A stretch of DNA of 64,000 nt from Dolomitihabitans soli. Lineage in GTDB: Bacteria > Actinomycetota > Actinomycetes > Streptosporangiales > Streptosporangiaceae. How positions within the stretch are numbered: position 1 is the stretch's first letter; each line of letters begins with the position of its first letter. The position numbers were made by a program, and so were the translations under genes. The notes below the pieces were generated by a model, which was not told where the DNA came from, made no database searches, and saw only the letters and a list, made by a program, of their open reading frames with translations. The stretch is from contig NZ_JAKNTW010000010.1 of the NCBI RefSeq assembly GCF_022213955.1, positions 310,001-374,000 of the forward strand. The letters run 5' to 3'. Shown in pieces: positions 1-64,000 of the stretch.

Positions 1-2
1 GC

Positions 3-881
3 GTGTCCAAGGACGGCTCGGCGCTGCTCGGCCTGGGCACCGACGTCGGCGGCCTGGCCATGTGCTACCGCAAGGACCTGTTCAAGAAGGCCGGGCTCCC
101 CGACGGCCGCGACGAGGTCTCCGCGCTCTGGCCCACCTGGGAGCAGTACATCGAGACCGGCAAGAAGTTCGCCACCGGCGGCGTCAAGGGCTCCTCCTTC
201 GTCGACAGCCCCGGCGAGATCTTCCGCGCGATGGTGAACCAGGCGCCCATCGGCTACTACGACGACCAGGACAACATCATCGTCGCCAGCAACGCCGACG
301 TGAAGAAGGCCTGGGACCTGTCCAACCAGCTCAGCCAGAACAAGCTGACGGCGCGGCTCGCGGCCTTCTCCCCGCCGTGGAACACCGGCTTCGCCAAGGG
401 CTCCTTCGCCACCATCATCTGCCCCGCCTGGATGACCGGCTTCATCCAGGAGCAGGCCAAGGACGCCACCGGCAAGTGGGACATCGCGGCGGTACCCGGC
501 GGCGCCGGTAACAGCGGCGGCTCCCACCTCACGCTTCCCAAACAGGGCAAGCACGCCAAAGAGGCCGCCGAGCTGATCGCGTTCCTCACCTCGCCCGAGA
601 ACCAGGCCAAGGTGTTCAAGGAGGAGGGCACATTCCCCTCCATCCCCGCGCTCTACGACGACCCGGAGATCCAGAGCTTCACCAAGCCGTTCTTCGGTGA
701 CGCGCCCATCGGCAAGATCTACTCTGACGCCGCCAAGGCGCTCAAGCCCCAGCACCTCGGCCCGAAGGAGGCCGAGGTCCGCACGGCGATCGGCAACGGG
801 CTCGGCCGGGTCGAGCAGGGCAAGCAGACGCCCGACGAAGCCTGGGCGCAGGTCCTGACGGACGTCGGAAAGATCAAGTAG
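3..881 (+). CDS. ABC sugar transporter substrate-binding protein (5' partial)
   Basis: This is the C-terminal ~290 residues of an extracellular solute-binding protein (family 1), which delivers a sugar to an ABC importer. The reading frame is open from the window edge, so the signal peptide and lipobox lie upstream and the GTG at position 3 is probably internal. Family features visible are the MCYRKDLFKKAGLP segment near the start, a hinge-like GSFATIICPAWMTGF stretch and a C-terminal region ending in TPDEAWAQVLTDVGK. It is followed by two permease genes, a GH1 glucosidase and a LacI gene, so a beta-glucoside such as cellobiose is a likely ligand. That substrate is inferred from context only. 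Confidence 0.9.
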   Translation: MSKDGSALLGLGTDVGGLAMCYRKDLFKKAGLPDGRDEVSALWPTWEQYIETGKKFATGGVKGSSFVDSPGEIFRAMVNQAPIGYYDDQDNIIVASNADVKKAWDLSNQLSQNKLTARLAAFSPPWNTGFAKGSFATIICPAWMTGFIQEQAKDATGKWDIAAVPGGAGNSGGSHLTLPKQGKHAKEAAELIAFLTSPENQAKVFKEEGTFPSIPALYDDPEIQSFTKPFFGDAPIGKIYSDAAKALKPQHLGPKEAEVRTAIGNGLGRVEQGKQTPDEAWAQVLTDVGKIK

Positions 882-892
882 CAGGCGAGGTA

Positions 893-921
893 CGGCCGGC
901 CCCCACCGAGCGGGCCGGCCG
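893..921 (+). promoter_or_regulatory. Intercistronic hairpin between binding protein and permease
   Basis: A perfect 10-bp inverted repeat (CGGCCGGCCC at 893-902, GGGCCGGCCG at 912-921) with a 9-nt loop lies between the binding-protein stop and the permease start. There is no T-run, so it is more likely an mRNA-stabilising or partially attenuating hairpin than a full terminator. Such hairpins commonly make binding protein more abundant than permease in sugar ABC operons. Confidence 0.6.
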
Positions 922-950
922 CCTCCCACCGACCTCCGAAAGGATCTGCC

Positions 951-1940
951 GTGCCAACCCGCGCCCCGGGCCGCCCGGCGGCTCCCCCAAGTGCCCCGAT
1001 GCGGCACCGGCGTCGTGGCGTCCGAAGCCCGCTCCTGCACCGGCTCGACGTCAAGGGCTCGCCGTACGCCTACATCGCGCCCTTCTTCCTGCTGTTCTGC
1101 GCGTTCGGGCTGTTCCCGCTGGCCTACACGGCCTGGGTCAGCCTGCACGAGTGGACCCTGCTGTCCGACACCCAGACCTTCATCGGCGTCGGCAACTTCA
1201 GCACGCTGTTCCAGGACGAGTACTTCTGGAACGCGACCTTCAACACCCTGTCCATCGGGATCCTCTCGACCGTCCCCCAGCTGATGCTGGCCATCTGGCT
1301 GGCCCACCTGCTCAACCGGCCGCTGCGGGCGCAGACCTTCCTGCGGATCACCCTGCTGCTGCCCAACGTGACCAGCGTGGTGGCCGTCGTGGTCATCTTC
1401 AGCCAGCTCTTCGGGCGCGACTTCGGCCTGATCAACTGGGTGCTGTCGTGGTTCGGCGCGGGCAGCGTCGACTGGGCGGCGGGCACGGCCACCTCGCACG
1501 TCGCCATCTCCGTCATGATCATGTGGCGGTGGACCGGCTACAACACGCTGATCTATCTCGCCGCCATGCAGGCCGTACCGCGTGAGCTGTACGAGGCCGC
1601 GACCATCGACGGCGCGAACGGCTTCACCCAACTCCGGAAGATCACCATTCCGATGATCAAGCCGACGATCGTGTTCACGGTCATCGTCTCCACCATCGGC
1701 GCCATGCAGATCCTGGCCGAGCCGCTGCTGTTCGGCGCCACGACCGGCAGCGGCGGCATGATCACCGGCGGTCCCGACCGGCAGTTCCAGACGCTGGCGC
1801 TCTACATCTACGAGCACGGCTTCACCAACTTCGACTTCGGCTACGCCTCGGCCGCCTCCTGGGTGATGTTCGTGTTCGTGGTGCTCGTGGCCGGGATCAA
1901 CTACCTGTTCACCCGGCGCAGCGCGGGAGGGCTCCGATGA
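951..1940 (+). CDS. Sugar ABC transporter permease (MalF-like)
   Basis: This is a 329-residue integral membrane permease that forms one half of the translocation channel of the sugar importer. The N-terminus is basic and Pro/Ala-rich, then six hydrophobic segments follow, the first at about residues 38-60. The EAA loop that docks to the ATPase is visible as REL YEAATIDGANGFTQL around residues 212-228. The GTG start at 951 is preceded by GAAAGGA at about 938-944. The stop overlaps the next ATG by 4 nt, which couples the two permeases. No ATP-binding subunit is present here; actinomycete sugar importers often share an MsiK-type ATPase encoded elsewhere. Confidence 0.93.
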   Translation: MPTRAPGRPAAPPSAPMRHRRRGVRSPLLHRLDVKGSPYAYIAPFFLLFCAFGLFPLAYTAWVSLHEWTLLSDTQTFIGVGNFSTLFQDEYFWNATFNTLSIGILSTVPQLMLAIWLAHLLNRPLRAQTFLRITLLLPNVTSVVAVVVIFSQLFGRDFGLINWVLSWFGAGSVDWAAGTATSHVAISVMIMWRWTGYNTLIYLAAMQAVPRELYEAATIDGANGFTQLRKITIPMIKPTIVFTVIVSTIGAMQILAEPLLFGATTGSGGMITGGPDRQFQTLALYIYEHGFTNFDFGYASAASWVMFVFVVLVAGINYLFTRRSAGGLR

Positions 1941-2761
1941 GGAGGAACAGCGCGGCGCGGAGACTGACCTACCTGACGCTGCTCGCGGTCGGCTTCTTCT
2001 CCGCCTTCCCGCTCTACTACAGCGTGGTCGTGGCCTCCCGGCACAACTCCGCGCTCGCCGAGGTGCCGCCCCCGCTGCTGCCCGGCGGCAACTTCTTCGC
2101 CAACGTGGCGCGCGTCTTCGACACCGTGCCCTTCGCGCTGGCGCTGATGAACTCCTTCCTGGTGGCGGGCTCGATCGCGCTGGCGACGATGTTCCTCTCC
2201 ACGCTGGCGGGCTTCGCCTTCGCCAAGCTCCGTTTCCGGGGCAAGAACGCGCTGCTGCTGATGACGGTCGGGACCATGATGGTGCCCGCGCAGCTCGGCA
2301 TCATCCCGCTCTACATGCTCATGGTGAAGATCGAGTGGACCGGCTCGATGTACGCGCTGATCGTGCCCGCGCTGGTCAACGCGTTCGGCGTGTTCTTCAT
2401 GACGCAGTACCTCTCGCGCGCGCTGCCCACCGAACTGCTGGAAGCCGGCCGGGTCGACGGCTGCACGACCTGGGGCCTGTTCTGGCACGTCGTGCTCCCG
2501 GTCGCCCGCCCGGCCGCCGCCGTACTCGGCATGCTCACCTTCATGTCGGCCTGGAACGACTACTTCTGGCCGCTCGTCGTCCTCACCCCGGAGAACCCGA
2601 CGGTGCAGGTCGCGCTGTCCACCCTGGCCAGCGGTTATGTGAACGACTACGTGCTCGGCCTGGCGGGGACGGCGGTGGGGACCCTACCGCTGATCATCAT
2701 CTTCGCGGTGCTGGGCAAGCAGATCATCGGAGGAATCATGCAAGGAGCTGTGAAGGGTTGA
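1937..2761 (+). CDS. Sugar ABC transporter permease (MalG-like)
   Basis: This 274-residue protein is the second permease subunit of the importer. It has six predicted membrane segments. The EAA-loop region reads ELLEAGRVDGCTTWGLF at about residues 162-178, and the C-terminal end IIGGIMQGAVKG is typical of the MalG/CebG class. It starts at ATG 1937, overlapping the upstream permease stop, so the pair is translationally coupled. The downstream glucosidase gene follows after about 100 bp containing a terminator-like hairpin, which may lower its expression relative to the transporter. Confidence 0.93.
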   Translation: MRRNSAARRLTYLTLLAVGFFSAFPLYYSVVVASRHNSALAEVPPPLLPGGNFFANVARVFDTVPFALALMNSFLVAGSIALATMFLSTLAGFAFAKLRFRGKNALLLMTVGTMMVPAQLGIIPLYMLMVKIEWTGSMYALIVPALVNAFGVFFMTQYLSRALPTELLEAGRVDGCTTWGLFWHVVLPVARPAAAVLGMLTFMSAWNDYFWPLVVLTPENPTVQVALSTLASGYVNDYVLGLAGTAVGTLPLIIIFAVLGKQIIGGIMQGAVKG

Positions 2762-2786
2762 CATCGTCCCCACCTGCACGATCCGG

Positions 2787-2816
2787 GGGCACCCCTCCTC
2801 GCGAAACGGGGTGCCC
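2787..2816 (+). terminator. Hairpin between permease and beta-glucosidase genes
   Basis: GGGCACCCC at 2787-2795 pairs perfectly with GGGGTGCCC at 2808-2816 across a 12-nt loop. Only a weak pyrimidine tract follows (CGCTTCCTC), so termination may be partial and allow read-through into the beta-glucosidase gene 50 bp downstream. Confidence 0.5.
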
Positions 2817-2867
2817 GCTTCCTCACCCAGGCCGTGCGGCCGGGGTCTCCACAAGCAAGGAGATTTG

Positions 2868-4301
2868 ATGACCGTGACTGTCACCACTCGGGGGACCGCC
2901 CCTTCTTACCTGACCGAGGGGCGGGTGGCCTTCCGCGACGGCTTCGTCTGGGGTGCCGCTACCGCGTCCTACCAGATCGAGGGCGCGGCGAAGGAGGACG
3001 GCCGCGGACGGTCGATCTGGGACACCTTCTCCAGCGTGCCGGGGAAGGTCGCCGGCGGCGACACCGGCGAGGTCGCCTGCGACCACTACCACCGCTATGC
3101 CGACGACGTGCGGCTCATGTGCGACCTCGGGCTGCAGGCGTACCGGTTCTCGGTGGCGTGGCCCCGGATCCAGGCCGACGGCAGCGGACCGATCAACGAC
3201 CTGGGGCTGGCGTTCTACGACCGACTGGTCGACGAACTGCTCGAAAGCGACATCACCCCCTATGCCACGCTCTACCACTGGGACCTGCCGCAGGCGCTCG
3301 AAGACCTCGGCGGCTGGACCGCCCGGGACACCGCCTACCGGTTCGCCGACTACGCGCAGGCCGTACACGCGCGGCTGGGCGACCGGGTCCGCTCCTGGAC
3401 CACGCTGAACGAGCCGTGGGTGGCGGCCTTCCTGGGATACGGCAACGGCGTGCACGCGCCCGGCAGGAAGGACCCGGCCGCCGCCCTGCACGCGGCCCAC
3501 CACCTGCTGCTCGGCCACGGGCTGAGCACCCAGGCGCTCAGGTCGGCCGGCGCGGAGGAGATCATGCTCGTGATCAACTCCTCCCCGGTGCTGACCCCCG
3601 CCCAGGTCCACGCGCCGGCCGCGCCGGCGAACGAGGCCGACGCCGCCGCGGTGGAGCGCATCCACGCGCTGCTCACCCGGCAGTTCCTCGACCCCGCGCT
3701 CCGCGGGGAGTACCCGCCGGCGGTGCTGGAGACGCTGGAACGGCACGGCGGGCTCGGCCACATCCGGGACGGCGACCTGGAGATCATCAACCAGCCGATC
3801 GAGCTCGTCGGGCTGAACTACTACAACCCCTCGGTGGTCGAGGCGCGGCTGGGTGAGCCGGCGGACGCGGCGTGGCCGGGCAGCGAGGACATCCGCTTCA
3901 GCCCCGCCGACGCGCCGACGACCGCGATGGGGTGGCCGATCGTGCCCACCGGCCTGTCCCGGCTGCTGCTCCGGCTGTCCCACGACTACCCGGAGGTCGG
4001 CCTGTTCGTCACCGAGAACGGGGCCGCCTTCGACGACGTCGTCACCGACGGCAAGGTGCACGACACCAACCGGGTCTCCTACCTGGAGGGCCACCTGCGC
4101 GCCGTGCACGCGGCCATCGAGGCGGGCGCCGACGTACGTGGTTATCTCGCGTGGTCGTTGCTGGATAATTTCGAATGGGCCGAGGGCTACAGCCGCAGGT
4201 TCGGCCTCGTCTACGTCGACTACGAGAACCAGGCGCGGATCCCCAAGGACAGTGCGCTGTGGTATCGAGACGTCATCCAGCGTAACGGGCTGACACTGTA
4301 A
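2868..4301 (+). CDS. Beta-glucosidase, glycoside hydrolase family 1
   Basis: This 477-residue cytoplasmic enzyme hydrolyses imported beta-glucosides (cellobiose type) to glucose. The N-terminal GH1 signature FVWGAATASYQIEGA is present. The acid/base Glu lies in TLNEPW (about residue 181) and the nucleophile Glu in FVTENG (about residue 383). The length matches bacterial GH1 enzymes and there is no signal peptide, fitting intracellular action after ABC uptake. ATG 2868 is chosen because AAGGAG precedes it by 5-6 nt; longer in-frame extensions run into the intercistronic hairpin. Together with the transporter and LacI repressor it resembles cebEFG-bglC-cebR loci. Confidence 0.93.
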   Translation: MTVTVTTRGTAPSYLTEGRVAFRDGFVWGAATASYQIEGAAKEDGRGRSIWDTFSSVPGKVAGGDTGEVACDHYHRYADDVRLMCDLGLQAYRFSVAWPRIQADGSGPINDLGLAFYDRLVDELLESDITPYATLYHWDLPQALEDLGGWTARDTAYRFADYAQAVHARLGDRVRSWTTLNEPWVAAFLGYGNGVHAPGRKDPAAALHAAHHLLLGHGLSTQALRSAGAEEIMLVINSSPVLTPAQVHAPAAPANEADAAAVERIHALLTRQFLDPALRGEYPPAVLETLERHGGLGHIRDGDLEIINQPIELVGLNYYNPSVVEARLGEPADAAWPGSEDIRFSPADAPTTAMGWPIVPTGLSRLLLRLSHDYPEVGLFVTENGAAFDDVVTDGKVHDTNRVSYLEGHLRAVHAAIEAGADVRGYLAWSLLDNFEWAEGYSRRFGLVYVDYENQARIPKDSALWYRDVIQRNGLTL

Positions 4302-4330
4302 GAAACGATCACGGGACGGGGTTCTACCGG

Positions 4331-5326
4331 ATGAAGCGACCGACGCTTGAGGCCGTGGCGGCGCGCGCGGGGGTATCGAGGGCCACGGTCTCCCGGGTGG
4401 TGAACGGGCAGTCGACCGTCACCCCCGAGATTCGCGACGCCGTGCTGCGTGCGGTCACCGAGCTGGGCTACGTGCCCAACTCGGCCGCCCGCAGCCTGGT
4501 GACGCAACGCACCGACTCGGTCGCCCTGGTGGTCTCCGAGCCGCCGACCAGGGTCTTCTCGGAGGACCCGCTGTTCTCCACGGTGATCCGCACGGCGAGC
4601 AGGGAACTGGAGGCCGCCGACAAGCAGGTCGTGCTGATGCTGGCGGGCACCCCCAAGAGCCACGCCCGGGTGGAGCGTTTCATCGCGGGCGGCCACGTCG
4701 ACGGCGTCATGCTCATCTCCATGCACGGCGCCGACCCGCTGCCCGCCGCGATCAACCGCATGGGCGTCCCCGTGGTCTCGTACGGCAGGCCGGCGGTCGC
4801 CGTCGACATGCCGTTCGTCGACAACGACAACATCGGCGGCGCGGAGAGCGCGGTGCGGCGGCTGCTGGACATCGGCTGCCGGCGCATCGCGACCATCGCC
4901 GGGCCGCTCGACATGATCGCCGGGCAGGACCGCCTGACGGGCTACCGCAACGCGCTGCGCGACTCCGACCGGCGCTCGATCGTGGCCGTGGGCGACTTCA
5001 CCCGCGAGTCGGGCGCGGTCGCGATGCGGCAGCTGCTGGCCGACGACCCCGCGATCGACGCGGTGTTCGTGGCCAACGACCTGATGGCCATCGGCGCCCT
5101 GCAGGCGCTGCGGCAGGCCGGCCGGCGGGTGCCCGGGGACGTGGCGATGATCGGCTTCGACGACATAGAGGCCGCCCGCTACACCGAGCCGCCGCTGACG
5201 ACCCTCAGGCACCCGGTGATCGAGCAGGCGACCGCGATGGTCCACCTGCTGCTCACCGCACCGGCCGACCGCGACACCGACCGGGTCATACTGTCCACCG
5301 AGCTGATCATCCGGGAGTCCGCGTGA
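4331..5326 (+). CDS. LacI family transcriptional regulator
   Basis: This is a 331-residue repressor with an N-terminal LacI helix-turn-helix (LEAVAARAGVSRATVSRVVN, residues 5-24), a hinge helix (NSAARSLV) and a periplasmic-binding-protein-like effector domain ending in the dimerisation region. It lies 30 bp after the beta-glucosidase in the same direction, so it is probably co-transcribed and controls the uptake operon in response to the sugar, like CebR. The operator should be upstream of the binding-protein gene, outside this window; I saw no good CebR-type palindrome inside. Its last codons lie inside the first unit of the 5317-5590 repeat array. Confidence 0.92.
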   Translation: MKRPTLEAVAARAGVSRATVSRVVNGQSTVTPEIRDAVLRAVTELGYVPNSAARSLVTQRTDSVALVVSEPPTRVFSEDPLFSTVIRTASRELEAADKQVVLMLAGTPKSHARVERFIAGGHVDGVMLISMHGADPLPAAINRMGVPVVSYGRPAVAVDMPFVDNDNIGGAESAVRRLLDIGCRRIATIAGPLDMIAGQDRLTGYRNALRDSDRRSIVAVGDFTRESGAVAMRQLLADDPAIDAVFVANDLMAIGALQALRQAGRRVPGDVAMIGFDDIEAARYTEPPLTTLRHPVIEQATAMVHLLLTAPADRDTDRVILSTELIIRESA

Positions 5327-5590
5327 GCACTCCCCTGACGCGACCGAGCACCGGACATCGAGGCGTCCGCGTGAGTGCATCCGCGCGGCGCGGCCGGGCA
5401 CCGGACATCGAGAGGCCCGCGTGAGTGCATCCGCGCGGCGCGGCCGGGCACCGGACCGCAAGGGGTCTGCGGGAACGCCCCGATGCGGCCCGGCACCAGC
5501 CGTCAGGGGGTCCGCGGACGCCCCGATACGGCCCGGCGCCGGCCGTCAGGGGGTCTGCGTGAGCGCCTCGGTGATGCGGTCGAGCACCGG
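5317..5590. repeat. Degenerate ~43-50-bp tandem repeat array between two convergent genes
   Basis: About six units begin with a core like GTCCGCGTGAG at 5317, 5365, 5415 (GCCCGCGTGAG), 5465 (GTCTGCGGGAA), 5510 (GTCCGCGGACG) and 5553 (GTCTGCGTGAG). Most end near GAGCACCGG or GGCACCGG. The units at 5365 and 5415 are nearly identical over 50 bp. The first unit contains the LacI stop codon and the last contains the 3' end of the convergent gene, so the array spans both gene ends. No promoter or ORF in the spacer is supported. Confidence 0.7.
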
Positions 5591-6763
5591 GTACGGGACC
5601 AGGCCGTAGGCGTAGAAGTCGACCGCCTGCGCCCCCGCGGCCTTCACGGCGCGGACCTTCGCTGCCAGGCGGCCGGCCGAGTCGGTGTCCGGCACGCCCG
5701 GCCGTAGCACCACCCTGACCTCGCGGTCCTTGCCGACCGAGCGCCGGTAGGCGGCCACGTCGTCGGCCACCCTGGCCGCGTCGCGGGCGTAGGCGAGCAC
5801 GCCGAACGACGGGACCAGATCGCCCAGCGCCAGGAGGTCGATGCCGAGCTGCCAGGAGTCGTGGGCGGCCAGCCCCGGTGACGGCAGGCCGTCGGCGTGG
5901 CCCTTGGCCGAACCCGTGGCGTCGAGGTAGACCAGCCGCGAGCCCTCCTCGGCGACGGCCGCGGACACGATCGAGACCAGCGACGTGACCGTCTCCGACC
6001 TCGCCCGCGCGTAGGCGACGACCTCGGGCCCGGCATAGGCGGTGAGCGCCGCGCGGGTCACCTCGCCCTGGGCCGGCGGGTCGCCGTCGAGCACGCCGCC
6101 GACGATCCTGGCGCACTCCTCGCGCGCCGCCTCGGCGTTCACCCCGAGGTCGGCGGCCCTGCGCATGCAGTAGTCGCAGAAGCACAGGCCGAACAGGAAG
6201 GCGTCCATCGGGCCGAGCGGGACGAAGCAGGTCTCGTGGTGGTATCCGTGGGCCAGCCCGGCGAAGTGCAGCGCCTCGGCGACCACGCTGTCGACGCCCT
6301 GCCGGGCGACCGCCCTGCCCAGCGCCTCGGCGTAGAGCCGCACCTCGGGATGGGCCGGGCACAGGTCGCCCGGCGAGCCACGGTCGCCGAAGCAGTTGCG
6401 CACGGTCACGTCGGGGTGGGCCAGGCCGAGGGTCGTGTTGTGCAGGAAGACGGTCCAGCCGTGCAGCTTGACGCCGCGCAGGGAGGTCGCCTGCCGCAGG
6501 GCCGCCAGCGGCTCCTCGGCCGCGCCCTCGCGCACCGGCGGCGTCAGGCGCAACGGGGCGAACAGCTCGGCGGGCGGCGGGAAGTGGACCCCGTCGTGGC
6601 GCAGCGTGAGCCGCGAGTGTCCGTGCGGGGTGACGTCGCGGGCCTGGTGGTAGGCGGCGCCGACGGTGACCCCGGCCACGCCGTATCCGGCGAGGCGGTC
6701 GAGCACCTTGTCCAGGCCCTCGCCGCGGATGTCCTCGACGAAGACGTAAACCGAACTGTCCAC
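5546..6763 (-). CDS. Uncharacterised protein, possible TIM-barrel enzyme
   Basis: This 405-residue soluble protein has no signal peptide or membrane helix. I do not recognise a named family. It has glycosidase-like or TIM-barrel-like features: an early strand VYVFVEDI, a central GWTVFLHNT stretch, NCFGDRG, and a CFCDYCMRR cluster near residue 195 that could bind a metal or form disulfides. It is the last gene of a three-gene operon after a D-serine-dehydratase-like enzyme and RidA, so a role in D-amino-acid or D-aminoacyl compound breakdown is possible but inferred only from position. The GTG at 6763 gives the best N-terminus. Its 3' end is the last unit of the repeat array. Confidence 0.75.
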   Translation of the reverse strand: MDSSVYVFVEDIRGEGLDKVLDRLAGYGVAGVTVGAAYHQARDVTPHGHSRLTLRHDGVHFPPPAELFAPLRLTPPVREGAAEEPLAALRQATSLRGVKLHGWTVFLHNTTLGLAHPDVTVRNCFGDRGSPGDLCPAHPEVRLYAEALGRAVARQGVDSVVAEALHFAGLAHGYHHETCFVPLGPMDAFLFGLCFCDYCMRRAADLGVNAEAAREECARIVGGVLDGDPPAQGEVTRAALTAYAGPEVVAYARARSETVTSLVSIVSAAVAEEGSRLVYLDATGSAKGHADGLPSPGLAAHDSWQLGIDLLALGDLVPSFGVLAYARDAARVADDVAAYRRSVGKDREVRVVLRPGVPDTDSAGRLAAKVRAVKAAGAQAVDFYAYGLVPYPVLDRITEALTQTP

Positions 6764-6813
6764 CTCAGCCGTCGCCTTTCATCGCACGCAACACCTTGTA
6801 AGACCTTATGTGT

Positions 6814-7197
6814 TCACCGGCCTTTGTACGCCACGAAGTCGATCTCCACCAGAATGTCGAGCAGGTCCGATCCGACGGTGGTGCGCACGGGGTAGGGCCG
6901 CGCGAAATGCTCCTTGTAAACCGCGTCGTAGGCGGCGAAATCACGCTTGAGGTGCTGCAGGTGGACGGTCGACTTCACCACGTCGTCGAGCGTCAGCCCC
7001 TGCTCGGCCAGCAGCGCCGCCAGGTTGGCGAGCGTCTGCCTGGTCTGGGTGGCCACGTCGTCGCCGACGATCTCGCCGGTCTTCGGGTCGAGCGGGCCCG
7101 CGCCCGAGGTGTAGACGAAGTCGCCCACCACGAGCGCCTGGGAGTAGGCCCCCACCGGCGGCGCGCCCTCAGACGTGCGAATCTCCTGCTTGGCCAT
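6814..7197 (-). CDS. ridA: RidA family (2-iminobutanoate/2-iminopropanoate deaminase-like) protein
   Basis: This 127-residue cytoplasmic protein would hydrolyse reactive enamine/imine intermediates. The family core is clear: VGDFVYTSGAGPLDP near the N-terminus and the C-terminal RTTVGSDLLDILVEIDFVA, which includes the conserved catalytic Arg and Glu. The ATG at 7197 is preferred over an upstream in-frame start because GAGGAG lies about 8 nt before it. It follows the PLP enzyme by 17 bp. PLP-dependent serine/threonine dehydratases release 2-aminoacrylate-type products, exactly what RidA detoxifies, so the pairing is functionally coherent. Confidence 0.92.
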   Translation of the reverse strand: MAKQEIRTSEGAPPVGAYSQALVVGDFVYTSGAGPLDPKTGEIVGDDVATQTRQTLANLAALLAEQGLTLDDVVKSTVHLQHLKRDFAAYDAVYKEHFARPYPVRTTVGSDLLDILVEIDFVAYKGR

Positions 7198-7214
7198 GCT
7201 GTCACTCCTCAAGC

Positions 7215-8348
7215 TCAGAAATACGTGGTGATCAACTCAACCACGACGTGGCGGTCGTCCACCACCGGGAGCACCCGCCACTTGTCGAAGGCCGTGCACG
7301 GATGGGAGATGCCGAAGGACAGCAGGTCACCGGGCCGGAGGCCGGCGTCGCCCACGAGCACGGCATGCTGGTCCTGCACCTTGGCGACCGTGACGCCGCT
7401 CAGCGGGACCGTCGTACCGCCCCGCCTGATCCCCTTCACGACGGGCAGCCCCTCGTCGAACGGCGCGTCGCGTTTGCCGAACCCGGCGATCGCCATGCCC
7501 GGCTCGGGGACCGACAGCACGTGCGCCCACAGTTCGAGCGCGGGCCACAGCTCGCCCTCGATCCGGTTGAACGGCGTGCGTTCCCGGTAGTAACCGTCGT
7601 CGTGCGAGACGTAGGCCCCGCTGCGCAGCACGACCCTGGCGTGGCACGTGACCAGCTCCCTGCCGATCACGTCGAACCACTGGCTGCCCCCGACGGACAG
7701 GATCGGGTCGCGCACCCGCAGGTGCTCCAGCGCCTCCTCCAGCCTGCCCAGGTAGGCCCGCACCTCGGCCGCCGTGCCCAGCGCCCCCTCGTAGCCCGCC
7801 ACGCCCGCCAGCTCGACCCCCGGCGCCGCCCGCACGGCGTCCGCGACCTTCAGCAGGTCCTCCAGCGTACGGCTCCCGCCGCGCCCGCCCTCGTGACCCA
7901 GCTCCACGAGCACCCGGAACGGGCGGCCGCCCGCGTGCGCGGACAGGATCTCCACGCCCTCCACCGAGTCGGCGAAGCACAGGAAGTCGAACTCCTCCTG
8001 CCGTGTCCCGTCCAGCTCCGCCGCGAGGGCGCGCAGCCCGGCCGGATCGACGACCTGGTTGGCCAGCAGGATCCGGCCCACTCCGAACCCGCGCAGCGTC
8101 AGCGCCTGACTCGGCGTCGCCACGGTGAAGCCCCAGGCGCCCGCAGCCCGCTGCGCGGCGAGCAGCGCGGGCGCCATCGTGGTCTTGGCGTGCGGGGCGA
8201 ACGCCATCCCGTGCCCCGCCGCGAAGGCCGCCATCGTGGTGATGTTGTGCTCCACGGCGGCGCGGCGAAGCACCATGAGCGGAAAGCTGAACGGCCCGTC
8301 GAAGATCGACTCCCCGGCCGCCGAGCCGATGATCCCCTTCGCCTCCAC
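7215..8348 (-). CDS. D-serine dehydratase / D-threonine aldolase-like PLP enzyme (DSD1-type)
   Basis: This 377-residue fold-III PLP enzyme is predicted to deaminate or cleave D-hydroxy amino acids. The PLP lysine is in PHAKTTMAP, near residue 50. The C-terminal domain has DQHAVL and ISHPCTAFDKW; in eukaryotic-type D-serine dehydratases the corresponding His and Cys bind zinc. The start is taken as GTG 8348, preceded by AGGGGGAG; longer in-frame extensions run antisense into the neighbouring gene. It is first in an operon with RidA. Whether the substrate is D-serine, D-threonine or another D-amino acid cannot be read from the sequence. Confidence 0.88.
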   Translation of the reverse strand: MEAKGIIGSAAGESIFDGPFSFPLMVLRRAAVEHNITTMAAFAAGHGMAFAPHAKTTMAPALLAAQRAAGAWGFTVATPSQALTLRGFGVGRILLANQVVDPAGLRALAAELDGTRQEEFDFLCFADSVEGVEILSAHAGGRPFRVLVELGHEGGRGGSRTLEDLLKVADAVRAAPGVELAGVAGYEGALGTAAEVRAYLGRLEEALEHLRVRDPILSVGGSQWFDVIGRELVTCHARVVLRSGAYVSHDDGYYRERTPFNRIEGELWPALELWAHVLSVPEPGMAIAGFGKRDAPFDEGLPVVKGIRRGGTTVPLSGVTVAKVQDQHAVLVGDAGLRPGDLLSFGISHPCTAFDKWRVLPVVDDRHVVVELITTYF

Positions 8349-8379
8349 GGCTCCCCCTGTGTGTCCGGCTGAGGGAACC

Positions 8380-11300
8380 CTATCCGCCCTCGCCGAACCT
8401 GATGGCAGCCGCCGGGCAGACGCCCGACGGAATGACCGGCCGTACGGCGAGCAGGTCCCTGGCCCGTTCCCTGGCGAGGTTCCAGCCGTTCCAGGGGTCG
8501 GGTTCGGCGAGCCCGTTGGCGGCCACGACGTCGGCGAGCACGCAGCTCCGTTCGGGTTCGGGCAGCTTGTCCAGCGCGGAGACGGCCTCAGCGCCGAGAT
8601 CGCCCAGATAGTCACTGTCCAGCCGGTCGCCCCGGATCGCGACCTGCGTCTCCGCCACCCGCAGGTCGGGGTTCCAGACGGCGAAGGAGATCAGGCCGAG
8701 CGCGGTGACCACCACCAGGGCCCTCGGCAGCCAGCCGCCGCCGCGGCGACGGGCCAGCCGTACCGCGCCCGCCACCAGGACCAGCGCGAACACCGCGCCC
8801 AGCCACATGATCGTCGCGCCCACCGAGGCCCGCAGCCTGGTGAACCCGTACACCTCGACGTAGAGGCTGAGCCGTTGCAGCGCCGACACCAGGATCACCA
8901 TGGTCAGCGCGCACAGCACGCCGAGCAGCACCGCCATCAGCCAGCGGTCCCAGCCGTTCAGCGAGATGACGCCCGCCGCGACGGCGACGATCGCCAGCAC
9001 GAACACGCTGACGACGACGAGCTGGAAGAACCCCTGCCTGGCGTAGTCGGCATAGGTGAGCCCGGCCGTCGTCAGCACCCGCTGGTCCCCGCCGAACAGG
9101 ACGGCGACCTGCACCCCGACGAACGCGGCGAAGAGCAGGTTGAGCGCGCCCAGCGGCAGCACCCACATGGTGCGGTTGACCTGGAACCCCAGCTTGGGCG
9201 CCTTGGGCTCGTTCACCGGCCGCAACCCGGCGAGCACCGCCGCAGCGACGAGCACCGCGAACAGGGCGAACACGAAGACGCGCACCGGGACCGAGTCCAA
9301 CCAGTCGGGCACGACGAGCAGATCGCTGACGAAGCCGGAGAACACCGCGTCCGCCGAGGCGAACAGCGCCCCGAACACCACCACCAGCCCCAGCGTCAGC
9401 CCCAGGCCCGCCGCGATGGGCGCCAGCCGCTTGGGCCGCCGCCGCGTCAGCGCCTTCATCGGCCCGGCCAGGAACCACGGCAGCGGGATCAGCGCCAGCG
9501 CCACCGACAGCCCGCCGGCGAGCACCCCGAGGAACCCCTGCCCCGCTCCCGAGATCGCCAGCGCCAGCACGCAGAACCCGGCGACCATCAGCGGCGCCAC
9601 CAGCCAGTCCCCGTCCAGCACCATCGCGATGGACACCAGCCCGAACCCGATCAGCCCCAGCCCCGCCGACCACCAGGTCAGCCGCTTCCACACGGCTGGC
9701 ACCGCGGCCAGTCCCACCGCCAGCACCGCGATGACGACCCCGACCCCGAACCCTCCGTACGGCACCGCCACCGCGGCCACCACCCCGACGACGGCCGCCA
9801 GCGGCAGCACCCACCACGGCGCCGTCGGCACCTCCGGCCGCGGCAGCACCGACGGCGGCACATACCCCCCGTTGGGACGCCGGGGCGCGCCACCGGGCCC
9901 ACGGGGTCCGGCGCCACCGTCCTGTCCGGCTCCGGTGGCCCGGGACACCCCCGACGCACGCGGCCCCACCGCCGACGCGGACGGGGACACCCCCAGCACG
10001 GGCACATCCACCCCCGACGCACGCGTCGTCGACGCGGGCGGGTGCGATCCGGGCGTCAAGGCAGGCGAATGCGCCAGCGGCCCGGCCGTCCGAGCGCGGA
10101 ATGCGGCGTCCTCCGCGGAGGCGGGACGAACCGGCGCCGGCCAGCTGGGGACGAGCGGTCTGGGGGACGGAACGAGCCATGCCACGCGGGTGGCACCGAA
10201 GACGGTGCCGACGAACGCACCGGCGGCCACCGACAGCAGTCCCCCCGCTGCCGCGAGCAGCCCACTCCCCATGGAGGCCATGGTGAATACCAGCACCGCC
10301 CCCGCGATCAGCCCGAGGAAGGCCCCCCCGAGCCCCATCCCGAAAGCCGCCGGCCAGTTCCGCGGGTAAGAGGTCGCCGGCGGATACGGCGGATACGGCG
10401 GGACCGGAGCCGGCCGCCCAGGTGCCTCGCCCGGCGGCCGGCTCCCGTGGCCGCCACCGGAGGCGTGTTCCGGCGCGTCGCCGGCGGAGTCACCCGGGGA
10501 AGGAACCCCCACCGGCGTGCCAGGAGTGCCCGCCTGCGGCCCGGTCGTCCCCTCGTCCTTCCCATCGCGCCCTTCGCTCGTGAGCGCGTCCGGCTCTCCG
10601 GTCAGCACCACCCCCTGGGCTCCAGGCGAACCGGCGGCACTCTCCGGGACGCCATCAGACATTCCCTCGGCATGAACCTCACCCGGGCCCTCCTTCTGGG
10701 GGGCAGGTGTCGGCGTTGTCATGACGATCCTTCCTGGAAGATCGACCACCATCTGGCAGCCGGCACGTTCGGCGATCCGGATCGAACCGCCGTGCAGTTC
10801 GACGATCTCCTTGACGATGGCGAGCCCGAGCCCCGCGCCCCCGGCGTCCGCGGCTCTCGCGGCGTCCAGACGGGAGAACCGCTCGAAGACCCGCGCGTGG
10901 TCACCGGCGGGGATCCCGGGCCCTTGGTCCCCGACCTCGATCCGCACACCGGCTCCGGCCTCGGCGGCGGAGACGACGATCAACCCGCCGGGCGGGCTGT
11001 GCCGCACGGCGTTGTCGAGGAGGTTGGCCAGCACGCGGGCGAGCAGCGCCGGGTCGGCTCGCACGGTGAGGGCGGCCGGGGCCTCGCACCGCAGGGTCAC
11101 GTCGTCGCGGGCCAGGCCGGCCTCGCGGACGGCCTGGCCGAGCAGGGGTTCGACGCTGACGGACTCGGGTTCGAGCAGCAGCGCGCCGGAGTCGATCCTG
11201 GACAGGTCGAGGAGCTGGGCGACGAGCCGGCCGAGGCGTTCGGTCTGGGCGAGTGCGGTGCCGAGGGTCTGCGGGTCGGGCGTGGAGACGCCGTCCACCA

Positions 11301-11724
11301 GGTTCTCCAGTACGGCGCGCAGGGCCGTGATGGGCGTGCGCAGCTCGTGGGAGACGTTGGCGACGAGTTCCCTGCGCTGCCGGTCCACCTCGCCCAGGTC
11401 GGTCGCCATCGCGTTGAAGGCTCTGGCCAGCTCGCCGACCTCGTCCCTGGAGGTGGCCCGCACGCGCTGGCCGTACCTGCCCTTGGCGATGGTCTGCGCG
11501 GCGGCGGCCATCTCGCGCAGCGGCCTGATCATGCCGCGGGCCAGGAGCTGGACCATGAGCAGGGCCAGCACCGCGGCGACGGCGACGCGGACGTTGCGGT
11601 CGATGCCGGCGTTGATGCCCACCTCGTTGACGAGGAACGCGGCGGCGACGGCCAGCAGGATCACCAGCCCGAGCTTGATCTTTATCCGGCCGAGAAAATC
11701 GAGAGGTCTCATCGGATCACGCAT
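8380..11724 (-). CDS. Sensor histidine kinase fused in frame to a DUF4173 membrane protein
   Basis: One uninterrupted frame of about 1114 residues. Residues 1-330 form a complete HAMP-type kinase: two membrane helices, HAMP (MIRPLREMAAAAQTIAKG), phospho-acceptor VSHELRTPIT, N-box LLDNAVRHSP, G-boxes GDQGPGIP and GAGLGLAIV. A Pro/Gly/Ser-rich low-complexity stretch then leads into a polytopic DUF4173/DUF4153-like domain of about 10 membrane segments, ending in a soluble Trp/Arg-containing tail. An internal ATG at 10722 in the same frame has its own Shine-Dalgarno (AGGAAGG, 6-nt spacing), so a separate 780-residue DUF4173 protein may also be made. The response regulator gene lies 34 bp upstream. 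The start could also be ATG 11712. Confidence 0.85.
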   Translation of the reverse strand: MRDPMRPLDFLGRIKIKLGLVILLAVAAAFLVNEVGINAGIDRNVRVAVAAVLALLMVQLLARGMIRPLREMAAAAQTIAKGRYGQRVRATSRDEVGELARAFNAMATDLGEVDRQRRELVANVSHELRTPITALRAVLENLVDGVSTPDPQTLGTALAQTERLGRLVAQLLDLSRIDSGALLLEPESVSVEPLLGQAVREAGLARDDVTLRCEAPAALTVRADPALLARVLANLLDNAVRHSPPGGLIVVSAAEAGAGVRIEVGDQGPGIPAGDHARVFERFSRLDAARAADAGGAGLGLAIVKEIVELHGGSIRIAERAGCQMVVDLPGRIVMTTPTPAPQKEGPGEVHAEGMSDGVPESAAGSPGAQGVVLTGEPDALTSEGRDGKDEGTTGPQAGTPGTPVGVPSPGDSAGDAPEHASGGGHGSRPPGEAPGRPAPVPPYPPYPPATSYPRNWPAAFGMGLGGAFLGLIAGAVLVFTMASMGSGLLAAAGGLLSVAAGAFVGTVFGATRVAWLVPSPRPLVPSWPAPVRPASAEDAAFRARTAGPLAHSPALTPGSHPPASTTRASGVDVPVLGVSPSASAVGPRASGVSRATGAGQDGGAGPRGPGGAPRRPNGGYVPPSVLPRPEVPTAPWWVLPLAAVVGVVAAVAVPYGGFGVGVVIAVLAVGLAAVPAVWKRLTWWSAGLGLIGFGLVSIAMVLDGDWLVAPLMVAGFCVLALAISGAGQGFLGVLAGGLSVALALIPLPWFLAGPMKALTRRRPKRLAPIAAGLGLTLGLVVVFGALFASADAVFSGFVSDLLVVPDWLDSVPVRVFVFALFAVLVAAAVLAGLRPVNEPKAPKLGFQVNRTMWVLPLGALNLLFAAFVGVQVAVLFGGDQRVLTTAGLTYADYARQGFFQLVVVSVFVLAIVAVAAGVISLNGWDRWLMAVLLGVLCALTMVILVSALQRLSLYVEVYGFTRLRASVGATIMWLGAVFALVLVAGAVRLARRRGGGWLPRALVVVTALGLISFAVWNPDLRVAETQVAIRGDRLDSDYLGDLGAEAVSALDKLPEPERSCVLADVVAANGLAEPDPWNGWNLARERARDLLAVRPVIPSGVCPAAAIRFGEGG
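10729..10735 (-). promoter_or_regulatory. Internal Shine-Dalgarno for the DUF4173 half of the fused frame
   Basis: On the minus strand AGGAAGG sits 6 nt before an in-frame ATG (10722-10720, protein start MTTPTPAPQ). This falls exactly at the end of the kinase ATPase domain (MVVDLPGRIV). It suggests that two ancestral genes have merged, or that the second product is still translated independently. Confidence 0.5.
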
Positions 11725-11758
11725 CGCCTGGTTTGGACTGTCATGGATTCGAGGTGGT

Positions 11759-12451
11759 TCAAACTGATTTGGCCAGGGCGTAACCGACACCGTGCACCGT
11801 GCGCACGACGTCCGGCCCGAGTTTCCTGCGCAGCGCGCGGACATGGCTGTCGACCGTGCGGGTGGCGGCGGCCTCGGAGAAGCCCCAGATGTCGGCCAGC
11901 AGCCGTTCCCGCTCGTAGACCTGGCCGGGACGTTCGGCCAGCCGGCGCAGCAGGTCGAACTCGGTCCGGGTGAGGTGCGCCTCCCGCCCGCCCACGAACA
12001 CCCGGCGCTCGGCCGTGTCGATCTCGACCTGACCGACCCTGATCACCGTGTCCTCGGCGGCGAGCTGCACCGCGCGCTCGACCCGCCGCAGCAGCGCGTG
12101 CACCCGGGCGACCAGCTCCCGCATGCTGAACGGCTTGGTCATGTAGTCGTCGGCGCCGACGCCGAGCCCGACGAGCAGGTCGGTCTCCTCGCTGAGCGCC
12201 GTCAGCATCAGCACGGGCACCGGCCTGGCCGCCTGCATCCTGCGGCACACCTCCAGCCCGTCGAGCCCGGGAAGCAGCCGATCGAGCACCACCACGTCGG
12301 GCTCCATCTTCGCGTACGCCGTCAGGGCCCGCTCACCGTCCCCCTCCACCCGCACCACGAACCCCTCGGCCAGCAGCCTGTCGCGTACGGCGTGCGCGAT
12401 GGTCTCATCATCCTCGATGAGCAGAATGCTGCGCGGTTGCGGGTTCGACAT
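11759..12451 (-). CDS. OmpR/PhoB family response regulator
   Basis: This 230-residue regulator has an N-terminal receiver domain (LLIEDDETIAHAV with the acidic pair, phospho-acceptor Asp in DVVVLDRLLPGLDG near residue 55, Thr in MLTALSE, Lys in TKPF) and a C-terminal winged helix (LTRTEFDLLRRLAERPG, VDSHVRALRRKLG). It would be phosphorylated by the kinase half of the downstream fused gene and bind DNA as a dimer. Its start ATG 12451 is 33 bp from an A/T-containing intergenic region that probably holds the operon promoter. Confidence 0.94.
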   Translation of the reverse strand: MSNPQPRSILLIEDDETIAHAVRDRLLAEGFVVRVEGDGERALTAYAKMEPDVVVLDRLLPGLDGLEVCRRMQAARPVPVLMLTALSEETDLLVGLGVGADDYMTKPFSMRELVARVHALLRRVERAVQLAAEDTVIRVGQVEIDTAERRVFVGGREAHLTRTEFDLLRRLAERPGQVYERERLLADIWGFSEAAATRTVDSHVRALRRKLGPDVVRTVHGVGYALAKSV

Positions 12452-12514
12452 GCTCGGCAGCCTAGAACGCCCCTGTGCAGATAGCCCTAACCGGTATGTG
12501 AAGATGCGGTGCAG

Positions 12515-14545
12515 CTAGTCGACGACGATCCCGCCGGGCAGCCCGCTCACGACGGCCCGCCCCGCCCGGTCCACCGCCACCTCGACCTCGGCGCCCGCCA
12601 CCCGCAGACCGCGTACGGACAGCGCTCCCAGGGGCGCCCCCGGGAGCGGGCGCAGCGCGACGCGGCCGGCCGGGACGTCAGGGTGCAGACCCACGGCGGT
12701 GTGCACGATCGCCACCGCGGCGGCGGCCGACCACGCCTGGGGCCGGCAGGACGCGGGGTAGGGCACGGGTCTGCCGAGCGGCTCCCGGTCGGCGCCCGAG
12801 TACAGCTCGGGCAGCCGGTAGGCGAACGCCTCCCCGGCGGCCAGCAACGACTCCGCGAGGCGCGCGGCGGGCTCGCCGTACCCCGCCCTGGCCAGCGCGG
12901 CGAGCACGATGGCCGTGTCGTGCGTCCAGACGGAGCCGCAGTGATAGGACATCGGGCTGAACGCGCGGTCTCCGGCCGACATCGTGCGCAGACCGAAGCC
13001 GCCCGACATCTCCGGCGCGGACAGCCGCGCGGCGACCTCGTCCGATTCGCCGGGCGACAGCAGCCCGGTGCCGAGAAGGTGGCCGATGTTGCTGGTCAGC
13101 GAGTCGACCGGGCGCTCGTCGCCGTCGAGCGCCAGCGCGGGATGCCGTCCGTGCGGCGTCCGCACCCAGAACCGGTCCCGGAACCGGACGGCCAGCGCCG
13201 CCGCGTACTCCCGCCAGCGGCCCGCCCCCCGCCGCCCGAACGCCTCCAGCAGCGCCGCCCCGTGCAGCGCCGCCTGGTAGGCGTAGCCCTGCACCTCCGC
13301 CAGCGCGATCGGCGGCTTCGCCCGCCGCCCGTCGTGGAACCTGACGGCGTCACCGGAGTCCTTCCAGCCCTGGTTGGCCAGTCCCAGCCCGGCCGGGTCG
13401 ACATACGCCACGAAACCGTCGTGGCGGCCGAGCCAGCCGAGCGCCGCCTCCAGGTTCGGCAGCAGCGCGGTGACCTCCTCGGTGGGCATCCCCCACCGCC
13501 AGGCGTCGTGCAGCAGGCTGATCCAGAGCGGGGTGGCGTCGATGGTCCCGTAGTAGACGCCGGGCAGCCGGAGGGTGCCGCTCCGGCCGGTCAGGACGAA
13601 CTCGCCGCGCCTCAGTTCATGCATGATCTTGCCGGGCTCCTCGGCGGACCGCGGGTCGAACCGGGTGCCCTGGCGGCGGGCCAGCACCCGCAGCGTGCTC
13701 GCCGCGAGTTCGGTGCCCAGCGGGAGCATCATCCGGGCGGCCCAGATGGCGTCCCTGCCGAACAGCGTGAGGTACCAGGGCACGCCCGCCCCGAGGAACG
13801 TGTCGCCCGCGGCGTCCGACATCCGGAGCGAGCGCAGGTCGTCGAGCGACCGCTGGAGCAGCCGCGCCACCCGCCGGTCGGCACCCGTCACGACCGGCGA
13901 CCCCCATTCCACCTCGCGCCGGGCCCCCGCCACCACGGCCCCCGGATCGGTCACCGCCACCTCCCACCGCAGCGCGGCCCGTTCCCCGGGCGCGACCACG
14001 ACCTCCCACACCAGCGCGCTCCCCTCGGCCCGCGCCGCCTCCCCCACGGCCGCCACCCGAATGTCCCCCTCCCCCCAGACCAGCCGCCCGCCCCCCGAAC
14101 CCGCCACCGGTACGGCAGAGCCCGCGAAACCCGACTTGACCCGGTCGATCGGTGCGAAGTCGCAGGCCAGCTCCATCGAGACGGCAGCCGTGACCGGGGC
14201 GGCGGCGGCCGAGACGATCTCGATCGTCTCGCTCATCCCGCCGGCCACCACCTCCCGCACCCGCTCCACCCGGACGGTCGGATCCGGCCCGTCGTCTCCC
14301 AGCCACCGCAGGATCGACACGAAACGCGTCACGCCCGGCCCCGTCGCGGCCTCGGCGACCGCCTCCGGCTCCTTACCGTCGACGAGCAGCCTGGCCTGCG
14401 ACAACACCCGCGTGTCGGCGTGGAAGAGGCCGTGCGCGCCCGCCGCCCTGAGCTGCCCGTCACGCCCGCCGACCGCGGTCGTCGGGGCCATCACGGTGCT
14501 GACGAGATCATGCAGGGACGGCTGGAACCGGCGGCGCACGGACAT
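12515..14545 (-). CDS. Glycogen debranching N-terminal domain / amylo-alpha-1,6-glucosidase-like protein
   Basis: This 676-residue protein has an N-terminal GDE_N_bis-type beta-sandwich (SLHDLVSTVMAPTTAVGG, HGLFHADTRVLS) and a C-terminal (alpha/alpha)6 barrel with GVPWYLTLFGRDAIW, YYGTIDATPLWI and NQGWKDSGDAV, hallmarks of amylo-1,6-glucosidase-like enzymes. The conserved acidic residues of the barrel (GRDA, KDSGD) are present. It probably acts on alpha-glucan side branches or related oligosaccharides in the cytoplasm, because no signal peptide is evident. ATG 14545 is selected because GAAGGTGGAGGG lies immediately upstream; a longer frame to 14650 overlaps the neighbouring gene. Confidence 0.88.
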   Translation of the reverse strand: MSVRRRFQPSLHDLVSTVMAPTTAVGGRDGQLRAAGAHGLFHADTRVLSQARLLVDGKEPEAVAEAATGPGVTRFVSILRWLGDDGPDPTVRVERVREVVAGGMSETIEIVSAAAAPVTAAVSMELACDFAPIDRVKSGFAGSAVPVAGSGGGRLVWGEGDIRVAAVGEAARAEGSALVWEVVVAPGERAALRWEVAVTDPGAVVAGARREVEWGSPVVTGADRRVARLLQRSLDDLRSLRMSDAAGDTFLGAGVPWYLTLFGRDAIWAARMMLPLGTELAASTLRVLARRQGTRFDPRSAEEPGKIMHELRRGEFVLTGRSGTLRLPGVYYGTIDATPLWISLLHDAWRWGMPTEEVTALLPNLEAALGWLGRHDGFVAYVDPAGLGLANQGWKDSGDAVRFHDGRRAKPPIALAEVQGYAYQAALHGAALLEAFGRRGAGRWREYAAALAVRFRDRFWVRTPHGRHPALALDGDERPVDSLTSNIGHLLGTGLLSPGESDEVAARLSAPEMSGGFGLRTMSAGDRAFSPMSYHCGSVWTHDTAIVLAALARAGYGEPAARLAESLLAAGEAFAYRLPELYSGADREPLGRPVPYPASCRPQAWSAAAAVAIVHTAVGLHPDVPAGRVALRPLPGAPLGALSVRGLRVAGAEVEVAVDRAGRAVVSGLPGGIVVD

Positions 14546-14576
14546 CCCTCCACCTTCGCCGCCGCTCAGCCCGTTG

Positions 14577-15113
14577 TCATGCGACCACGCGCGCGAGCAG
14601 CCGCCGATCCTCAACCGCGAGCTGCCGCTGGAGCCGGCTCGCCCGGACAAGGGAGTCCGCGACCTCGCACACCCGGGCGATCTCGACGTCCGCGCACGAC
14701 ATCTCGGCCAGCCGGTGTTCGTTCAGCCACCGCACGACCTCGGCCCAGGAGTACAGACTCACCCGGGGCCGCCGGATCCTGGGCGCCGGAAAGCCCCCCG
14801 GCCCACGGCGGCCCACCGCCCAGTGGTCGGCGGTGGCGAACGTCCTGCCCGCCCGCTCCGCGATCTCCGCGAGGGTGACCAGATCCTCGCTGACCGTGGT
14901 CACCTCCACGCCGGCGGTCCTCCCCTGGGCGATCGCCGAAGCCACCGCCTGGACCGCCGTATCGGCCTCACGATCGAAGGAGGCGATACCGGGGCCGCCG
15001 GTGCCGGGATCCAGTGAGACGGTCGCGTCATCCCATCCGGCCTCGTAGAGGGCGTCGATCACATCGTCACCAGCGGGTGCGATGAATCCCAGCTCGAACG
15101 CGTATACCGGCAT
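14577..15113 (-). CDS. Hypothetical partner protein of the HicA-like gene
   Basis: This 178-residue acidic soluble protein has a predicted alpha/beta N-terminal half (PVYAFELGFIAPAGDDVIDALYEAG), a possible helix-turn-helix-like segment (LAEIAERAGRTFATADHWAVG) and a C-terminal helix. The tail AVEDRRLLARVVA is Arg-rich. A Shine-Dalgarno GGGAGGAG precedes ATG 15113, and the stop of the upstream HicA-like gene lies only 5 bp away, so the two are one operon. The arrangement suggests a toxin-antitoxin-type pair with this protein as DNA-binding antitoxin. That is an inference; the HTH call is weak. Confidence 0.65.
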   Translation of the reverse strand: MPVYAFELGFIAPAGDDVIDALYEAGWDDATVSLDPGTGGPGIASFDREADTAVQAVASAIAQGRTAGVEVTTVSEDLVTLAEIAERAGRTFATADHWAVGRRGPGGFPAPRIRRPRVSLYSWAEVVRWLNEHRLAEMSCADVEIARVCEVADSLVRASRLQRQLAVEDRRLLARVVA

Positions 15114-15117
15114 ACGA

Positions 15118-15360
15118 TCACTCTCCTCCCGTGCCATCCGGATCACGGTGACACTGCTCGACGAGGCGCCGGAGCCGTCTCGCATGGCCCTCGGGAGATC
15201 TCGGAGTCGACCAGATCGAGGTCGGGGGCCTGCACCCCTCGTGTCCACCAGGACAACGCGCTCGTCCCCATGCATGCCCTCCTGATCTTTCGACCGTCCA
15301 CCCGGCTGCGATCATGTCATCGACCGCGGCACGGATCTCCTTGTTCGGATGCCGATCCAT
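15118..15360 (-). CDS. HicA-like small protein
   Basis: This 80-residue basic protein contains the dsRBD-like HicA pattern: an N-terminal helix (NKEIRAAVDDMIAAGW), a beta hairpin with the key glycine-histidine pair (TVERSGGHAWGRARCP; HicA toxins use a G-x-H or S-x-H catalytic His), then a WSTPRSPEGHARRLRRLV helix. Similar proteins are common in actinomycetes. It is first in a two-gene operon with the 178-residue protein. Partner size and order are unusual for classical hicAB, so a HicA-fold nuclease with a non-HicB partner is a reasonable reading. Confidence 0.65.
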   Translation of the reverse strand: MDRHPNKEIRAAVDDMIAAGWTVERSGGHAWGRARCPGGHEGCRPPTSIWSTPRSPEGHARRLRRLVEQCHRDPDGTGGE

Positions 15361-15510
15361 GTAGAGATAATCCTACAACAAGGCCGTTCACGTCACGCAA
15401 AGTAGATGATCCACCGCTGTCAGTAATGGAGCGGCAAAGCTGCCAGGTGGCTCGAATGGTGGTTAGTGGCTATTTTGCTATGGGCCACAGACGTCGGACG
15501 GGAGAGTCCA
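15361..15510. promoter_or_regulatory. Divergent intergenic region upstream of the kinase cassette
   Basis: This 150-bp region between the HicA-like operon (leftward) and the kinase cassette (rightward) is A/T-richer than its surroundings, for example GATAATCCTACAACAAGG and GGCTATTTTGCTATGG. It should contain promoters for both directions. I could not assign -35/-10 pairs with confidence. GGGAGAG at 15500-15506 is the likely ribosome binding site for the TTG start at 15511. Confidence 0.45.
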
Positions 15511-17064
15511 TTGATCGGCGCTCGACGGCTCGCCGGGCGGTACCGGCTGCTGAACCCTCTGGGCGAGGGAGCTCTCGGAACGGTCTGGCTGGCGGCGGAC
15601 GATGTGCTGGGCCGCGATGTCGCGGTCAAGGAGGTACGGCTCCCGCCGGGGCTGGAGGAGTCACGGCGCAGGGAGATCTGCGAAGCGGCGGTGCGCGAGG
15701 CGAACGTCGCAGCGCGGCTGAAGCATCCCTCGATCGTCACCGTGCACGACGTACTCATCGAGGACGGCAGCCCCTGGCTGGTCATGGAACTGCTGAGCGG
15801 CACGTCGCTCGCGGAGACCGTCAGGCAGCAGGGGCCGCTGCCGCCGCACCAGGTCGCCAGGGCCGGGATGCACCTGTTGTCGGCGCTGACCGTCGCGCAC
15901 GCCGCCGGAGTGGTGCACCGGGACGTCAAACCGAGCAACGTCTTCCTCACCCGGACCGGGCGCGCGGTACTCACCGACTTCGGGATGGCCGCCATCGAAG
16001 GCGAGCCGTCGGCGAACCGGACCATGCACCTGGTCGGGGCGCCCGCCTTCATCGCCCCCGAGCGGTTGCGCGGGGAGCCCGACGGACCCGCGGGCGACCT
16101 GTGGTCACTGGGCGCCACGCTCTACTTCGGGGTGGAGGGGGTCGCACCGCATCACTCCGAGTCGCCGATCAGGGTGCTGACCATGGTCCTCACCGAACCG
16201 CCCAGGCTCCCGGAGCGCGCGGGACCGCTCGGGCCGATCCTGATGCGGCTGCTCGGCTCCGAGCCCGCGGACCGCCCGCCGGCGGCCGTGACGGCCGACA
16301 TCCTGCGCGGCATCGCCGGGGTGCGACGGCAACCGCCGGACACCCCGCCGACGCCCGCCGTACGGCAGGCGGCACCGCCCGCGCCACGGCGTCGCCGTAC
16401 GGGACTGGTGCTGGCGGCGGCGGTGGCCGCGCTCGCGGCGATCGCGGCGGGGACGGCGTTCGGCGTGAACGCGGTCACCGGCACGGAGAAGGCGGCCGCG
16501 CCGAGCCCTTCGCCCACCCGGCTGAGCGAGAGCCCCGGCAAGTTCGGCATCCCGGTGAAGTTCTGCGAGACGCTCACCGCCGAGCAGGTGGGCGGTCTGG
16601 TGACCGACTCGCTGAAGAACAAGAAGGGCACGCCGAACAACAAGGGGGGATGCGAGTGGCTGGGGAAGGGGATGGGCCTGTCCGCCGAGCCGGTGGGCTT
16701 CGAGGAACAGTGGGGCTCCAGCCCGCAGCGGGCCCACGAGCGGTTCGTCAGCCAGCGGAACCTGACCATCCCCTCGGGCACGGTCGGCTGGGCCTGGCCG
16801 GAGGTGGGCGTCGCGCTGCGCTCGGCGCGGGCGACGGCGGCCGAACCGGTCTCCGGCATTGGAGACGAGGCCTACGCCTATCACCAGTACGACAACCGGT
16901 CGCATCTGAAGCTGGAGCAGAGTTCCATCGTGATGCGGGTGGACAATCTGGTGGTGGAAGTCGGCTACACCGTCATCGACGGCAAGCGTGAGGAGAAGGA
17001 CATCCGCGAGGGCGCGAGAACGGCTGCGAGATGGATCGCCCAATCGTTGCAGCGGACGGGATGA
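15511..17064 (+). CDS. Transmembrane serine/threonine protein kinase (PknB-type, catalytically intact)
   Basis: This 517-residue type I-like membrane kinase has an N-terminal catalytic domain: Gly-loop GEGALGTVW, VAVK lysine at ~40, HRDVKPSN with Asp at ~138, DFG at 156-158, APERL at ~182. After a proline-rich linker comes one membrane helix (~298-318) and an extracellular region with two conserved cysteines (FCETLT, CEWLG) resembling DUF3558 lipoprotein domains. TTG 15511 is chosen because GGGAGAG lies 4 nt upstream and the protein then begins just before the kinase core; an ATG further upstream (15480 region) lacks a ribosome site. It heads a four-gene cassette; the next start is 4 nt after its stop. 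Confidence 0.9.
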   Translation: MIGARRLAGRYRLLNPLGEGALGTVWLAADDVLGRDVAVKEVRLPPGLEESRRREICEAAVREANVAARLKHPSIVTVHDVLIEDGSPWLVMELLSGTSLAETVRQQGPLPPHQVARAGMHLLSALTVAHAAGVVHRDVKPSNVFLTRTGRAVLTDFGMAAIEGEPSANRTMHLVGAPAFIAPERLRGEPDGPAGDLWSLGATLYFGVEGVAPHHSESPIRVLTMVLTEPPRLPERAGPLGPILMRLLGSEPADRPPAAVTADILRGIAGVRRQPPDTPPTPAVRQAAPPAPRRRRTGLVLAAAVAALAAIAAGTAFGVNAVTGTEKAAAPSPSPTRLSESPGKFGIPVKFCETLTAEQVGGLVTDSLKNKKGTPNNKGGCEWLGKGMGLSAEPVGFEEQWGSSPQRAHERFVSQRNLTIPSGTVGWAWPEVGVALRSARATAAEPVSGIGDEAYAYHQYDNRSHLKLEQSSIVMRVDNLVVEVGYTVIDGKREEKDIREGARTAARWIAQSLQRTG

Positions 17065-17067
17065 TCG

Positions 17068-18819
17068 ATGGACAACACCTCGCTTGAGCAGATGATCGGC
17101 CGGATCGGTCCGATGCCGCCGCAACGGGTCGCCGGCATCGGCCTGAACCTGCTCGCCGAACTGTCGGCCGCGGGCGGCACCCGGAGCGTACGGCCGGACC
17201 TGGTCATGCTCGCCCCCGACGGCCGGGTGTCCCTCGCCGACGACACCGGTCAGAACCCGCCGCCCGCCGGATACACGCCGCCGGAGGGGATGGCCGGGCC
17301 GGCCTCGGCGCTGTGGGCCCTGGGCGCGACGCTCTACACGGCCATCGAGGGCCGGCCGCCCGCCGCCGGCTCGTTCGCCACGCACGCCGGCCCGCTGGGT
17401 CCCATCCTGCACCGCATGCTCTCCCCCGACAGCGCCCAGCGGCCCGACGCCACCACCCTGTGGGCCCAGCTCCAGGACATCGCCGCCAACCGGCCCCCCG
17501 CCACTCCGTCGTCCCCCCGCCCCACCCGCGCGCCCGCCACGAACCCCCTCCCCGCCGCCAACCCCCACCACGGGCCGCCCGCCACCCCCGGCACCGCTCA
17601 CGACCCAGGCCACGCCCCCGGGCCCGACGTGGGCGCCGGCCCTGCTCCCGGTCCCGCCCTGCGGCACGCCCCCGACCCGAACCCGGGCCCTGAACCCTTC
17701 CCCTCCCACAGCCCTGACCCTTACTCGGGACAGGGACGTGACACGGATCGCGACCCCGGCCTTGACCCCGGCCTCGAAGCCGGCCCAGGACACGTACCCG
17801 AGCCCTGGCCCGGACACGGCCCCGGGTACAGCTCAGACCGTGGGCCCGGCGGCCTTCACCCTGATCCCGGACCCACCTCCGGCCCCGGACCCGGCTGGGA
17901 CGCGGGACCTGGGCTGGGCTCAGGACCCACCTCCGGCCCCGGACCCGGCCCGAACGCCGGACATGGACTGGGACCCGGACCCACCTCAGGGCTCGGCTCG
18001 GACACCGGACATGGACTCGGCCCCGCCCCGGACGCCGGTCCCGGGCCGGGCTCGGGCCATGCCGACGGCCCTGGGTCCGTGCCCGCGTTCCTGCCCCCCG
18101 GCACCGCGCCGACCCAACCCCCGTTCGCCGACCTGCCCAGGCGTAACGGTGTCCTGGTCCCCCGGTGGGTGATCGCGTTGGCGGGGGCGCTCGCCGTGGC
18201 GATGGCGGTGTCCATCGGCGTACTGGCGGCCCCCCTGCTCGGGGGCGGGAACGCACCCGCCGCCTCGCCCTCGCAGACCCCGAGCGCCGCCCCCGCCGAC
18301 GGGGAGAAGGGCAGGTTCGCCGCCGCCCCCCGCGCGTGCAGCCTGCTCGACGACGCCGTGGCCGCGGAACTGGTGCCCACCTTGAAGATCTCCGAGGTCG
18401 CGCCCGGCGAGTGCAACTGGCTGGCGAGCGACTGGCGGCTGCCGAACGGCGCGAAGTACGACCTGAGGCTGCGGATCACCTTCTACAAGCCCGACGGCAA
18501 CGAGGTGACCAAGGCGCGGGAACACTTCACCGGCAGGCGCGACGACCTGGCCGGCAAGGTGAAGTACTCGACCCCGAAGCCCTCCCCGCCACAGCCCGTG
18601 AACGGCATCGGCGACGAGTCCCTGACCTTCACGGAGATCAGCTCGATCAACCTGTACGGCGGTTCGACGAAGAGCCTCCTCCTCATCAGGGTGAGCAACG
18701 TCATCGCCGAGATCGAGTACGAGCACGGCGGCGCCAAGGGCGACAAGGACGGCAGGCTCGCCACGGGAGCGGAGAAGGCGGCCCGCGCCGTCGTGGGAGC
18801 GTTGAACGACCGTGACTGA
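17068..18819 (+). CDS. Truncated pseudokinase with Gly/Pro repeat linker and DUF3558-like ectodomain
   Basis: 583 residues. Residues ~8-140 align with the C-lobe of the neighbouring kinases (GPMPPQRVAGIGLNLL; LWALGATLYTAIEGRPP), but there is no N-lobe, no ATP lysine, HRD is replaced by TRS and DFG by DDT, so it cannot be an active kinase. Residues ~150-355 are a low-complexity Pro/Gly/Asp linker with repeats such as GPGPTSGPGPG. A membrane helix lies at ~366-388 and a two-cysteine ectodomain (RACSLLDD, GECNWLASDW) follows. It is co-transcribed between two intact kinases and probably acts as a scaffold or sensor subunit. The stop overlaps the next start by 8 nt. Confidence 0.82.
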   Translation: MDNTSLEQMIGRIGPMPPQRVAGIGLNLLAELSAAGGTRSVRPDLVMLAPDGRVSLADDTGQNPPPAGYTPPEGMAGPASALWALGATLYTAIEGRPPAAGSFATHAGPLGPILHRMLSPDSAQRPDATTLWAQLQDIAANRPPATPSSPRPTRAPATNPLPAANPHHGPPATPGTAHDPGHAPGPDVGAGPAPGPALRHAPDPNPGPEPFPSHSPDPYSGQGRDTDRDPGLDPGLEAGPGHVPEPWPGHGPGYSSDRGPGGLHPDPGPTSGPGPGWDAGPGLGSGPTSGPGPGPNAGHGLGPGPTSGLGSDTGHGLGPAPDAGPGPGSGHADGPGSVPAFLPPGTAPTQPPFADLPRRNGVLVPRWVIALAGALAVAMAVSIGVLAAPLLGGGNAPAASPSQTPSAAPADGEKGRFAAAPRACSLLDDAVAAELVPTLKISEVAPGECNWLASDWRLPNGAKYDLRLRITFYKPDGNEVTKAREHFTGRRDDLAGKVKYSTPKPSPPQPVNGIGDESLTFTEISSINLYGGSTKSLLLIRVSNVIAEIEYEHGGAKGDKDGRLATGAEKAARAVVGALNDRD

Positions 18820-20302
18820 TCCCGGCGTCCCCCCGGTGCTCGCCGGGCGCTACCGCGCGGTGGAGCTCCTCGGCTCCGGCGGCATGGGCGTCGTCTGGCG
18901 GGCCGTCGACGAGATGCTGCACCGCGAGGTGGCCATCAAGGAGGTACAGCCGGCGCCGTACCTCGGCCCGGCCCAGCGGCGGGAGCTGAGCGAGCGCACA
19001 CTCCGTGAGGCGCGTGCGGCGGCCAGGCTGGCGCATCCCGGCATCGTGGCGGTGCACGACGTGATCTCGCAGGACGGCCGGCCGTGGATCGTGATGGACC
19101 TGGTCAGGGGAAGGTCGCTGGACCAGGTGGTCAAGGAGGACGGCCCGCTGCCGCCCGCCGCGGCCGCCGCGGTCGGGCTGGCCGTGCTCGACGCGCTCGC
19201 GCTGGCCCACAGCCAGGGGATCATGCACCGGGACGTCAAACCGGCCAACATCATGATCGCGCACGACGGGAGCGTGCTGCTGGCCGACTTCGGCATCGCC
19301 ACCTTGGAGGGCGACGCCGGGATCACCTCGCCCGACAACCTGGTCGGCTCGCCCGGCTACATCGCGCCCGAGCGGCTGCGCGGCATCGAGGACGGCGCGG
19401 CGGCGGACCTGTGGTCGCTGGGCGCCACCCTCTACACCGCCGTCGAGGGCCAGGCGCCCTTCCACCGGGCCATACCGGTAGCCACCCTCGGCGCGGTGCT
19501 CACCCAGCCCACCCCCGAACCCGGAAGGGCCGGGCACCTCGGTCCCGTGCTGCTCGCCGTACTCGAAAAGGATCCTCAGCTGCGGCCGGGGGTCGCGGAA
19601 CTGCGAGAGGCGCTGCGCAAGGTGGCGGGCGGGCTGCCCGCGGCGTTGCCGGACGGCGGGCCCCGGCGGCGCGGCCCGCGCGGACGGATCCGGCTGATCG
19701 CCGTGCTGGCCGGGGTCGTCGTGGTGGCGGCGGCCGGCACGACGTTCGCGCTCACCCGCGCGGAGGACCGCCCGCCGCCGCGGCCCGCGCCGAGCGCCGC
19801 CGAGGCGGATGCCGGGCGTTTCACCGAGCTGCCCGACCCGTGCGAGCTGGTCACCGCCCGGCAGAGCAGGGCCGTGGCGCCGGGGACCACCCCCGATCCG
19901 GATCGCGACGACGCGAGGTTCTGCGACTGGGGCGGGCCGACCGAACCCGTCTGGCTGCGGGTCTCGCTCACCCTCCACCGGCCGGCCCAGGGGCTGGACG
20001 CACCCGCCGTGGCCCAGGAGTTCCTGCTGGCCCGCCGTACCAAGATCACGGCCGACGCGGGCACGGGCGTCTGGGGCAGTGTGCGGCCCGTCCAGGACGT
20101 GACCGGCGTGGGCAAGGACTCCTTCCGCCACGACACCGTCTCGCTGGGCTCCCGCGCCTACAGCACGATCGACTTCAGGTCGAGTAACCTCCTGGTCGAG
20201 GTCCAGCTCTCCGAGAAGGCGGAACAGCCGACCCGGATCCTGCGCCGCAACGCGCTGGAGACCGCCCGCGCCGTCGCAGAGGAGCTCAACAGCCGTGACT
20301 GA
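18812..20302 (+). CDS. Transmembrane serine/threonine protein kinase (catalytically intact)
   Basis: This 496-residue kinase has GSGGMGVVW Gly-loop, VAIK Lys43, HRDVKPAN with Asp141, DFG 159-161 and APERL. A single membrane helix lies at ~292-312, followed by an extracellular DUF3558-like domain with paired cysteines (PDPCELVT, FCDWGG). It starts with ATG-like GTG at 18812, overlapping the upstream pseudokinase stop by 8 nt, and its own stop overlaps the next gene by 8 nt. It therefore belongs to one tightly coupled transcription unit with two pseudokinases, which suggests assembly of heteromeric kinase complexes. Confidence 0.93.
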   Translation: MTDPGVPPVLAGRYRAVELLGSGGMGVVWRAVDEMLHREVAIKEVQPAPYLGPAQRRELSERTLREARAAARLAHPGIVAVHDVISQDGRPWIVMDLVRGRSLDQVVKEDGPLPPAAAAAVGLAVLDALALAHSQGIMHRDVKPANIMIAHDGSVLLADFGIATLEGDAGITSPDNLVGSPGYIAPERLRGIEDGAAADLWSLGATLYTAVEGQAPFHRAIPVATLGAVLTQPTPEPGRAGHLGPVLLAVLEKDPQLRPGVAELREALRKVAGGLPAALPDGGPRRRGPRGRIRLIAVLAGVVVVAAAGTTFALTRAEDRPPPRPAPSAAEADAGRFTELPDPCELVTARQSRAVAPGTTPDPDRDDARFCDWGGPTEPVWLRVSLTLHRPAQGLDAPAVAQEFLLARRTKITADAGTGVWGSVRPVQDVTGVGKDSFRHDTVSLGSRAYSTIDFRSSNLLVEVQLSEKAEQPTRILRRNALETARAVAEELNSRD

Positions 20303-21644
20303 CACCGGTCTGCTCGGGGGGCGCTACCGGCTGCTGGAACGGCTCGGCTGGGCCTGGCGGGCGCGCGACGAGCTGCTCCATCGCGACGTCGCGATCACGG
20401 AGGTACGGCTGCCGCCACCGAGCCGGGAGCGGGACGAGCTGGTCGCGGGCATCCGGGCCACGGCCGCGCTCCGGCACCCCGACATCGTCACGACGCATGA
20501 CGTGTTGTCCTCCACCGACCGGCTGTGGGTGGTCCAGGAACTCGTCGAGGGGCCGACCCTCGCGCAGGCGCTGCGCACGAGCGGGCCGTTGCCCGCCCGG
20601 CGGGTGGCCCTGATCGGCCTGCGCGTCCTGGCGGCCCTCACCGCCGCGGGCATGCCGCACGGCGGCCTCACCCCGAACACCGTCATCCTGACCGGCGACG
20701 ACGGCGTGGCGGTGATCGGCTTCGGACTCGTCAGCGGAACCGTCACCGACGATCTCCACGCCCTGGGCGCACTGCTCTTCACCGCCGTCGAGGGTCACGC
20801 GCCGGACCGGAACACCACGCCGATCTCGCTCGGCGGCACCCCGCTGAGCGACCCGCACTCCAGCAGGATGCCCTCCGGCCCGCTCGCTCCCCTGCTGTAC
20901 GGCCTGCTCGACGACGACCCCGCGCACCGCCCCGACGCCCGCTCGGTGCGGCTGACCCTGCAACGCGTGGCCCCGCCCGGCCGGCGGCACACCCGCACCA
21001 GGCTCGCGGCCCTCGCCGGGACCCTGCTCCTCGCGGCGGCCTTCGCCACCACGGCGGTGATCGTACGGCCCGCGCCCCCGGCCCGGCTCCCCGGACCGGG
21101 CCCGACGTCGGCCGACCCGTCGGTGTCGCTGCCGTCCCACTTCGCCGCCGCCCCCGACCCCTGCAAACTGATCACGCGGGAGCAGGCGGCCGAACTGTCC
21201 CTGGCGGCGGCGCCCGAGGCGGAGAAGGGCGAGTGCCGGTGGCGGCCCGCCGACGACCACAACTCGGTCCCCTCCAACCTCAGGTACAGCCTGTGGCTCC
21301 AAGTGCGGCACTACACGCCCAAGTTCGGCGACACCGCCGAGGAGCGCGCTCGGGTGAACCTGGTGCGGTTCCGCCAGAATGACCTCGGTCAGAAGAAGTC
21401 GCCCGCGGGACTGCCGCTCACGCTGGTCGTCCCGCCCCGCGACCTGCCGGGAACGGGGCACGCGGCCTACACCTTCGAGGCGACCAACACCCTGTCCTAC
21501 AACTCGGCCGTGGTGCTCCGCGTCGCGAACGTGATCGTCGCCGTGCAGTACGAGCGCGCGATCGGGAAGGATCCACGGCACACCGGCCGCGCGGGGGCGC
21601 ACAAGACCGCACGGTGGGTGCTGGAATCACTGGCCGCCGGATGA
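20295..21644 (+). CDS. Transmembrane Ser/Thr pseudokinase
   Basis: 449 residues. The kinase fold is recognisable from GGRYRLLERLG through the C-lobe, but every key catalytic residue is lost: the Gly-loop is shortened (LGWAWRARD), the ATP lysine is Thr35 (VAITEV), HRD is HGG at 122-124 and DFG is GFG at 142-144. One membrane helix (~238-258) leads to a two-cysteine ectodomain (PDPCKLIT, GECRWRP). It is the fourth and last gene of the cassette. The domain order matches the active kinases, so it is likely an allosteric partner or signal-binding subunit. Confidence 0.88.
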   Translation: MTDTGLLGGRYRLLERLGWAWRARDELLHRDVAITEVRLPPPSRERDELVAGIRATAALRHPDIVTTHDVLSSTDRLWVVQELVEGPTLAQALRTSGPLPARRVALIGLRVLAALTAAGMPHGGLTPNTVILTGDDGVAVIGFGLVSGTVTDDLHALGALLFTAVEGHAPDRNTTPISLGGTPLSDPHSSRMPSGPLAPLLYGLLDDDPAHRPDARSVRLTLQRVAPPGRRHTRTRLAALAGTLLLAAAFATTAVIVRPAPPARLPGPGPTSADPSVSLPSHFAAAPDPCKLITREQAAELSLAAAPEAEKGECRWRPADDHNSVPSNLRYSLWLQVRHYTPKFGDTAEERARVNLVRFRQNDLGQKKSPAGLPLTLVVPPRDLPGTGHAAYTFEATNTLSYNSAVVLRVANVIVAVQYERAIGKDPRHTGRAGAHKTARWVLESLAAG

Positions 21645-21744
21645 GGAACCCTTGGCGGGTGCTCACTCGTTCACCAGGCGACGCACAATGGGCAGGGCGG
21701 GTCTCCGCTCGCCTCGTCAGACGAATCAGATGAAAGGGCCGACC

Positions 21745-21939
21745 ATGTCGCCACTGGGAAAGTATTACATCGGCGCCGCCGTGGTGTCGGTGATCGCCCT
21801 TCTTCTCCCGATCCCGTCACTGATCAGCTGGATCATCGTGCTGGGCGTGCTGGGAGCCCCCGTCGTGGGCTACTTCATGCTGGACCCGTCGCAGCGTGAG
21901 CGCCTCAAGAGGGTGCGCCGCAAGGGCATCGGCCGCTGA
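21745..21939 (+). CDS. Small two-helix membrane protein
   Basis: This 64-residue protein has two hydrophobic segments (IGAAVVSVIALLLPIP and WIIVLGVLGAPVVGYFML) and a basic tail (RLKRVRRKGIGR), so it should sit in the membrane with a cytoplasmic C-terminus. ATG 21745 has AAAGGG 8 nt upstream; an alternative ATG at 21730 has a poorer context. Function unknown. It converges with the DUF3817 gene, and the stop codons are adjacent. Confidence 0.7.
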   Translation: MSPLGKYYIGAAVVSVIALLLPIPSLISWIIVLGVLGAPVVGYFMLDPSQRERLKRVRRKGIGR

Positions 21940-22260
21940 TCAGGCGGTCGCGGTCGCGGCCACCTGCTCGTGCACGCGCTGGGTGACCTTGCGTTCGATC
22001 ACGAACGAGAGGAGGGGGACCGTCCCCGCCAGCAGCACACCCAGCGTGTACGGCCAGTTCCAGCGCGCCTTGAGCCCGAGGTTGAGCGCGGCGAGCAGGT
22101 AGACCGCGTAGAGGAAGCCGTGGATCGGCGAGATGATCGACACCGGGCCGGGAATGTCGAAGCCGTACTTCAGCACCATGCCGGCGACCAGCAGCAGCAG
22201 CATGCAGCCGACGATGTAGGCGAGCACCCTGAAGGGCTTGAGGGCGGATTCCACGATCAT
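21940..22260 (-). CDS. DUF3817 domain membrane protein
   Basis: This 106-residue protein has three hydrophobic segments (LAYIVGCMLLLLVAGMVL, IHGFLYAVYLLAALNLGL, YTLGVLLAGTVPLLSFVIE). The pattern HGFLYAVYL and FVIERKV is characteristic of DUF3817 (YdzA-like) integral membrane proteins. It follows the SURF1 gene with no gap, so the two are probably co-transcribed. The molecular function of the family is not established. Confidence 0.85.
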   Translation of the reverse strand: MIVESALKPFRVLAYIVGCMLLLLVAGMVLKYGFDIPGPVSIISPIHGFLYAVYLLAALNLGLKARWNWPYTLGVLLAGTVPLLSFVIERKVTQRVHEQVAATATA

Positions 22261-23025
22261 CTACCTCGTTGCAGATTCGGACAGGGGCACGGGTTGCGGG
22301 GCAGGCGGGGGATTCTTCCGGCTGCGCACCGCGTCCCGGACGAAGTGGAACCACATGAAGACCGCGAACGCCCCGAACAGCCACCAGTTGAGGGCATAGG
22401 CCAGGTTACGCCAGTTGAAGGGGCCCTCCTCGCGGGGCGCCTCGGCGGCGACCGCTTTGAGGGGCACCGCCGGGGCGGGGGTCTGCGCGCTGGCCACGAC
22501 GTAACCGTCACGCAGCCGCTTCCCCTGCCACACGTTGACCAGCTCGGCGGTGGAGATGCTGAGCAACTGGCCGTCGGGGAGCCGCCTGACGTCCCGCCGT
22601 ACGCTGTCGACCTGCTCCGAGGGGCGCAGCCGCCCGGCGACCGCGACCTTCCCGCCGGGGACCGTCGCCGGGTCGCCGGCCTGGGCGACCCAGCCGCGCA
22701 CGACGGGCAGCGCCGTGCCGTCGGCCAGGTCGAGCGGGGCGAGCACCCAGAAGCCGCCGTCGCGGCCGGTGACGAGGACCTGCCGGTCGGCGTCGAAGGT
22801 GCCCTCCGCCGTCACCCTGCGGCTCACCGCGTCGGCGGTGAGATGCCTGCCCGGCTCGGAGAGCGTCGTGACGCCCACCGGGGCCGGATCCCTGGCCGCG
22901 CGCGGCGCTCCCGAATCCTCGAACACACCGAGCTGCCACCGGCCGAGCAGGACGAAAGAGGCCAGAACCGCGATCGTCACCAGGTGCAGACCCACCAAAC
23001 TGGGCGAGAGCACGGTCTTGAGCAT
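22261..23025 (-). CDS. SURF1 family cytochrome oxidase biogenesis protein
   Basis: This 254-residue protein has an N-terminal membrane helix (LVTIAVLASFVLLGRWQLGVF, containing the SURF1 signature GxWQL), a periplasmic domain with VTAEGTFD, VLVTGRDGGFWVLAPL and PVVRGWV, and a second helix near residues 205-225 (LAYALNWWLFGAFAVFMW). SURF1 proteins help insert haem a into subunit I of aa3-type cytochrome c oxidase. The gene is divergent from a small membrane protein gene and precedes DUF3817. Confidence 0.93.
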   Translation of the reverse strand: MLKTVLSPSLVGLHLVTIAVLASFVLLGRWQLGVFEDSGAPRAARDPAPVGVTTLSEPGRHLTADAVSRRVTAEGTFDADRQVLVTGRDGGFWVLAPLDLADGTALPVVRGWVAQAGDPATVPGGKVAVAGRLRPSEQVDSVRRDVRRLPDGQLLSISTAELVNVWQGKRLRDGYVVASAQTPAPAVPLKAVAAEAPREEGPFNWRNLAYALNWWLFGAFAVFMWFHFVRDAVRSRKNPPPAPQPVPLSESATR

Positions 23026-23140
23026 GGCTCCACGCTATCCGCCCGGCAGGTCGGTCCCGTCCGCGGCACCCCGATACCCATCCCCGCCAAGTCGGACATT
23101 CGGGTGTCGGTGACGACCTCTCTGTCGTTAGAGTCGTCTC

Positions 23141-23311
23141 ATGTCTGATCCGCAGATCGATCCCGCGGGAAACACACAGCAGTTCCGCGCCTTCGCCCAG
23201 AACAATGAGCAGGAGACCGCCAAGCAGCGGACCTCCTACGTGATCCCGATCACCATCGCGGTGGTCGCGGTCGTCATCATCGCTGTGGGAGCCTTCCTTC
23301 TCCTGAGCTGA
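23141..23311 (+). CDS. Small single-pass membrane protein
   Basis: 56 residues. The soluble N-terminus (MSDPQIDPAGNTQQFRAFAQ) is Gln/Asn-rich, and one C-terminal helix follows (YVIPITIAVVAVVIIAVGAFLLLS). The start ATG 23141 follows an A/T-richer region (TCTCTGTCGTTAGAG) likely to hold its promoter. A strong terminator follows at 23343. It is divergent from SURF1, and similar short tail-anchored proteins occur at this position in other actinomycetes. That last point is from memory. Function unknown. Confidence 0.75.
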   Translation: MSDPQIDPAGNTQQFRAFAQNNEQETAKQRTSYVIPITIAVVAVVIIAVGAFLLLS

Positions 23312-23342
23312 ACCGGGCGACGAACCGGGCGACACCGCCGTG

Positions 23343-23373
23343 GCGCCGATGGCCGAAAGGCTTCGGCGCTTTT
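23343..23373 (+). terminator. Rho-independent terminator after the small membrane protein gene
   Basis: GCGCCGA (23343-23349) pairs with TCGGCGC (23363-23369), extended by an inner GCC/GGC around a GAAA loop, and TTTT follows at 23370-23373. It ends rightward transcription just before the convergent gamma-glutamyltransferase gene end at 23393. Confidence 0.75.
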
Positions 23374-23392
23374 GGCGCGCCCGCGAAACCGC

Positions 23393-25153
23393 TCATCTCC
23401 GGGGGCTCACCACCAGTGCGCTGCCGCCGCCTCGCCGGACCGGCTCGGCGACCGCCTGGACCTTCCCCCTGCCCAGGAACTCCAGCCCGGTGGCCGCGCC
23501 GATCTCGGGGTTCGGCGTGAACGCGTGTCCCCGTGCGGTGAGCGCCGGGCCGTGGGCGGCGATGAATCCCGGCTCGGCCTGGGTCGTGGCGGTGTTGCGC
23601 TGGGTGGCCCGGGGCGCGGTCAGCGCCTGCGGCAGTGACATGCCCAGGTCGTACCGGTTGACCAGGATCTGCAGCACGGTGGTGATGATCGTCGAGCCGC
23701 CGGGGGAGCCGACGGCGAGCACCGGGCGGCCCTCGTCGAGGACGATCGTCGGGGCCATCGAGGAACGCGGCCGCTTGCCGGGAGCGGGCAGGTTGGGGTC
23801 GCCGGGCGCGGGGCCGAAGGTGAAGTCGGTCAGCTCGTTGTTCAGCAGGAACCCCCGGCCGGGGACCACGATGCCGTTCCCGCCCGTCGACTCGATCGTG
23901 ATGTTGTAGGCGACCACGTTGCCCCACCGGTCGGACACCACGAGGTGGGTGGTCTCCGGCCCCTCAGGACCGGGCTTCTGCTCGGTGGCGACGTCTGCGG
24001 GCGGGCACGGCTCGTAGGCGCCGTCGGGCGTGCCCGGGGCCGCCGGGTGCGGCATCGCCCGGTCGCCCACCAGGCAGGCCCGCTCCCCGGCGAACCCGCT
24101 GGAGAGGAGCTCCTTCAGCGGCACGTCCACGAAGTCGGCGTCGCCGACGTACTTGCCCCGGTCGGCGAAGGCCAGCCTGGACGCTTCGAGATACTCGTGC
24201 TCGGTGACCTGGGGCACCGCCTCCAGGATGTTCAGCGCCTCGCCGACCGTGGAGCCGCCCGAGGACGGCGGCGCCATGCCGTACACCTCCATGCCCCGGT
24301 AGGTGACCGGGGCGGGGCGGCGCTCGACGGCGCGGTAGGCGCGCAGGTCGGACAGTTCCATCAGGCCGGGGCGCACGGTGCGGGTGGATCCGGGGGTGAC
24401 GGGCGGGCGTTTGACCGTGGCCACGACCTCCTCGCCGAGCCGCCCGCCGTACAGCCAGGACGGGCCGCGCCTGCCCAGTTCCCGGTAGGTCTTCGCGAGG
24501 TCGGGGTTGCGGAAGGTCGAGCCGACCGGGGGCGGCGCGCCGCCGGGCAGGTACAGGGCGGCGGTGGAGGCGATGTCCTTGAAGCGGGCCGCGTTGGCCG
24601 CCGTCTGGTCGTGGAAGGTCTGGTCGACCACGAAGCCCCTGGCCGCGACCTCGGCGGCGGGCTTGAGCGCCTGGTCGAAGCCGATCGTGCCGAACCTGCG
24701 CAGCGCCAGCTCCCACTGGGCCACGCTGCCGGGCACGCCCGCCGACAGGCCGCTGGTGACGGCGTCGTCGAACGGGATCGGCCGGCCGTTCTCCTGCAGG
24801 GAGGTCTCCGTCATGGCGCCGGGGGCCTTCTCCCGGCCGTCGATCGTGAAGATCTTCTCCCGCCGGGCGTCGTAGTAGACGATGAAGCCGCCTCCGGCGA
24901 GGCCCGCCGAGTAGGGCTCCGTCACGCCCAGGGTCGCCGCCGCCGCGACCGCCGCGTCCATCGCGTTGCCGCCCTTCCGCAACACCGAGATGGCCGCCTT
25001 GCTGGCGTCGAGGTCGACGGTCGCCACCGCGCCGCCGTACCCCTCCGCGACCGGCGTCTTGTCCTGATCAGGGGAGGCCGCCTGGGCCGGCGGGACCAGC
25101 AGGCCCGCGACGAGGACGGCCCCCAGGGCGGGTACGGCAAGGCGTGCGGTCAT
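23393..25153 (-). CDS. ggt: Gamma-glutamyltransferase
   Basis: This 586-residue secreted enzyme has a cleavable signal peptide (LAVPALGAVLVAGLLVPPAQA). It would hydrolyse or transfer the gamma-glutamyl group of glutathione-like compounds or other gamma-glutamyl peptides outside the cell. The proenzyme cleaves itself before the catalytic Thr, here in PETTHLVVSD. GGNAMDAAVAAAATLGVTEP and the substrate-loop region MAPTIVL, GSPGGSTIIT are intact. The start is ATG 25153. It is a monocistronic-looking gene convergent with the small membrane protein gene. Confidence 0.93.
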   Translation of the reverse strand: MTARLAVPALGAVLVAGLLVPPAQAASPDQDKTPVAEGYGGAVATVDLDASKAAISVLRKGGNAMDAAVAAAATLGVTEPYSAGLAGGGFIVYYDARREKIFTIDGREKAPGAMTETSLQENGRPIPFDDAVTSGLSAGVPGSVAQWELALRRFGTIGFDQALKPAAEVAARGFVVDQTFHDQTAANAARFKDIASTAALYLPGGAPPPVGSTFRNPDLAKTYRELGRRGPSWLYGGRLGEEVVATVKRPPVTPGSTRTVRPGLMELSDLRAYRAVERRPAPVTYRGMEVYGMAPPSSGGSTVGEALNILEAVPQVTEHEYLEASRLAFADRGKYVGDADFVDVPLKELLSSGFAGERACLVGDRAMPHPAAPGTPDGAYEPCPPADVATEQKPGPEGPETTHLVVSDRWGNVVAYNITIESTGGNGIVVPGRGFLLNNELTDFTFGPAPGDPNLPAPGKRPRSSMAPTIVLDEGRPVLAVGSPGGSTIITTVLQILVNRYDLGMSLPQALTAPRATQRNTATTQAEPGFIAAHGPALTARGHAFTPNPEIGAATGLEFLGRGKVQAVAEPVRRGGGSALVVSPRR

Positions 25154-25292
25154 TCGTGACGCTCCCTGCGATCGGAGATCGTCCCATCTTCGCCCAAACG
25201 GCCCGAAGGCTCAACGCCTACACCCTCGGAGGTATCCGGGGGTGCTCCCCTGGGGCGATTCGCTGGTCAGCCGGTTGGCGTACGGTTCTGGT

Positions 25293-26411
25293 GTGCGCCC
25301 TCGAATCCGTCCGCCCGACCTGATCGTCGCCCTCGTCGTGGGCGTGGTGCAGCTGGGCGTGGGCCGGGGCGCCTACCACGGGCAGCCGGATCGGCTGCCC
25401 ACCGACCTGGTGGGCTACCTGCTGCTACTGGCCGGGCCGATCATGTTGGCCGCGCGGCGGCGGTGGCCGGTGGCCACCCTGATGGCCTCGGTAGTCGTCA
25501 CCATCGTCTACATCATGGCGGGTTACGCCTACGGGCCGCCGTTCCTCGCCCCGATCATCCTGCTCTACACAGCGGTGACGACCGGTCACCGGCGGGCGGC
25601 CTGGCTGACCGCCGGCGGGTTCTTCGCCTTCATCCTGGCCTACACGACCTGGGTGGCTCCGGTGCCCACGGCCGGCCTGTGGCACGACTTCTCGGTCGCC
25701 GCGGTGATCCTGGTCGTGCTCACCGTGTCGGAGATCGTCAGGGCTCAGCGCGAGCGGAAGGCGGAGCGCCGGCGGGTGGCCGAGGAGGAGGGGCGGCGGC
25801 AGGCCAGCGAGGAGCGGCTGACCATGGCGCAGGAGTTGCACGACGTGCTGGCGCACAACATCTCGCTGATCCACGTGCAGGCGTCCACCGCGCTGCACCT
25901 GATCGACGACCAGCCCGAGCAGGCCAGGACCGCGCTGGCGACGATCAAGGTGGCCAGCAAGGACGTGCTCGGCGAGATGCGCTCGGTGCTCAACGTGCTG
26001 CGGGACGGCGCCCCGCGCTCCCCCACCGCCGGCCTCGACCGGCTGGAGGAGCTCATCGAGCGCACCGGCCTGCCGGTCACCCGGAAGACGAACGGCGAGA
26101 TCAGGCCGCTGCCCCCGAGCGTCGAGCGGGCCGTCTACCGGATCATCCAGGAGAGCCTCACCAACGTCACGCGGCACGCCCCCGGCGCCGCCGTCACCGT
26201 CACGCTGACCTACGGCCCCGGCACGCTCGTCATCCAGGTCACCGACGAGGGCTCCGCCGCACCGGGATCGCTGACCGACGCCGGCAGCGGCAACGGCATT
26301 CCCGGCATGCGGGAGCGCGCGTCCGCACTGGGGGGCACGCTCAGCGCCGGGCCCTACCACCACGGGTTCCGGGTCGAGGCCCGGCTGCCCATCCCCGAGG
26401 AGAAGACATGA
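25293..26411 (+). CDS. NarL-type sensor histidine kinase
   Basis: A ~372-residue membrane sensor with four hydrophobic segments in residues 8-150, a HisKA_3 dimerisation/phospho-acceptor helix (MAQELHDVLAHNISLIHVQ), and a HATPase domain ending in GSGNGIPGMRERASALGG. It phosphorylates the response regulator whose start overlaps its stop by 4 nt. The start is uncertain: GTG 25293 gives a natural N-terminus RPRIRPPDLIVAL, but ATG 25242 is also open and neither has a strong ribosome site. Confidence 0.9.
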   Translation: MRPRIRPPDLIVALVVGVVQLGVGRGAYHGQPDRLPTDLVGYLLLLAGPIMLAARRRWPVATLMASVVVTIVYIMAGYAYGPPFLAPIILLYTAVTTGHRRAAWLTAGGFFAFILAYTTWVAPVPTAGLWHDFSVAAVILVVLTVSEIVRAQRERKAERRRVAEEEGRRQASEERLTMAQELHDVLAHNISLIHVQASTALHLIDDQPEQARTALATIKVASKDVLGEMRSVLNVLRDGAPRSPTAGLDRLEELIERTGLPVTRKTNGEIRPLPPSVERAVYRIIQESLTNVTRHAPGAAVTVTLTYGPGTLVIQVTDEGSAAPGSLTDAGSGNGIPGMRERASALGGTLSAGPYHHGFRVEARLPIPEEKT

Positions 26412-27070
26412 TCAAGCTGGTCCTCGCCGACGACCAGGCGCTGGTCAGGGGCGGGTTCCGTGCGCTGCTCTCCGCCCAGCCCGGGATGTCCGTGGTGGCG
26501 GAGGCCGCCGACGGCGCGCAGGCCGTACAGCTGGCCCGGGAGCACCGGCCCGACGTGGTGCTGATGGACATCCGGATGCCCGGCACCGACGGGCTCACCG
26601 CCACCAGAGAGATCGGCGCCGATCCCGCGCTCACCGAAGTCAAGATCATCATCCTGACCACCTTCGAGCTCGACGAGTACGTCTTCGAGGCGGTGCGCGG
26701 GGGCGCGAGCGGCTTCCTGGTCAAGGACACCGAGCCCGCCGAGCTGATCCAGGCGGTCCGGGTGGTCGCCGCCGGGGAGGCGCTGCTGTCGCCGAGCGTG
26801 ACCCGCCGCCTGATCGCCGAGTTCGCCTCCCGGGCCAAGGAACCGCTGGCCGCGGGACAGCTCGACCGGCTCACCGAACGCGAACGCGAGGTCCTCACCC
26901 TCGTCGGCGCCGGCATGACCAACGAGGAGATCGCCCAGCGGCTCTTCATGTCGCCCGCCACCGCCAAGACCCATGTCAGCCGCACCATGATGAAGCTGCA
27001 CGCCCGCGACCGCGCCCAGCTCGTCGTGATCGCCTACGAGTCCGGCCTGGTCAAACCGGGCTGGACCTGA
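26408..27070 (+). CDS. NarL/FixJ family response regulator
   Basis: This 220-residue regulator has a receiver domain (LVLADDQALVRGGFR, phospho-acceptor Asp in VLMDIRMPG at ~54, Lys in LVKDT) and a C-terminal LuxR helix-turn-helix (LTEREREVLTLVGAGMTNEEIAQ, TAKTHVSRTMMKL). It is translationally coupled to the sensor (ATGA overlap) and probably controls genes elsewhere; target genes are not evident. Confidence 0.94.
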   Translation: MIKLVLADDQALVRGGFRALLSAQPGMSVVAEAADGAQAVQLAREHRPDVVLMDIRMPGTDGLTATREIGADPALTEVKIIILTTFELDEYVFEAVRGGASGFLVKDTEPAELIQAVRVVAAGEALLSPSVTRRLIAEFASRAKEPLAAGQLDRLTEREREVLTLVGAGMTNEEIAQRLFMSPATAKTHVSRTMMKLHARDRAQLVVIAYESGLVKPGWT

Positions 27071-27153
27071 GGCTAGGGAAATGTAACTGGCCGCGTCCGA
27101 CTTGCCACGTTACGTTGCCTTGGTAAGTTCGTCGGCCGAAGGTTGAGGACCGG

Positions 27154-27354
27154 ATGAGATCGATCGCGCGATTCTGCGGCAACTGCTCGTGTGGTTGTCC
27201 CGAGCTGTTCGTCGACGCCACAGCCGCCGCGGACCGCCAGGTGGTGATCACCGACGACTTCGGCCAGCGGGTCGAGATGAGCCTCGACCAGTTCGGCTCG
27301 ATCGTCGAAGCGGCCAAGGCCGGAACGCTCGACCAGCTGGCACTCGCGCGCTGA
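27154..27354 (+). CDS. Small cysteine-rich protein next to a metal transporter
   Basis: 66 residues with a CGNCSCGC cluster at residues 8-15, resembling a thiol metal-binding or Fe-S site, followed by a short acidic alpha/beta region (VVITDDFGQRVEMSLDQF). The stop is 2 bp before the GTG of the TauE/SafE-cupredoxin gene, so the two are co-expressed. A metal-chaperone or sensor role is an inference from the cysteines and context. I do not recognise a named family. Confidence 0.7.
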   Translation: MRSIARFCGNCSCGCPELFVDATAAADRQVVITDDFGQRVEMSLDQFGSIVEAAKAGTLDQLALAR

Positions 27355-27356
27355 GG

Positions 27357-28253
27357 GTGGAGCCGACGGCGCTGTTCGCCGCCGGGCTCGCCGGCGGACT
27401 GATCGCGGGCAGCACATCGTGCACGGCGATGCAGGGCGGGCTGTTGCTCGGGCTCGGCGGCCGGGGCCGCACCGCCGTACTCGTCGCCGTCTTCGTCGGC
27501 GGCAGGTTCGCCGCGCACGTGGCGGCCGGCGCCCTGCTCGGCCTGCTGGGCTCCGCCGTACGGCTGGGCCCGACCGCACGGGCCGTGCTCCTCGTGCTCG
27601 CCGGCCTCCTGGTCATCGTGTTCGGCACGGGCCTGCTCCGGCGCGGGCGGCGCTGCGCGCCGGAGGGCGACGAACCGGCGCCCGGCCTGGCACGGGCGGC
27701 GTTCCTCGGCGCGCTGACGATCCTGGTGCCCTGCGGCGTCACGATCGGCACCGAGATCATCGCGGTGTCGACGGGTTCCGTGCTCGGCGGCGTGGCCGTG
27801 ATGGCCGGCTTCGTCACCGGGTCCTCCCCCGCGCTGGCCCTGCTCGGCCTGGTGGTCCGCCGGGTCGCGACGGGCCGCCTGGCGCTGATCGGCGGGATCG
27901 TCGCCCTGGTGGCCGGGCTGTTCACGGTGGCGTCGGGGCTGCGCCTGGGCGGCTGGCTGCCCGAGGCCGGCGGCGCGGCGGCGGCCACCGCCGTGGTCCG
28001 CGGCGGCACCCAGACGGTCACCGTCTGGGCGACGGACCGCGGATACCGCCCCGGCGGCGTCACGGCCAGGTCGGGGGTGCCCACCGAGATCGTCTTCCGC
28101 GCCCAGGAGACGGCCGGCTGTACCCGCACGGTCACGATCAACGGCCGTGACCTACCGCTTCCCGGCACCGTCCGGCTGCCTCCGCAACGGCCGGGCACGC
28201 TTCGTTACGCCTGCTCCATGGGGATGTTCGTCGGCTTCGTCAAGTTCACCTAG
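27357..28253 (+). CDS. TauE/SafE-like metal exporter with C-terminal cupredoxin-type domain
   Basis: This 298-residue protein has about six membrane segments of the TauE/SafE/DsbD-like type, including GSTSCTAMQGGLLLG near the N-terminus and LTILVPCGVTIGTEI; both Cys-Pro/Cys-Thr motifs lie in membrane helices as in heavy-metal transporters. After residue ~215 a periplasmic domain has GCTRTVTI, PQRPGTLRYACSMGM, the Cys/Met copper-ligand pattern of cupredoxin-like domains. Start GTG 27357 follows the upstream stop by 2 bp. Copper export or supply is likely; direction is not known from sequence. Confidence 0.8.
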   Translation: MEPTALFAAGLAGGLIAGSTSCTAMQGGLLLGLGGRGRTAVLVAVFVGGRFAAHVAAGALLGLLGSAVRLGPTARAVLLVLAGLLVIVFGTGLLRRGRRCAPEGDEPAPGLARAAFLGALTILVPCGVTIGTEIIAVSTGSVLGGVAVMAGFVTGSSPALALLGLVVRRVATGRLALIGGIVALVAGLFTVASGLRLGGWLPEAGGAAAATAVVRGGTQTVTVWATDRGYRPGGVTARSGVPTEIVFRAQETAGCTRTVTINGRDLPLPGTVRLPPQRPGTLRYACSMGMFVGFVKFT

Positions 28254-28340
28254 ACGACGGTCATCGGAGATTACCCTCCGCTATCGTACGCTTACGTGTC
28301 ACCCTGAGGTGCGTCGCGTACGCGTGGCCTGGAGGGGCGC

Positions 28341-29747
28341 ATGAGGTGGTGGCAGGAGGACGTGGAGACGACCGTCGCTGGTCCGGCGGTCCCGCCGCCG
28401 CGCGGCGGCGAGGCGGGCGAGACCGAGCTGCTGTCCGCCGCCCAGGAGGGTGACGCTGACGCCGCCCACCGGCTCGGCCGGCTGCACGCCCAGCTCGGCG
28501 ACCGCCAGGGCGCCCGCCACTGGTGGGAGCGGGCCGCCGCCGCGGGCAACGTCGACAGCGCCTACAACCTCGGCGTCTGGCACGAGCGGCACGGCAGCCT
28601 CGACGACGCCCTGACCTGGTACGAAACGGCGGCGAACCAGGGTGACACGGAGGCGGCCGTCAACCTCGCGACCCTGCTGGTGGAGCAGCACGGCGACACG
28701 GCGGGCGGGCGGCACTGGTTCGAGCGGGCCGCCCGCGGCGGTTCCCGGGAGGCGGCCAGGCGGCTGGCGCTCATCTGCGAGGAGGCCGGCGAGGCCCAGC
28801 CGGCCAGGGAGTGGCACCAGCGGGCCGCGGCAGGCGGCGACCTGGCCTCGGCCCACGACCTCGGCTTCCTCGCCTACACCTCCGGCCAGGAGAACGAGAC
28901 GGTGCGCTGGTGGGAGCTCGCCGCCCGCGGCGGCCACCCCGGCGCCGCCTACCATCTGGGCCTGTTCCTACAGGCCAACCGCGACCCCGAAGGCGCCGAG
29001 GCGTTCTTCAGGCTCGCCGCGAAAAGCGAGCACCCGGCCGCCGCCTCACAGCTCGGCGGCATCGCACTCGCCCGCCGCGACCTCCGTACGGCCCGCGCCT
29101 GGTTCGAGCGGGCGGCGGACGCGGGCCGGATCCACGACCAGCGGATGGCGGGCTTCGTCTGCGTCGAGCTGAACGACCCCGTGGCCGCCGGGCACTGGTT
29201 CGGCCGGGCGGCGGCGAGCGGTGACCCGGAGGCGGCGTTCAACTTCGGCATGCTGCTGATCGCCGAGGAGGGCGACCTGAGCGGCGGGCAGCAGTGGTTC
29301 CTGCGCGCGGCCCAGGGCGGTCACCACCGGGCCGCGCTCGAACTCGGCGCGCTGCTGTCGATCACCGGCCGCGCCGAGGAGGGCGAGCGATGGCTGGCCG
29401 AGCCGCCACCGCCCACGTTCGACCGGACGGCGGAGCCCGAGCTGGTGGCCCGGGCCGAGCTGGCCGCCTCGGCGACGGGCCGCAGGGACGGCTCCTCGCT
29501 GGACGCGCGGCACCTGGTCGAGATCCTGGGCACCTGGGACATGGTCACCCGCCCGCTGCGTGACCAGTCCGCCGCGGCGGGCTGGCTGGCCGAGCTGAGC
29601 GGGATGCCGGCCACCGCGGTCGAGCACATGGGCTCGGTCCGCTCCACCCTGCTGCGCCCCGGCAACGCCCCCTGGCCGACCCCCACCGAGATCGAACACG
29701 TCCTGGCCACCGCCCGAGAACTCCGCACCCACCTCGAACCCCGCTGA
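28341..29747 (+). CDS. SEL1/TPR-repeat protein
   Basis: 468 residues made of about ten 34-36-residue SEL1-like repeats. Each has the pattern A-x-x-LG-x-(5)-GD/GN-x-(3)-A-x-x-W-(2-3)-AA-x-x-G, for example SAYNLGVWHERHGSLDDAL and AAFNFGMLLIAEEGD. The final ~100 residues are a non-repeat domain with LVEILGTWDMVTRPL. No signal peptide or membrane helix. Such solenoids mediate protein-protein contacts. GGAGGGGCGC directly precedes ATG 28341. Confidence 0.85.
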   Translation: MRWWQEDVETTVAGPAVPPPRGGEAGETELLSAAQEGDADAAHRLGRLHAQLGDRQGARHWWERAAAAGNVDSAYNLGVWHERHGSLDDALTWYETAANQGDTEAAVNLATLLVEQHGDTAGGRHWFERAARGGSREAARRLALICEEAGEAQPAREWHQRAAAGGDLASAHDLGFLAYTSGQENETVRWWELAARGGHPGAAYHLGLFLQANRDPEGAEAFFRLAAKSEHPAAASQLGGIALARRDLRTARAWFERAADAGRIHDQRMAGFVCVELNDPVAAGHWFGRAAASGDPEAAFNFGMLLIAEEGDLSGGQQWFLRAAQGGHHRAALELGALLSITGRAEEGERWLAEPPPPTFDRTAEPELVARAELAASATGRRDGSSLDARHLVEILGTWDMVTRPLRDQSAAAGWLAELSGMPATAVEHMGSVRSTLLRPGNAPWPTPTEIEHVLATARELRTHLEPR

Positions 29748-29771
29748 CACACGCCTGAACCGTGAGATCGG

Positions 29772-30281
29772 CTACCCGGCGACGTCCTGGTGATACACCA
29801 GTTCGTACCGATGGCCGCCCTTGATGAGCACGGACACCTCGACCGGGCGCATGTCGTCGGAGTAGATCACGCGGAACTGACGGAAGACGGGGACACCCTC
29901 CGGCAGTCCCAGCCCTTCCGCTTCCTCCGTCGTGGGCGGCCGAACGGACACGCGGTCGGTGAACTGGCGCTGTGGATGGCCGAGATCGGCCAGAACCTGT
30001 GGCACGCCCCCTCGAATGCGGCCTCGCCCGGCCAACGGTGTGCCCGCGGCGATGCTGCTCGGATAGTACGACCAGGACAATTCCACCGGATCGCCGTCAT
30101 GCACCAGCAGACGATGCCGCAGCACGGCACCCCGCTCATCACGCAGCGCCGCCGCCACATCGGCCGGGGGCTCCACCTCGGCCACCAACCGACTTCGTGC
30201 TGGCCCGGCTGCTCGAAGAAGAGCAGACCGCGGACCTGTCTGAGATCTTCGCTCAATCCAGCGAGCCGTCCAGACGATCAC
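29772..30281 (-). pseudogene. GntR-family regulator remnant (UTRA domain only)
   Basis: The 169-residue frame contains a clear UTRA effector domain (VLRHRLLVHDGDPVELSWSYYP, YSDDMRPVEVSVLIKGG), normally the C-terminal half of HutC-type GntR regulators. No winged helix-turn-helix precedes it; the neighbouring reductase gene ends only 36 bp upstream of the frame start. The 5' half of the gene is therefore deleted. A free effector-binding domain is conceivable, but a truncated pseudogene is the simpler reading. Confidence 0.7.
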
Positions 30282-30317
30282 ACACCGCGGCTGATCGTTA
30301 CCGGAGACGGCTCATTG

Positions 30318-31367
30318 TCAGGTTGCCGGCGCGTCCTCGATGATCCACTGGATCCCATGCGGGACAAGAAAGTCGAGGAAGGCGGTCGGGTGGTAGGCCT
30401 GGGCGGGTGCGAGTACTCCCGGCTTTGCAGGGTCGGCGATGAGACGGCGGGCGCTTTCGACGGCGATCACCGCGGTCGTGCCGTAGGTGTCAGGGCCCTG
30501 GACGATGCCGCGGGCGAGACGGCCGTCGGTACTGGTGACGTCGAGCACGTAGGTGAAGTGCTGGGTGCGGCGGCTGTCCTCATCGGGTCCTTCAGGCAGG
30601 CTTTCGATGATCTCCGGGGTGAGCGGGGTGTTCAGCCGGTCGCCCAACGCCGCCTCGGTCAGGCCCTCGACATGCCGGACGCGGATGTGACGGGGAATGG
30701 TCACCACCTCCGACACAGGGAAGGCCATCACCGGGGTCGCCTCCGACTGTCCGGGCAGCCTGATCGCGGTGTGGCGGGCGGGCATGCCGGGGTGCCAGTC
30801 GCCGTCGTCGTAGGCCATGCCTCCCGCCTTGATGGCGTCGATCGTTTCGACCAACGAGCGCAGCGAGCCGCGCGACATGCCGCCCCCGACGACCACGTGG
30901 GTGGTGATGATCTCTTCGACCGGTTCAAGGCGGTCGGCCAGGATGTGGGCCATGAGGTCTACCGGGACGCAGCCGTCGTTGGCGGCGGGTACGACGGTGA
31001 CCCCGGCGTTCTCCGCCTCCGTGGTGAAGGTGTCGAAGATCTTCTTGACGTAGAGCTGCTCGCCTGAGGTGTCGACGTAGTGACAGCCGGCGGCGATCGC
31101 GGCGCGGACCACGGCCTCACCTGACGAGGTGAATGGTCCGGCGCAGTTGATGACGCCGTCGCAGCCGCGGAACGCGCTCACAAGCGCCTCATGGTCGCTG
31201 GTGTCGGCCACGCGTCGTTCCGCGTCGGGGAGGCCGACCGCCGAGGCGGCCTCCTCCAGGCGCGCGAGATTGCGTCCGGCCAAGACCGTGTCGATGTCGC
31301 GTCGTGCCAGTTCGGTGAGCACGAGCTTTCCCTGGTATCCACTCGCGCCATATACGGCGATCTTCAT
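30318..31367 (-). CDS. Saccharopine dehydrogenase-like NAD(P)-binding reductase
   Basis: This 349-residue soluble oxidoreductase begins with an N-terminal Rossmann motif GASGYQGKL, then LAGRNLARLEEAA, CDGVINCAGPF and CHYVDTSGEQ, as in saccharopine-dehydrogenase-NADP-binding/trans-acting enoyl reductase-like proteins. The substrate is unknown. It is divergent from an AraC regulator across 141 bp, so that regulator probably controls it. The truncated GntR gene follows. Confidence 0.85.
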   Translation of the reverse strand: MKIAVYGASGYQGKLVLTELARRDIDTVLAGRNLARLEEAASAVGLPDAERRVADTSDHEALVSAFRGCDGVINCAGPFTSSGEAVVRAAIAAGCHYVDTSGEQLYVKKIFDTFTTEAENAGVTVVPAANDGCVPVDLMAHILADRLEPVEEIITTHVVVGGGMSRGSLRSLVETIDAIKAGGMAYDDGDWHPGMPARHTAIRLPGQSEATPVMAFPVSEVVTIPRHIRVRHVEGLTEAALGDRLNTPLTPEIIESLPEGPDEDSRRTQHFTYVLDVTSTDGRLARGIVQGPDTYGTTAVIAVESARRLIADPAKPGVLAPAQAYHPTAFLDFLVPHGIQWIIEDAPAT

Positions 31368-31508
31368 GTCATCTCCTCACGATGGGAGCTGCGCGGTTGC
31401 TCAGCCCACCAGCACAGTAAGGCGCCGACACAAGACGGTTGAATGCGTGATCCGCTCTAGAGTTTGCGTCATCGTCTTCGCCAGGGTCGTCTTGGTTATG
31501 CTGGCTGC

Positions 31509-32435
31509 GTGGATGTTCTGTCTGATGTGGTGAGTGCGGCGCGTACCGGTCGACCCCACTCGGGCCGGGTGACCAGGTCCGCTCCCTTCGCCCAGCGGTT
31601 TCCGCCGGTGCCGTCCGCCGGGTTCCACATCGTTCTCCAGGGAACGTGCTGGCTTCTCCCGTCGCAGGGTGAGCCGATCGCGCTCGGGCCGGGCGATGTG
31701 GCGTTCCTGCCGCGCGGATCCGCACACGGTCTGGCCGACGAACCGTCCACCCCGGTAAGCGAGCCGCCCACAACGCTCACCGGAGTCCATGATGGCCGCA
31801 ACGACGAGACCTCAGCCGACCGGCCGCCGACGGTGGTCATGCTCTGCGGCGCCTACCTCCTGGATGGATCCGGGCCGCATCCGCTCCTGAACGACCTGCC
31901 CGAGGTCATCCACCTACCGACGCGGGTAGGGCACCACAGGGAACTCCGCGCCGCGGTCGAACTCCTCGGCGTGGAACTGGACAGCGACGCCCGCCCAGGC
32001 TCCGACACCATCCTGCTCACCCTGCTGGATCTTCTCCTGCTCTACATCCTGCGCGCGTGGTTCGAAGAACAGCGCGTCTTCGGCCACTCCGCCACCGGCT
32101 GGGCCGCGGCCCTGCACGACCCCGCCGTCGCCGCCGCCCTCCGCGCCATCCACGGAGACCCCGGCCGGCAATGGACCGTCGAGGAGTTGGGCGCGCAGGC
32201 ACGCCTGTCCCGCGCCGCCTTCGCCCGGCGGTTCACCCATCTGGTCGGCCAGCCACCGCTCACCTACCTGACATGGTGGCGGATGACCACCGCCGCCCGG
32301 CTCCTGCGCACCTCCGACGCCCCCGTCAACACGATCGCCCAGCAGGTCGGCTACAGCTCGCAGTACACCTTCACCCATGCCTTCAAACGCCAGTACGGGT
32401 CACCGCCCGGCAGTTACCGGCACCACGTCGGCTGA
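31509..32435 (+). CDS. AraC family regulator with cupin sensor domain (copy 1)
   Basis: 308 residues. The N-terminal cupin (FHIVLQGTCWLLPSQGEPIALGPGD, then FLPRGSAHGLAD) is the AraC-binding-2/cupin_6 type, and two helix-turn-helix motifs end the protein (WTVEELGAQARLSRAAFARRF; TIAQQVGYSSQYTFTHAFKRQYG). It is a close paralogue of the AraC gene at 48272-49276. GTG 31509 is chosen because the paralogue starts at the same VDVLSDV/MDVLSDV residues. It is divergent from the saccharopine-dehydrogenase-like reductase, its probable target. Confidence 0.9.
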   Translation: MDVLSDVVSAARTGRPHSGRVTRSAPFAQRFPPVPSAGFHIVLQGTCWLLPSQGEPIALGPGDVAFLPRGSAHGLADEPSTPVSEPPTTLTGVHDGRNDETSADRPPTVVMLCGAYLLDGSGPHPLLNDLPEVIHLPTRVGHHRELRAAVELLGVELDSDARPGSDTILLTLLDLLLLYILRAWFEEQRVFGHSATGWAAALHDPAVAAALRAIHGDPGRQWTVEELGAQARLSRAAFARRFTHLVGQPPLTYLTWWRMTTAARLLRTSDAPVNTIAQQVGYSSQYTFTHAFKRQYGSPPGSYRHHVG

Positions 32436-32460
32436 AGCACAACACCCGCGTAGGGATCGC

Positions 32461-32525
32461 GCGGCGCTGGGCATCGGGTTCGTGCCCTTCAGCCCGCTCG
32501 GCAAGGGGTTCTTGACCGGATCGGC
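32461..32525 (+). pseudogene. Aldo/keto reductase fragment
   Basis: A ~20-codon stretch translates to ALGIGFVPFSPLGKGFLTG, a signature segment of the aldo/keto reductase family (the LGI-x-F-x-PFSPLGKGFLTG region). Nothing before or after is homologous, and it abuts a Tn3-transposase fragment on the right. It is the last trace of an oxidoreductase gene that probably followed the AraC regulator. Confidence 0.7.
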
Positions 32526-32702
32526 AATGCCTCGCCGGTCGGCCGGGGTGAGCAGGCTCGCCCACTGCGGTTCGGTCAGCACGTCCTGGAGCATGAGGGT
32601 GTTGACGAACACTAGCGCTGCCTGCAGGATCCGCAGGCACAGCGCGGTCATCTCCACCTCTTCGCGCCGGTTGGTGGAGATCTCCCCGCCGCGGCCGTAG
32701 GG
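32526..32702 (-). mobile_element. Tn3-family transposase C-terminal fragment
   Basis: About 59 residues read GPYGRGGEISTNRREEVEMT then LCLRILQAALVFVNTLML and LLTPADRRG, highly characteristic of the C-terminal end of Tn3-family TnpA. Neither the rest of the transposase nor an intact terminal inverted repeat is visible. It joins directly to the aldo/keto-reductase fragment, so it marks a recombination or deletion endpoint. Confidence 0.8.
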
Positions 32703-32730
32703 CCCTGGTAGTCGGGTTACCGTCGTCCTC

Positions 32731-33075
32731 GTGGCCACCTCCCAGACCCCGCCCCCGATGGCAGGCCCCAAAGCGACCGGGCCAAGGCCGAACTGCTCAA
32801 CCAGCTCGCCGAACACGCCTACGGCCAAATCGGCTACCAGGACAGGACCGCGGGCTGAGTGGGTCGATCGGACTCCCGGCGAGCGGCTGGCCGATGCGCG
32901 GTTGCTGATGCTCCAGGCGATCTACCAAGAGCTGCGCCACGGCCACGACCAGGCGGCCGCGCAGACGGTGGCGCTGGCCGACCACTCGACGGCGTTGAAC
33001 GAGCACGCAAGCGCCCTGGACAGCGCGAGTCACCGGATGGCCGGCCACGCCGACGCGCTCGACCGCTTCCGCTAA
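32731..33075 (+). pseudogene. Decayed coiled-coil-like small gene
   Basis: The frame encodes a helical, His/Ala-rich stretch (LLMLQAIYQELRHGHDQAAA, DHSTALNEHASALDSASHRM) that stops at TAA 33073, after which the same frame continues in the same style (HAEALVTEFAASNAEILALA) to about 33190. In another frame upstream, AELLNQLAEHAYGQIGYQDR looks like its true N-terminal part. An internal stop and a frameshift suggest a decayed plasmid- or transposon-borne gene. No function assigned. Confidence 0.45.
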
Positions 33076-33390
33076 CGCGGCGCCGATCTCCGGGCTGCCG
33101 CCCACGCCGAGGCACTCGTGACCGAGTTCGCCGCCTCGAACGCCGAGATCCTCGCCCTGGCCGACGAACTGGCCTCGGGCACCACTGACCGGGTGACTCC
33201 CGCCAGAGATCACGACGGGACCGCCGTCGATCATCATCCCGCACAGCGTCACAGATGTGACACCAAACCCGGTTCGCCGTTCCACTCCTACTGGCAGGCC
33301 AGGTCGGCCATGACACGTGAACCCCGGACGGCTGAGGCCCTTGGCGTTACGGTTTCCCAGGAATGCCTGCAGGACACCTTGGAGCTTGGA

Positions 33391-34497
33391 TCAGGTCAGG
33401 GGGTCGTTGAGCCAGGGCAGGCCGTGTGCGACGGCGACGGGTTCGTTGGTGAGGTGGCCGGCGTGGGTGTTGAGGCCGAGGGCCAGGGACGGGTCGGCGC
33501 GCATCGCCTCTCGCCAGCCGAGGCCGGCCAGTTTGACGGCGTAGGGCAGGGTCGCGTTGGTCAGCGCGTACGTCGAGGTGTTGGCGACCGAGCCCGGCAT
33601 GTTGGCCACGCAGTAGAAGACCGAGCCGTGCACGGGGAAGGTGGGGTCGTCGTGCGTGGTCGGCCGCGAGTCCTCGAAGCAGCCGCCCTGGTCGATGGCG
33701 ATGTCGACCAGCACGGAACCCGGCTTCATCCGGGAGACGAGGTCGCCGCTGATCAAGGTGGGGGCCTTCGCCCCGGGGATCAGCACCGCGCCGATGACCA
33801 GGTCGGCCCCGAGGACCTGCTGCTCGATGGCGTACGCGGTCGAGACCACGGTCTTCAGGCGGCCCTGGTAGATCGCGTCGATCTGGCGGAGCCGGTCGAT
33901 GTTGACGTCGAGGATCGTCACGTCGGCGCCCATGCCGACCGCGATCTGCGCGGCGTTGAGGCCGGAGACGCCGCCGCCGATCACCACGATCTTCGCGGGG
34001 GCGACGCCGGGAACGCCGCCGGGCAGCACGCCCCTGCCGCCGTTGGAGCGCATCATGGTGTACGCGCCCACCTGCGGCGCGAGGCGGCCCGCGACCTCCG
34101 ACATCGGGGCGAGCAGCGGCAGCGATCCGCCGACCTGGACCGTCTCGTAGGCGATGCCGGTGACCTTGGCCGCGAGCAGCGCGTCGGTGCACGGCCGGGA
34201 GGCGGCGAGGTGCAGGTAGGTGAAGAGGACCTGCCCCTCGCGCATCCGGTGGTACTCCTCGGCGATCGGCTCCTTGACCTTGAGGATCAGCTCGGCGGCC
34301 CCCCAGACGTCGTCCGCGGTGTCCAGGATCTTCGCGCCGGCGAAGAGATAATCCTCGTCGGGGAGGTGCGAGCCGAGCCCTGCCCCGCGTTGCACGTAGA
34401 CGTCGTGCCCGTGCCGGACGAGTTCGTGCACGCCCGCCGGTGTGGCCGCCACGCGGTACTCATGGTTCTTGACCTCGGCAGGCACGCCGATCTTCAT
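33391..34497 (-). CDS. ald: Alanine dehydrogenase
   Basis: This 368-residue NAD-dependent enzyme interconverts L-alanine and pyruvate plus ammonia. Family marks are [22 protein letters not shown] with the substrate Arg, VKEPI (Lys), FTYLHLAAS (His) and the Rossmann [20 protein letters not shown] near residue 170, with the catalytic Asp in [10 protein letters not shown]. The length is standard. It lies 24 bp after an aminotransferase gene; if that enzyme uses pyruvate as acceptor, alanine dehydrogenase would regenerate it. Confidence 0.96.
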
Positions 34498-34521
34498 GAC
34501 ATTCCCTTTCTGAGCCGGAAG

Positions 34522-35913
34522 TTACAGGCGATCCCAGGCCTGGGTGAGAACCGAACGCAGGATCGACTCGATCTCGTCGAACTCCGCGGGGCCGCAGATC
34601 AGTGGCGGCGCGAGCTGGATGACCGGGTCGCCACGGTCGTCCGCCCTGCAGTACAGGCCCGCGTCGAACAGCGCCTTGGACATGAATCCGCGCAGCAGGC
34701 GCTCGGACTCCTCGGCGGTGAAGGTCTCCTTGGTCGTCTTGTCCTTGACGAGCTCGATGCCGTAGAAGTAGCCGGCTCCGCGCACGTCGCCGACGATCGG
34801 CAGGTCGAGCAGCCGTTCCAGGGTGGCGCGGAAGACCGGCTCGTTCTTGGTGACGTGGCCGAGCAGGTCCTCGCGCTCGAAGAGGTCGAGGTTGGCCATG
34901 GCGACCGCGGCGGAGACGGGGTGCCCGCCGAAGGTGTAGCCGTGTGAGAAGGTCTCGTCGCCGTTCTTGAACGGCTCGAACAGCCGCTCGCCGGCGATCA
35001 TCGCGCCCATCGGCGAATAGCCGCTGGTGAGACCCTTCGCACAGGTGATCATGTCGGGGACGTAGTCGAACTTCTCGCCGCCGAACATGGTGCCGAGCCG
35101 GCCGAAGGCGCAGATGACCTCGTCGGAGACGAGCAGCACGTCGTACCGGTCGCAGATCTCGCGCAGCCGCTGGAAGTAGCCGGGCGGCGGCGGGAAGCAG
35201 CCGCCCGCGTTCTGCACCGGCTCGACGAAGACGGCCGCGACGGTGTCGGGTCCCTCCATCTCGATGGCCCTGGCGACCCGGTCGGCGGCCCACCGGCCGT
35301 ACTGCTCCGGGGTCATGCCGGGGACGCCGCTGATCTCGTCGGCCCGGTAGTGGTTGGTGTTGGGCACCCGCACCGAGCCGGGCACCAGCGGCTCGAAGGG
35401 CTGCTTGAACGCCGGGATGCCGGTGATCGACAGCGCTCCGTGCGGGGTGCCGTGGTAGGCGATCTCACGGCTGATGACCTTGTGCTTCGACGGCTTGCCG
35501 ACGGCCTTGAAGTACTGCTTCGCGAGCTTCCAGGCGGTCTCGACGGCCTCGCCGCCGCCGCTGGTGAAGAAGACCCGGTTGAGATCGCCCGGCGTTTGTC
35601 CGGCCAGGCGGGCGGCGAGCTCGGCGGCCTTCGGGTGCGCGTAGGACCAGAGGGGGAAGAACGCGAGCTTCCGGGCCTGCTCGGCGGCGGCCTCCGCGAG
35701 TTCGGCCCGGCCGTGGCCCGCCTGGACCACGAACAGACCGGCGAGGCCGTCGAGGTAGCGCTTGCCGTGGATGTCGTAGATGTAGGCGCCCTCGCCTCGC
35801 ACGATCATCGGCGTGTCGGTGGCGTCGGCGGAGCCGTACCTGGTGAAGTGCAGCCACAGGTGGTCCTGGGCGGCCTTGAGCACCGAGGCCACATCGGTGT
35901 TGTCCTGCGTCAT
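34522..35913 (-). CDS. Class III (omega-amino acid/pyruvate-type) aminotransferase
   Basis: This 463-residue PLP enzyme has FTSGGGEAVETAWKLAKQYF (phosphate-binding region), VFVEPVQNAGGC, LLVSDEVICAFGR (Asp) and the PLP lysine in CAKGLTSGYSPMGA. It belongs to the class III aminotransferases that act on terminal amines such as beta-alanine, GABA or putrescine, often with pyruvate. ATG 35913 is preferred because the mature start MTQDNTDV has GGGAAG upstream; a longer frame extends to 35955. It forms an operon with alanine dehydrogenase. Confidence 0.9.
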   Translation of the reverse strand: MTQDNTDVASVLKAAQDHLWLHFTRYGSADATDTPMIVRGEGAYIYDIHGKRYLDGLAGLFVVQAGHGRAELAEAAAEQARKLAFFPLWSYAHPKAAELAARLAGQTPGDLNRVFFTSGGGEAVETAWKLAKQYFKAVGKPSKHKVISREIAYHGTPHGALSITGIPAFKQPFEPLVPGSVRVPNTNHYRADEISGVPGMTPEQYGRWAADRVARAIEMEGPDTVAAVFVEPVQNAGGCFPPPPGYFQRLREICDRYDVLLVSDEVICAFGRLGTMFGGEKFDYVPDMITCAKGLTSGYSPMGAMIAGERLFEPFKNGDETFSHGYTFGGHPVSAAVAMANLDLFEREDLLGHVTKNEPVFRATLERLLDLPIVGDVRGAGYFYGIELVKDKTTKETFTAEESERLLRGFMSKALFDAGLYCRADDRGDPVIQLAPPLICGPAEFDEIESILRSVLTQAWDRL

Positions 35914-36165
35914 CGCTATCTTCCCTACGTGATCTGGGCTCCTCACAGTCTGCATGCCACGTCAGACGTTGCCAAGTGAAAGCGTGGCAGCAGAGTGCAA
36001 GAACTTCGGATTCCGCTATATCGCACTGTAAACACGACGAAATCCGTGACGAAATTCGAGACGGCTCCAGACCAGGTAACCTTGCCCGCCGGGTGACACA
36101 ACGGAGACACGCCGTACGCCGCCTGTGATCGAATAAGCCGAGATATCAGACCCCCGGGGGAAGAC
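35914..36165. promoter_or_regulatory. Divergent promoter region, aminotransferase / dipeptidase
   Basis: A 252-bp region between the leftward aminotransferase operon and the rightward M20 dipeptidase gene. A/T-rich patches (GCTATATCGCACTGTAAACACG; CGAATAAGCCGAGATATCAG) probably contain the promoters. I found no clear operator palindrome. Confidence 0.45.
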
Positions 36166-37509
36166 GTGACTCCTGATCAGATCGAGGGTGCCGTCGCAGC
36201 GGTCATGCCCCAGGCCGTCGAGGACCTCAAACGACTCGTCGCCATCCCGTCGGTGGCCTTTCCCGGCCACCCGGAGGAGCCCGTGCGCGCCGCCGCCGCG
36301 TTCACCGAGGAACTGCTGCGCAGCACCGGCCTGCCGCACGTGCGCCAGGTGCCCGTCGAGGGCAGCTTCCCCGCCGTCTTCGCCGAGGCCCCCGCGCCGC
36401 CCGGGGCGCCGACCGTGCTGCTCTACGCGCACTACGACGTTCAGCCCGCCGGCGACCCGGCGCTGTGGCGGACGCCGCCGTTCGAGCCGACCCAGGTCGG
36501 CGGTCAGGTGTACGGCAGGGGCGCGGCGGACGACAAGTCGGGCATCATCTCGCACGTCACCGCGCTCCGCGCCTTCCAGGGCCGGTTCCCCGTCGGGATC
36601 AAGGTCCTCATCGAAGGCCAGGAGGAGTACGCGGGCGAGCGCCTGGAGCAGTTCGTCGAGCGGAACCCCGACCTGGTGCGCGCCGACGCGATCGTGGTGG
36701 CCGACACCGGCAACCCGCGGGTGGGCGACCCGTCGGTGACCACGTCGCTGCGCGGCATGGGCGCCTTCACCATCGAGGTCCGCACGTTGAAGGAGTCGCT
36801 GCACAGCGGCCAGTTCGGCGGCGCCGCCCCCGACGCGCTCGCCGCGCTGCTCCGGATGCTCGCCGCGCTGCACTCCGACAACGGCGACCTCCGGGTGCCC
36901 GGCCTGCCCCGGGGCTCCTTCCTGGGCACCGGTCCGTCGGAGGAGGAGTTCCGGGCGACCGCGGGCGTGCTCGACGGGGTGTCCCTCGTCGGCTCCGGCT
37001 CGGTGGCCGACCGGCTCTGGTCCTCCTACGCGATCACCGTGACCGGGCTCGACGTGCCGACGGTCGCCGGTGCGATCAACGCGGTCCAGGCCGTCGCGCG
37101 GGCCCGCATCACCCTCCGGGTGCCTCCCGCGGGCGACCCGAAGAGCACCGTCGACGCCGTGGTCGACTATCTGCGGCAGGTCGCGCCGTGGGGGGTCCAG
37201 GTCTCGGTCGGCGACCTCGTCCTGGGATCGGGTTTCCTCGCCGACGCCGGCGGCCGGGCCCGTTCCGCGCTGAACCGCGCCATGGAGCGCGCCTACGGCC
37301 GCCCGCCGCGCGACATCGGCGCCGGCGGCTCGATCCCGCTGGTGTCCACGCTCGTCAAGCAGTTCCCGGCCGCCGAGATCCTGCTCTTCGGCGCCGAGGA
37401 CGACGACGCGGCGATCCACGCCCCCAACGAGCGGGTCGACCTGGAGGAGCTCCGCCGTACGGCCACCGCCGAGGCCCACTTCCTCCAGGAGTACGGCACG
37501 CAGCCCTGA
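36166..37509 (+). CDS. M20 family dipeptidase
   Basis: This 447-residue zinc aminoacyl-hydrolase shows the metal ligands in order: His and Asp in LYAHYDVQPAGD (~85-97), Asp in GRGAADDKSG (~120), Glu pair in EGQEEYAGE (~150), Asp in VADTGNP and His in DDDAAIHAPNE (~428). The central lid/dimerisation domain lies at ~185-320. It would release amino acids from dipeptides in the cytoplasm. GTG 36166 is the start, preceded by GGGGGAAG. Confidence 0.93.
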   Translation: MTPDQIEGAVAAVMPQAVEDLKRLVAIPSVAFPGHPEEPVRAAAAFTEELLRSTGLPHVRQVPVEGSFPAVFAEAPAPPGAPTVLLYAHYDVQPAGDPALWRTPPFEPTQVGGQVYGRGAADDKSGIISHVTALRAFQGRFPVGIKVLIEGQEEYAGERLEQFVERNPDLVRADAIVVADTGNPRVGDPSVTTSLRGMGAFTIEVRTLKESLHSGQFGGAAPDALAALLRMLAALHSDNGDLRVPGLPRGSFLGTGPSEEEFRATAGVLDGVSLVGSGSVADRLWSSYAITVTGLDVPTVAGAINAVQAVARARITLRVPPAGDPKSTVDAVVDYLRQVAPWGVQVSVGDLVLGSGFLADAGGRARSALNRAMERAYGRPPRDIGAGGSIPLVSTLVKQFPAAEILLFGAEDDDAAIHAPNERVDLEELRRTATAEAHFLQEYGTQP

Positions 37510-37533
37510 CACTCCGCCCCGTGAGATTCGGTG

Positions 37534-37562
37534 CCGCCCCCGCGCTCGCCGCCCGGGGGCGG
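37534..37562 (+). terminator. GC hairpin after the dipeptidase gene
   Basis: CCGCCCCCG (37534-37542) pairs with CGGGGGCGG (37554-37562) across an 11-nt loop, 25 bp after the dipeptidase stop. There is no T-run, as is common for actinomycete terminators. Confidence 0.5.
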
Positions 37563-37622
37563 TGCCATATCCAGGGCCGGCGCGCCTTGTCACACGCGGT
37601 GTAACGGCGGATCGTCTGGTCT

Positions 37623-38132
37623 ATGCGTCCCCGTTCATGGCGCGACCGGAGGAAGAGTCTCATAGACCGGATTGACGCACTTCTTCCCCATGCCGCCTTC
37701 CTTCTCGGCTGTCTGGTCTTGTTGCTGATTTTTCACGGGTGCACTCTCCTCTTGGAGGGGCGGGAATGGGATCCGCGCCTTAGCGACGTGTCATGCGAGG
37801 ACGTGGAGGACACGTGGCCGATCGAGATCGGGCACGGCCTGCACACGCCCTCGTGCGTCGACACGACGATCGGCCGCTACGCGTTCGCCAACCGGCTGAG
37901 CGACTACCCGATTCACGTCTGCCTCGGCTCGGGCAGGCGATGTGAGGACGGGCACGGGGTCACCGCCATCACGATCCCCCACGGCGAGGAGGCGGCGATC
38001 GTGGTGCCCCTCAGAGAGGGCTGGCTCTGGGCCCAGGCCCCGCGCAACTACCCCATCACTGTGTACGCCGATCCCGCCGCCGACCTTCCCGTGATCGACC
38101 TGGTCATACGATCGGTGCCGCCTTCCGACTAG
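37623..38132 (+). CDS. Hypothetical membrane-anchored protein
   Basis: 169 residues with one N-terminal membrane helix (HAAFLLGCLVLLLIFHGCTLLL) and an extracytoplasmic domain with five cysteines (VSCEDVED, TPSCVDTT, VCLGSGRRCEDG) and a beta-rich C-terminus. No family recognised. It lies upstream of the binding-protein/VWA operon but in a separate intergenic setting of 93 bp, so its association with that operon is unclear. Confidence 0.6.
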   Translation: MRPRSWRDRRKSLIDRIDALLPHAAFLLGCLVLLLIFHGCTLLLEGREWDPRLSDVSCEDVEDTWPIEIGHGLHTPSCVDTTIGRYAFANRLSDYPIHVCLGSGRRCEDGHGVTAITIPHGEEAAIVVPLREGWLWAQAPRNYPITVYADPAADLPVIDLVIRSVPPSD

Positions 38133-38225
38133 CGCGCCCACCGTGGCGTCGACAAATGGCTCGGCGAATCAACGCTCCGACCTAATCCCTTGTCTCCCTG
38201 TATCCGCACTACTTACGATCTTTTT

Positions 38226-40016
38226 GTGGCATACCCTTCGGGACGACCGCGTCGATTATTGCCATTCGTGCTCGCCGCAATTATCGCGGCCGGGCTCGTC
38301 TACGGCCTCTATCTCTTCACCAGACCCGAACCCGGTCCGGTTTCGGCGTGTTCGGGGCAGGGCGTTCAGATTATGATGGCGTCCTCTCAGGACAAGGTGG
38401 GGCTGCTGCGCGAGGCCGCGGCCAAGTACAACGGACGGGCCGTCGGCGGGAAGTGCGCCGAGGTGACGGTCACGTCGATGAACTCGGGCACCGTGATGCG
38501 AACGCTGAGCCGGGGCTGGAACGAGCAGACGGACGGCCCCCGCCCCGACGTGTGGGCCCCCGCGGCCTCCGCCTGGGTGACGCTGCTCCGCCTCCAGTCG
38601 GCCACCGCCGACGGCACCCTGCCCGTGGCGGAGGGCGATCCGGTGCCCATCATGACCTCGGCCCTCACCATCGCCATGCCCCGCCCGATGGCCGAGGCGC
38701 TGGGCTGGCCGGACAAGGCGATCGGCTGGGCCGACCTCGCCGAACTGGCCGCCGACCCCAAGGGCTGGGCCCGGTTCGGCCATCCCGAGTGGGGCGTGTT
38801 CAAGCTCGGCAAGACCAACCCGAACTTCTCCACCTCAGGGCTGAACGCCACCATCGGCGCCTACTTCGCCGCGACCGGCACCACCTCGGACCTGACCACC
38901 CGTGACATCGACAAGCCCGAGGTCCGCTCATTCGTCAAGAACGTGGAGCAGTCGATCGTCCACTACGGCGACATCTCGCTGACCTTCCTGGCCAACCTGC
39001 AACGCGCCGACGAGAAGGGCGCGGCCATGAAATACATCTCCGCCGTCACGGTCGAGGAGAACTCGGTCACCGACTACAACCGGGGCAACCCCAGCGGCGA
39101 CCCGGCGACTCTCGGCAAGCACGCCCCGCCGAGCACCCCGCTCGCCGCGATCTACCCCAAAGAGGGCACCCTCCAGTCCGACCATCCCTTCGTCCCGCTG
39201 ACCTGGATGGACCCGGCGAAGAAGGCCGTCGCCGACGACTTCCTCCGTTACCTCCACTCCCCGCCCGTGCAGGCCGGCTTCCAGGCGTACGGCTACCGCG
39301 ACCACCAGGGCAAGGCCGGGCCGCTGGCCAAACTGGAGTACGGCGTGCCGCCCGAGGTGAAGGTCACCACCTTGCACCCGCCCGCGCCCGCCGTACTGGA
39401 GAAGGTGCTGCAGAGCTGGTCGGAGCTTCGTAAGAAGGCCAACGTGCTGCTGGTCATCGACAAGTCGGGCTCCATGGAGGAGGACGTGGCGGGCACCGGC
39501 GAGACCCGGCTCGAACTCGCGAAGAAGGCGGCGATCAACGCGTTGCCGCAGTTCCGGGCGACCGACGAGGTGGGGCTGTGGGCGTTCTCGACCGAGCAGA
39601 ACGGTGATCTCGACCATCGGGAGCTGGTCCCCGTCGGGCCGGTGTCGAGCGTCGGGCCCGCGTTGAGGCAGCAGATCAGCGATCTGGTCCCGGACGGCGG
39701 CACCGGGTTGTACAACACGGCGCTGGCCGCGTTCGAGACGATGAAGGCCGCCCGTGACCCCGACGCCATCAACGCCGTGGTGTTCCTGACCGACGGCAAG
39801 AACGAGAGACCCGGCGGGATCGACCTGGACAACCTGCTCGGCAAGCTCCGGACGACCGGCGAGGCGAGCGTCCGGCTGTTCACGATCGGCTACGGCGACG
39901 ACGCCGACCAGGGCACCCTGAAACAGATCGCCGAGGCGACGGAAGGGGCCAACTACGACTCCTCCCGGCCCGACGCCATCGACCAGGTGTTCACCTCAGT
40001 GATTTCCAACTTCTGA
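38226..40016 (+). CDS. Periplasmic-binding-protein / von Willebrand factor A fusion
   Basis: ~596 residues. An N-terminal membrane anchor (LLPFVLAAIIAAGLVYGLYLF) is followed by a class-2 solute-binding domain (~40-390: MMASSQDKVGLLREAAAKYN, RPDVWAPAAS, HPFVPLTWMDP) and a C-terminal VWA domain (~400-590) with an intact MIDAS DKSGS motif and downstream Thr/Asp (TDGKNE). The binding domain is of the sulfate/molybdate-like type. Together with the next two genes it forms an operon; the stop TGA shares its A with the next ATG. GTG 38226 is preferred over an upstream TTG. Ligand unknown. Confidence 0.85.
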   Translation: MAYPSGRPRRLLPFVLAAIIAAGLVYGLYLFTRPEPGPVSACSGQGVQIMMASSQDKVGLLREAAAKYNGRAVGGKCAEVTVTSMNSGTVMRTLSRGWNEQTDGPRPDVWAPAASAWVTLLRLQSATADGTLPVAEGDPVPIMTSALTIAMPRPMAEALGWPDKAIGWADLAELAADPKGWARFGHPEWGVFKLGKTNPNFSTSGLNATIGAYFAATGTTSDLTTRDIDKPEVRSFVKNVEQSIVHYGDISLTFLANLQRADEKGAAMKYISAVTVEENSVTDYNRGNPSGDPATLGKHAPPSTPLAAIYPKEGTLQSDHPFVPLTWMDPAKKAVADDFLRYLHSPPVQAGFQAYGYRDHQGKAGPLAKLEYGVPPEVKVTTLHPPAPAVLEKVLQSWSELRKKANVLLVIDKSGSMEEDVAGTGETRLELAKKAAINALPQFRATDEVGLWAFSTEQNGDLDHRELVPVGPVSSVGPALRQQISDLVPDGGTGLYNTALAAFETMKAARDPDAINAVVFLTDGKNERPGGIDLDNLLGKLRTTGEASVRLFTIGYGDDADQGTLKQIAEATEGANYDSSRPDAIDQVFTSVISNF

Positions 40017-40708
40017 TGGGCCGTTTCCGCGAGGAGTTGCGCAACCCGTGGGGACTGCTGCTCGGCGCGACCGCGGGCGGCGCCGCCTGGGTCGTCAGCG
40101 CGCATCCGGTCGCCGCCGGGGTGGTCGGCGTCGCCGCCTGGTTGTCGAAGGCGGCCATCGAGACCTTCCAGCGGCGCGGCGAGCCGCAGGTGGCCGCGGG
40201 CAGCCCGGAGGCCCGCTGGCTGGCCAGGGCGGACACGGCGGCGCGCGGGTTCGCCGAGCTGGACCGTTCGCTGCCGCTGGCGGCGCAGGTGACGGACACG
40301 ATGGCCGTGATCCACCGCCTGGCGGGGCAGGCGACGCGCGCCGGCCGTACGCTCGCGGGCTTCGACCTCGCCTTCCTGATGGCCGAGCAGGCGCGGCTCG
40401 CCAGGGAACGCGAGCACGCCACCCCCGAGGTCGCCGTGGAGCTGGAGCGGTCGATGGCCTCGCTGACCACGCAGCACGAGGTCTACGACCGGTTGCACGC
40501 CGCCCGGGTGCGGGTGCTCGCCCGGCTGGAATCCAGCACCCTGGGGCTGGAGAGCCTGCTCGCCCGAGCCGTCGAACTGTCGGCCCTGTCCGCGGCGGGA
40601 CCGCTGGAGGGCGCCGCCGCCCTGGACGAGCTGTCCGATGTGCTCGAAGGCATCCGGCGGGGGATGGCGGAGCTGGAAGAGATCACCAGGCGCACGCTGG
40701 ACCGATGA
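40016..40708 (+). CDS. Uncharacterised helical protein between VWA fusion and PspA
   Basis: 230 residues, mostly alpha-helical, with one hydrophobic segment near the N-terminus (WGLLLGATAGGAAWVVSAHP, VAAGVVGVAAWL) and long amphipathic helices after it (AARGFAELDRSLPLAAQV; TTQHEVYDRLHAARVRVLARL). ATG 40016 overlaps the stop of the VWA gene, and PspA starts 9 bp after its own stop, so it is certainly part of this operon. I do not recognise a named family. It is a plausible link between the VWA sensor and PspA. Confidence 0.7.
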   Translation: MGRFREELRNPWGLLLGATAGGAAWVVSAHPVAAGVVGVAAWLSKAAIETFQRRGEPQVAAGSPEARWLARADTAARGFAELDRSLPLAAQVTDTMAVIHRLAGQATRAGRTLAGFDLAFLMAEQARLAREREHATPEVAVELERSMASLTTQHEVYDRLHAARVRVLARLESSTLGLESLLARAVELSALSAAGPLEGAAALDELSDVLEGIRRGMAELEEITRRTLDR

Positions 40709-40717
40709 GGAGTCTCC

Positions 40718-41455
40718 ATGTTCAAGGTGATCCACCGGACCTGGCGCTATCTGGTCGCCGCGTTGTCGGGCCGGCTGGAGGCGCGGAAGGACCCGGCCGT
40801 GCAGCTCGAACAGGCGATCCAGGAGGCCAAGGAGCAGCATCGGCTGCTGACCCAGCAGGCCGCCGCCGTGATCGGGCACGAGCACGAGCTGGGGATGAAG
40901 TACGCGCGTGCCGTCGAGGAGGCCGAGAAGCTCCAGGACAACGCCCGGCAGGCCGTACTGCTGGCCGAGCAGGCCAGGGCGGCGGACGACGAGAAGCGTG
41001 CGCGGTCCTTCGAGGACTCCGCCCAGGCGTTCGCCACCCGGCTGGTCGCCGCCGAGGACACGATGCGTGACCTCGCCGGCATGCTCGAACGGGCCCGCGA
41101 GACCTCCGCCCAGGCCCGTACCTCCGTCGAGACCAACGCGCTGATGCTCCAGCGCAAGCTGGCCGAGCGGATGCGGCTGCTCTCCCAGCTCGACCAGGCC
41201 AAGATGCAGGAGCGCTACAACAAGGTGACCGGCGACCTGACCGGCCTCTCCCCCTCGACCGGCACCCCCACCCTCGACGAGGTCCGCGAGAAGATCGAGG
41301 TCCGGTACGCCCGCGCGCTGGGCGAGGCCGAGATCAACGCGGGCTCGGTCGAGGCCCGGATGATCGAGGTCGAACGCGCCACCCTCGACACCCAGGGCGC
41401 TGCCCGTCTCGAAAAGATCAAGAACGACCTGAAGGCCGTGCCCGAGGAATCCTGA
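40718..41455 (+). CDS. pspA: PspA/IM30 family protein
   Basis: This 245-residue coiled-coil protein maintains the inner-membrane surface under stress and binds phosphoinositide-like or acidic lipids. The N-terminal amphipathic helix (FKVIHRTWRYLVAAL), long heptad helices (~40-200) and the C-terminal acidic part are typical. The AGGAG at 40707-40711 precedes ATG 40718. In this operon it follows a VWA sensor-type protein, suggesting a membrane-stress module. Confidence 0.9.
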   Translation: MFKVIHRTWRYLVAALSGRLEARKDPAVQLEQAIQEAKEQHRLLTQQAAAVIGHEHELGMKYARAVEEAEKLQDNARQAVLLAEQARAADDEKRARSFEDSAQAFATRLVAAEDTMRDLAGMLERARETSAQARTSVETNALMLQRKLAERMRLLSQLDQAKMQERYNKVTGDLTGLSPSTGTPTLDEVREKIEVRYARALGEAEINAGSVEARMIEVERATLDTQGAARLEKIKNDLKAVPEES

Positions 41456-41482
41456 CCAACGATCCGCACACCCGTCCCGGCG

Positions 41483-42007
41483 TCAGCGGACCGGCAGGTC
41501 GTAGACGCGGCGGACGCTGCTGCCGAGGACCGAGAGGTCGGCGCCGTAGACGTGCAGCGAGACGCCGGTCTCGGGGCTGGTGTTCTTGACCTTGTGGATG
41601 TCTCCGGGCGGCGCGAAGCCGCTGACGTCGCCCGGGCCGTTGGCGACGCGGTCGATCTCGACGAGGTGGTCGCCGTCGAGGCGGTAGAGGGTCTCGTACT
41701 CCACCCCGCTCAGTACGCCGAAGGCGCACCAGGAGACGTGGTCGTGGATCACGGTCTCCTGCCCCCGGCGCCACACGACGGCGGCGATGGAGAAGGTGCT
41801 CTCAGCGTGCAGGACGAGTGAGACATAGCCGTCGGGACTCCCCTGGCGTTCCTCGGCGGTGAGGATGCCGGGGTTGAACCGGCGGCCCCTGACCAGCTCG
41901 GCGACCTCGTGGGCTGTTTCCTCAGGAGCCAGGCCCTGACCGATCACGATGCGGATGGTCTCCACGAGACCGGTCAGTCCTGGGCGGGTGAGCGTCGTGG
42001 TGTCCAT
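41483..42007 (-). CDS. Cysteine dioxygenase family protein
   Basis: This 174-residue cupin-fold non-haem iron dioxygenase would oxidise cysteine or a related thiol to a sulfinate. The three-His iron site is suggested by VIHDHVSWC (~95-103) and GDIHKVKN (~146-153). The Cys of HDHVSWC occupies the position of the thioether-forming Cys in some CDOs. It is divergent from a LysR gene across 75 bp, which probably regulates it. Confidence 0.86.
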   Translation of the reverse strand: MDTTTLTRPGLTGLVETIRIVIGQGLAPEETAHEVAELVRGRRFNPGILTAEERQGSPDGYVSLVLHAESTFSIAAVVWRRGQETVIHDHVSWCAFGVLSGVEYETLYRLDGDHLVEIDRVANGPGDVSGFAPPGDIHKVKNTSPETGVSLHVYGADLSVLGSSVRRVYDLPVR

Positions 42008-42082
42008 GACTCCAGCGTCACGCCACGTTACCCATCACGACAAATGCCTAAGTTCAGGATATTTCATAGATACCGTTGATAC

Positions 42083-42958
42083 ATGTTGGATGTAGTGCGG
42101 CTACGCGTCCTCGTGGCGGTGGCCAGGAACCGGTCGGTGACGGCGGCGGCCCGCGAGTTGCACTACTCGCAACCCTCGGTCAGTCACCATCTGGCCCGCC
42201 TGGAGGCCGAGACGGGCGCGAAACTGGTCCAGCGGGCGGGACGGGGCATCCGGCTCACCGAGGCGGGCAAACTGCTCGCCGAACGGGCCACCGAGATCAT
42301 CGGCCGGCTCGACACCGCGGAGCAGGAACTGGCCGCCCACGTCGGCCTCAGATCCGGCCGCGTACGGCTGGCCGCGTTCCCCTCGGCGCTCGGCACCTTC
42401 GTCCCCGGCGCGGCCGTACTGCTGGCCGGGGAGCACCCCGGGCTGGCGCTGGAGTTGTCGGAGGCCGAGCCCCCGGAGGCGCTGCGCATGCTCAGGGCCG
42501 GTTACGTGGACGTCGCGGTGATCTTCCGCTACGACGAGACGGCCCCGGAGGAGAACGGCATCCGCCTCACCCACCTCCTCGACGACCCCAGCCACCTGAT
42601 CACCCCGCCCGGACACGCCCCCGGAGACCTCGCGGCCCACGCGGCCGAACGGTGGATCGGCGGCTGCGACCGTTGCCGGAGCCACCTGCTCGACCTGTGC
42701 GAGGAGGCGGGCTTCGAACCGTCCGTCGCCTACACGACCGACGATTACGTGGCGGTCCAGGCGATGGTCGCGGCCGGCCTGGGGGTCACCGTCCTGCCCG
42801 GCCTGGCCCTCGCCGCCCACCGCCACCCCGACGTCCTCAGCACCGAACTGCCCGGCGGATCCCGCCACATCCTGGCCGCCGCCTACGGCGACCCGCCCGA
42901 TCCCCCCGCCACCACCGCCCTGCTGACCGCCCTCCGCAAAGCCGCCAACGACTTGTGA
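42083..42958 (+). CDS. LysR family transcriptional regulator
   Basis: 291 residues: N-terminal helix-turn-helix (VTAAARELHYSQPSVSHHLARLEAE, residues 14-38), then a LysR substrate-binding domain with the usual two-lobe pattern (GRVRLAAFPSALGTFVPGA; GLGVTVLPGLALAA). Divergent from the thiol dioxygenase gene across 75 bp of A/T-richer DNA (TTCAGGATATTTCATAGATACC), the usual architecture for a LysR-regulated target. Confidence 0.92.
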   Translation: MLDVVRLRVLVAVARNRSVTAAARELHYSQPSVSHHLARLEAETGAKLVQRAGRGIRLTEAGKLLAERATEIIGRLDTAEQELAAHVGLRSGRVRLAAFPSALGTFVPGAAVLLAGEHPGLALELSEAEPPEALRMLRAGYVDVAVIFRYDETAPEENGIRLTHLLDDPSHLITPPGHAPGDLAAHAAERWIGGCDRCRSHLLDLCEEAGFEPSVAYTTDDYVAVQAMVAAGLGVTVLPGLALAAHRHPDVLSTELPGGSRHILAAAYGDPPDPPATTALLTALRKAANDL

Positions 42959-43039
42959 CCGCGCTGGGCGGTAGTGACCAGATTCAGCATCGCCGTCGAG
43001 TGCCAGATCGACCGAGGATGGACTGTGATTGTTGAGATT

Positions 43040-43067
43040 GCCGGTTCGAATCCGGCCGGGCCCTCCA
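43040..43067 (+). pseudogene. tRNA 3' fragment (T-arm and acceptor 3' strand)
   Basis: GCCGG-TTCGAAT-CCGGC forms a perfect T-arm (43040-43056), followed by acceptor strand CGGGCCC (43057-43063), a T discriminator and CCA (43065-43067). Upstream sequence has no D-arm or anticodon arm that completes a cloverleaf, so only the 3' third is present. Such tRNA 3' ends are typical attachment-site remnants of integrating elements. Confidence 0.6.
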
Positions 43068-43070
43068 CGC

Positions 43071-43084
43071 GGGCCCGTGGCTCA
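43071..43084 (+). pseudogene. tRNA 5' fragment cut by the IS element
   Basis: GGGCCCGTGGCTCA is a standard tRNA 5' end (7-bp acceptor strand GGGCCCG, then TG and D-stem GCTC). The IS200/IS605 element begins at 43085. On the far side at 44933, ATGACAGAGC supplies a matching D-stem strand GAGC, so the element appears to sit in the D-arm of a tRNA-like sequence. No anticodon arm can be recognised beyond it. Confidence 0.45.
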
Positions 43085-43120
43085 GTGACTCCTCCCCCCC
43101 GTAAACGAGGTGGCTTCTCG

Positions 43121-44350
43121 CTAGGCCGCTAGTGCGGCTTTGCGGAGGACCAGCCCGGCCCTCTTGACGTTGGTCGCCCCGACGACGTCTGCGTTGGCGG
43201 TATAACCACACCGGACGCAGACGAAGTCGGCTTGGGTGGTGCGGTTCTCGCCGCTGATGTGCCCGCATTCAGGTGCGGGGCAGGTGCGGGAGGTGTTGGC
43301 GGGGTTGACCGGGATCAACTCTCGACCGGCGCTTTCAGCCTTGTGCATGAGGATGCCCAGGAACACCCCCCAACCCGCGTCCAGGATGCTCTTGTTGAGC
43401 CCGGCCTTGGCCGCCGCGCCGTTGGGCAGGTAGACCCCGGCCTGCCCGGGGTCGGGCTTCGACTTCGGGGCCTTGGTCATGTTGCGGATCGGGAGTGCTT
43501 CGACCGCGATGAAGTCCGCGCCCCGGACCAGGCTCAGCGCGGTCTTGTGCGCGTGGTCGAGGCGTTGCCGGGCAACCTTGCGGTGGATTCTCCCGATCTT
43601 CTGGGCGGCCTTCTTCCGGCGGGTGGAGCCGCGTTTCGTCCGGGCGTAGGCCTGCTGTGCGGCGGCCAGTTCCCCACTCGCGGTTTTCAGATACCGGGGA
43701 TTGGGGATGTGCCCGCGCTCATCGGTGACGCCCTCGACCGGCTCGGTCAGGGTGGCGAAGTGGACGACGCCCATGTCCACGCCGACCTCGCGGCCGGTCG
43801 CGGGGAGCGGCACGGTGGGCACATCGTCACAGGAGAGGATGACATACCAGCGGCCGGCCTCGCGTTTCACTTCGACGGTCTTCACCCGCCCGGCCCTCTC
43901 GCGGTGCTGGTGAACCCGGACATGCCCGACGCCTTGGACACGGACGTAGGTCGCGGCCGGGTGGTGGGGCTGGGAGTCCCAGCGCGCCCCGTCGCCTTCG
44001 ACCAGGGTGACCGTGTCGAACCAGCCCCGGCCTTTGAATCGCGGGTAGCCGGGCGTCTCGCCTGCCCTGACTCGGCGGAAGAAGGAGTCGAACGCCCGGT
44101 TCAGGCGGCGGAGCGTCTGCTGCTGGGAGGTGAACGACCACCGGCCCTGCCCCTCGGGATCGGTGTTGCGGATCTCCTTGAGCTGGGCGGACTGGTCGCA
44201 GTACCGGATCGAGACCTTCGCGCGCCGGTAGGCCTCGCGGCGTTCCTCCAGCGCGGCGTTGTACAACGCCCGGTGGTCGCCGAGCATCGCGGCCAGCGCG
44301 ATCTCCTGGTGCCGGGTCGGCCGGAGCAGAAACTTGAACGACCTACGCAC
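43121..44350 (-). CDS. tnpB: TnpB RNA-guided nuclease of the IS605-type element
   Basis: 409 residues. The N-terminal RRSFKFLLRPTRHQ is typical of TnpB. RuvC catalytic acids are intact: Asp in EVGVDMGVVHF, Glu in IAVEALPIRNM, Asp in ANADVVGATNVKR. The zinc ribbon is C-P-A-P-E-C and C-V-R-C. The GTG start at 44350 overlaps the tnpA stop by 8 nt. TnpB proteins use an omega-RNA made from the gene 3' end and the right end of the element; here the guide would read across the tRNA-like fragment (minus-strand TGAGCCACGGGCCC). Catalytic residues suggest activity. Confidence 0.9.
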   Translation of the reverse strand: MRRSFKFLLRPTRHQEIALAAMLGDHRALYNAALEERREAYRRAKVSIRYCDQSAQLKEIRNTDPEGQGRWSFTSQQQTLRRLNRAFDSFFRRVRAGETPGYPRFKGRGWFDTVTLVEGDGARWDSQPHHPAATYVRVQGVGHVRVHQHRERAGRVKTVEVKREAGRWYVILSCDDVPTVPLPATGREVGVDMGVVHFATLTEPVEGVTDERGHIPNPRYLKTASGELAAAQQAYARTKRGSTRRKKAAQKIGRIHRKVARQRLDHAHKTALSLVRGADFIAVEALPIRNMTKAPKSKPDPGQAGVYLPNGAAAKAGLNKSILDAGWGVFLGILMHKAESAGRELIPVNPANTSRTCPAPECGHISGENRTTQADFVCVRCGYTANADVVGATNVKRAGLVLRKAALAA

Positions 44351-44783
44351 GCCCCACCGCCCCCGGCCCGGCCACCCTCTTGGGAACCTTCTCGTCCTGG
44401 GTCTCGATGTAGCGCTGCACGGTCGTGGCGGAGACCGTGCCCACCGACGCGACGAAGTACGATCGCGACCACAAGGTGGGGAGCTGGGAACGCAGGTGCG
44501 GGAACTCCTCCCGCAGGACATGCGAGGTGTAGCCCTTGAACTGGTTCGCCACATACGACGGCGAGTTCTTCGGGTGCGCCTTGACGAACAGGTACACGTG
44601 GTCGGGCATCACCTCAAGGGCGACGATCTCCCAGCCGTGTTCGGCGGCCTTGACGCGGATCAACTCCTCCAGCCGGGTCTTCACCCGGCCGTCCAGGACA
44701 CGGCGACGGTACTTGGGGCACCACACCACGTGGTAGCCCAAGTCGTACGCTGCTCCCGGAGAGGTTCGCACCTGACGAGCCAC
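44343..44783 (-). CDS. tnpA: IS200/IS605 TnpA transposase with altered HUH motif
   Basis: This 146-residue Y1 transposase is recognisable by YHVVWCPKYRRRVL near the N-terminus and the catalytic Tyr region TTVQRYIETQ near the C-terminus. The metal-binding HUH motif, normally His-x-His (HVH), is HVY here (MPDHVYLFV). That would disturb the metal site and could inactivate the enzyme. The GTG start at 44783 lies only 6 nt downstream of a perfect TATAAT, so the mRNA may be leaderless. Confidence 0.88.
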   Translation of the reverse strand: MARQVRTSPGAAYDLGYHVVWCPKYRRRVLDGRVKTRLEELIRVKAAEHGWEIVALEVMPDHVYLFVKAHPKNSPSYVANQFKGYTSHVLREEFPHLRSQLPTLWSRSYFVASVGTVSATTVQRYIETQDEKVPKRVAGPGAVGRA

Positions 44784-44789
44784 GCGATC

Positions 44790-44795
44790 ATTATA
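44790..44795 (-). promoter_or_regulatory. -10 box for tnpA (possibly leaderless)
   Basis: TATAAT on the minus strand ends 6 nt before the tnpA GTG start. A plausible -35 is weak (TTCAGT about 17 nt further upstream). Transcription would begin at or next to the start codon, and no Shine-Dalgarno is visible. Confidence 0.5.
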
Positions 44796-45006
44796 AGCCT
44801 GTCACTCTTATAACTGAAGAGGTGGCAAAGCGAGGGCTCCAACCTGCGGCTTAAGGCACGCTCAGGCCCAGGGGGCCTTCCCGCTGGGCATTCCCCGTCG
44901 CCTAAAGGCGACGGTCCCCTGCCTTCGACCTGATGACAGAGCGCACATCGTGAGGACTGATCCGCCCTCTTAAACGTGCTGGCACCGCACATGGCGGCAC
45001 CATCAA

Positions 45007-45046
45007 GGCCCCCCGGCTTGGGTGGTCCGGGGGGGCCGCTCCTTTT
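45007..45046 (+). terminator. Strong plus-strand Rho-independent terminator with no gene before it
   Basis: GGCCCCCCGG (45007-45016) pairs with CCGGGGGGGCC (45027-45037) across a 10-nt loop, followed by GCTCCTTTT. It would stop rightward transcription, but no rightward gene precedes it; it may belong to the gene or tRNA disrupted by the IS element. Confidence 0.65.
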
Positions 45047-45253
45047 GCCGGGGAAATCGGCAGCCTCACAGATCGAACGCGACCAGCGGTGCACCGGTCC
45101 TTGGCTACTCCGGCGTTGGCGCATCTCCTGGGATGGGTCAGTGGGTGGTGTCTCGGCGACCGGCCTGCCGGGTCAACGGTGATCGTCCCGCATGCGGGAA
45201 CCAGGGTGTTCGCCTCCGGCGCGCTCGGGTCGTTCCACAGGTGCCCCCACAAA

Positions 45254-45835
45254 TCAGTCTCCGCTGAGGACGCGCGTCATCCACTCCAGCGATCCGGTAC
45301 TGAGCGCCTCGTCCGCGATCGCCTTGGCCGACGCCGTCTGGAGAGCGGCCAGTGAGCTGTCGATCCACGGCTGCACGTTCTGGTGGCCCTGCTCGCGGTA
45401 TTCGACGGCCTGAATCAGGCACTCCAGCTTGTCGGCGTCACGGGCGCAGACGGCTTCGAGGCTGGCCTTCGCCTCGTACTCACCGACCGCCCCCGTCACC
45501 ATCTCCGCCACTGGCGTGGGGATGCCGCGCACCTGGTCGGCGGTCACCTGCTCGTTCGGGGCGGCCTTCAGATAGCGCTTGCCGATGTATGGGATGTCGG
45601 TGATCCGAGTCTCCTGTGTGTCATGGAACAAGCTCATAAATGCCGCACGCTCGGGGTTCCCACCCTCCAGTGCCGCCACCACACTGGCGATGACCGCAGT
45701 CCGGAAGGAATGGTCAGCGATACTCTCCGGATCTCGCACTCCCGCCACCAGCCACCCGGTGCGCTTGTACCGCTTCAGCAGGCCCACCTCGTACAGCAGG
45801 CCCGTCAGCCTGGCCAGTTCCTCCGCCACGAACAA
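45254..45835 (-). CDS. HD-domain phosphohydrolase (5'-deoxynucleotidase-like)
   Basis: This 193-residue metal phosphohydrolase has the HD pattern: His in SIADHSFRTA (~40), His-Asp in SLFHDTQETRITD (~69) and a later Asp in ARDADKLECLIQ (~131). The family resembles YfbR/HDDC2 5'-deoxynucleotidases. It lies 6 bp downstream of an XRE regulator gene, so the two are co-transcribed. A truncated second copy lies at 48217-48303. Confidence 0.88.
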   Translation of the reverse strand: MFVAEELARLTGLLYEVGLLKRYKRTGWLVAGVRDPESIADHSFRTAVIASVVAALEGGNPERAAFMSLFHDTQETRITDIPYIGKRYLKAAPNEQVTADQVRGIPTPVAEMVTGAVGEYEAKASLEAVCARDADKLECLIQAVEYREQGHQNVQPWIDSSLAALQTASAKAIADEALSTGSLEWMTRVLSGD

Positions 45836-45841
45836 TGTCTC

Positions 45842-46984
45842 CTACCTTTGGTGGATGATGCGCAGAGCGTAAAGGATCGCTCCCAACTCCCGCTGAGACT
45901 GCTGGGACACAGCGGCCTCGTCCAGCACCCGGCCGGCCGCTGCCCAAAGACTTTCCACACTGTGTGAGTCCAGCGCCGAGGGCCGTAACATGACCAGTGC
46001 CCACAGCGTGTGCACCACCACATCAACATACGGGTTCGCGGAGTACAGCCTGTCGATCAGGTGTCGAAGCAGTGCAGTCCCACGCCACGCGTCTGGGCTC
46101 AACTCGACCATGAACGTATCAACCAGTTGCGGGTCGCTAACCTCACCGAGCCAGTAAGCCCAATAGTTGAGATTCGCCACTTCACAGACCTCGTCGACCA
46201 GGCGGGTCTGGATGAAATGCTGCAATCCTTCCCGGTCTCCGATCCGCGCGAGCGAGTGCGCACCGGAGCGGACCACTGCCCACGCGGGTGTCCATTCACC
46301 GGCCCGGCCCATCCGGCGCACCTCGGCACGTTGGGTGGCCACGAGCCATTCGGCGGTATCGCTGCCCTCGTCGAAGCTGGCTACGTAATGCGCCTGGCGA
46401 CGTAGGAGCATGCCGTCCACGCGCTTCGTGTCGGCCCGCTCTGCTGCTTTCTTCAGGTGGTCGAAGAAGTGCTCGTGTTCCTCAGGCAAGAGAGTAGGGA
46501 ACGCAGCTACCGGTCCTCGACGACTCGCAGGACGGCCCGCTCCGGTCAGAGATGACGGCGGGATCTTGGTGAACGGCCACGCCACCAACTCCGTGGACGG
46601 GCGCGTGATCACCCACGATGCGAGCGGATGGTCAGCGCTGGAAGTATCCCCAGGTTCGGCGCTGAGTACGTAGCCGATGAACCTATCCGCCTCAAGAGCC
46701 ATGTCGAGCTGAGACAGCAAGCGGGGGGACGCACCGAGCCGTAGGAGCGAAGACCGCAAGGAAAGGTAGTTCCCTGTCGCAATGGCCATGAGTGGCCGAC
46801 GGCTGGACTCCCAGCCCTGCACTGTCGTGGGATCGATCGCCAACCGTTCCGCGAAATCTTCTTGAGTCACCCCAACCGACTCACGGATGACCTTGAGCAC
46901 GTACCCGGAGATACGACCTTCACGGGCATGATTGCCAGAACCCCGACCGACAGTCAGAGTTCCCGGGCCACGAAACGCAATCAA
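45842..46984 (-). CDS. XRE-family helix-turn-helix regulator
   Basis: 380 residues. A helix-turn-helix at ~26-60 (YVLKVIRESVGVTQEDFAERL, IDPTTVQGWESSRRP) is followed by a long alpha-helical C-terminal region (~75-380) with repeated Leu/Trp-containing helices resembling a degenerate TPR or effector domain. Similar regulators with a downstream HD gene are common in actinomycetes (family knowledge, not searched). It is divergent from three small overlapping genes across 204 bp. Confidence 0.85.
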   Translation of the reverse strand: MIAFRGPGTLTVGRGSGNHAREGRISGYVLKVIRESVGVTQEDFAERLAIDPTTVQGWESSRRPLMAIATGNYLSLRSSLLRLGASPRLLSQLDMALEADRFIGYVLSAEPGDTSSADHPLASWVITRPSTELVAWPFTKIPPSSLTGAGRPASRRGPVAAFPTLLPEEHEHFFDHLKKAAERADTKRVDGMLLRRQAHYVASFDEGSDTAEWLVATQRAEVRRMGRAGEWTPAWAVVRSGAHSLARIGDREGLQHFIQTRLVDEVCEVANLNYWAYWLGEVSDPQLVDTFMVELSPDAWRGTALLRHLIDRLYSANPYVDVVVHTLWALVMLRPSALDSHSVESLWAAAGRVLDEAAVSQQSQRELGAILYALRIIHQR

Positions 46985-47188
46985 AGCTGACCACCTCTAC
47001 CTGAACTCGTACTCGCGGTCAGTTCTGGGGCGGCTGCGCCGACCATAGCGTTGCCATCAGCGAATTGAACGCTACTCCTCAGGGCCGGTGTGGTGGGGCC
47101 ATTCTTCCCTTCGGTGGAAACAGGTGGACCCGCCGAGACGAAGCGATTCGCCTGGCATGCCCTTGATCGCACACTGGAGGTGCGCATT
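46985..47188. promoter_or_regulatory. Divergent promoter region between XRE regulator and small genes
   Basis: 204 bp of moderately lower GC. It should contain the promoters for the leftward XRE-HD operon and the rightward three-gene operon. GGAGG at 47176-47180 is the ribosome site for the first small gene. No obvious operator found. Confidence 0.4.
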
Positions 47189-47461
47189 ATGCATCGCTAT
47201 AGAAAAGCGCAGCACACGGTCGGCACCTGGCGAATGATCGCTACCCACCAGAAATTCGGCTCCTACAGCAAGGCCCTTGCCACGCATCTCGACATGATCG
47301 AGCCAGGCTGGGTCATCTGGTACGGCGTGGCGTCCAGTCGCTTCTTCGCCATCCCCGCGTGGAACTGCCAGGGTCTGCTGATCGTGCAGGCGGACAGCGC
47401 CGGGGAACTCGTCGAACAGATGCGGGCGGTAGAGGACGGAAGCCGGGCGCTGATCCGGTGA
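47189..47461 (+). CDS. Small hypothetical protein of the XRE-linked operon
   Basis: 90 residues: HRYRKAQHTVGTWRMIATHQ followed by a beta-rich segment (PGWVIWYGVASSRFFAIPAW) and a C-terminal helix (AGELVEQMRAVEDG). ATG 47189 has GGAGG 8 nt upstream. The stop overlaps the next GTG by 4 nt. No recognised family; likely cytoplasmic. Confidence 0.65.
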   Translation: MHRYRKAQHTVGTWRMIATHQKFGSYSKALATHLDMIEPGWVIWYGVASSRFFAIPAWNCQGLLIVQADSAGELVEQMRAVEDGSRALIR

Positions 47462-47784
47462 GCGGTCACAGCGAATTCCTCTACGTCTTGGCAAGCCAAG
47501 ACGCGTGGACACCTCCCCGGGACACACGGACGATTTACGTGTGGGACGCTGACAACGGCCACGGACGCAGGCGCTCCGGCGTCACCGGCTTCCGTCACCG
47601 CGCGGTCCTCGACCTGTTTCAGACCATGTGCGGTATGCCCGATCGAGGCGCCGCCGGAACACTCCGCGCGGCCATGCTCGACTGTGTCTCCCGTGCCCCG
47701 CTTTACATCTATAGCCCGGTGCTGATGCGCATGGGGCGTGATGAACGCACCGGCGGCATACTCGTCGAAGGTGGCGACGTCTGA
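47458..47784 (+). CDS. Small hypothetical protein (second of three)
   Basis: 108 residues, starting SGHSEFLYVLASQDAW and containing RTIYVWDADNGHGRR and RSGVTGFRHRAVLDLF. GTG 47458 overlaps the upstream stop (GTGA) and its stop shares bases with the next ATG (TGATG). This tight coupling supports expression. No family recognised. Confidence 0.6.
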   Translation: MSGHSEFLYVLASQDAWTPPRDTRTIYVWDADNGHGRRRSGVTGFRHRAVLDLFQTMCGMPDRGAAGTLRAAMLDCVSRAPLYIYSPVLMRMGRDERTGGILVEGGDV

Positions 47785-48161
47785 TGGACTCCCAGGGCAG
47801 GCCAAGTGCCTCTTCTGCCGCTTGGCTGCCGCATCCGTACGAGGACGGCGAGAATGCGACGGCCCGCACGGCGCGCGAGCAATCGGGCGCGCAGACCTGC
47901 TTGCCTGCGCCATCTACATGGCAGTGTTCCGCACTCAGCGCCATCGACGATCTGCATCGTGAAGCGCTGGCCTGCACTTACCCCGGGTGGCGGCTCTGCG
48001 TGCTGGGTGGCCTGTGGTGGGCGACCAGAATCGTGCCACCGACGTTGGAGCAGGTGCGGAGCGGTGTCCTGCACCAATTCGCTCGCCCGGATGTAATGCG
48101 ACTGGGGCAGGTACTCAGCCAGCAACACGGAATACTTACAGGTATCCGGCACATGGGATAG
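47784..48161 (+). CDS. Small hypothetical protein (third of three)
   Basis: 125 residues. The central stretch HREALACTYPGWRLCVLGGL and WWATR resembles short Trp-rich actinomycete proteins found with XRE regulators. The N-terminal 50 residues are low-complexity and may be mis-framed. ATG 47784 overlaps the previous stop. A broken HD-gene copy follows on the other strand. Confidence 0.55.
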   Translation: MDSQGRPSASSAAWLPHPYEDGENATARTAREQSGAQTCLPAPSTWQCSALSAIDDLHREALACTYPGWRLCVLGGLWWATRIVPPTLEQVRSGVLHQFARPDVMRLGQVLSQQHGILTGIRHMG

Positions 48162-48216
48162 AGCCGCACCCGCAATTCTTGCCGTATCGACGCACCTCAA
48201 ATCGCCCACCGGCCGG

Positions 48217-48303
48217 GAGCTTGTCGGCGTCACGTGTGCAGATGGCTTCGAGGCTGGCCTTCTCCTCGTACTCACCGACCGCGCCGGTCACCATCTCTGC
48301 CAG
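48217..48303 (-). pseudogene. HD-domain phosphohydrolase gene fragment
   Basis: 29 codons read LAEMVTGAVGEYEEKASLEA and ICTRDADKL, nearly the same as residues ~102-131 of the intact HD protein at 45254-45835 (VAEMVTGAVGEYEAKASLEA, VCARDADKL). The match ends abruptly on both sides. It lies over the altered 3' end of AraC copy 2, so the fragment was probably joined by recombination. Confidence 0.75.
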
Positions 48304-49276
48304 CCACTGTGTTGAGGTCATCGCTCTGGGTTCTCATTTTGCCTGGTCGCCGGTATTTGCCGGGCGCGGTGCCGTACTCCCGTTTGAAGGCGTTGGCGAA
48401 GGCGAACTCCGAGGTGTAGCCGACCTGCTGGGCCACGGCGTTCAGGGGCGCGTCGGAGTCGCGTAGGAGCCGTGCCGCAGTGGTCAGGCGCCACCAGGTC
48501 AGGTAGGTGAGCGGCGGCTGGCCGACCAGGGCGGTGAATCGGCGGGCGAAGGCCGCACGGGAGAGCCCGGCTTGCACTCCCAGTTCCTCGACCGTCCACT
48601 GCCGGGCGGGATCGCGATGGATGCCGCCCAGAGCCGCGACGATCGCCGGGTCACCCAGCGCCGCAGCCCAGCCGGTGGCAGTGCCGTGCTCGGGCTGTTC
48701 GGCGAACCAGGCGCGCAGGATGAACAGCAGGAGCACGTCCAGGAGGGCGGGCACGACGGCGTCGGAGCCGAGGCGGGAGTTCGCCAGCTCGCCGCCGAGG
48801 AGATCGACGGCAGCGCGGAGCTCGAGATGGTGGCCGAGCCGAGCCGGCAGGTGAACGATCTGGGGGAGGTCGTTCAGGAGTGGGTGCGCGCGGGAAGGGG
48901 CGAACTGGTAGGCGCCGCACAGGGTCACGCTGGGAACGCCTGAGCCCTGCGCCGCCGCGTCCGGAGGGAACTCCTCTCGTTGCCCGAAGTGGAGGCCGTT
49001 CTCTCCGGGGGCGCAGAAGGGTTCGGTCAAGGGGGTGGAGGGAGTGTCGGCCAGCCCGTGATCAACCCCCCGGGGAAGGAACACCACGTCTCCCGGGCCC
49101 AGCGCGATGGGGGCGCCGTCCGGAGGGAGCAGCCAGCACGTCCCTTGGAGGATCACGTGGAAGGCGGCCCCCGGCACGGACGGATAGCGCCGCCCCCACG
49201 GACCATGTCGTCGCACGCGCGCGGAGGCGGGGCGTCCAACGCGCATGGCCACGATCACGTCACTGAGCACATCCAT
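48272..49276 (-). CDS. AraC family regulator with cupin sensor domain (copy 2)
   Basis: 334 residues, close paralogue of the regulator at 31509-32435: MDVLSDVIVAMRVGRP, FHVILQGTCWLLPPDG, WTVEELGVQAGLSRAAFARRF and VGYTSEFAFANAFKREYG. ATG 49276 aligns with the paralogue start. The last ~22 residues (after YRRPGK) have no counterpart in the paralogue and read into the HD-gene fragment, so the native stop was probably lost. It is divergent from an MFS exporter across 169 bp. Confidence 0.88.
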   Translation of the reverse strand: MDVLSDVIVAMRVGRPASARVRRHGPWGRRYPSVPGAAFHVILQGTCWLLPPDGAPIALGPGDVVFLPRGVDHGLADTPSTPLTEPFCAPGENGLHFGQREEFPPDAAAQGSGVPSVTLCGAYQFAPSRAHPLLNDLPQIVHLPARLGHHLELRAAVDLLGGELANSRLGSDAVVPALLDVLLLFILRAWFAEQPEHGTATGWAAALGDPAIVAALGGIHRDPARQWTVEELGVQAGLSRAAFARRFTALVGQPPLTYLTWWRLTTAARLLRDSDAPLNAVAQQVGYTSEFAFANAFKREYGTAPGKYRRPGKMRTQSDDLNTVAGRDGDRRGR

Positions 49277-49445
49277 GAGCGGAGCATATCGCTGCATCCA
49301 GCAATAGAGACGATGGAGTATAAATGTAAGATTTTGAAGCATTGAGCATCTCTGTTGCTCATCCTACGGTCATGTGCCGGGGGAGAAGTGACCGCTTCCC
49401 CGGGGGGTGCCATCCCCCCTCTTGCCCTATCAGGAGTGCACGCAC

Positions 49446-50918
49446 ATGACCCACGACGCTCCACCGGCCCGGGGTTTGCGCTGGCGCGCGTTCGCCGTGC
49501 TCAGCGCCGTACAACTAATGATCATTATTGACTCCAGCATCGTGTACGTGGCGTTGCCGGCCATCCAGAACGATCTGGGCTTCTCTTCGGCGGGTCTGGC
49601 CTGGGTCGTGAACGCCTACATGATCGCCTTCGGCGGCCTGTTGCTGTTGTCCGGGCGGTTGGGCGACCTGATCGGCCGCAAGCGCATGTTCGTCATCGGC
49701 CTGCTCGTGTTCACCGCGGCCTCGCTACTGTGCGGGATGTCGGTGAGCCAGGAGATGCTGGTCGCCGCCCGGTTCGTTCAGGGAGCCGGCGGGGCGATGG
49801 CCTCGGCCGTGGTCATGGGCATCATCGTGACGATCTTCCAGGAGCCACGTGAGATGGCCAAGGCGATCGGGGCGATCGGCTTCGTCGCGGCCGCCGGTGG
49901 CGCGATCGGCGGTACCGCCGGGGGCATTCTGGCCCAGGCCGCCGGTTGGCACTGGATCTTCTTCGTCAACGTACCCGTTGGACTCGTGGCCGCGGTGCTG
50001 GCCGTACGCCTGCTGGTCACCGATCGTGGGCTCGGTCTCGCCGCGGGGGCCGACGTCGCAGGCGCCTTTCTGGTCACCGCGGGCCTGATGGTCGGCGTCT
50101 ACACCATCGTCAAGGTCGAGGAGCACGGCTGGGGATCAGCGCACACGCTCGGCTTCGGCGCCCTGTCCATCATCCTGCTCGCGGGGTTCGCCGCCCGCCA
50201 GGCCAAGGCCAGGAGCCCGCTGATGCCGCTGCGCGTCTTCCGCTCGCGCAACCTGTCGGGCGCCAACCTCGTCCAGGTCCTGATGGTGGCGGGCATGTCC
50301 GGATTCCAGTTCCTCACCGTCTTGTACATGCAGCGGGTCCTGGGTTACGGCGCGGCCGAGACCAGCCTGGCGGGGCTCCCCATCGCGCTGGTGCTGGCGG
50401 TCGTCTCACTCGGCCTGTCCGCGCGGTTGAACACACGCTTCGGGCCGCGCGCCGTCCTGCTGACAGGTCTCACGCTCATCACGACGGCGCTCGCGTTGTT
50501 CACTCGCAGCCCGGTGGACGGCGGATACGCGCTGGACGTCCTGCCGTCGATGGTACTGCTCGGGGCGGGCGCCGGCCTGGCGATGCCCGCCGTAATCACC
50601 CTCGCCATGTCGGGCGTCCACCCCGGCGACGCCGGGCTCGCCTCCGGCCTGGCCGGAACAGGAGCGCAGGTCGGTGGCGCACTCGGCCTGGCAACCTTGG
50701 CCGCGCTGGCCTCGGGCCACACCGACGCTCTGGCCGCCGGCGGGCAGCACACCGTCTCGGCGCTGAACGCCGGCTATCACCTGGCATTCGGCGTCGGCGC
50801 CGGCCTCCTCGTCACCGCCGTCATCGTCGGGCTCATCATGCTGCGCTCCGGGCCGGCGACGCCGGCGCAGGGCCCCGCCGCCGGTGAGCGTCCGGCCGCG
50901 AGCCCCGCCCATTCCTGA
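49446..50918 (+). CDS. MFS drug exporter, DHA2 (EmrB/QacA) type
   Basis: This 490-residue transporter has about 14 membrane helices: IIIDSSIVYVALPAIQ in helix 1, motif A GRLGDLIGRKR after helix 2, motif C-like GGAIGGTAGGILAQAAGWHW in helix 5. It would export a toxic compound with protons. ATG 49446 has AGGAG about 9 nt upstream. The divergent AraC copy 2 probably regulates it; the shared region contains an inverted repeat GAGCA-N7-TGCTC at 49344-49360, a possible operator. Confidence 0.9.
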   Translation: MTHDAPPARGLRWRAFAVLSAVQLMIIIDSSIVYVALPAIQNDLGFSSAGLAWVVNAYMIAFGGLLLLSGRLGDLIGRKRMFVIGLLVFTAASLLCGMSVSQEMLVAARFVQGAGGAMASAVVMGIIVTIFQEPREMAKAIGAIGFVAAAGGAIGGTAGGILAQAAGWHWIFFVNVPVGLVAAVLAVRLLVTDRGLGLAAGADVAGAFLVTAGLMVGVYTIVKVEEHGWGSAHTLGFGALSIILLAGFAARQAKARSPLMPLRVFRSRNLSGANLVQVLMVAGMSGFQFLTVLYMQRVLGYGAAETSLAGLPIALVLAVVSLGLSARLNTRFGPRAVLLTGLTLITTALALFTRSPVDGGYALDVLPSMVLLGAGAGLAMPAVITLAMSGVHPGDAGLASGLAGTGAQVGGALGLATLAALASGHTDALAAGGQHTVSALNAGYHLAFGVGAGLLVTAVIVGLIMLRSGPATPAQGPAAGERPAASPAHS

Positions 50919-50944
50919 ACGACCGACCAAGAAGAGAAGAGTCC

Positions 50945-51060
50945 GTGATCAAGGTAGCGATCATCACCTCTGCTCGGCCTGTCAGAGCCCTCGGAGTGGA
51001 TGACTTCAGCCTGCAGTGGCTCGCCGACCGGGTGCCCGACGTCGATCTACACGTCGACCA
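50945..51060 (+). pseudogene. NAD(P)H-dependent FMN reductase N-terminal fragment
   Basis: The frame starts at GTG 50945 with a ribosome site (GAAGAGAAGAG) and reads IKVAIITSARPVRALGVDD then LQWLADRVPDVDLHVD, matching the N-terminal strand-loop of flavodoxin-fold FMN reductases (IITxSTRPxR). The match ends after ~40 codons. The frame then runs without stop into the LysE gene, so only a fragment remains. Confidence 0.6.
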
Positions 51061-51157
51061 GCCGACGACGGGCGACCACCAGTGGTCGTCGGCCTGCACA
51101 CTCGTCCTGTCCGAATGGGGGTGCGGGATAATGGCGGTGGGACGTACTATCTCCGGC

Positions 51158-51796
51158 ATGCCCGATCTCGCGACTCTTGCCCTCTTCTGCGTGGCTGCGC
51201 TGGCCCTGTTGCTGGTGCCCGGACCGGCGGTGGTCTATATCGTCACCCGGAGTGTGGCGCAGGGGCGAGGGGCCGGGCTGGTGTCGATGCTCGGGGTGCA
51301 CGCCGGGTCGGTCGTGCACGTGGTGGCGGCGGCACTGGGGATCAGCGCGCTGCTGGCGGCATCGTCGGTCGCCTTCACCATCGTGAAGTATCTCGGGGTC
51401 GCCTACCTGGTCTGGCTGGGCGTCCGGAAGCTGATGGGCGCCTCGAAGGAGACCGAGGCCGCCGAGATGGTGCCCGCCTCCAGGAAGCGGCTGTTCTGGG
51501 AGGGGTTCGTGGTCAACGCGCTCAACCCGAAGACGGCGCTCTTCTTCCTGGCGTTCCTCCCCCATTTCGTGGTGCCGGAGGCCGGGCCGGTGGCGCCGCA
51601 GATCGTGCTGCTCGGAATGCTGTTGATCGGGCTCGGGATGGCCACCGACGGCGCCTACGCCCTGCTCTCCTCGACGCTGGCGGGCGGGTTGAGGCGCTCG
51701 CCCAGGGCACGCCGCCGCCTCGATGTGGGCAGCGGCGTGATCTATCTGGGGATGGGAGCCGTCGCCGCCCTGTCGGGCGAGCCCGCCAAGGCGTGA
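51158..51796 (+). CDS. LysE/RhtB family amino-acid exporter
   Basis: This 212-residue membrane protein has six hydrophobic segments. The family N-terminus is clear: LALFCVAALALLLVPGPAVV, then VAQGRGAGLVSMLGVHAGS. ATG 51158 is chosen because the family begins there; the open frame extends 213 nt further upstream through a flavin-reductase fragment. It would export amino acids or related metabolites. Confidence 0.9.
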   Translation: MPDLATLALFCVAALALLLVPGPAVVYIVTRSVAQGRGAGLVSMLGVHAGSVVHVVAAALGISALLAASSVAFTIVKYLGVAYLVWLGVRKLMGASKETEAAEMVPASRKRLFWEGFVVNALNPKTALFFLAFLPHFVVPEAGPVAPQIVLLGMLLIGLGMATDGAYALLSSTLAGGLRRSPRARRRLDVGSGVIYLGMGAVAALSGEPAKA

Positions 51797-51809
51797 CGAT
51801 CGGCGGGGG

Positions 51810-53396
51810 TCAGGAGCCGGCGGCCAGCACGATGTCGCGGGCCCACCGGTAGTCGGCCTTGCCCGCGGGTGAGCGGACCATCTCGGCGACGAAGGCGTAG
51901 CTGCGGGGCACCTTGTAGCCGGATAACCGTTCGCGGCAGTGCGCGTCGAGTTCGTCGGCCGTGGGCGGCAGGCCGGGGCGGGGTTCGACGACGGCCGCCA
52001 CCCTGCTCCCCCAGCGCTCGTCGGGAACCCCGGTGACCACCGCGTCGAAGACCGCCGGATGCCCCTTCAACACCGCCTCGACCTCCTCGGGGAACACCTT
52101 CTCGCCGCCGGTGTTGATGCAGCCCGAGCCCCGGCCGAAGACGGTCATCGTGCCGTCCTCCTCGACCGTGGCGAGGTCGCCGGTGAGCAGCCAGCGGGTG
52201 CCGGCCGCGTCGGTCACGAACGTCCGCTCCGTCTTGTCCGGGTCGTTGTAGTAGCCGAAGGCGATCCGGCCCGACTTGGCGACGATGCCCATGCCGCCGG
52301 AGCCGGGAATGACCGGCTTCAGCATCTCGTCCAGCACCACCAGGTTCGCGGCGGCGGTGGGCTGGTATCTCAGGCCCGACTCCGGCGAGGACCCGGCGAC
52401 GCCCGAGGCCGTGTAGCCCGACTCGGTCGAGCCGAAGCTGTCCAGGATCATCGTGCCGGGCAGCAGTTCCTGGAGCCGGTCGCGCACGGTCCCGGTCAGG
52501 ATGGCCCCGGTGGAGCTGATCACCACGAGTGACGACAGGTCGTGGCCGCCGCGTGCGATCTCCTCGGCCAGCGGTCTGGCCATGGCGTCCCCGGTGATGT
52601 TCATCGTGATGACCTTCTCCCGCGAGACGGTCTGGAGCACGTCGACCGGGTCGAACTTACGCACGTAGACCATCGTGGCGCCCATCCAGAAGGCGATGAA
52701 GGTGGCCATCTGCGCCGCCCCGTGCATCAGCGGCGGCACCGCCATCATGATCACCGGCCCGGCCGCGAGCGCCGCCTCGATCACCTCCTCCGGCGTCTTG
52801 CGCGGCTCGCCGTACGGGTTGCCGCCGCCGAAGGCCATGAACAGGTCCTCGTTGCGCCACATCACGCCCTTCGGCATGCCGGTGGTGCCGCCGGTGTAGA
52901 TGATGTAGAGGTCGTCGCCGGACCGCGCGGGGAAGCCGCGCGTCTCCGGCTGTCCCGCCAGCGCCTCCTCGTACGGCACGGCGCCCTCGACCGTCGTGAC
53001 CCCGCCCACCGCGATCAGGTGGCGCAGCTCCGGAGCCAGCGGCGCGACCGAGGCCACCCGCTCGTCGAACTCCACGTCGAACAGCAGCGCCACGATGTCG
53101 GAGTCGTGGTAGAGGTAGAGCAGCTCGGACTCGACGTAGCGGTAGTTGACGTTGACGGGCACCGCACGGATCTTGAGCACCGCCAGCATCCCGGCGACGT
53201 ACTCGACGCCGTTGTAGAGATGGATGCCCACATGCTGGCCCTGCCGTACGCCTGCCTCGGTGAGGTGGTGTGCGAGCCGGTTCGCCGTCGCGTCGAGTTC
53301 GGCGTAGGTGACGCGGCGGCCGGCGCAGACGACGGCGACGCGGTCCCCGATCGCGTCGGCGAGACCCTCGAACAGGTCGGCGTGGTTGAACTCCAT
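51810..53396 (-). CDS. Acyl-CoA ligase, FadD19/FadD17-like
   Basis: 528 residues of an AMP-dependent acyl-CoA synthetase. The P-loop-like motif YTGGTTGMPKGVMWR, the adenylation signature DSFGSTESG and the C-terminal GKADYRWA with catalytic Lys are present. Residue patterns such as VNVNYRYVESELLYLY and GDAMARPL resemble the FadD19 group that activates sterol side chains (from memory). It is the last gene of the leftward cluster, after the two thiolases. Confidence 0.9.
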   Translation of the reverse strand: MEFNHADLFEGLADAIGDRVAVVCAGRRVTYAELDATANRLAHHLTEAGVRQGQHVGIHLYNGVEYVAGMLAVLKIRAVPVNVNYRYVESELLYLYHDSDIVALLFDVEFDERVASVAPLAPELRHLIAVGGVTTVEGAVPYEEALAGQPETRGFPARSGDDLYIIYTGGTTGMPKGVMWRNEDLFMAFGGGNPYGEPRKTPEEVIEAALAAGPVIMMAVPPLMHGAAQMATFIAFWMGATMVYVRKFDPVDVLQTVSREKVITMNITGDAMARPLAEEIARGGHDLSSLVVISSTGAILTGTVRDRLQELLPGTMILDSFGSTESGYTASGVAGSSPESGLRYQPTAAANLVVLDEMLKPVIPGSGGMGIVAKSGRIAFGYYNDPDKTERTFVTDAAGTRWLLTGDLATVEEDGTMTVFGRGSGCINTGGEKVFPEEVEAVLKGHPAVFDAVVTGVPDERWGSRVAAVVEPRPGLPPTADELDAHCRERLSGYKVPRSYAFVAEMVRSPAGKADYRWARDIVLAAGS

Positions 53397-53418
53397 CGGG
53401 GAGGCTCCTTCGGTCCGG

Positions 53419-54567
53419 TTAGGGCTTCTCGCTTCCGACGATCCACATGGCGAAGAACTGGGCGCCCCCGCCGTACGCGTGGCCGAGCGCGCGGCGTGCG
53501 CCGTCCACCTGGTGCTCGCCCGCCCTGCCCCTGACCTGCAACGCGGCCTCGGCGAACCGGATCAGGCCGGAGGCGCCGATCGGGTTGGCGGACAGCACGC
53601 CGCCCGAGGCGTTCCACGGGATGTCGCCGTCGAGGGCGGTGGCCCCCGACTCGGTCAGCTTCCAGCCCTCGCCATCCGCGGCGAAGCCCAGGTTCTCCAG
53701 CCACATCGGCTCATACCAGGAGAAGGGCACGTAGACTTCGGCGACGTCGAGCTCCCCGCGCGGGTCGGTGATGCCCGCCTGCCGGTAGACGTCGGCCGCG
53801 CAGTCCTTGCCCGCCTGCGGGCTCACCGTGTCGCGGCCGGCCCGGAAGATCGGCTCGGAGCGCATCGCCGTGCCGTGCACCCAGGCGGGCGTGCCGGTCA
53901 CCGCCGCCTCCGAGCTGAGCACCATCGCGCACGCGCCGTCGGAGGACGGGCAGGTCTCCAGGTAGCGGATCGGCTCCCACAGCATCGGGGTCGCCTCCAC
54001 CGTCTTCCGGTCGATGCCGGGGATCCGCAGGTGCGCGTAGGGGTTCTTCAGCGCGTTGAGCCGGTCCTTGACGGCGACGAGGGTGCCGATGTGCCCGGGG
54101 GCGCCGGTGCGGCGCATGTACTCGCGGATGTGCGGGGCGAAGTAGCCGCCCGCGCCGACGACCAGCGAGGCGCTGAACGGCACGTGGGTCGACAGGGCCC
54201 AGGTCGCGTTCGACTCGGACTGCTTCTCGAAGGCCACCACCAGCACCCGCTCGTGCACGCCGCCCTGGATCAGCGACGCGCCGACCAGCGCGGTGGACCC
54301 GCCGACGCTGCCCGCCGTGTGCACCCGCATCATCGGTTTGCCCGCCGCGCCGAGCGCGTCCGCGAGGTACGCCTCGGGCATCATCACGCCCTCGAACAGG
54401 TCGGGCGCCTTGCCGATCACCACGGCGTCGATGTCCGCGAAGGTCAGCCCGGCGTCCTGGAGCGCCCGCAGCGCCGCCTCCCGGACGAGCCCGGCGATCG
54501 AGACGTCCAACCGCCTGGTCTGATATTTCGTCTGACCGACCCCGATGACCGCGCACCTGTTGCTCAT
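53419..54567 (-). CDS. Thiolase-fold lipid-transfer-like protein (Ltp3/Ltp-type)
   Basis: 382 residues, thiolase superfamily (SCPx/acetyl-CoA acyltransferase-like): VIGVGQTKYQTRRLDVSIAG at the N-terminus, AGSVGGSTALVGASL, and the C-terminal NASGGVLSANPIGASGLIR and GHAYGGGAQF. Start ATG 54567 overlaps the upstream thiolase stop (ATGA). It probably pairs with the adjacent thiolase and DUF35 protein in cleavage of a beta-keto or aldol acyl-CoA. The usual N-terminal nucleophilic Cys of classical thiolases is not evident. Confidence 0.85.
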   Translation of the reverse strand: MSNRCAVIGVGQTKYQTRRLDVSIAGLVREAALRALQDAGLTFADIDAVVIGKAPDLFEGVMMPEAYLADALGAAGKPMMRVHTAGSVGGSTALVGASLIQGGVHERVLVVAFEKQSESNATWALSTHVPFSASLVVGAGGYFAPHIREYMRRTGAPGHIGTLVAVKDRLNALKNPYAHLRIPGIDRKTVEATPMLWEPIRYLETCPSSDGACAMVLSSEAAVTGTPAWVHGTAMRSEPIFRAGRDTVSPQAGKDCAADVYRQAGITDPRGELDVAEVYVPFSWYEPMWLENLGFAADGEGWKLTESGATALDGDIPWNASGGVLSANPIGASGLIRFAEAALQVRGRAGEHQVDGARRALGHAYGGGAQFFAMWIVGSEKP

Positions 54568-55586
54568 CGGGCCTCCATCACGGTGACGAGGTTGTGCTGC
54601 AGACAGGGCCCCGAGGTGGCGTGCCCGAGAGTACGGCCGGCGCTGCCGTCCAGGATCCGGGCCGCCGCCTCGCCGATCCTGATCAGGCCGGTCGCCATCA
54701 CCGGGTTGGCGGCCAGCGGCCCGCCGCTCGGGTTGACGATCGTGTCCGCGCCCAGATCGAGCGCGGCCCGCAGGATCGGCTCCTCGTGGCTGAACTGCGT
54801 GTGCAGCTCCGCCACGTCGAGGCGTCCCTTGCCCGAGCCCGCCACCCGCCCGGCGTCGGCGGTGGAGACGGACCGGGCGAGGTCCCGCATCCCCAGGTAG
54901 TGCGGTTCGATGCGGTGCGCGATCCCGCTGATCCAGGCGGGCCGCTCGCACAGCTCCCCGGCCAGGTCACCCGCCGCGAGCACGACCGCCGCCGCCCCGT
55001 CCGTGATCGGCGCGATGTCGTACGGCATGAGCGGCTCGACCTCGAACTCCCCGGCCATCGGCTCCGGCAGGTCCAGCGCGTGCGGGTTGGCCCGGCCGGC
55101 TGCGCGGCTGCGCCGTACGATCTCGTCGAGGGTGGTGCGGTCGGCGGCGAGCGCGGCCGCCTGGAGGGCGGCGAAGGAGACCTGGTCGAGGCCGAGCGGG
55201 GCGAGGTAGTAGGGGTCGAGCTGGAGGGTCATGATCTCGCGCAGGTCGCCCTGTGAGGACTTGCCGAAGCCGTAGACCAGGGCGGAGTCGATGTCGCCGT
55301 GCTGGAGTCGCACCCACGCCTCGTACAGGGCCCAGGCGGCGTCCATCTCGACGTGGCTTTCGGAGATCGGCGGCCAGGCGCCGATCGCGTCGAGCGCGGA
55401 GACGAAGGAGAACGGCGCGCCCGCCAGGTAGTCGCAGCTCCCCGAGCAGGTGAAGCCGAAGGTCCGCAGGCCCGAGCGGGCGCGGATGTCGTTGATCAGC
55501 GGGCCGATCAGCTCGGGTTCGGTCAGCCCGGCGTCGTGCCCGGTGTGTGTGGTCTGGGCGAACGCCACCACCGCTACGTCACGCAT
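54564..55586 (-). CDS. Thiolase-fold lipid-transfer-like protein (Ltp4-type)
   Basis: 340 residues with thiolase-fold signals RDVAVVAFAQTTHTGHDAGL, FTCSGSCDYLAGAPF (containing a Cys in the nucleophile region) and NPSGGPLAANPVMATGLIR. The order DUF35-thiolase-thiolase matches the rv3521-ltp4-ltp3 arrangement of sterol catabolism loci in mycobacteria (from memory). The stop overlaps the next gene start. Confidence 0.85.
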   Translation of the reverse strand: MRDVAVVAFAQTTHTGHDAGLTEPELIGPLINDIRARSGLRTFGFTCSGSCDYLAGAPFSFVSALDAIGAWPPISESHVEMDAAWALYEAWVRLQHGDIDSALVYGFGKSSQGDLREIMTLQLDPYYLAPLGLDQVSFAALQAAALAADRTTLDEIVRRSRAAGRANPHALDLPEPMAGEFEVEPLMPYDIAPITDGAAAVVLAAGDLAGELCERPAWISGIAHRIEPHYLGMRDLARSVSTADAGRVAGSGKGRLDVAELHTQFSHEEPILRAALDLGADTIVNPSGGPLAANPVMATGLIRIGEAAARILDGSAGRTLGHATSGPCLQHNLVTVMEAR

Positions 55587-55589
55587 CGG

Positions 55590-56471
55590 CTACAGCTCCA
55601 CGTCCGGTTCGCCGGTGGGGGCGAACCACTTGATGTTGGCCATCGACGCCGTCCGTTCCGCCTCGGGCACCCACACGGCCCGCACCCGCATGCCCTGCCG
55701 TACCTCGTGTGCGGGCACCCCGCCGACCAGGGCGATCATCGGCACGTCGGCGCCGTCGAGCAGGATGTAGGCCGAGACGAAGGGGACCTCGGGGGCGCGC
55801 GGGTCGGGCAGGTTGTTGATCGCGAAGGTGGTGATCGTGCCGGTGTCGGGGAGCTCGACCTCCTCGGTGATCGGGGTGCCGCACTGCGGGCAGGCGCTCC
55901 GGAACGGCACGTAGACCGCGTGGCAGGAGTCGCAGCGCCCGCCGAGGAGGATGCCGTCGCGCACCTTCGCCAGGAAACGGGAGAGCGCCTCGCCCGGCTG
56001 GATCTGGTAGGTCAGGCGGATCGGCGCGACCATCCCGGTGACCTCCGGCACGAAGCTCTCGATGTCGGTGATGTGCCCGGCCCGTTCGGCCCGCCAGCGG
56101 GGCCGGACGCGCAGTCCCGGGCGCATGGCCTTGGCCGAGCCCGCGTCCACCGCGTGGACCAGCGCGGTGTCGGCGCCGTCCAGCCTGATCAGCGCCCAGG
56201 CGAACGGCGTGGCCAGCGGATGGCCGGGGCGCGGTGTGCCCACCCAGGCCCAGCTCTCGACCGTGCCCGCCGGGCCGACCGGGACCCACTCGCCGGTGAC
56301 CGGCTCGCCCGTCGCCGGATCGTACTCCAGCGGCGGCACCAGCACCCTGCCCTGCGCGGTCCGGACCCCGACGAGCCGGGCGTCGCGCAACTCGGTGAGG
56401 AAGCGCCCGATCACCGGGCCCGTCGTCCTGGTGTAGCCGCCGGGGAATTCGAGGACGTGCTCAGATCGCAC
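55590..56471 (-). CDS. DUF35 OB-fold/zinc-ribbon protein
   Basis: 293 residues with two OB-fold-like halves and a zinc ribbon (GRCDSCHAVYVPFRSACPQCG, four Cys at ~179-198). The DUF35 pattern GTITTFAINNLPDP and FVSAYILLDGAD is clear. DUF35 proteins act as obligate partners of thiolase-like enzymes, for example in steroid side-chain retro-aldol cleavage. Its stop and the next thiolase start are 4 bp apart. It overlaps the end of the upstream FadD gene by 11 bp. Confidence 0.88.
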   Translation of the reverse strand: MRSEHVLEFPGGYTRTTGPVIGRFLTELRDARLVGVRTAQGRVLVPPLEYDPATGEPVTGEWVPVGPAGTVESWAWVGTPRPGHPLATPFAWALIRLDGADTALVHAVDAGSAKAMRPGLRVRPRWRAERAGHITDIESFVPEVTGMVAPIRLTYQIQPGEALSRFLAKVRDGILLGGRCDSCHAVYVPFRSACPQCGTPITEEVELPDTGTITTFAINNLPDPRAPEVPFVSAYILLDGADVPMIALVGGVPAHEVRQGMRVRAVWVPEAERTASMANIKWFAPTGEPDVEL

Positions 56472-58005
56472 GGTCGTGGCCCTCCCAGTAGGGATCGCGC
56501 AGCTTGCGTTTCAGCAGCTTGCCGTTGGGTTCGCGGGGCATCTCCGCGATGAAGTCGACCGACTTGGGCCACTTCATGCCGGCGAGCCTGCCGCGCAGCG
56601 AGCCGAGGATCTCCTCGGCCAGCTCGGGTCCGGGTCGATGGCCCGGGGCGGGTTCGATGACGGCCTTGATCTGCTCGCCCCACTCCTCGTCGGGGATGCC
56701 GAAGACGGCCACGTCGGCCACCTTGGGGTGGACCATCAGCTCGTTCTCGATCTCGGCGGGGTAGATGTTGGTCCCGCCGGAGATGATCATGTCGGCCTTG
56801 CGGTCGCAGAGGAACAGGTAGCCGTCGGCGTCGAGGTAGCCGATGTCGCCGACGGTGAAGTGGTCCTTGAGCCGGTTCGCCTCGGTCTTGGCGCGGTCGC
56901 CCTTGTACTCGAAGGCGACCCCGGCCATCTTCATGTAGATCGTGCCGGGGGTCCCCACCGGGACGGGCCGGTGGTCGTCGTCCACGATGAGCAGCTCGCT
57001 GATCGGCCAGGCGGTGCCGACCGTGCCGGGATGCGACCGCCAGCCCTCAGGCGTCGCGAGGGTGCCGCCGCCCTCGGTGGCCGCGTAGTACTCGTAGATG
57101 CAGTCGCCCCACCATTCGAGCATCGCCCACTTCACCGGGACGGGGCAGGGCGCGGCGGCGTGGATCATCCACCTAAGCGACGATAAATCGTATTTTGTGC
57201 GGATCTCGTCTGGGAGGGAGAGGAGGCGTTTGAAGTGAGTCGGCACCATATGGGAGTTAGTGACCCGGTACCGCTCGCAGAGCCGCAGCGTCTCCTCCGC
57301 GTCCCACCTGTCCATGTAGACCAGTGTGTGACCCATGTGCAGCGCCGTTCCGCCGAACTGGGTGACCGCCGTGTGATAGCTCGGCGAGGTGACCAGGTGC
57401 GCGTTGGGCCGGCCCGGGGTGATGCCGAAGAGGCTGGGCAGGAAGGCCATCAGTTCGGCGGCGTCGTCGGGGTCCAGGCCGCTCAACGGCCGCCGCACCC
57501 CCTTGGGCCGGCCGGTGGTCCCCGAGGTGTAGTGCATGGCGGTGCCCGCCGTACGGGCCTCGGGGGGGTCGGCGGGTCGGCCGTCGGTGAGGTCGGCGAC
57601 CGGCCGGAAGCCGTCGATGTCGCCGAAGGCGAAGCGGCGGTGGGGTTCGATGGCGCGGGCTCCGCGGGCGCCTTCCCCGGCGAAGCGCTCGTGCACGAAG
57701 AACGCCCTGGCCTCGCTGTCCGCCACGATGTACTCGATCTCCGGGCCGGTCAGGTGCCAGTTGACCGGCGTGTAGTACCAGCCGGCCTGTAACGCGGCGA
57801 GGTAGAGGACCAGCCCGTCCACCCCGTTGGGGGCCAGCCCGCAGATGCCGTCCCCCGGCCGCAGTCCCAGCTCCCTGAGCCCGTGGACCAGCCGGTTCGC
57901 CCGCGCGAGCAGGTCTCCCGCCCGGTGCTCGGTGCCGTCCGGATCGACGGCGGCGATCCATCCGGGGTCCGCCTGCGCCAGCCGCCAGAAACCGAGCGTG
58001 CCCAT
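56461..58005 (-). CDS. Acyl-CoA ligase (FadD-type) heading the cluster
   Basis: 514 residues. Motifs: HYTSGTTGRPKGVRRP (ATP-binding), YEYYAATEGGGT (adenylation), TVGDIGYLDADGYLFLCDRK and GKLLKRKLRDPYW with the catalytic Lys. It activates a carboxylic acid as CoA thioester. ATG 58005 is selected because AGGGAG lies 6 nt upstream; the open frame extends further into the promoter region. It is first in a five-gene leftward operon. The divergent region carries KstR2-type operators. Confidence 0.9.
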   Translation of the reverse strand: MGTLGFWRLAQADPGWIAAVDPDGTEHRAGDLLARANRLVHGLRELGLRPGDGICGLAPNGVDGLVLYLAALQAGWYYTPVNWHLTGPEIEYIVADSEARAFFVHERFAGEGARGARAIEPHRRFAFGDIDGFRPVADLTDGRPADPPEARTAGTAMHYTSGTTGRPKGVRRPLSGLDPDDAAELMAFLPSLFGITPGRPNAHLVTSPSYHTAVTQFGGTALHMGHTLVYMDRWDAEETLRLCERYRVTNSHMVPTHFKRLLSLPDEIRTKYDLSSLRWMIHAAAPCPVPVKWAMLEWWGDCIYEYYAATEGGGTLATPEGWRSHPGTVGTAWPISELLIVDDDHRPVPVGTPGTIYMKMAGVAFEYKGDRAKTEANRLKDHFTVGDIGYLDADGYLFLCDRKADMIISGGTNIYPAEIENELMVHPKVADVAVFGIPDEEWGEQIKAVIEPAPGHRPGPELAEEILGSLRGRLAGMKWPKSVDFIAEMPREPNGKLLKRKLRDPYWEGHDRAI

Positions 58006-58090
58006 CCGGAACTCCCTTGTCCGGTTCGTCCGCGAGGCTTCGGAGCGCCTTTCCCCGGCGGGGGCCCTGGCGGTACCGGAGGATGCGAAC

Positions 58091-58104
58091 AAGAATCTGT
58101 TCTA
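58091..58104. promoter_or_regulatory. KstR-like imperfect palindrome near the FadD promoter
   Basis: On the minus strand TAGAACAGATTCTT resembles the KstR consensus TnnAACnnGTTnnA with two mismatches, set in the larger inverted repeat GAACA-N6-TGTTC. It lies 86 bp upstream of the FadD start, near its expected promoter. A TetR-type regulator could bind here; identity is uncertain. Confidence 0.4.
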
Positions 58105-58141
58105 GTACGCAGCGGCAGACTAACCCGGGGCGACTATACCG

Positions 58142-58155
58142 AGCAAGCGCTTGAT
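58142..58155. promoter_or_regulatory. KstR2-type operator 1
   Basis: AGCAAGCGCTTGAT is an exact match to the mycobacterial KstR2 consensus AnCAAGnnCTTGnT. It lies between the divergent FadD and crotonase genes, 92 bp from an identical copy. Confidence 0.7.
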
Positions 58156-58233
58156 CCAGTCGGGTTCCCGCGCTTCGGCGGACGGTCCGTCCACGGGCTT
58201 TCGTGCGCCGGGACGGCGGTCTAGGATGCGCCT

Positions 58234-58247
58234 AGCAAGCGCTTGAT
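58234..58247. promoter_or_regulatory. KstR2-type operator 2
   Basis: A second, identical AGCAAGCGCTTGAT sits 19 bp before the crotonase start codon, so a bound repressor would block the crotonase promoter or early transcription. The preceding CTAGGATGCGCCTAG may include the -10 region. Confidence 0.7.
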
Positions 58248-58265
58248 CAATGTGGAGGCCGCACT

Positions 58266-59081
58266 GTGGAAGTACTGCCCATCAGCACCCCGCACTGCCG
58301 CGTCGAGCGCGACGGCCATCTCGTCATCGTCACCATGGACCGGCCCGAGGCCAAGAACGCGCTCTCCACCGACATGCTGGTCGGGCTCGCCGACGCCTGG
58401 GCCTACATCTCCGCCGAACCCGGCGTCCGCGTCGGCATCCTGACCGGCGCGAACGGCACCTTCTGCGCCGGCGCCGACCTCAAGGCCATGGCCGTCCCCT
58501 CCGCCGACCCCCGGGTACGGCAACGCGCCTCGGAGATCCCCGACTACCACTGGAAGGGCCTCCTCCGCGACACCGGCGCCCTCCCCACCAAGCCCATCGT
58601 CTGCGCCGTCGAAGGCCACGCCGTCGCCGGCGGCACCGAACTCCTCGTCGGCACCGACCTGCGCGTGGTCGCCGAATCCGCCACCCTCGGACTCTTCGAA
58701 GCCCGCCGCGGCCTCTTCCCGATGGGCGGCAGCGCCGTCCGCCTCCCCCGCCAGATCCCCTACGCCTTCGCCATGGACCTCCTCCTCACCGGCCGCGCCG
58801 TCACCGCCGGGGAGGCCCTCACCATGGGCCTCGTCAACCGCGTCGTCCCCGACGGCCAGACCCTCCTCGCCGCCCGCGGCCTCGCCGCCGAGATCGCCGC
58901 CTGCGGCCCCCTCGCCGTCCAGGCGATCCTCCGCACCTACCGCGAGACCCTCGCCCTCCCCGAACCCGAAGCCCTCAAGATCTCAGACGCCCTCGGCTGG
59001 CCCGTGATCGGCTCCGAAGACGCCAAGGAGGGCTCCCGCGCCTTCCGCGAAAAACGCCCCGCAACCTATTCCGGCCGCTGA
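58266..59081 (+). CDS. Crotonase / enoyl-CoA hydratase family protein
   Basis: 271 residues. Crotonase signatures: VTMDRPEAKNALSTDM, oxyanion-hole GANGTFCAGADLKAM (~60-74), second oxyanion GHAVAGGTELLVGTDLRV, and FEARRGLFPMGGSAVRLP with a Glu near the active site. It may hydrate an enoyl-CoA or, as EchA20 does in KstR2 regulons, open a ring. GTG 58266 has GGAGG 7 nt upstream. Divergent from the FadD-thiolase operon with shared operators. Confidence 0.9.
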   Translation: MEVLPISTPHCRVERDGHLVIVTMDRPEAKNALSTDMLVGLADAWAYISAEPGVRVGILTGANGTFCAGADLKAMAVPSADPRVRQRASEIPDYHWKGLLRDTGALPTKPIVCAVEGHAVAGGTELLVGTDLRVVAESATLGLFEARRGLFPMGGSAVRLPRQIPYAFAMDLLLTGRAVTAGEALTMGLVNRVVPDGQTLLAARGLAAEIAACGPLAVQAILRTYRETLALPEPEALKISDALGWPVIGSEDAKEGSRAFREKRPATYSGR

Positions 59082-59100
59082 TCCGCGTTCCGCTGATCCT

Positions 59101-59212
59101 TTACGGCGAGCCCACCCGGCGCCCCGCGCCGCACCTGGCCGGTGTCCGTGGCGTCACGCTCCTCCAGTGCGCATGGCCGCGCGCCGCGACGACTCGCCCC
59201 TTGGCCATATGG
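59101..59212 (+). repeat. Dispersed intergenic repeat, copy A
   Basis: About 110 bp with roughly three-quarters identity (by eye) to 62492-62604. Shared blocks include TACGGC, CGGCGCC, GTCCGTGGCG, CACGCTCC and GCATGGCCG. Both copies lie in intergenic DNA in the same orientation. Confidence 0.6.
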
Positions 59213-59230
59213 CACCTTCACAACCGCCGG

Positions 59231-59426
59231 TCAGGCGTTGGATCGCCGTTGGCGGAGCAGCCTGCTCCCCACGAACCAGATCACGGCCGGCACGCAGGCG
59301 GCGATGACCACCGCGGTCAGCACGCCGGCGTACTGGTCCACGACCTCCCAGTTCTCGCCGAGCAGTAGCCGGCCATCACGAAGATCGTGTTCCAAGCGCT
59401 CCGGTCAGGGCAGCGAGGTAGGTCAT
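59231..59426 (-). pseudogene. DedA-family membrane protein remnant
   Basis: A normal start with ribosome site (GGGGGAGG, then ATG 59426, MTYLAALTGALGT) runs into stop after ~15 codons. In another minus frame the C-terminal end survives (ENWEVVDQYAGVLTAVVIAA, then VPAVIWFVGSRLLRQRRSNA) to stop at 59231. DedA proteins are ~200 residues; the middle is deleted and the remaining ends are out of frame. Confidence 0.65.
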
Positions 59427-59540
59427 GACAGACCTCCCCCAGATGGGACGAGACCGACGGCGCCTCGGCCGAGACCGCCATTCGCGCGGTCGCGGCGACT
59501 CCTCGACGACCAAGAGGACACCGGCCAGAAGGGACACTCG

Positions 59541-60362
59541 ATGAACTCCCCCGCACGCGCCGGCCACCAGGCCCGCGCCACCGCACACCAGGCGGCCAAC
59601 AGCCAGGCCCTCGACCGCCTGGCCCGTCTCGGGCTCGCCTGCCGTGGCGTGCTCTACGCGCTGATCGGCGTGCTGGCCCTGCAGATCGCGTTCGGCGACG
59701 GCGGCGGCCAGGAGGCGGACAAGGGCGGCGCGATCTCCACGGTCGCCGAGCTGCCCTTCGGCGCGGTCATTCTATGGATCATGGTCGTCGGCTTCGCGGC
59801 CCTGGCCCTCTGGCAGCTCTCCGAAGCGGCGATCGGCCGCCGCGAGACTGTCGACCGGGCCAAGTCGGCCGGTCGGACGGCCGTCTACGTCCTGATCTTC
59901 GTCACCCTGCTGGCCGTGCTCCTCTCGGGCGGCGCGGGGTCGGAGGACAAGAAGTCCAAGGACCTCACCAGCACGATCCTCGACCTGCCCGTCGGCCAGG
60001 TCCTCGTCGGCCTGATCGGCCTCGGCATCATCGGACTCGGCGTCTACTGGGTCCACGAGGGGGTCACCAAGAAGTTCCGTGAGGAACTCAACCTCGGCCA
60101 GATGTCCCCGCGCGCCCGCTCGACGATGGAGCGGCTCGGCCTCGCCGGATACATCGCGCGCGGCGTCATCGCCGGCGTGGCCGGTGTCTTCGTCATCCAG
60201 GCCGCGATCGCCTATGACCCGGACAAGACCAAGGGAATCGACGCCACCCTCAGATCCTTCGCCGACACCCCCGTGGGCCCCTGGCTGCTCGTCGTGATCG
60301 CCCTCGGCCTCGTCCTGTTCGCCGGCTACTGCTTCGGCGAGTCCCGCTGGCGCCGTACGTGA
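59541..60362 (+). CDS. DUF1206 membrane protein
   Basis: 273 residues with six hydrophobic segments arranged as three pairs (for example GLACRGVLYALIGVLALQIA; AGRTAVYVLIFVTLLAVLL; LAGYIARGVIAGVAGVFVIQAA), each pair with the R-G-x-x-Y/I-x-x-x-G pattern of DUF1206. Function not established. ATG 59541 has GAAGGGA upstream. Upstream lie the DedA remnant and repeat copy A. Confidence 0.88.
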   Translation: MNSPARAGHQARATAHQAANSQALDRLARLGLACRGVLYALIGVLALQIAFGDGGGQEADKGGAISTVAELPFGAVILWIMVVGFAALALWQLSEAAIGRRETVDRAKSAGRTAVYVLIFVTLLAVLLSGGAGSEDKKSKDLTSTILDLPVGQVLVGLIGLGIIGLGVYWVHEGVTKKFREELNLGQMSPRARSTMERLGLAGYIARGVIAGVAGVFVIQAAIAYDPDKTKGIDATLRSFADTPVGPWLLVVIALGLVLFAGYCFGESRWRRT

Positions 60363-60405
60363 ACACGCACCGTGGAGCATCGAGGACGCCGCCGGCGGAG
60401 ACGAC

Positions 60406-61791
60406 TCACGAGGCTCGGTGGGCGGCGTCCAGGGCGGCCTTGACCCGGCCGACGTCGTCGGCGGTCGTCTTCCAGCTGCTGAACGCGGCCCGGATCGCCG
60501 GGACACCCGCGTAGACGGTGGGAGTGAGGAACGCCTCGCCTGAGGCGCCGACCCGTTCGAGGAGCCGGGCGACGGCGGCGGGGTCAGGCTCGCCGGCCGG
60601 TGTGAAGCAGACGACGTTCATGATGACGGGTGCGAGCACGCGCCAGGCGGGATCGGCGTCCAGCAGGCGGGCCAGTTCGCCGGCCCGGTCGACGGAGTCC
60701 TGCACGATCTTCCGGTGGCCGTCCAGGCCGTAGGCCAGCAGGGTCATCCACGCGGGCAGGGCTCGCAGGCGGCGGGAGTTCTCGACCGTCAGGTGGACCG
60801 GTTCCGGGTGGTCGTCGTCGAGGACTCCCAGGTAGGCGCCGAGGCTGGCGAACACCCGTGCCTGCAGGTCCCGGCGCCGGGTGAACTGGGCGCCGCAGTC
60901 GTAGGGGACGTTGAGCCACTTGTGCAGGTCGACGCACACCGAGTCGGCGGCGTCGAGCCCGTCCACCAGGTGTCGCCGGCTGTCCAGCAGCGCGGCGTAC
61001 GCTCCGAACGCGCCGTCGACGTGCAGCCAGAACGGGTGGCTCTCGCGAAGCTCGGCGAGCGCCGCCAGGTCGTCGAAGTCGACGGTGTTGACCGTACCGG
61101 CGTTCGCCACCACGATCACCGGCTCGTCCGGCCGTTCCCGCAGCGCCGTGGCCAGCGCGCCGACGTCCACCGCCTCCCTGCCGGGCCGGGTCGCCACCTG
61201 CCGCACCGAGTCGCGGCCGAAGCCCAGGATGGAGGCGGCCTTGTAGACGCTGGCGTGCGGGGAACCGGACAGGATGGTGACCGGCCCCAGGGCGGCGGCT
61301 CCCGCGTCGGAGACGATCGTGCCCCGCTGCTCACCGAGCCACTCACGGCCGATGGCGAGCCCGACGAGGTTCGCCGCCGTCGCCCCCGTGACCGTCATCC
61401 CGTGGTGCCGGTGGCTCAGCCCGAACATCTCGCGAAGCCATCCGATGGTCTGGCTCTCCAGTTCCGCCGCGCAGGAGTCGCCGGTGGACATGACGTTCTG
61501 GTCGAAGACGCTGACGGCCCAGTCGCCGAGAACGGCGGCGGGAGTCGCCCCGCCGGTGACGAACCCCAGGTAACGGGGGCCGGCGCTGCCGGAGAACCCC
61601 GGCTCCCAGTCGCGCAGAAAGGTCTCCAGCGCGGCCAGGCCGCCGACGCCTTCCCGAGGCAACGGAACCGGCGGCGGGTGTGCCGCGTCGCCGGCGACGG
61701 GCCGGGTGTCGAGTCCCGCCGCTCGTTCCCCCAGCAGCCGGGCCGCGTCGGCGAGCAGACTGGGCAGGTGATCATCCATGGGTGACGACAT
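60406..61791 (-). CDS. Pyridoxal-phosphate-dependent decarboxylase (group II)
   Basis: 461 residues of a group II PLP decarboxylase: AELESQTIGWLREMFGL, MTVTGATAANLVGLAIGRE, ANAGTVNTVDFDDL, HVDGAFGAY (cofactor-binding Asp) and the PLP lysine in CVDLHKWLNVPYDCG. It acts on an aromatic or acidic L-amino acid; the substrate is not determined. ATG 61791 is chosen among close starts (61800, 61776). Confidence 0.9.
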   Translation of the reverse strand: MSSPMDDHLPSLLADAARLLGERAAGLDTRPVAGDAAHPPPVPLPREGVGGLAALETFLRDWEPGFSGSAGPRYLGFVTGGATPAAVLGDWAVSVFDQNVMSTGDSCAAELESQTIGWLREMFGLSHRHHGMTVTGATAANLVGLAIGREWLGEQRGTIVSDAGAAALGPVTILSGSPHASVYKAASILGFGRDSVRQVATRPGREAVDVGALATALRERPDEPVIVVANAGTVNTVDFDDLAALAELRESHPFWLHVDGAFGAYAALLDSRRHLVDGLDAADSVCVDLHKWLNVPYDCGAQFTRRRDLQARVFASLGAYLGVLDDDHPEPVHLTVENSRRLRALPAWMTLLAYGLDGHRKIVQDSVDRAGELARLLDADPAWRVLAPVIMNVVCFTPAGEPDPAAVARLLERVGASGEAFLTPTVYAGVPAIRAAFSSWKTTADDVGRVKAALDAAHRAS

Positions 61792-61866
61792 GGGCCGCAA
61801 TTCTAGGTCAGCGGCACCTCACGACTCTCCCGGACGAAGCCCGCCGTACTGTGTACGCTCGCCCGT

Positions 61867-62445
61867 GTGGCTGACCATTTAGCGGACGACACCCGCACCA
61901 ACCGCGAACGCATGCTGGCCGGCGACCTCTACAACGTCGACGACCCCGAACTTCTGGCGGCCCTGCGAGAGGCCAGCCGGCTCGTCCACCGCTACAGCGA
62001 GACATATGCGCAGGATCCGGACGCGGCGCGGCCCCTGCTGGAGAAACTCCTCGGCTCGATAGCCGAGAACGCGTACGTCAAACCGCCCCTCCACGTCGAC
62101 TACGGCGCCCACATCACCATCGGCCCCGGCACGTTCGTCAACAGCGGGCTGACGGCGCTCGACGTCGCCTCGATCACGATCGGCACCGACGTCCAGATCG
62201 GCCCGAACGTCCAGCTGCTCACCCCCACCCATCCCCTCGACCCGGAGCAGCGCCGCAACAAACTGGAGGCGGCCAAACCGATCGTGATCGGCGACAACGT
62301 GTGGATCGGCGGGGGCGCGATCGTCCTCCCGGGGGTCACCATCGGCGCCAACAGCGTGATCGGCGCCGGAGCCGTGGTCACGAAGGACATCCCGGCCAAC
62401 GTCGTGGCCGTGGGCAACCCGGCCCGAGTGATCCGCCACATCTGA
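61867..62445 (+). CDS. Sugar O-acetyltransferase (maltose/galactoside acetyltransferase-like)
   Basis: 192 residues. An N-terminal Mac domain (RERMLAGDLYNVDDPELLAALR) is followed by a left-handed beta-helix of hexapeptide repeats (ITIGPGTFVNSGLTALDVAS; VWIGGGAIVLPGVTIGANSV) with the catalytic His in LLTPTHPLD. It acetylates sugars from acetyl-CoA. GTG 61867 is the start. Confidence 0.92.
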   Translation: MADHLADDTRTNRERMLAGDLYNVDDPELLAALREASRLVHRYSETYAQDPDAARPLLEKLLGSIAENAYVKPPLHVDYGAHITIGPGTFVNSGLTALDVASITIGTDVQIGPNVQLLTPTHPLDPEQRRNKLEAAKPIVIGDNVWIGGGAIVLPGVTIGANSVIGAGAVVTKDIPANVVAVGNPARVIRHI

Positions 62446-62491
62446 CCCGCAAGCCGCCAGACGACAGCCGGAAAAGTGCCGGCCCCGAAGA

Positions 62492-62604
62492 CGTACGGCA
62501 AGCCCGGTCGGCGCCACGCGCCGTACCGGGCCGGGGTCCGTGGCGCCACGCTCCGCCAGCGGCGCATGGCCGGTCGCCGTCACGACCCGGCCGCCGGCCG
62601 TCCG
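62492..62604 (+). repeat. Dispersed intergenic repeat, copy B
   Basis: Counterpart of copy A at 59101-59212, same orientation; shared blocks include GTCCGTGGCG, CACGCTCC and GCATGGCCG. In one frame both copies read a similar peptide (YGxPxRRxAPxxAGVRGxTL), so a small coding or structured-RNA origin is possible. Confidence 0.6.
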
Positions 62605-62670
62605 GATGCCGCGAAACCCGCGCGGCGCACGTCCCGGCGTGAGCCGCATCGCCGTCCCGCACGAACGCCT

Positions 62671-62724
62671 GAGTGAGCCGGAGCGAGCCGGAGCGAGCCG
62701 GAGCGAGCCGGAGCGAGCCGGAGA
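62671..62724. repeat. 10-bp tandem repeat (GAGCGAGCCG)n
   Basis: Five consecutive decamers from 62671 (one GAGTGAGCCG and four GAGCGAGCCG), then a partial unit. A simple microsatellite-like array in intergenic DNA. Confidence 0.85.
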
Positions 62725-62775
62725 GTGCAGGTGTCAGGCTCGCAGGCCGCTGCGGTCCTGGCGTACCGATCGGGG

Positions 62776-63129
62776 TCAAAGCGCCGCCGCGCGGGCGGCC
62801 ATCACCTCGTCGACGTTGGCCTCGGCCCAGTCGGTGATGGCCTTGATCGGAGTCTGCAGGGTCAGGCCGAGGGGGGTCAGCCGGTACTCCACGCGCGGGG
62901 GCACCTCGGCGAAGACCTGTCTGGTCAGGAGGCCGTCGCGGGCCATCGCACGCAGGGTCTGGGTGAGGACCTTGGGGGTGACACCGTTGATCATTTTGCG
63001 CAGTTCGGTGAATCGGCGTGGGTTGCCGTCACTGAGGGTAAGCACGACAAGCACCGTCCACTTGTCGCCGATCCGGTCGAGGACCAGACGGGTGGGGCAG
63101 TTCGGGTCGAAGGCATCTCCGTGCTTCAT
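62776..63129 (-). CDS. HxlR family transcriptional regulator
   Basis: 117 residues. The HxlR winged helix is clear: CPTRLVLDRIGDKWTVLVVL with the conserved Cys, RRFTELRKMINGVTPKVLTQ, then EYRLTPLGLTLQTPI. Family members sense electrophiles or redox state through the Cys and repress an adjacent oxidoreductase. ATG 63129 fits the family start. It is divergent from an NAD(P)-binding gene with an 88-bp shared region. Confidence 0.92.
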   Translation of the reverse strand: MKHGDAFDPNCPTRLVLDRIGDKWTVLVVLTLSDGNPRRFTELRKMINGVTPKVLTQTLRAMARDGLLTRQVFAEVPPRVEYRLTPLGLTLQTPIKAITDWAEANVDEVMAARAAAL

Positions 63130-63155
63130 GGTTTCCAAAGGGTACCAATAGCACG

Positions 63156-63185
63156 TTGAAGTAACCGATATCCGATGGATACTGT
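63156..63185 (+). promoter_or_regulatory. Promoter with embedded palindrome for the NAD(P)-binding gene
   Basis: TTGAAG (63156-63161) and TACTGT (63180-63185) form a -35/-10 pair with 18-nt spacing. The spacer contains the inverted repeat TATCC-GAT-GGATA (63169-63181), a candidate HxlR operator. Confidence 0.45.
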
Positions 63186-63217
63186 CCAGTTGCTGAGACG
63201 CCAGAGGGAGACATTTC

Positions 63218-63841
63218 ATGAGAGTTCTGCTGTTCGGGGCCACCGGAATGATCGGGAGCCGGGTGGCCGCCGAAGCGAGGGCCCGGGGGCACGAGGTCAC
63301 CGGGGTGACCCGTGGCGGCGCCGGCGAGACGGTGACCGGAGACGCGAGCGACGCCCGCGCCGTGGCCGCGCTCGCCGCCGGGCACGACGCCGTGGTCCTG
63401 GCGGTCGCGCCGCCCCGCGACGGCTCGGCGGCGGCGGCCCCGCTGCTCGCGGTCGGGCTCGGCGTGCTCGACGGGCTCCGCAAGGCGGGCGTCCGCCGTC
63501 TGCTCGTCGTCGGCGGAGCGGGCAGCCTGGAGGTGGCGCCGGGCGAGCGGCTCGTCGACACGCCGTCGTTCCCCGCCGTCTACAAGAACGAGTCGCTGGC
63601 CCAGGCCGAACTGCTGGACCTGCTCCGCGCCCAGGCCGACGACCTGGACTGGACCTACCTCTCACCGGCGGCGGAGATCGCGCCGGGCGAGCGCACCGGC
63701 TCCTACCGCCGGGGCGGCGACCAGTTGCTCACCGGCCCCGACGGCACGAGCACCATCAGCGCCGAGGACTACGCCGTGGCCCTGGTTGACGAACTGGAGA
63801 ACAACACCGCCATCCGCCGCCGCATCACCGTCGCCCGCTAG
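63218..63841 (+). CDS. NAD(P)H-binding (atypical SDR) reductase
   Basis: 207 residues. N-terminal Rossmann GATGMIGSRVAAEA, then GHDAVVLAVAPP, RRLLVVGGAGSLEV and DLDWTYLSPAAEIAPGERTG, as in NAD(P)H-binding/NmrA-like reductases of the YwnB type that pair with HxlR regulators. Probably reduces a quinone or related electrophile. ATG 63218 is preceded by GAGGGAG. Confidence 0.9.
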   Translation: MRVLLFGATGMIGSRVAAEARARGHEVTGVTRGGAGETVTGDASDARAVAALAAGHDAVVLAVAPPRDGSAAAAPLLAVGLGVLDGLRKAGVRRLLVVGGAGSLEVAPGERLVDTPSFPAVYKNESLAQAELLDLLRAQADDLDWTYLSPAAEIAPGERTGSYRRGGDQLLTGPDGTSTISAEDYAVALVDELENNTAIRRRITVAR

Positions 63842-63919
63842 TGCGGTGTCCACAACCTTCGCCGGGGTCACCACGACCCCGCCGATCGCCACCGCTCCGA
63901 GGGTCCTTCTGCTCATCCA

Positions 63920-64000
63920 TCACGCATCCCCCCAAGGCGCCGCAAAAACGCCGGGCAGCCCCTCGGCGAGCTTCCTGACCTTCTCCGCCGCGGCCTCCCC
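63920..64000 (-). CDS. Partial CDS, 3' end of an unidentified gene
   Basis: The last 26 codons of a leftward gene that enters from beyond the right edge: EAAAEKVRKLAEGLPGVFAA, ending PWGDA then TGA at 63920-63922. GC-rich third positions and the natural stop support coding. Too short to name. Confidence 0.5.
   Translation of the reverse strand, partial: GEAAAEKVRKLAEGLPGVFAAPWGDA

Follow-up and report, generated by a model that had tools for sequence, protein, structure and literature searches.

Four adjacent genes of Dolomitihabitans soli encode related membrane sensors, two with live and two with dead kinase domains

Hanks-type receptor kinases, sensor folds like that of PknH, and pseudokinases in bacteria are each already known. 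PknH of M. tuberculosis (extracellular domain, PDB 4esq) is encoded by one gene and joins a Hanks kinase through one membrane helix to a disulfide-bearing extracellular domain, PknB/StkP has PASTA repeats, and the LpqN/DUF3558 proteins are lipoproteins whose fold is related to that of the ectodomains described below. In eukaryotic receptor/pseudokinase pairs such as HER2/HER3, live and dead paralogous receptors act in one unit in which the dead one is the allosteric or recognition arm. Bacterial Ser/Thr pseudokinases have been almost left uncharacterised, and families of unknown function have been listed (PMC12599244). MviN, one of the ActPs3 pseudokinases, is a membrane protein of peptidoglycan synthesis whose pseudokinase recruits FhaA (PMC12599244). 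The open-access literature yielded no account of a fixed multi-gene unit that combines live with dead receptor paralogues, and none of a conserved pseudokinase whose ectodomain can be exchanged.

In the soil actinomycete Dolomitihabitans soli, four adjacent and co-oriented genes encode four related membrane sensors, two of which are live kinases (K1 and K3) and two of which are dead (P2 and P4). They lie in the 64,000-nucleotide stretch of DNA that was analysed, referred to as the window in the rest of the paper, which contains the following features.

15511..17064, forward strand: K1, live PknB-type kinase with a membrane helix and a position-1 ectodomain; TTG start
15538..16332, forward strand: K1 kinase domain (VAVKE, HRDVKPSN, DFG, APE)
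16405..16461, forward strand: K1 membrane helix
16528..17061, forward strand: K1 ectodomain with two Cys, in the universal position-1 clade
17068..18819, forward strand: P2, C-lobe-only pseudokinase with a long Pro/Gly linker, a membrane helix and an ectodomain
17068..17499, forward strand: P2 kinase remnant, C-lobe only (TRS for HRD, DDT for DFG, PPE for APE)
18169..18225, forward strand: P2 membrane helix
18301..18816, forward strand: P2 ectodomain, predicted PsbP/Mog1-like fold (AlphaFold2 pLDDT 93)
18812..20302, forward strand: K3, live kinase with a membrane helix and a variable ectodomain
18848..19642, forward strand: K3 kinase domain (VAIKE, HRDVKPAN, DFG, APE)
19694..19750, forward strand: K3 membrane helix
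19805..20299, forward strand: K3 ectodomain
20295..21644, forward strand: P4, pseudokinase with N-lobe and dimer face, activation segment deleted, a membrane helix and a hypervariable ectodomain
20322..20987, forward strand: P4 pseudokinase domain (Lys>Thr, HGG, GFG), predicted two-lobe kinase fold (AlphaFold2 pLDDT 89)
21009..21065, forward strand: P4 membrane helix; interspecies identity falls just before and across it
21126..21641, forward strand: P4 ectodomain, class A in the window; classes A and B are about 28-38% identical across genera
21940..25153, reverse strand: genes for DUF3817, SURF1 and gamma-glutamyltransferase that converge on the cassette; its conserved address in relatives

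A first-pass annotation of this DNA had described two intact PknB-type kinases (15511 and 18812) and two catalytically dead partners (17068 and 20295), each with one membrane helix and a two-cysteine C-terminal domain, encoded by genes whose starts and stops overlap or nearly touch. All of this held. In K1 and K3 all canonical kinase motifs are present, while P2 has TRS and DDT at the catalytic positions, and P4 has VAITE, in which Thr replaces the beta-3 Lys, HGG for HRD and GFG for DFG, and is missing the activation segment. Hydropathy and the positive-inside pattern gave one strong hydrophobic helix in each protein, followed by exactly two ectodomain cysteines, which is the single helix plus extracellular C-terminal domain that marks a receptor kinase. 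P2 starts 3 nt after K1, and the P2-K3 and K3-P4 junctions are overlaps of 8 nt each; a scan for internal promoters and terminators returned one weak promoter-like site at 17069 and no terminator, and was uninformative. The TTG start of K1 at 15511 is backed by an N-terminus, MIGxRxLAGRYRLLNPLGEG, that is conserved in other genera. The kinase HMM aligned to P2 only from about position 88, P2 beginning at the C-lobe. Between this remnant and the helix (window 17500-18150) runs a repetitive Gly/Pro/Asp-rich linker, the length of which differs among the orthologues in which the remnant is retained.

The P2 ectodomain is predicted to adopt a fold of the PsbP/Mog1/DcrB/LpqN kind; the best TM-score among the listed fold matches was that of the PknH extracellular domain 4esq (0.60, E 5e-3), and the matches to the PsbP/Mog1 superfamily had E-values of about 1e-4, with no sequence-level relative among solved PDB structures. 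The earlier proposal of a DUF3558-like ectodomain was right as to likeness, but the likeness is weak, since the DUF3558 profile (PF12079) scored 27.6, 11.3, 17.2 and 22.4 bits for K1, P2, K3 and P4, all below the cut-off of 34.1. The same profile weakly matches 39 of 88 ectodomains of the wider family, which unlike the LpqN/DUF3558 proteins are not lipoproteins and are tethered to kinases. The PknH_C profile (PF14032) matched neither the window proteins nor any of the 88 ectodomains; the cassette further differs from PknH in consisting of four paralogues, two of them dead kinases, each with one Cys pair. The kinase halves of K1, K3 and even dead P4 are nearest to PknB in sequence, and dimer-face residues are kept, but Pfam and NCBIfam scans found no PASTA repeats in the window proteins, and the cassette has another ectodomain fold and spreads over several genes that include pseudokinases. 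Likeness to HER2/HER3 would be one of function only, as neither ectodomain nor system is homologous and a complex is for the cassette an inferred one. PADLOC matches to anti-phage systems (PD-T4-6, MADS6, PglW) were discarded as generic kinase models that hit mainly the kinase/membrane part, far under the NCBIfam cut-offs.

Orthologues of the cassette were seen first in 6 other genomes of the same family, the Streptosporangiaceae. The single P2 sequence, used as query against genome contigs, retrieved no relatives; a profile search with an alignment of the P2 ectodomain was needed, and recovered 22 named loci in Microtetraspora, Thermocatellispora, Streptosporangium (8), Spongiactinospora (2), Sinosporangium, Planobispora (4), Planomonospora (4) and Rhizohabitans, so that counts of 23 are these plus the window. 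A search for the four-gene order, which the first-pass annotation had proposed, found K-P-K-P with overlaps or short gaps in 21 of the 23 loci, namely 20 named ones from all eight genera and the window; conservation of P2 in the 22 is partly by construction, as they were found through its ectodomain, and that of K1, K3 and P4 is not. In the remaining two loci, both from Planomonospora, K3 and P4 are lost together and the K1 that stays with P2 is dead. This two-gene remnant (L084 5600-9522, L088 5702-9522), with HRG and Lys>Arg in K1, is apparently kinase-dead and has a dN/dS of 0.14-0.33 (purifying). In 20 of 22 loci the quartet is followed by convergent genes for DUF3817 and SURF1, and it has therefore been inherited in place. 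We rejected DUF3817-SURF1 as a functional partner, these genes being the chromosomal address of the quartet, and no neighbour other than antisense artefacts is conserved across all cassette types.

The first-pass annotation had reasoned that relatives without the pseudokinases, or with frameshifted, decaying copies of them, would make the set duplication debris. Instead the dead genes are intact, with no frameshift or stop in 21 P4 or 23 P2 genes, at a fixed locus and under purifying selection, which acts on all four cytoplasmic halves, the dead ones included: between related species dN/dS was 0.03-0.41 for K1, 0.11-0.40 for K3, 0.20-0.57 for P2 and 0.21-0.47 for P4 (Nei-Gojobori; single values are rough, some pairs having small dS). 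The ectodomains mostly diverge faster than the kinase halves, with mean identities over all loci (ectodomain/kinase half) of 59/70% for K1, 59/60% for P2, 48/78% for K3 and 37/61% for P4. Together with the dN/dS values these identities rule out the idea that the dead kinases decay while the ectodomains are conserved, P4 showing the reverse. These data speak against debris: the dead subunits are conserved, position-specific members of a set that is inherited together, and their kinases probably have a genuine place in a shared receptor.

The four subunits differ in how strictly their kinase part is kept. The catalytic Lys, HRD, Asn and DFG are intact in K3 wherever it is present (21 loci) and in K1 in 19 of 23; since K1 has lost a catalytic residue in the other four, K3 is the sole kinase that is always live. 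P2 is without its kinase part in three loci (Sinosporangium and two Spongiactinospora), where the following orthologues retain the membrane helix and the ectodomain.

L076 8725-9552: remnant-free P2
L092 5614-6408: remnant-free P2
L077 8083-9558: remnant-free P2, still with a long N-terminal stretch rich in Pro

The dead kinase part of P2 is thus dispensable, and because helix and ectodomain persist where it is absent, P2 is mainly an ectodomain subunit. In P4 the HRD Asp is lost in 21/21 proteins and the DFG Asp and the beta-3 Lys each in 20/21, and the cytoplasmic part is predicted by AlphaFold2 as a two-lobe kinase minus the activation segment. Equivalents of R10, L33 and D76 (PknB numbering), which we take to form the N-lobe back-to-back dimer face, are retained in 21/21, 20/21 and 21/21 P4 proteins, respectively. 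The importance of N-lobe dimerisation (PMC6213207) and that of the analogous residues of MviN (PMC12599244) have been described. The retention in P4 is no more than suggestive, these residues being also general to the N-lobe and many other non-catalytic positions being conserved as well. With N-lobe and dimer face kept, P4 appears a better candidate than P2 for an allosteric partner. It answers to the description of ActPs3 pseudokinases, with three catalytic motifs lost, the activation loop deleted, a membrane helix behind the kinase and a constrained back-to-back face (PMC12599244), but differs from them and from MviN in being nearest to active PknB/PknA among solved relatives, in carrying a sensor ectodomain and in lying beside live paralogues. 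Both ectodomain Cys are gone together from P4 of Streptosporangium saharense, which fits a disulfide.

Outside the membrane P4 behaves differently. Between Planomonospora venezuelensis and P. sp. ID67723 the pseudokinase half of P4 is 91% identical and the ectodomain 28-31%, the fall in identity setting in shortly before the membrane helix and continuing across it. The P4 ectodomains fall into classes about 30% identical to one another that cut across genera, Planobispora, Planomonospora and Streptosporangium each holding both. AU tests on this ectodomain rejected the monophyly of Planobispora (delta lnL 122, p 6e-48) and of Planomonospora (p 1.6e-5), whereas the tree of the P4 pseudokinase half recovers both, Planobispora with weak support. 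The same tests had a small effect for ectodomains 1 and 2 (p 0.02-0.06) and a moderate one for ectodomain 3 (p 0.007). The outer part of P4 is thus swapped between lineages while the inner part stays, as would suit a recognition arm; recombination between diverged alleles would be the simplest cause. Class B could not be traced to import from another cassette type, where it has no better match, and is a diverged position-4 lineage. Among Streptosporangium species, gene 4 has the class B ectodomain in some (L083/L093) and class A in others (e.g. L078). The class B domain of S. carneum is only 31-38% like other members, and more classes may exist.

The ectodomain also occurs in cassettes of other composition.

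K-K-K-E: D. soli genome, C26; also G003, cut by a contig end
K-P-P-K: G016
K-K-P-P: G080
K-K-EE, with a fused double ectodomain: G003, G074, G082, G034, G062
EE-EE, kinase-free: D. soli genome, C81

The alternation of live and dead genes noted in the first-pass annotation accordingly holds for 21 of 23 loci, this one included, but is not universal among relatives; it is the form that a broader four-ectodomain cassette takes in one lineage. The number of ectodomains per cassette is nearly always four, the fused EE keeping that total in K-K-EE; the exceptions are five in G097, two in G073, the two halved Planomonospora quartets and an extra divergent ectodomain gene in C26. On a tree of 63 domains, all 16 first-position ectodomains, drawn from several architectures and including the first ectodomain of kinase-free C81, group as a single clade (100/99). 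Labels for the four positions require 8 changes, compared to 35.2 in shuffles; labels 2, 3 and 4 are not single clades. Since the position clade spans live, dead and kinase-free cassettes, the positions are older than the present kinase state. We infer that the ancestral unit had four ectodomains, to which live, dead or no kinase was attached.

We hold with moderate confidence that the quartet forms one heteromeric receptor kinase, in which the dead kinases would be structural or allosteric arms and P4 a replaceable recognition arm. The heteromeric complex of the first-pass annotation survives in part: conserved, co-inherited dead subunits, EE fusions and the near-constant four fit it, but the alternation belongs to one lineage and the kinase part of P2 is dispensable. 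As we picture it from these comparisons, four paralogous, position-specific PsbP/Mog1-like ectodomains (perhaps the PknH sensor fold), each on one helix, would assemble outside the membrane into a physical complex, which may then be built of the pairs K1:P2 and K3:P4. This pairing is put forward tentatively, because the ectodomain distances of K1 and P2 remain correlated once species distance is removed (partial Mantel r 0.68, p 0.0005) and K3 and P4 were lost jointly in two Planomonospora; co-variation of the K3 and P4 ectodomains is not clear (r 0.16, p 0.055), nor is that of any other pair. K3 would be the obligate catalytic subunit, with K1 usually catalytic too, and P2 would supply mainly its ectodomain. 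Ligand would bind outside, P4 being the variable arm that likely sets specificity; binding would make the dead P4 N-lobe engage K3 back-to-back and switch it on, or hold it off, K1:P2 would act as a second, more conserved pair, and the conserved cytoplasmic parts would pass the signal to a presumed substrate. A bolder version, which we regard as doubtful, makes the pseudokinases interchangeable recognition arms of four-subunit receptor kinases, with the pseudokinase N-lobe relaying binding to the live paralogue and the P4 ectodomain, and less so that of K3, under diversifying or balancing selection with trans-genus alleles, as in self/non-self, competitor or phage recognition.

Should the four instead be independent operon-mates, each would homodimerise and bind its own ligand, the dead ones acting as decoys or else scaffolding proteins of the cytoplasm, a role for which MviN is a precedent (PMC12599244), and no mixed complex would form. 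This would suit the K3 and P4 ectodomains, which evolve largely independently of K1/P2, and the faster divergence of the K1, K3 and P4 ectodomains relative to their kinase parts; we think it unlikely, as position-specific orthology across differing cytoplasmic states, the EE fusions, the near-constant four and the K1-P2 co-variation are better accommodated by a shared assembly. It is more improbable again that the ectodomains bind the envelope or act as carriers in the manner of LpqN/DcrB, with the kinase halves as secondary regulators and the dead ones as tolerated anchors. The fold matches to PsbP, DcrB and LpqN, the kinase-free C81 and the three kinase-less P2 proteins would be at home there, but a pseudokinase half in P4 that is under purifying selection and exceeds its ectodomain in mean identity (61% vs 37%) is no passive anchor, and the K3 motifs are never lost where K3 is present. 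That the genes are tandem copies of one kinase, two of them decaying, is very hard to credit, for although all four share an ancestor and the N-lobe is gone from P2 and the activation segment from P4, the same order and near-identical junctions recur in nine genera with deep positional orthology, the P2 and P4 reading frames are unbroken and their dN/dS is 0.20-0.57.

The locus is of interest as a compact genetic case: in 20 named loci and the window, live receptors have been inherited together with dead paralogues; natural experiments are at hand in the loci that lost the dead kinase part or one pair, in the fusions, and in the exchange of ectodomains on a pseudokinase that stays conserved; and it makes heteromeric bacterial receptor-kinase signalling with pseudokinases, as in animals and plants, testable in culturable actinomycetes. 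As for the two other cassettes of the D. soli genome, C26:34232-40800 (L037 2233-8800) holds in a row three genes for live kinases and one for a kinase-free member, with a further ectodomain gene in divergent orientation, an arrangement seen also in G003 (L049/L072) up to the contig end. The other, C81:403907-405858 (L068 7908-9859, minus strand), consists of two adjacent genes, each coding for two ectodomains and no kinase.
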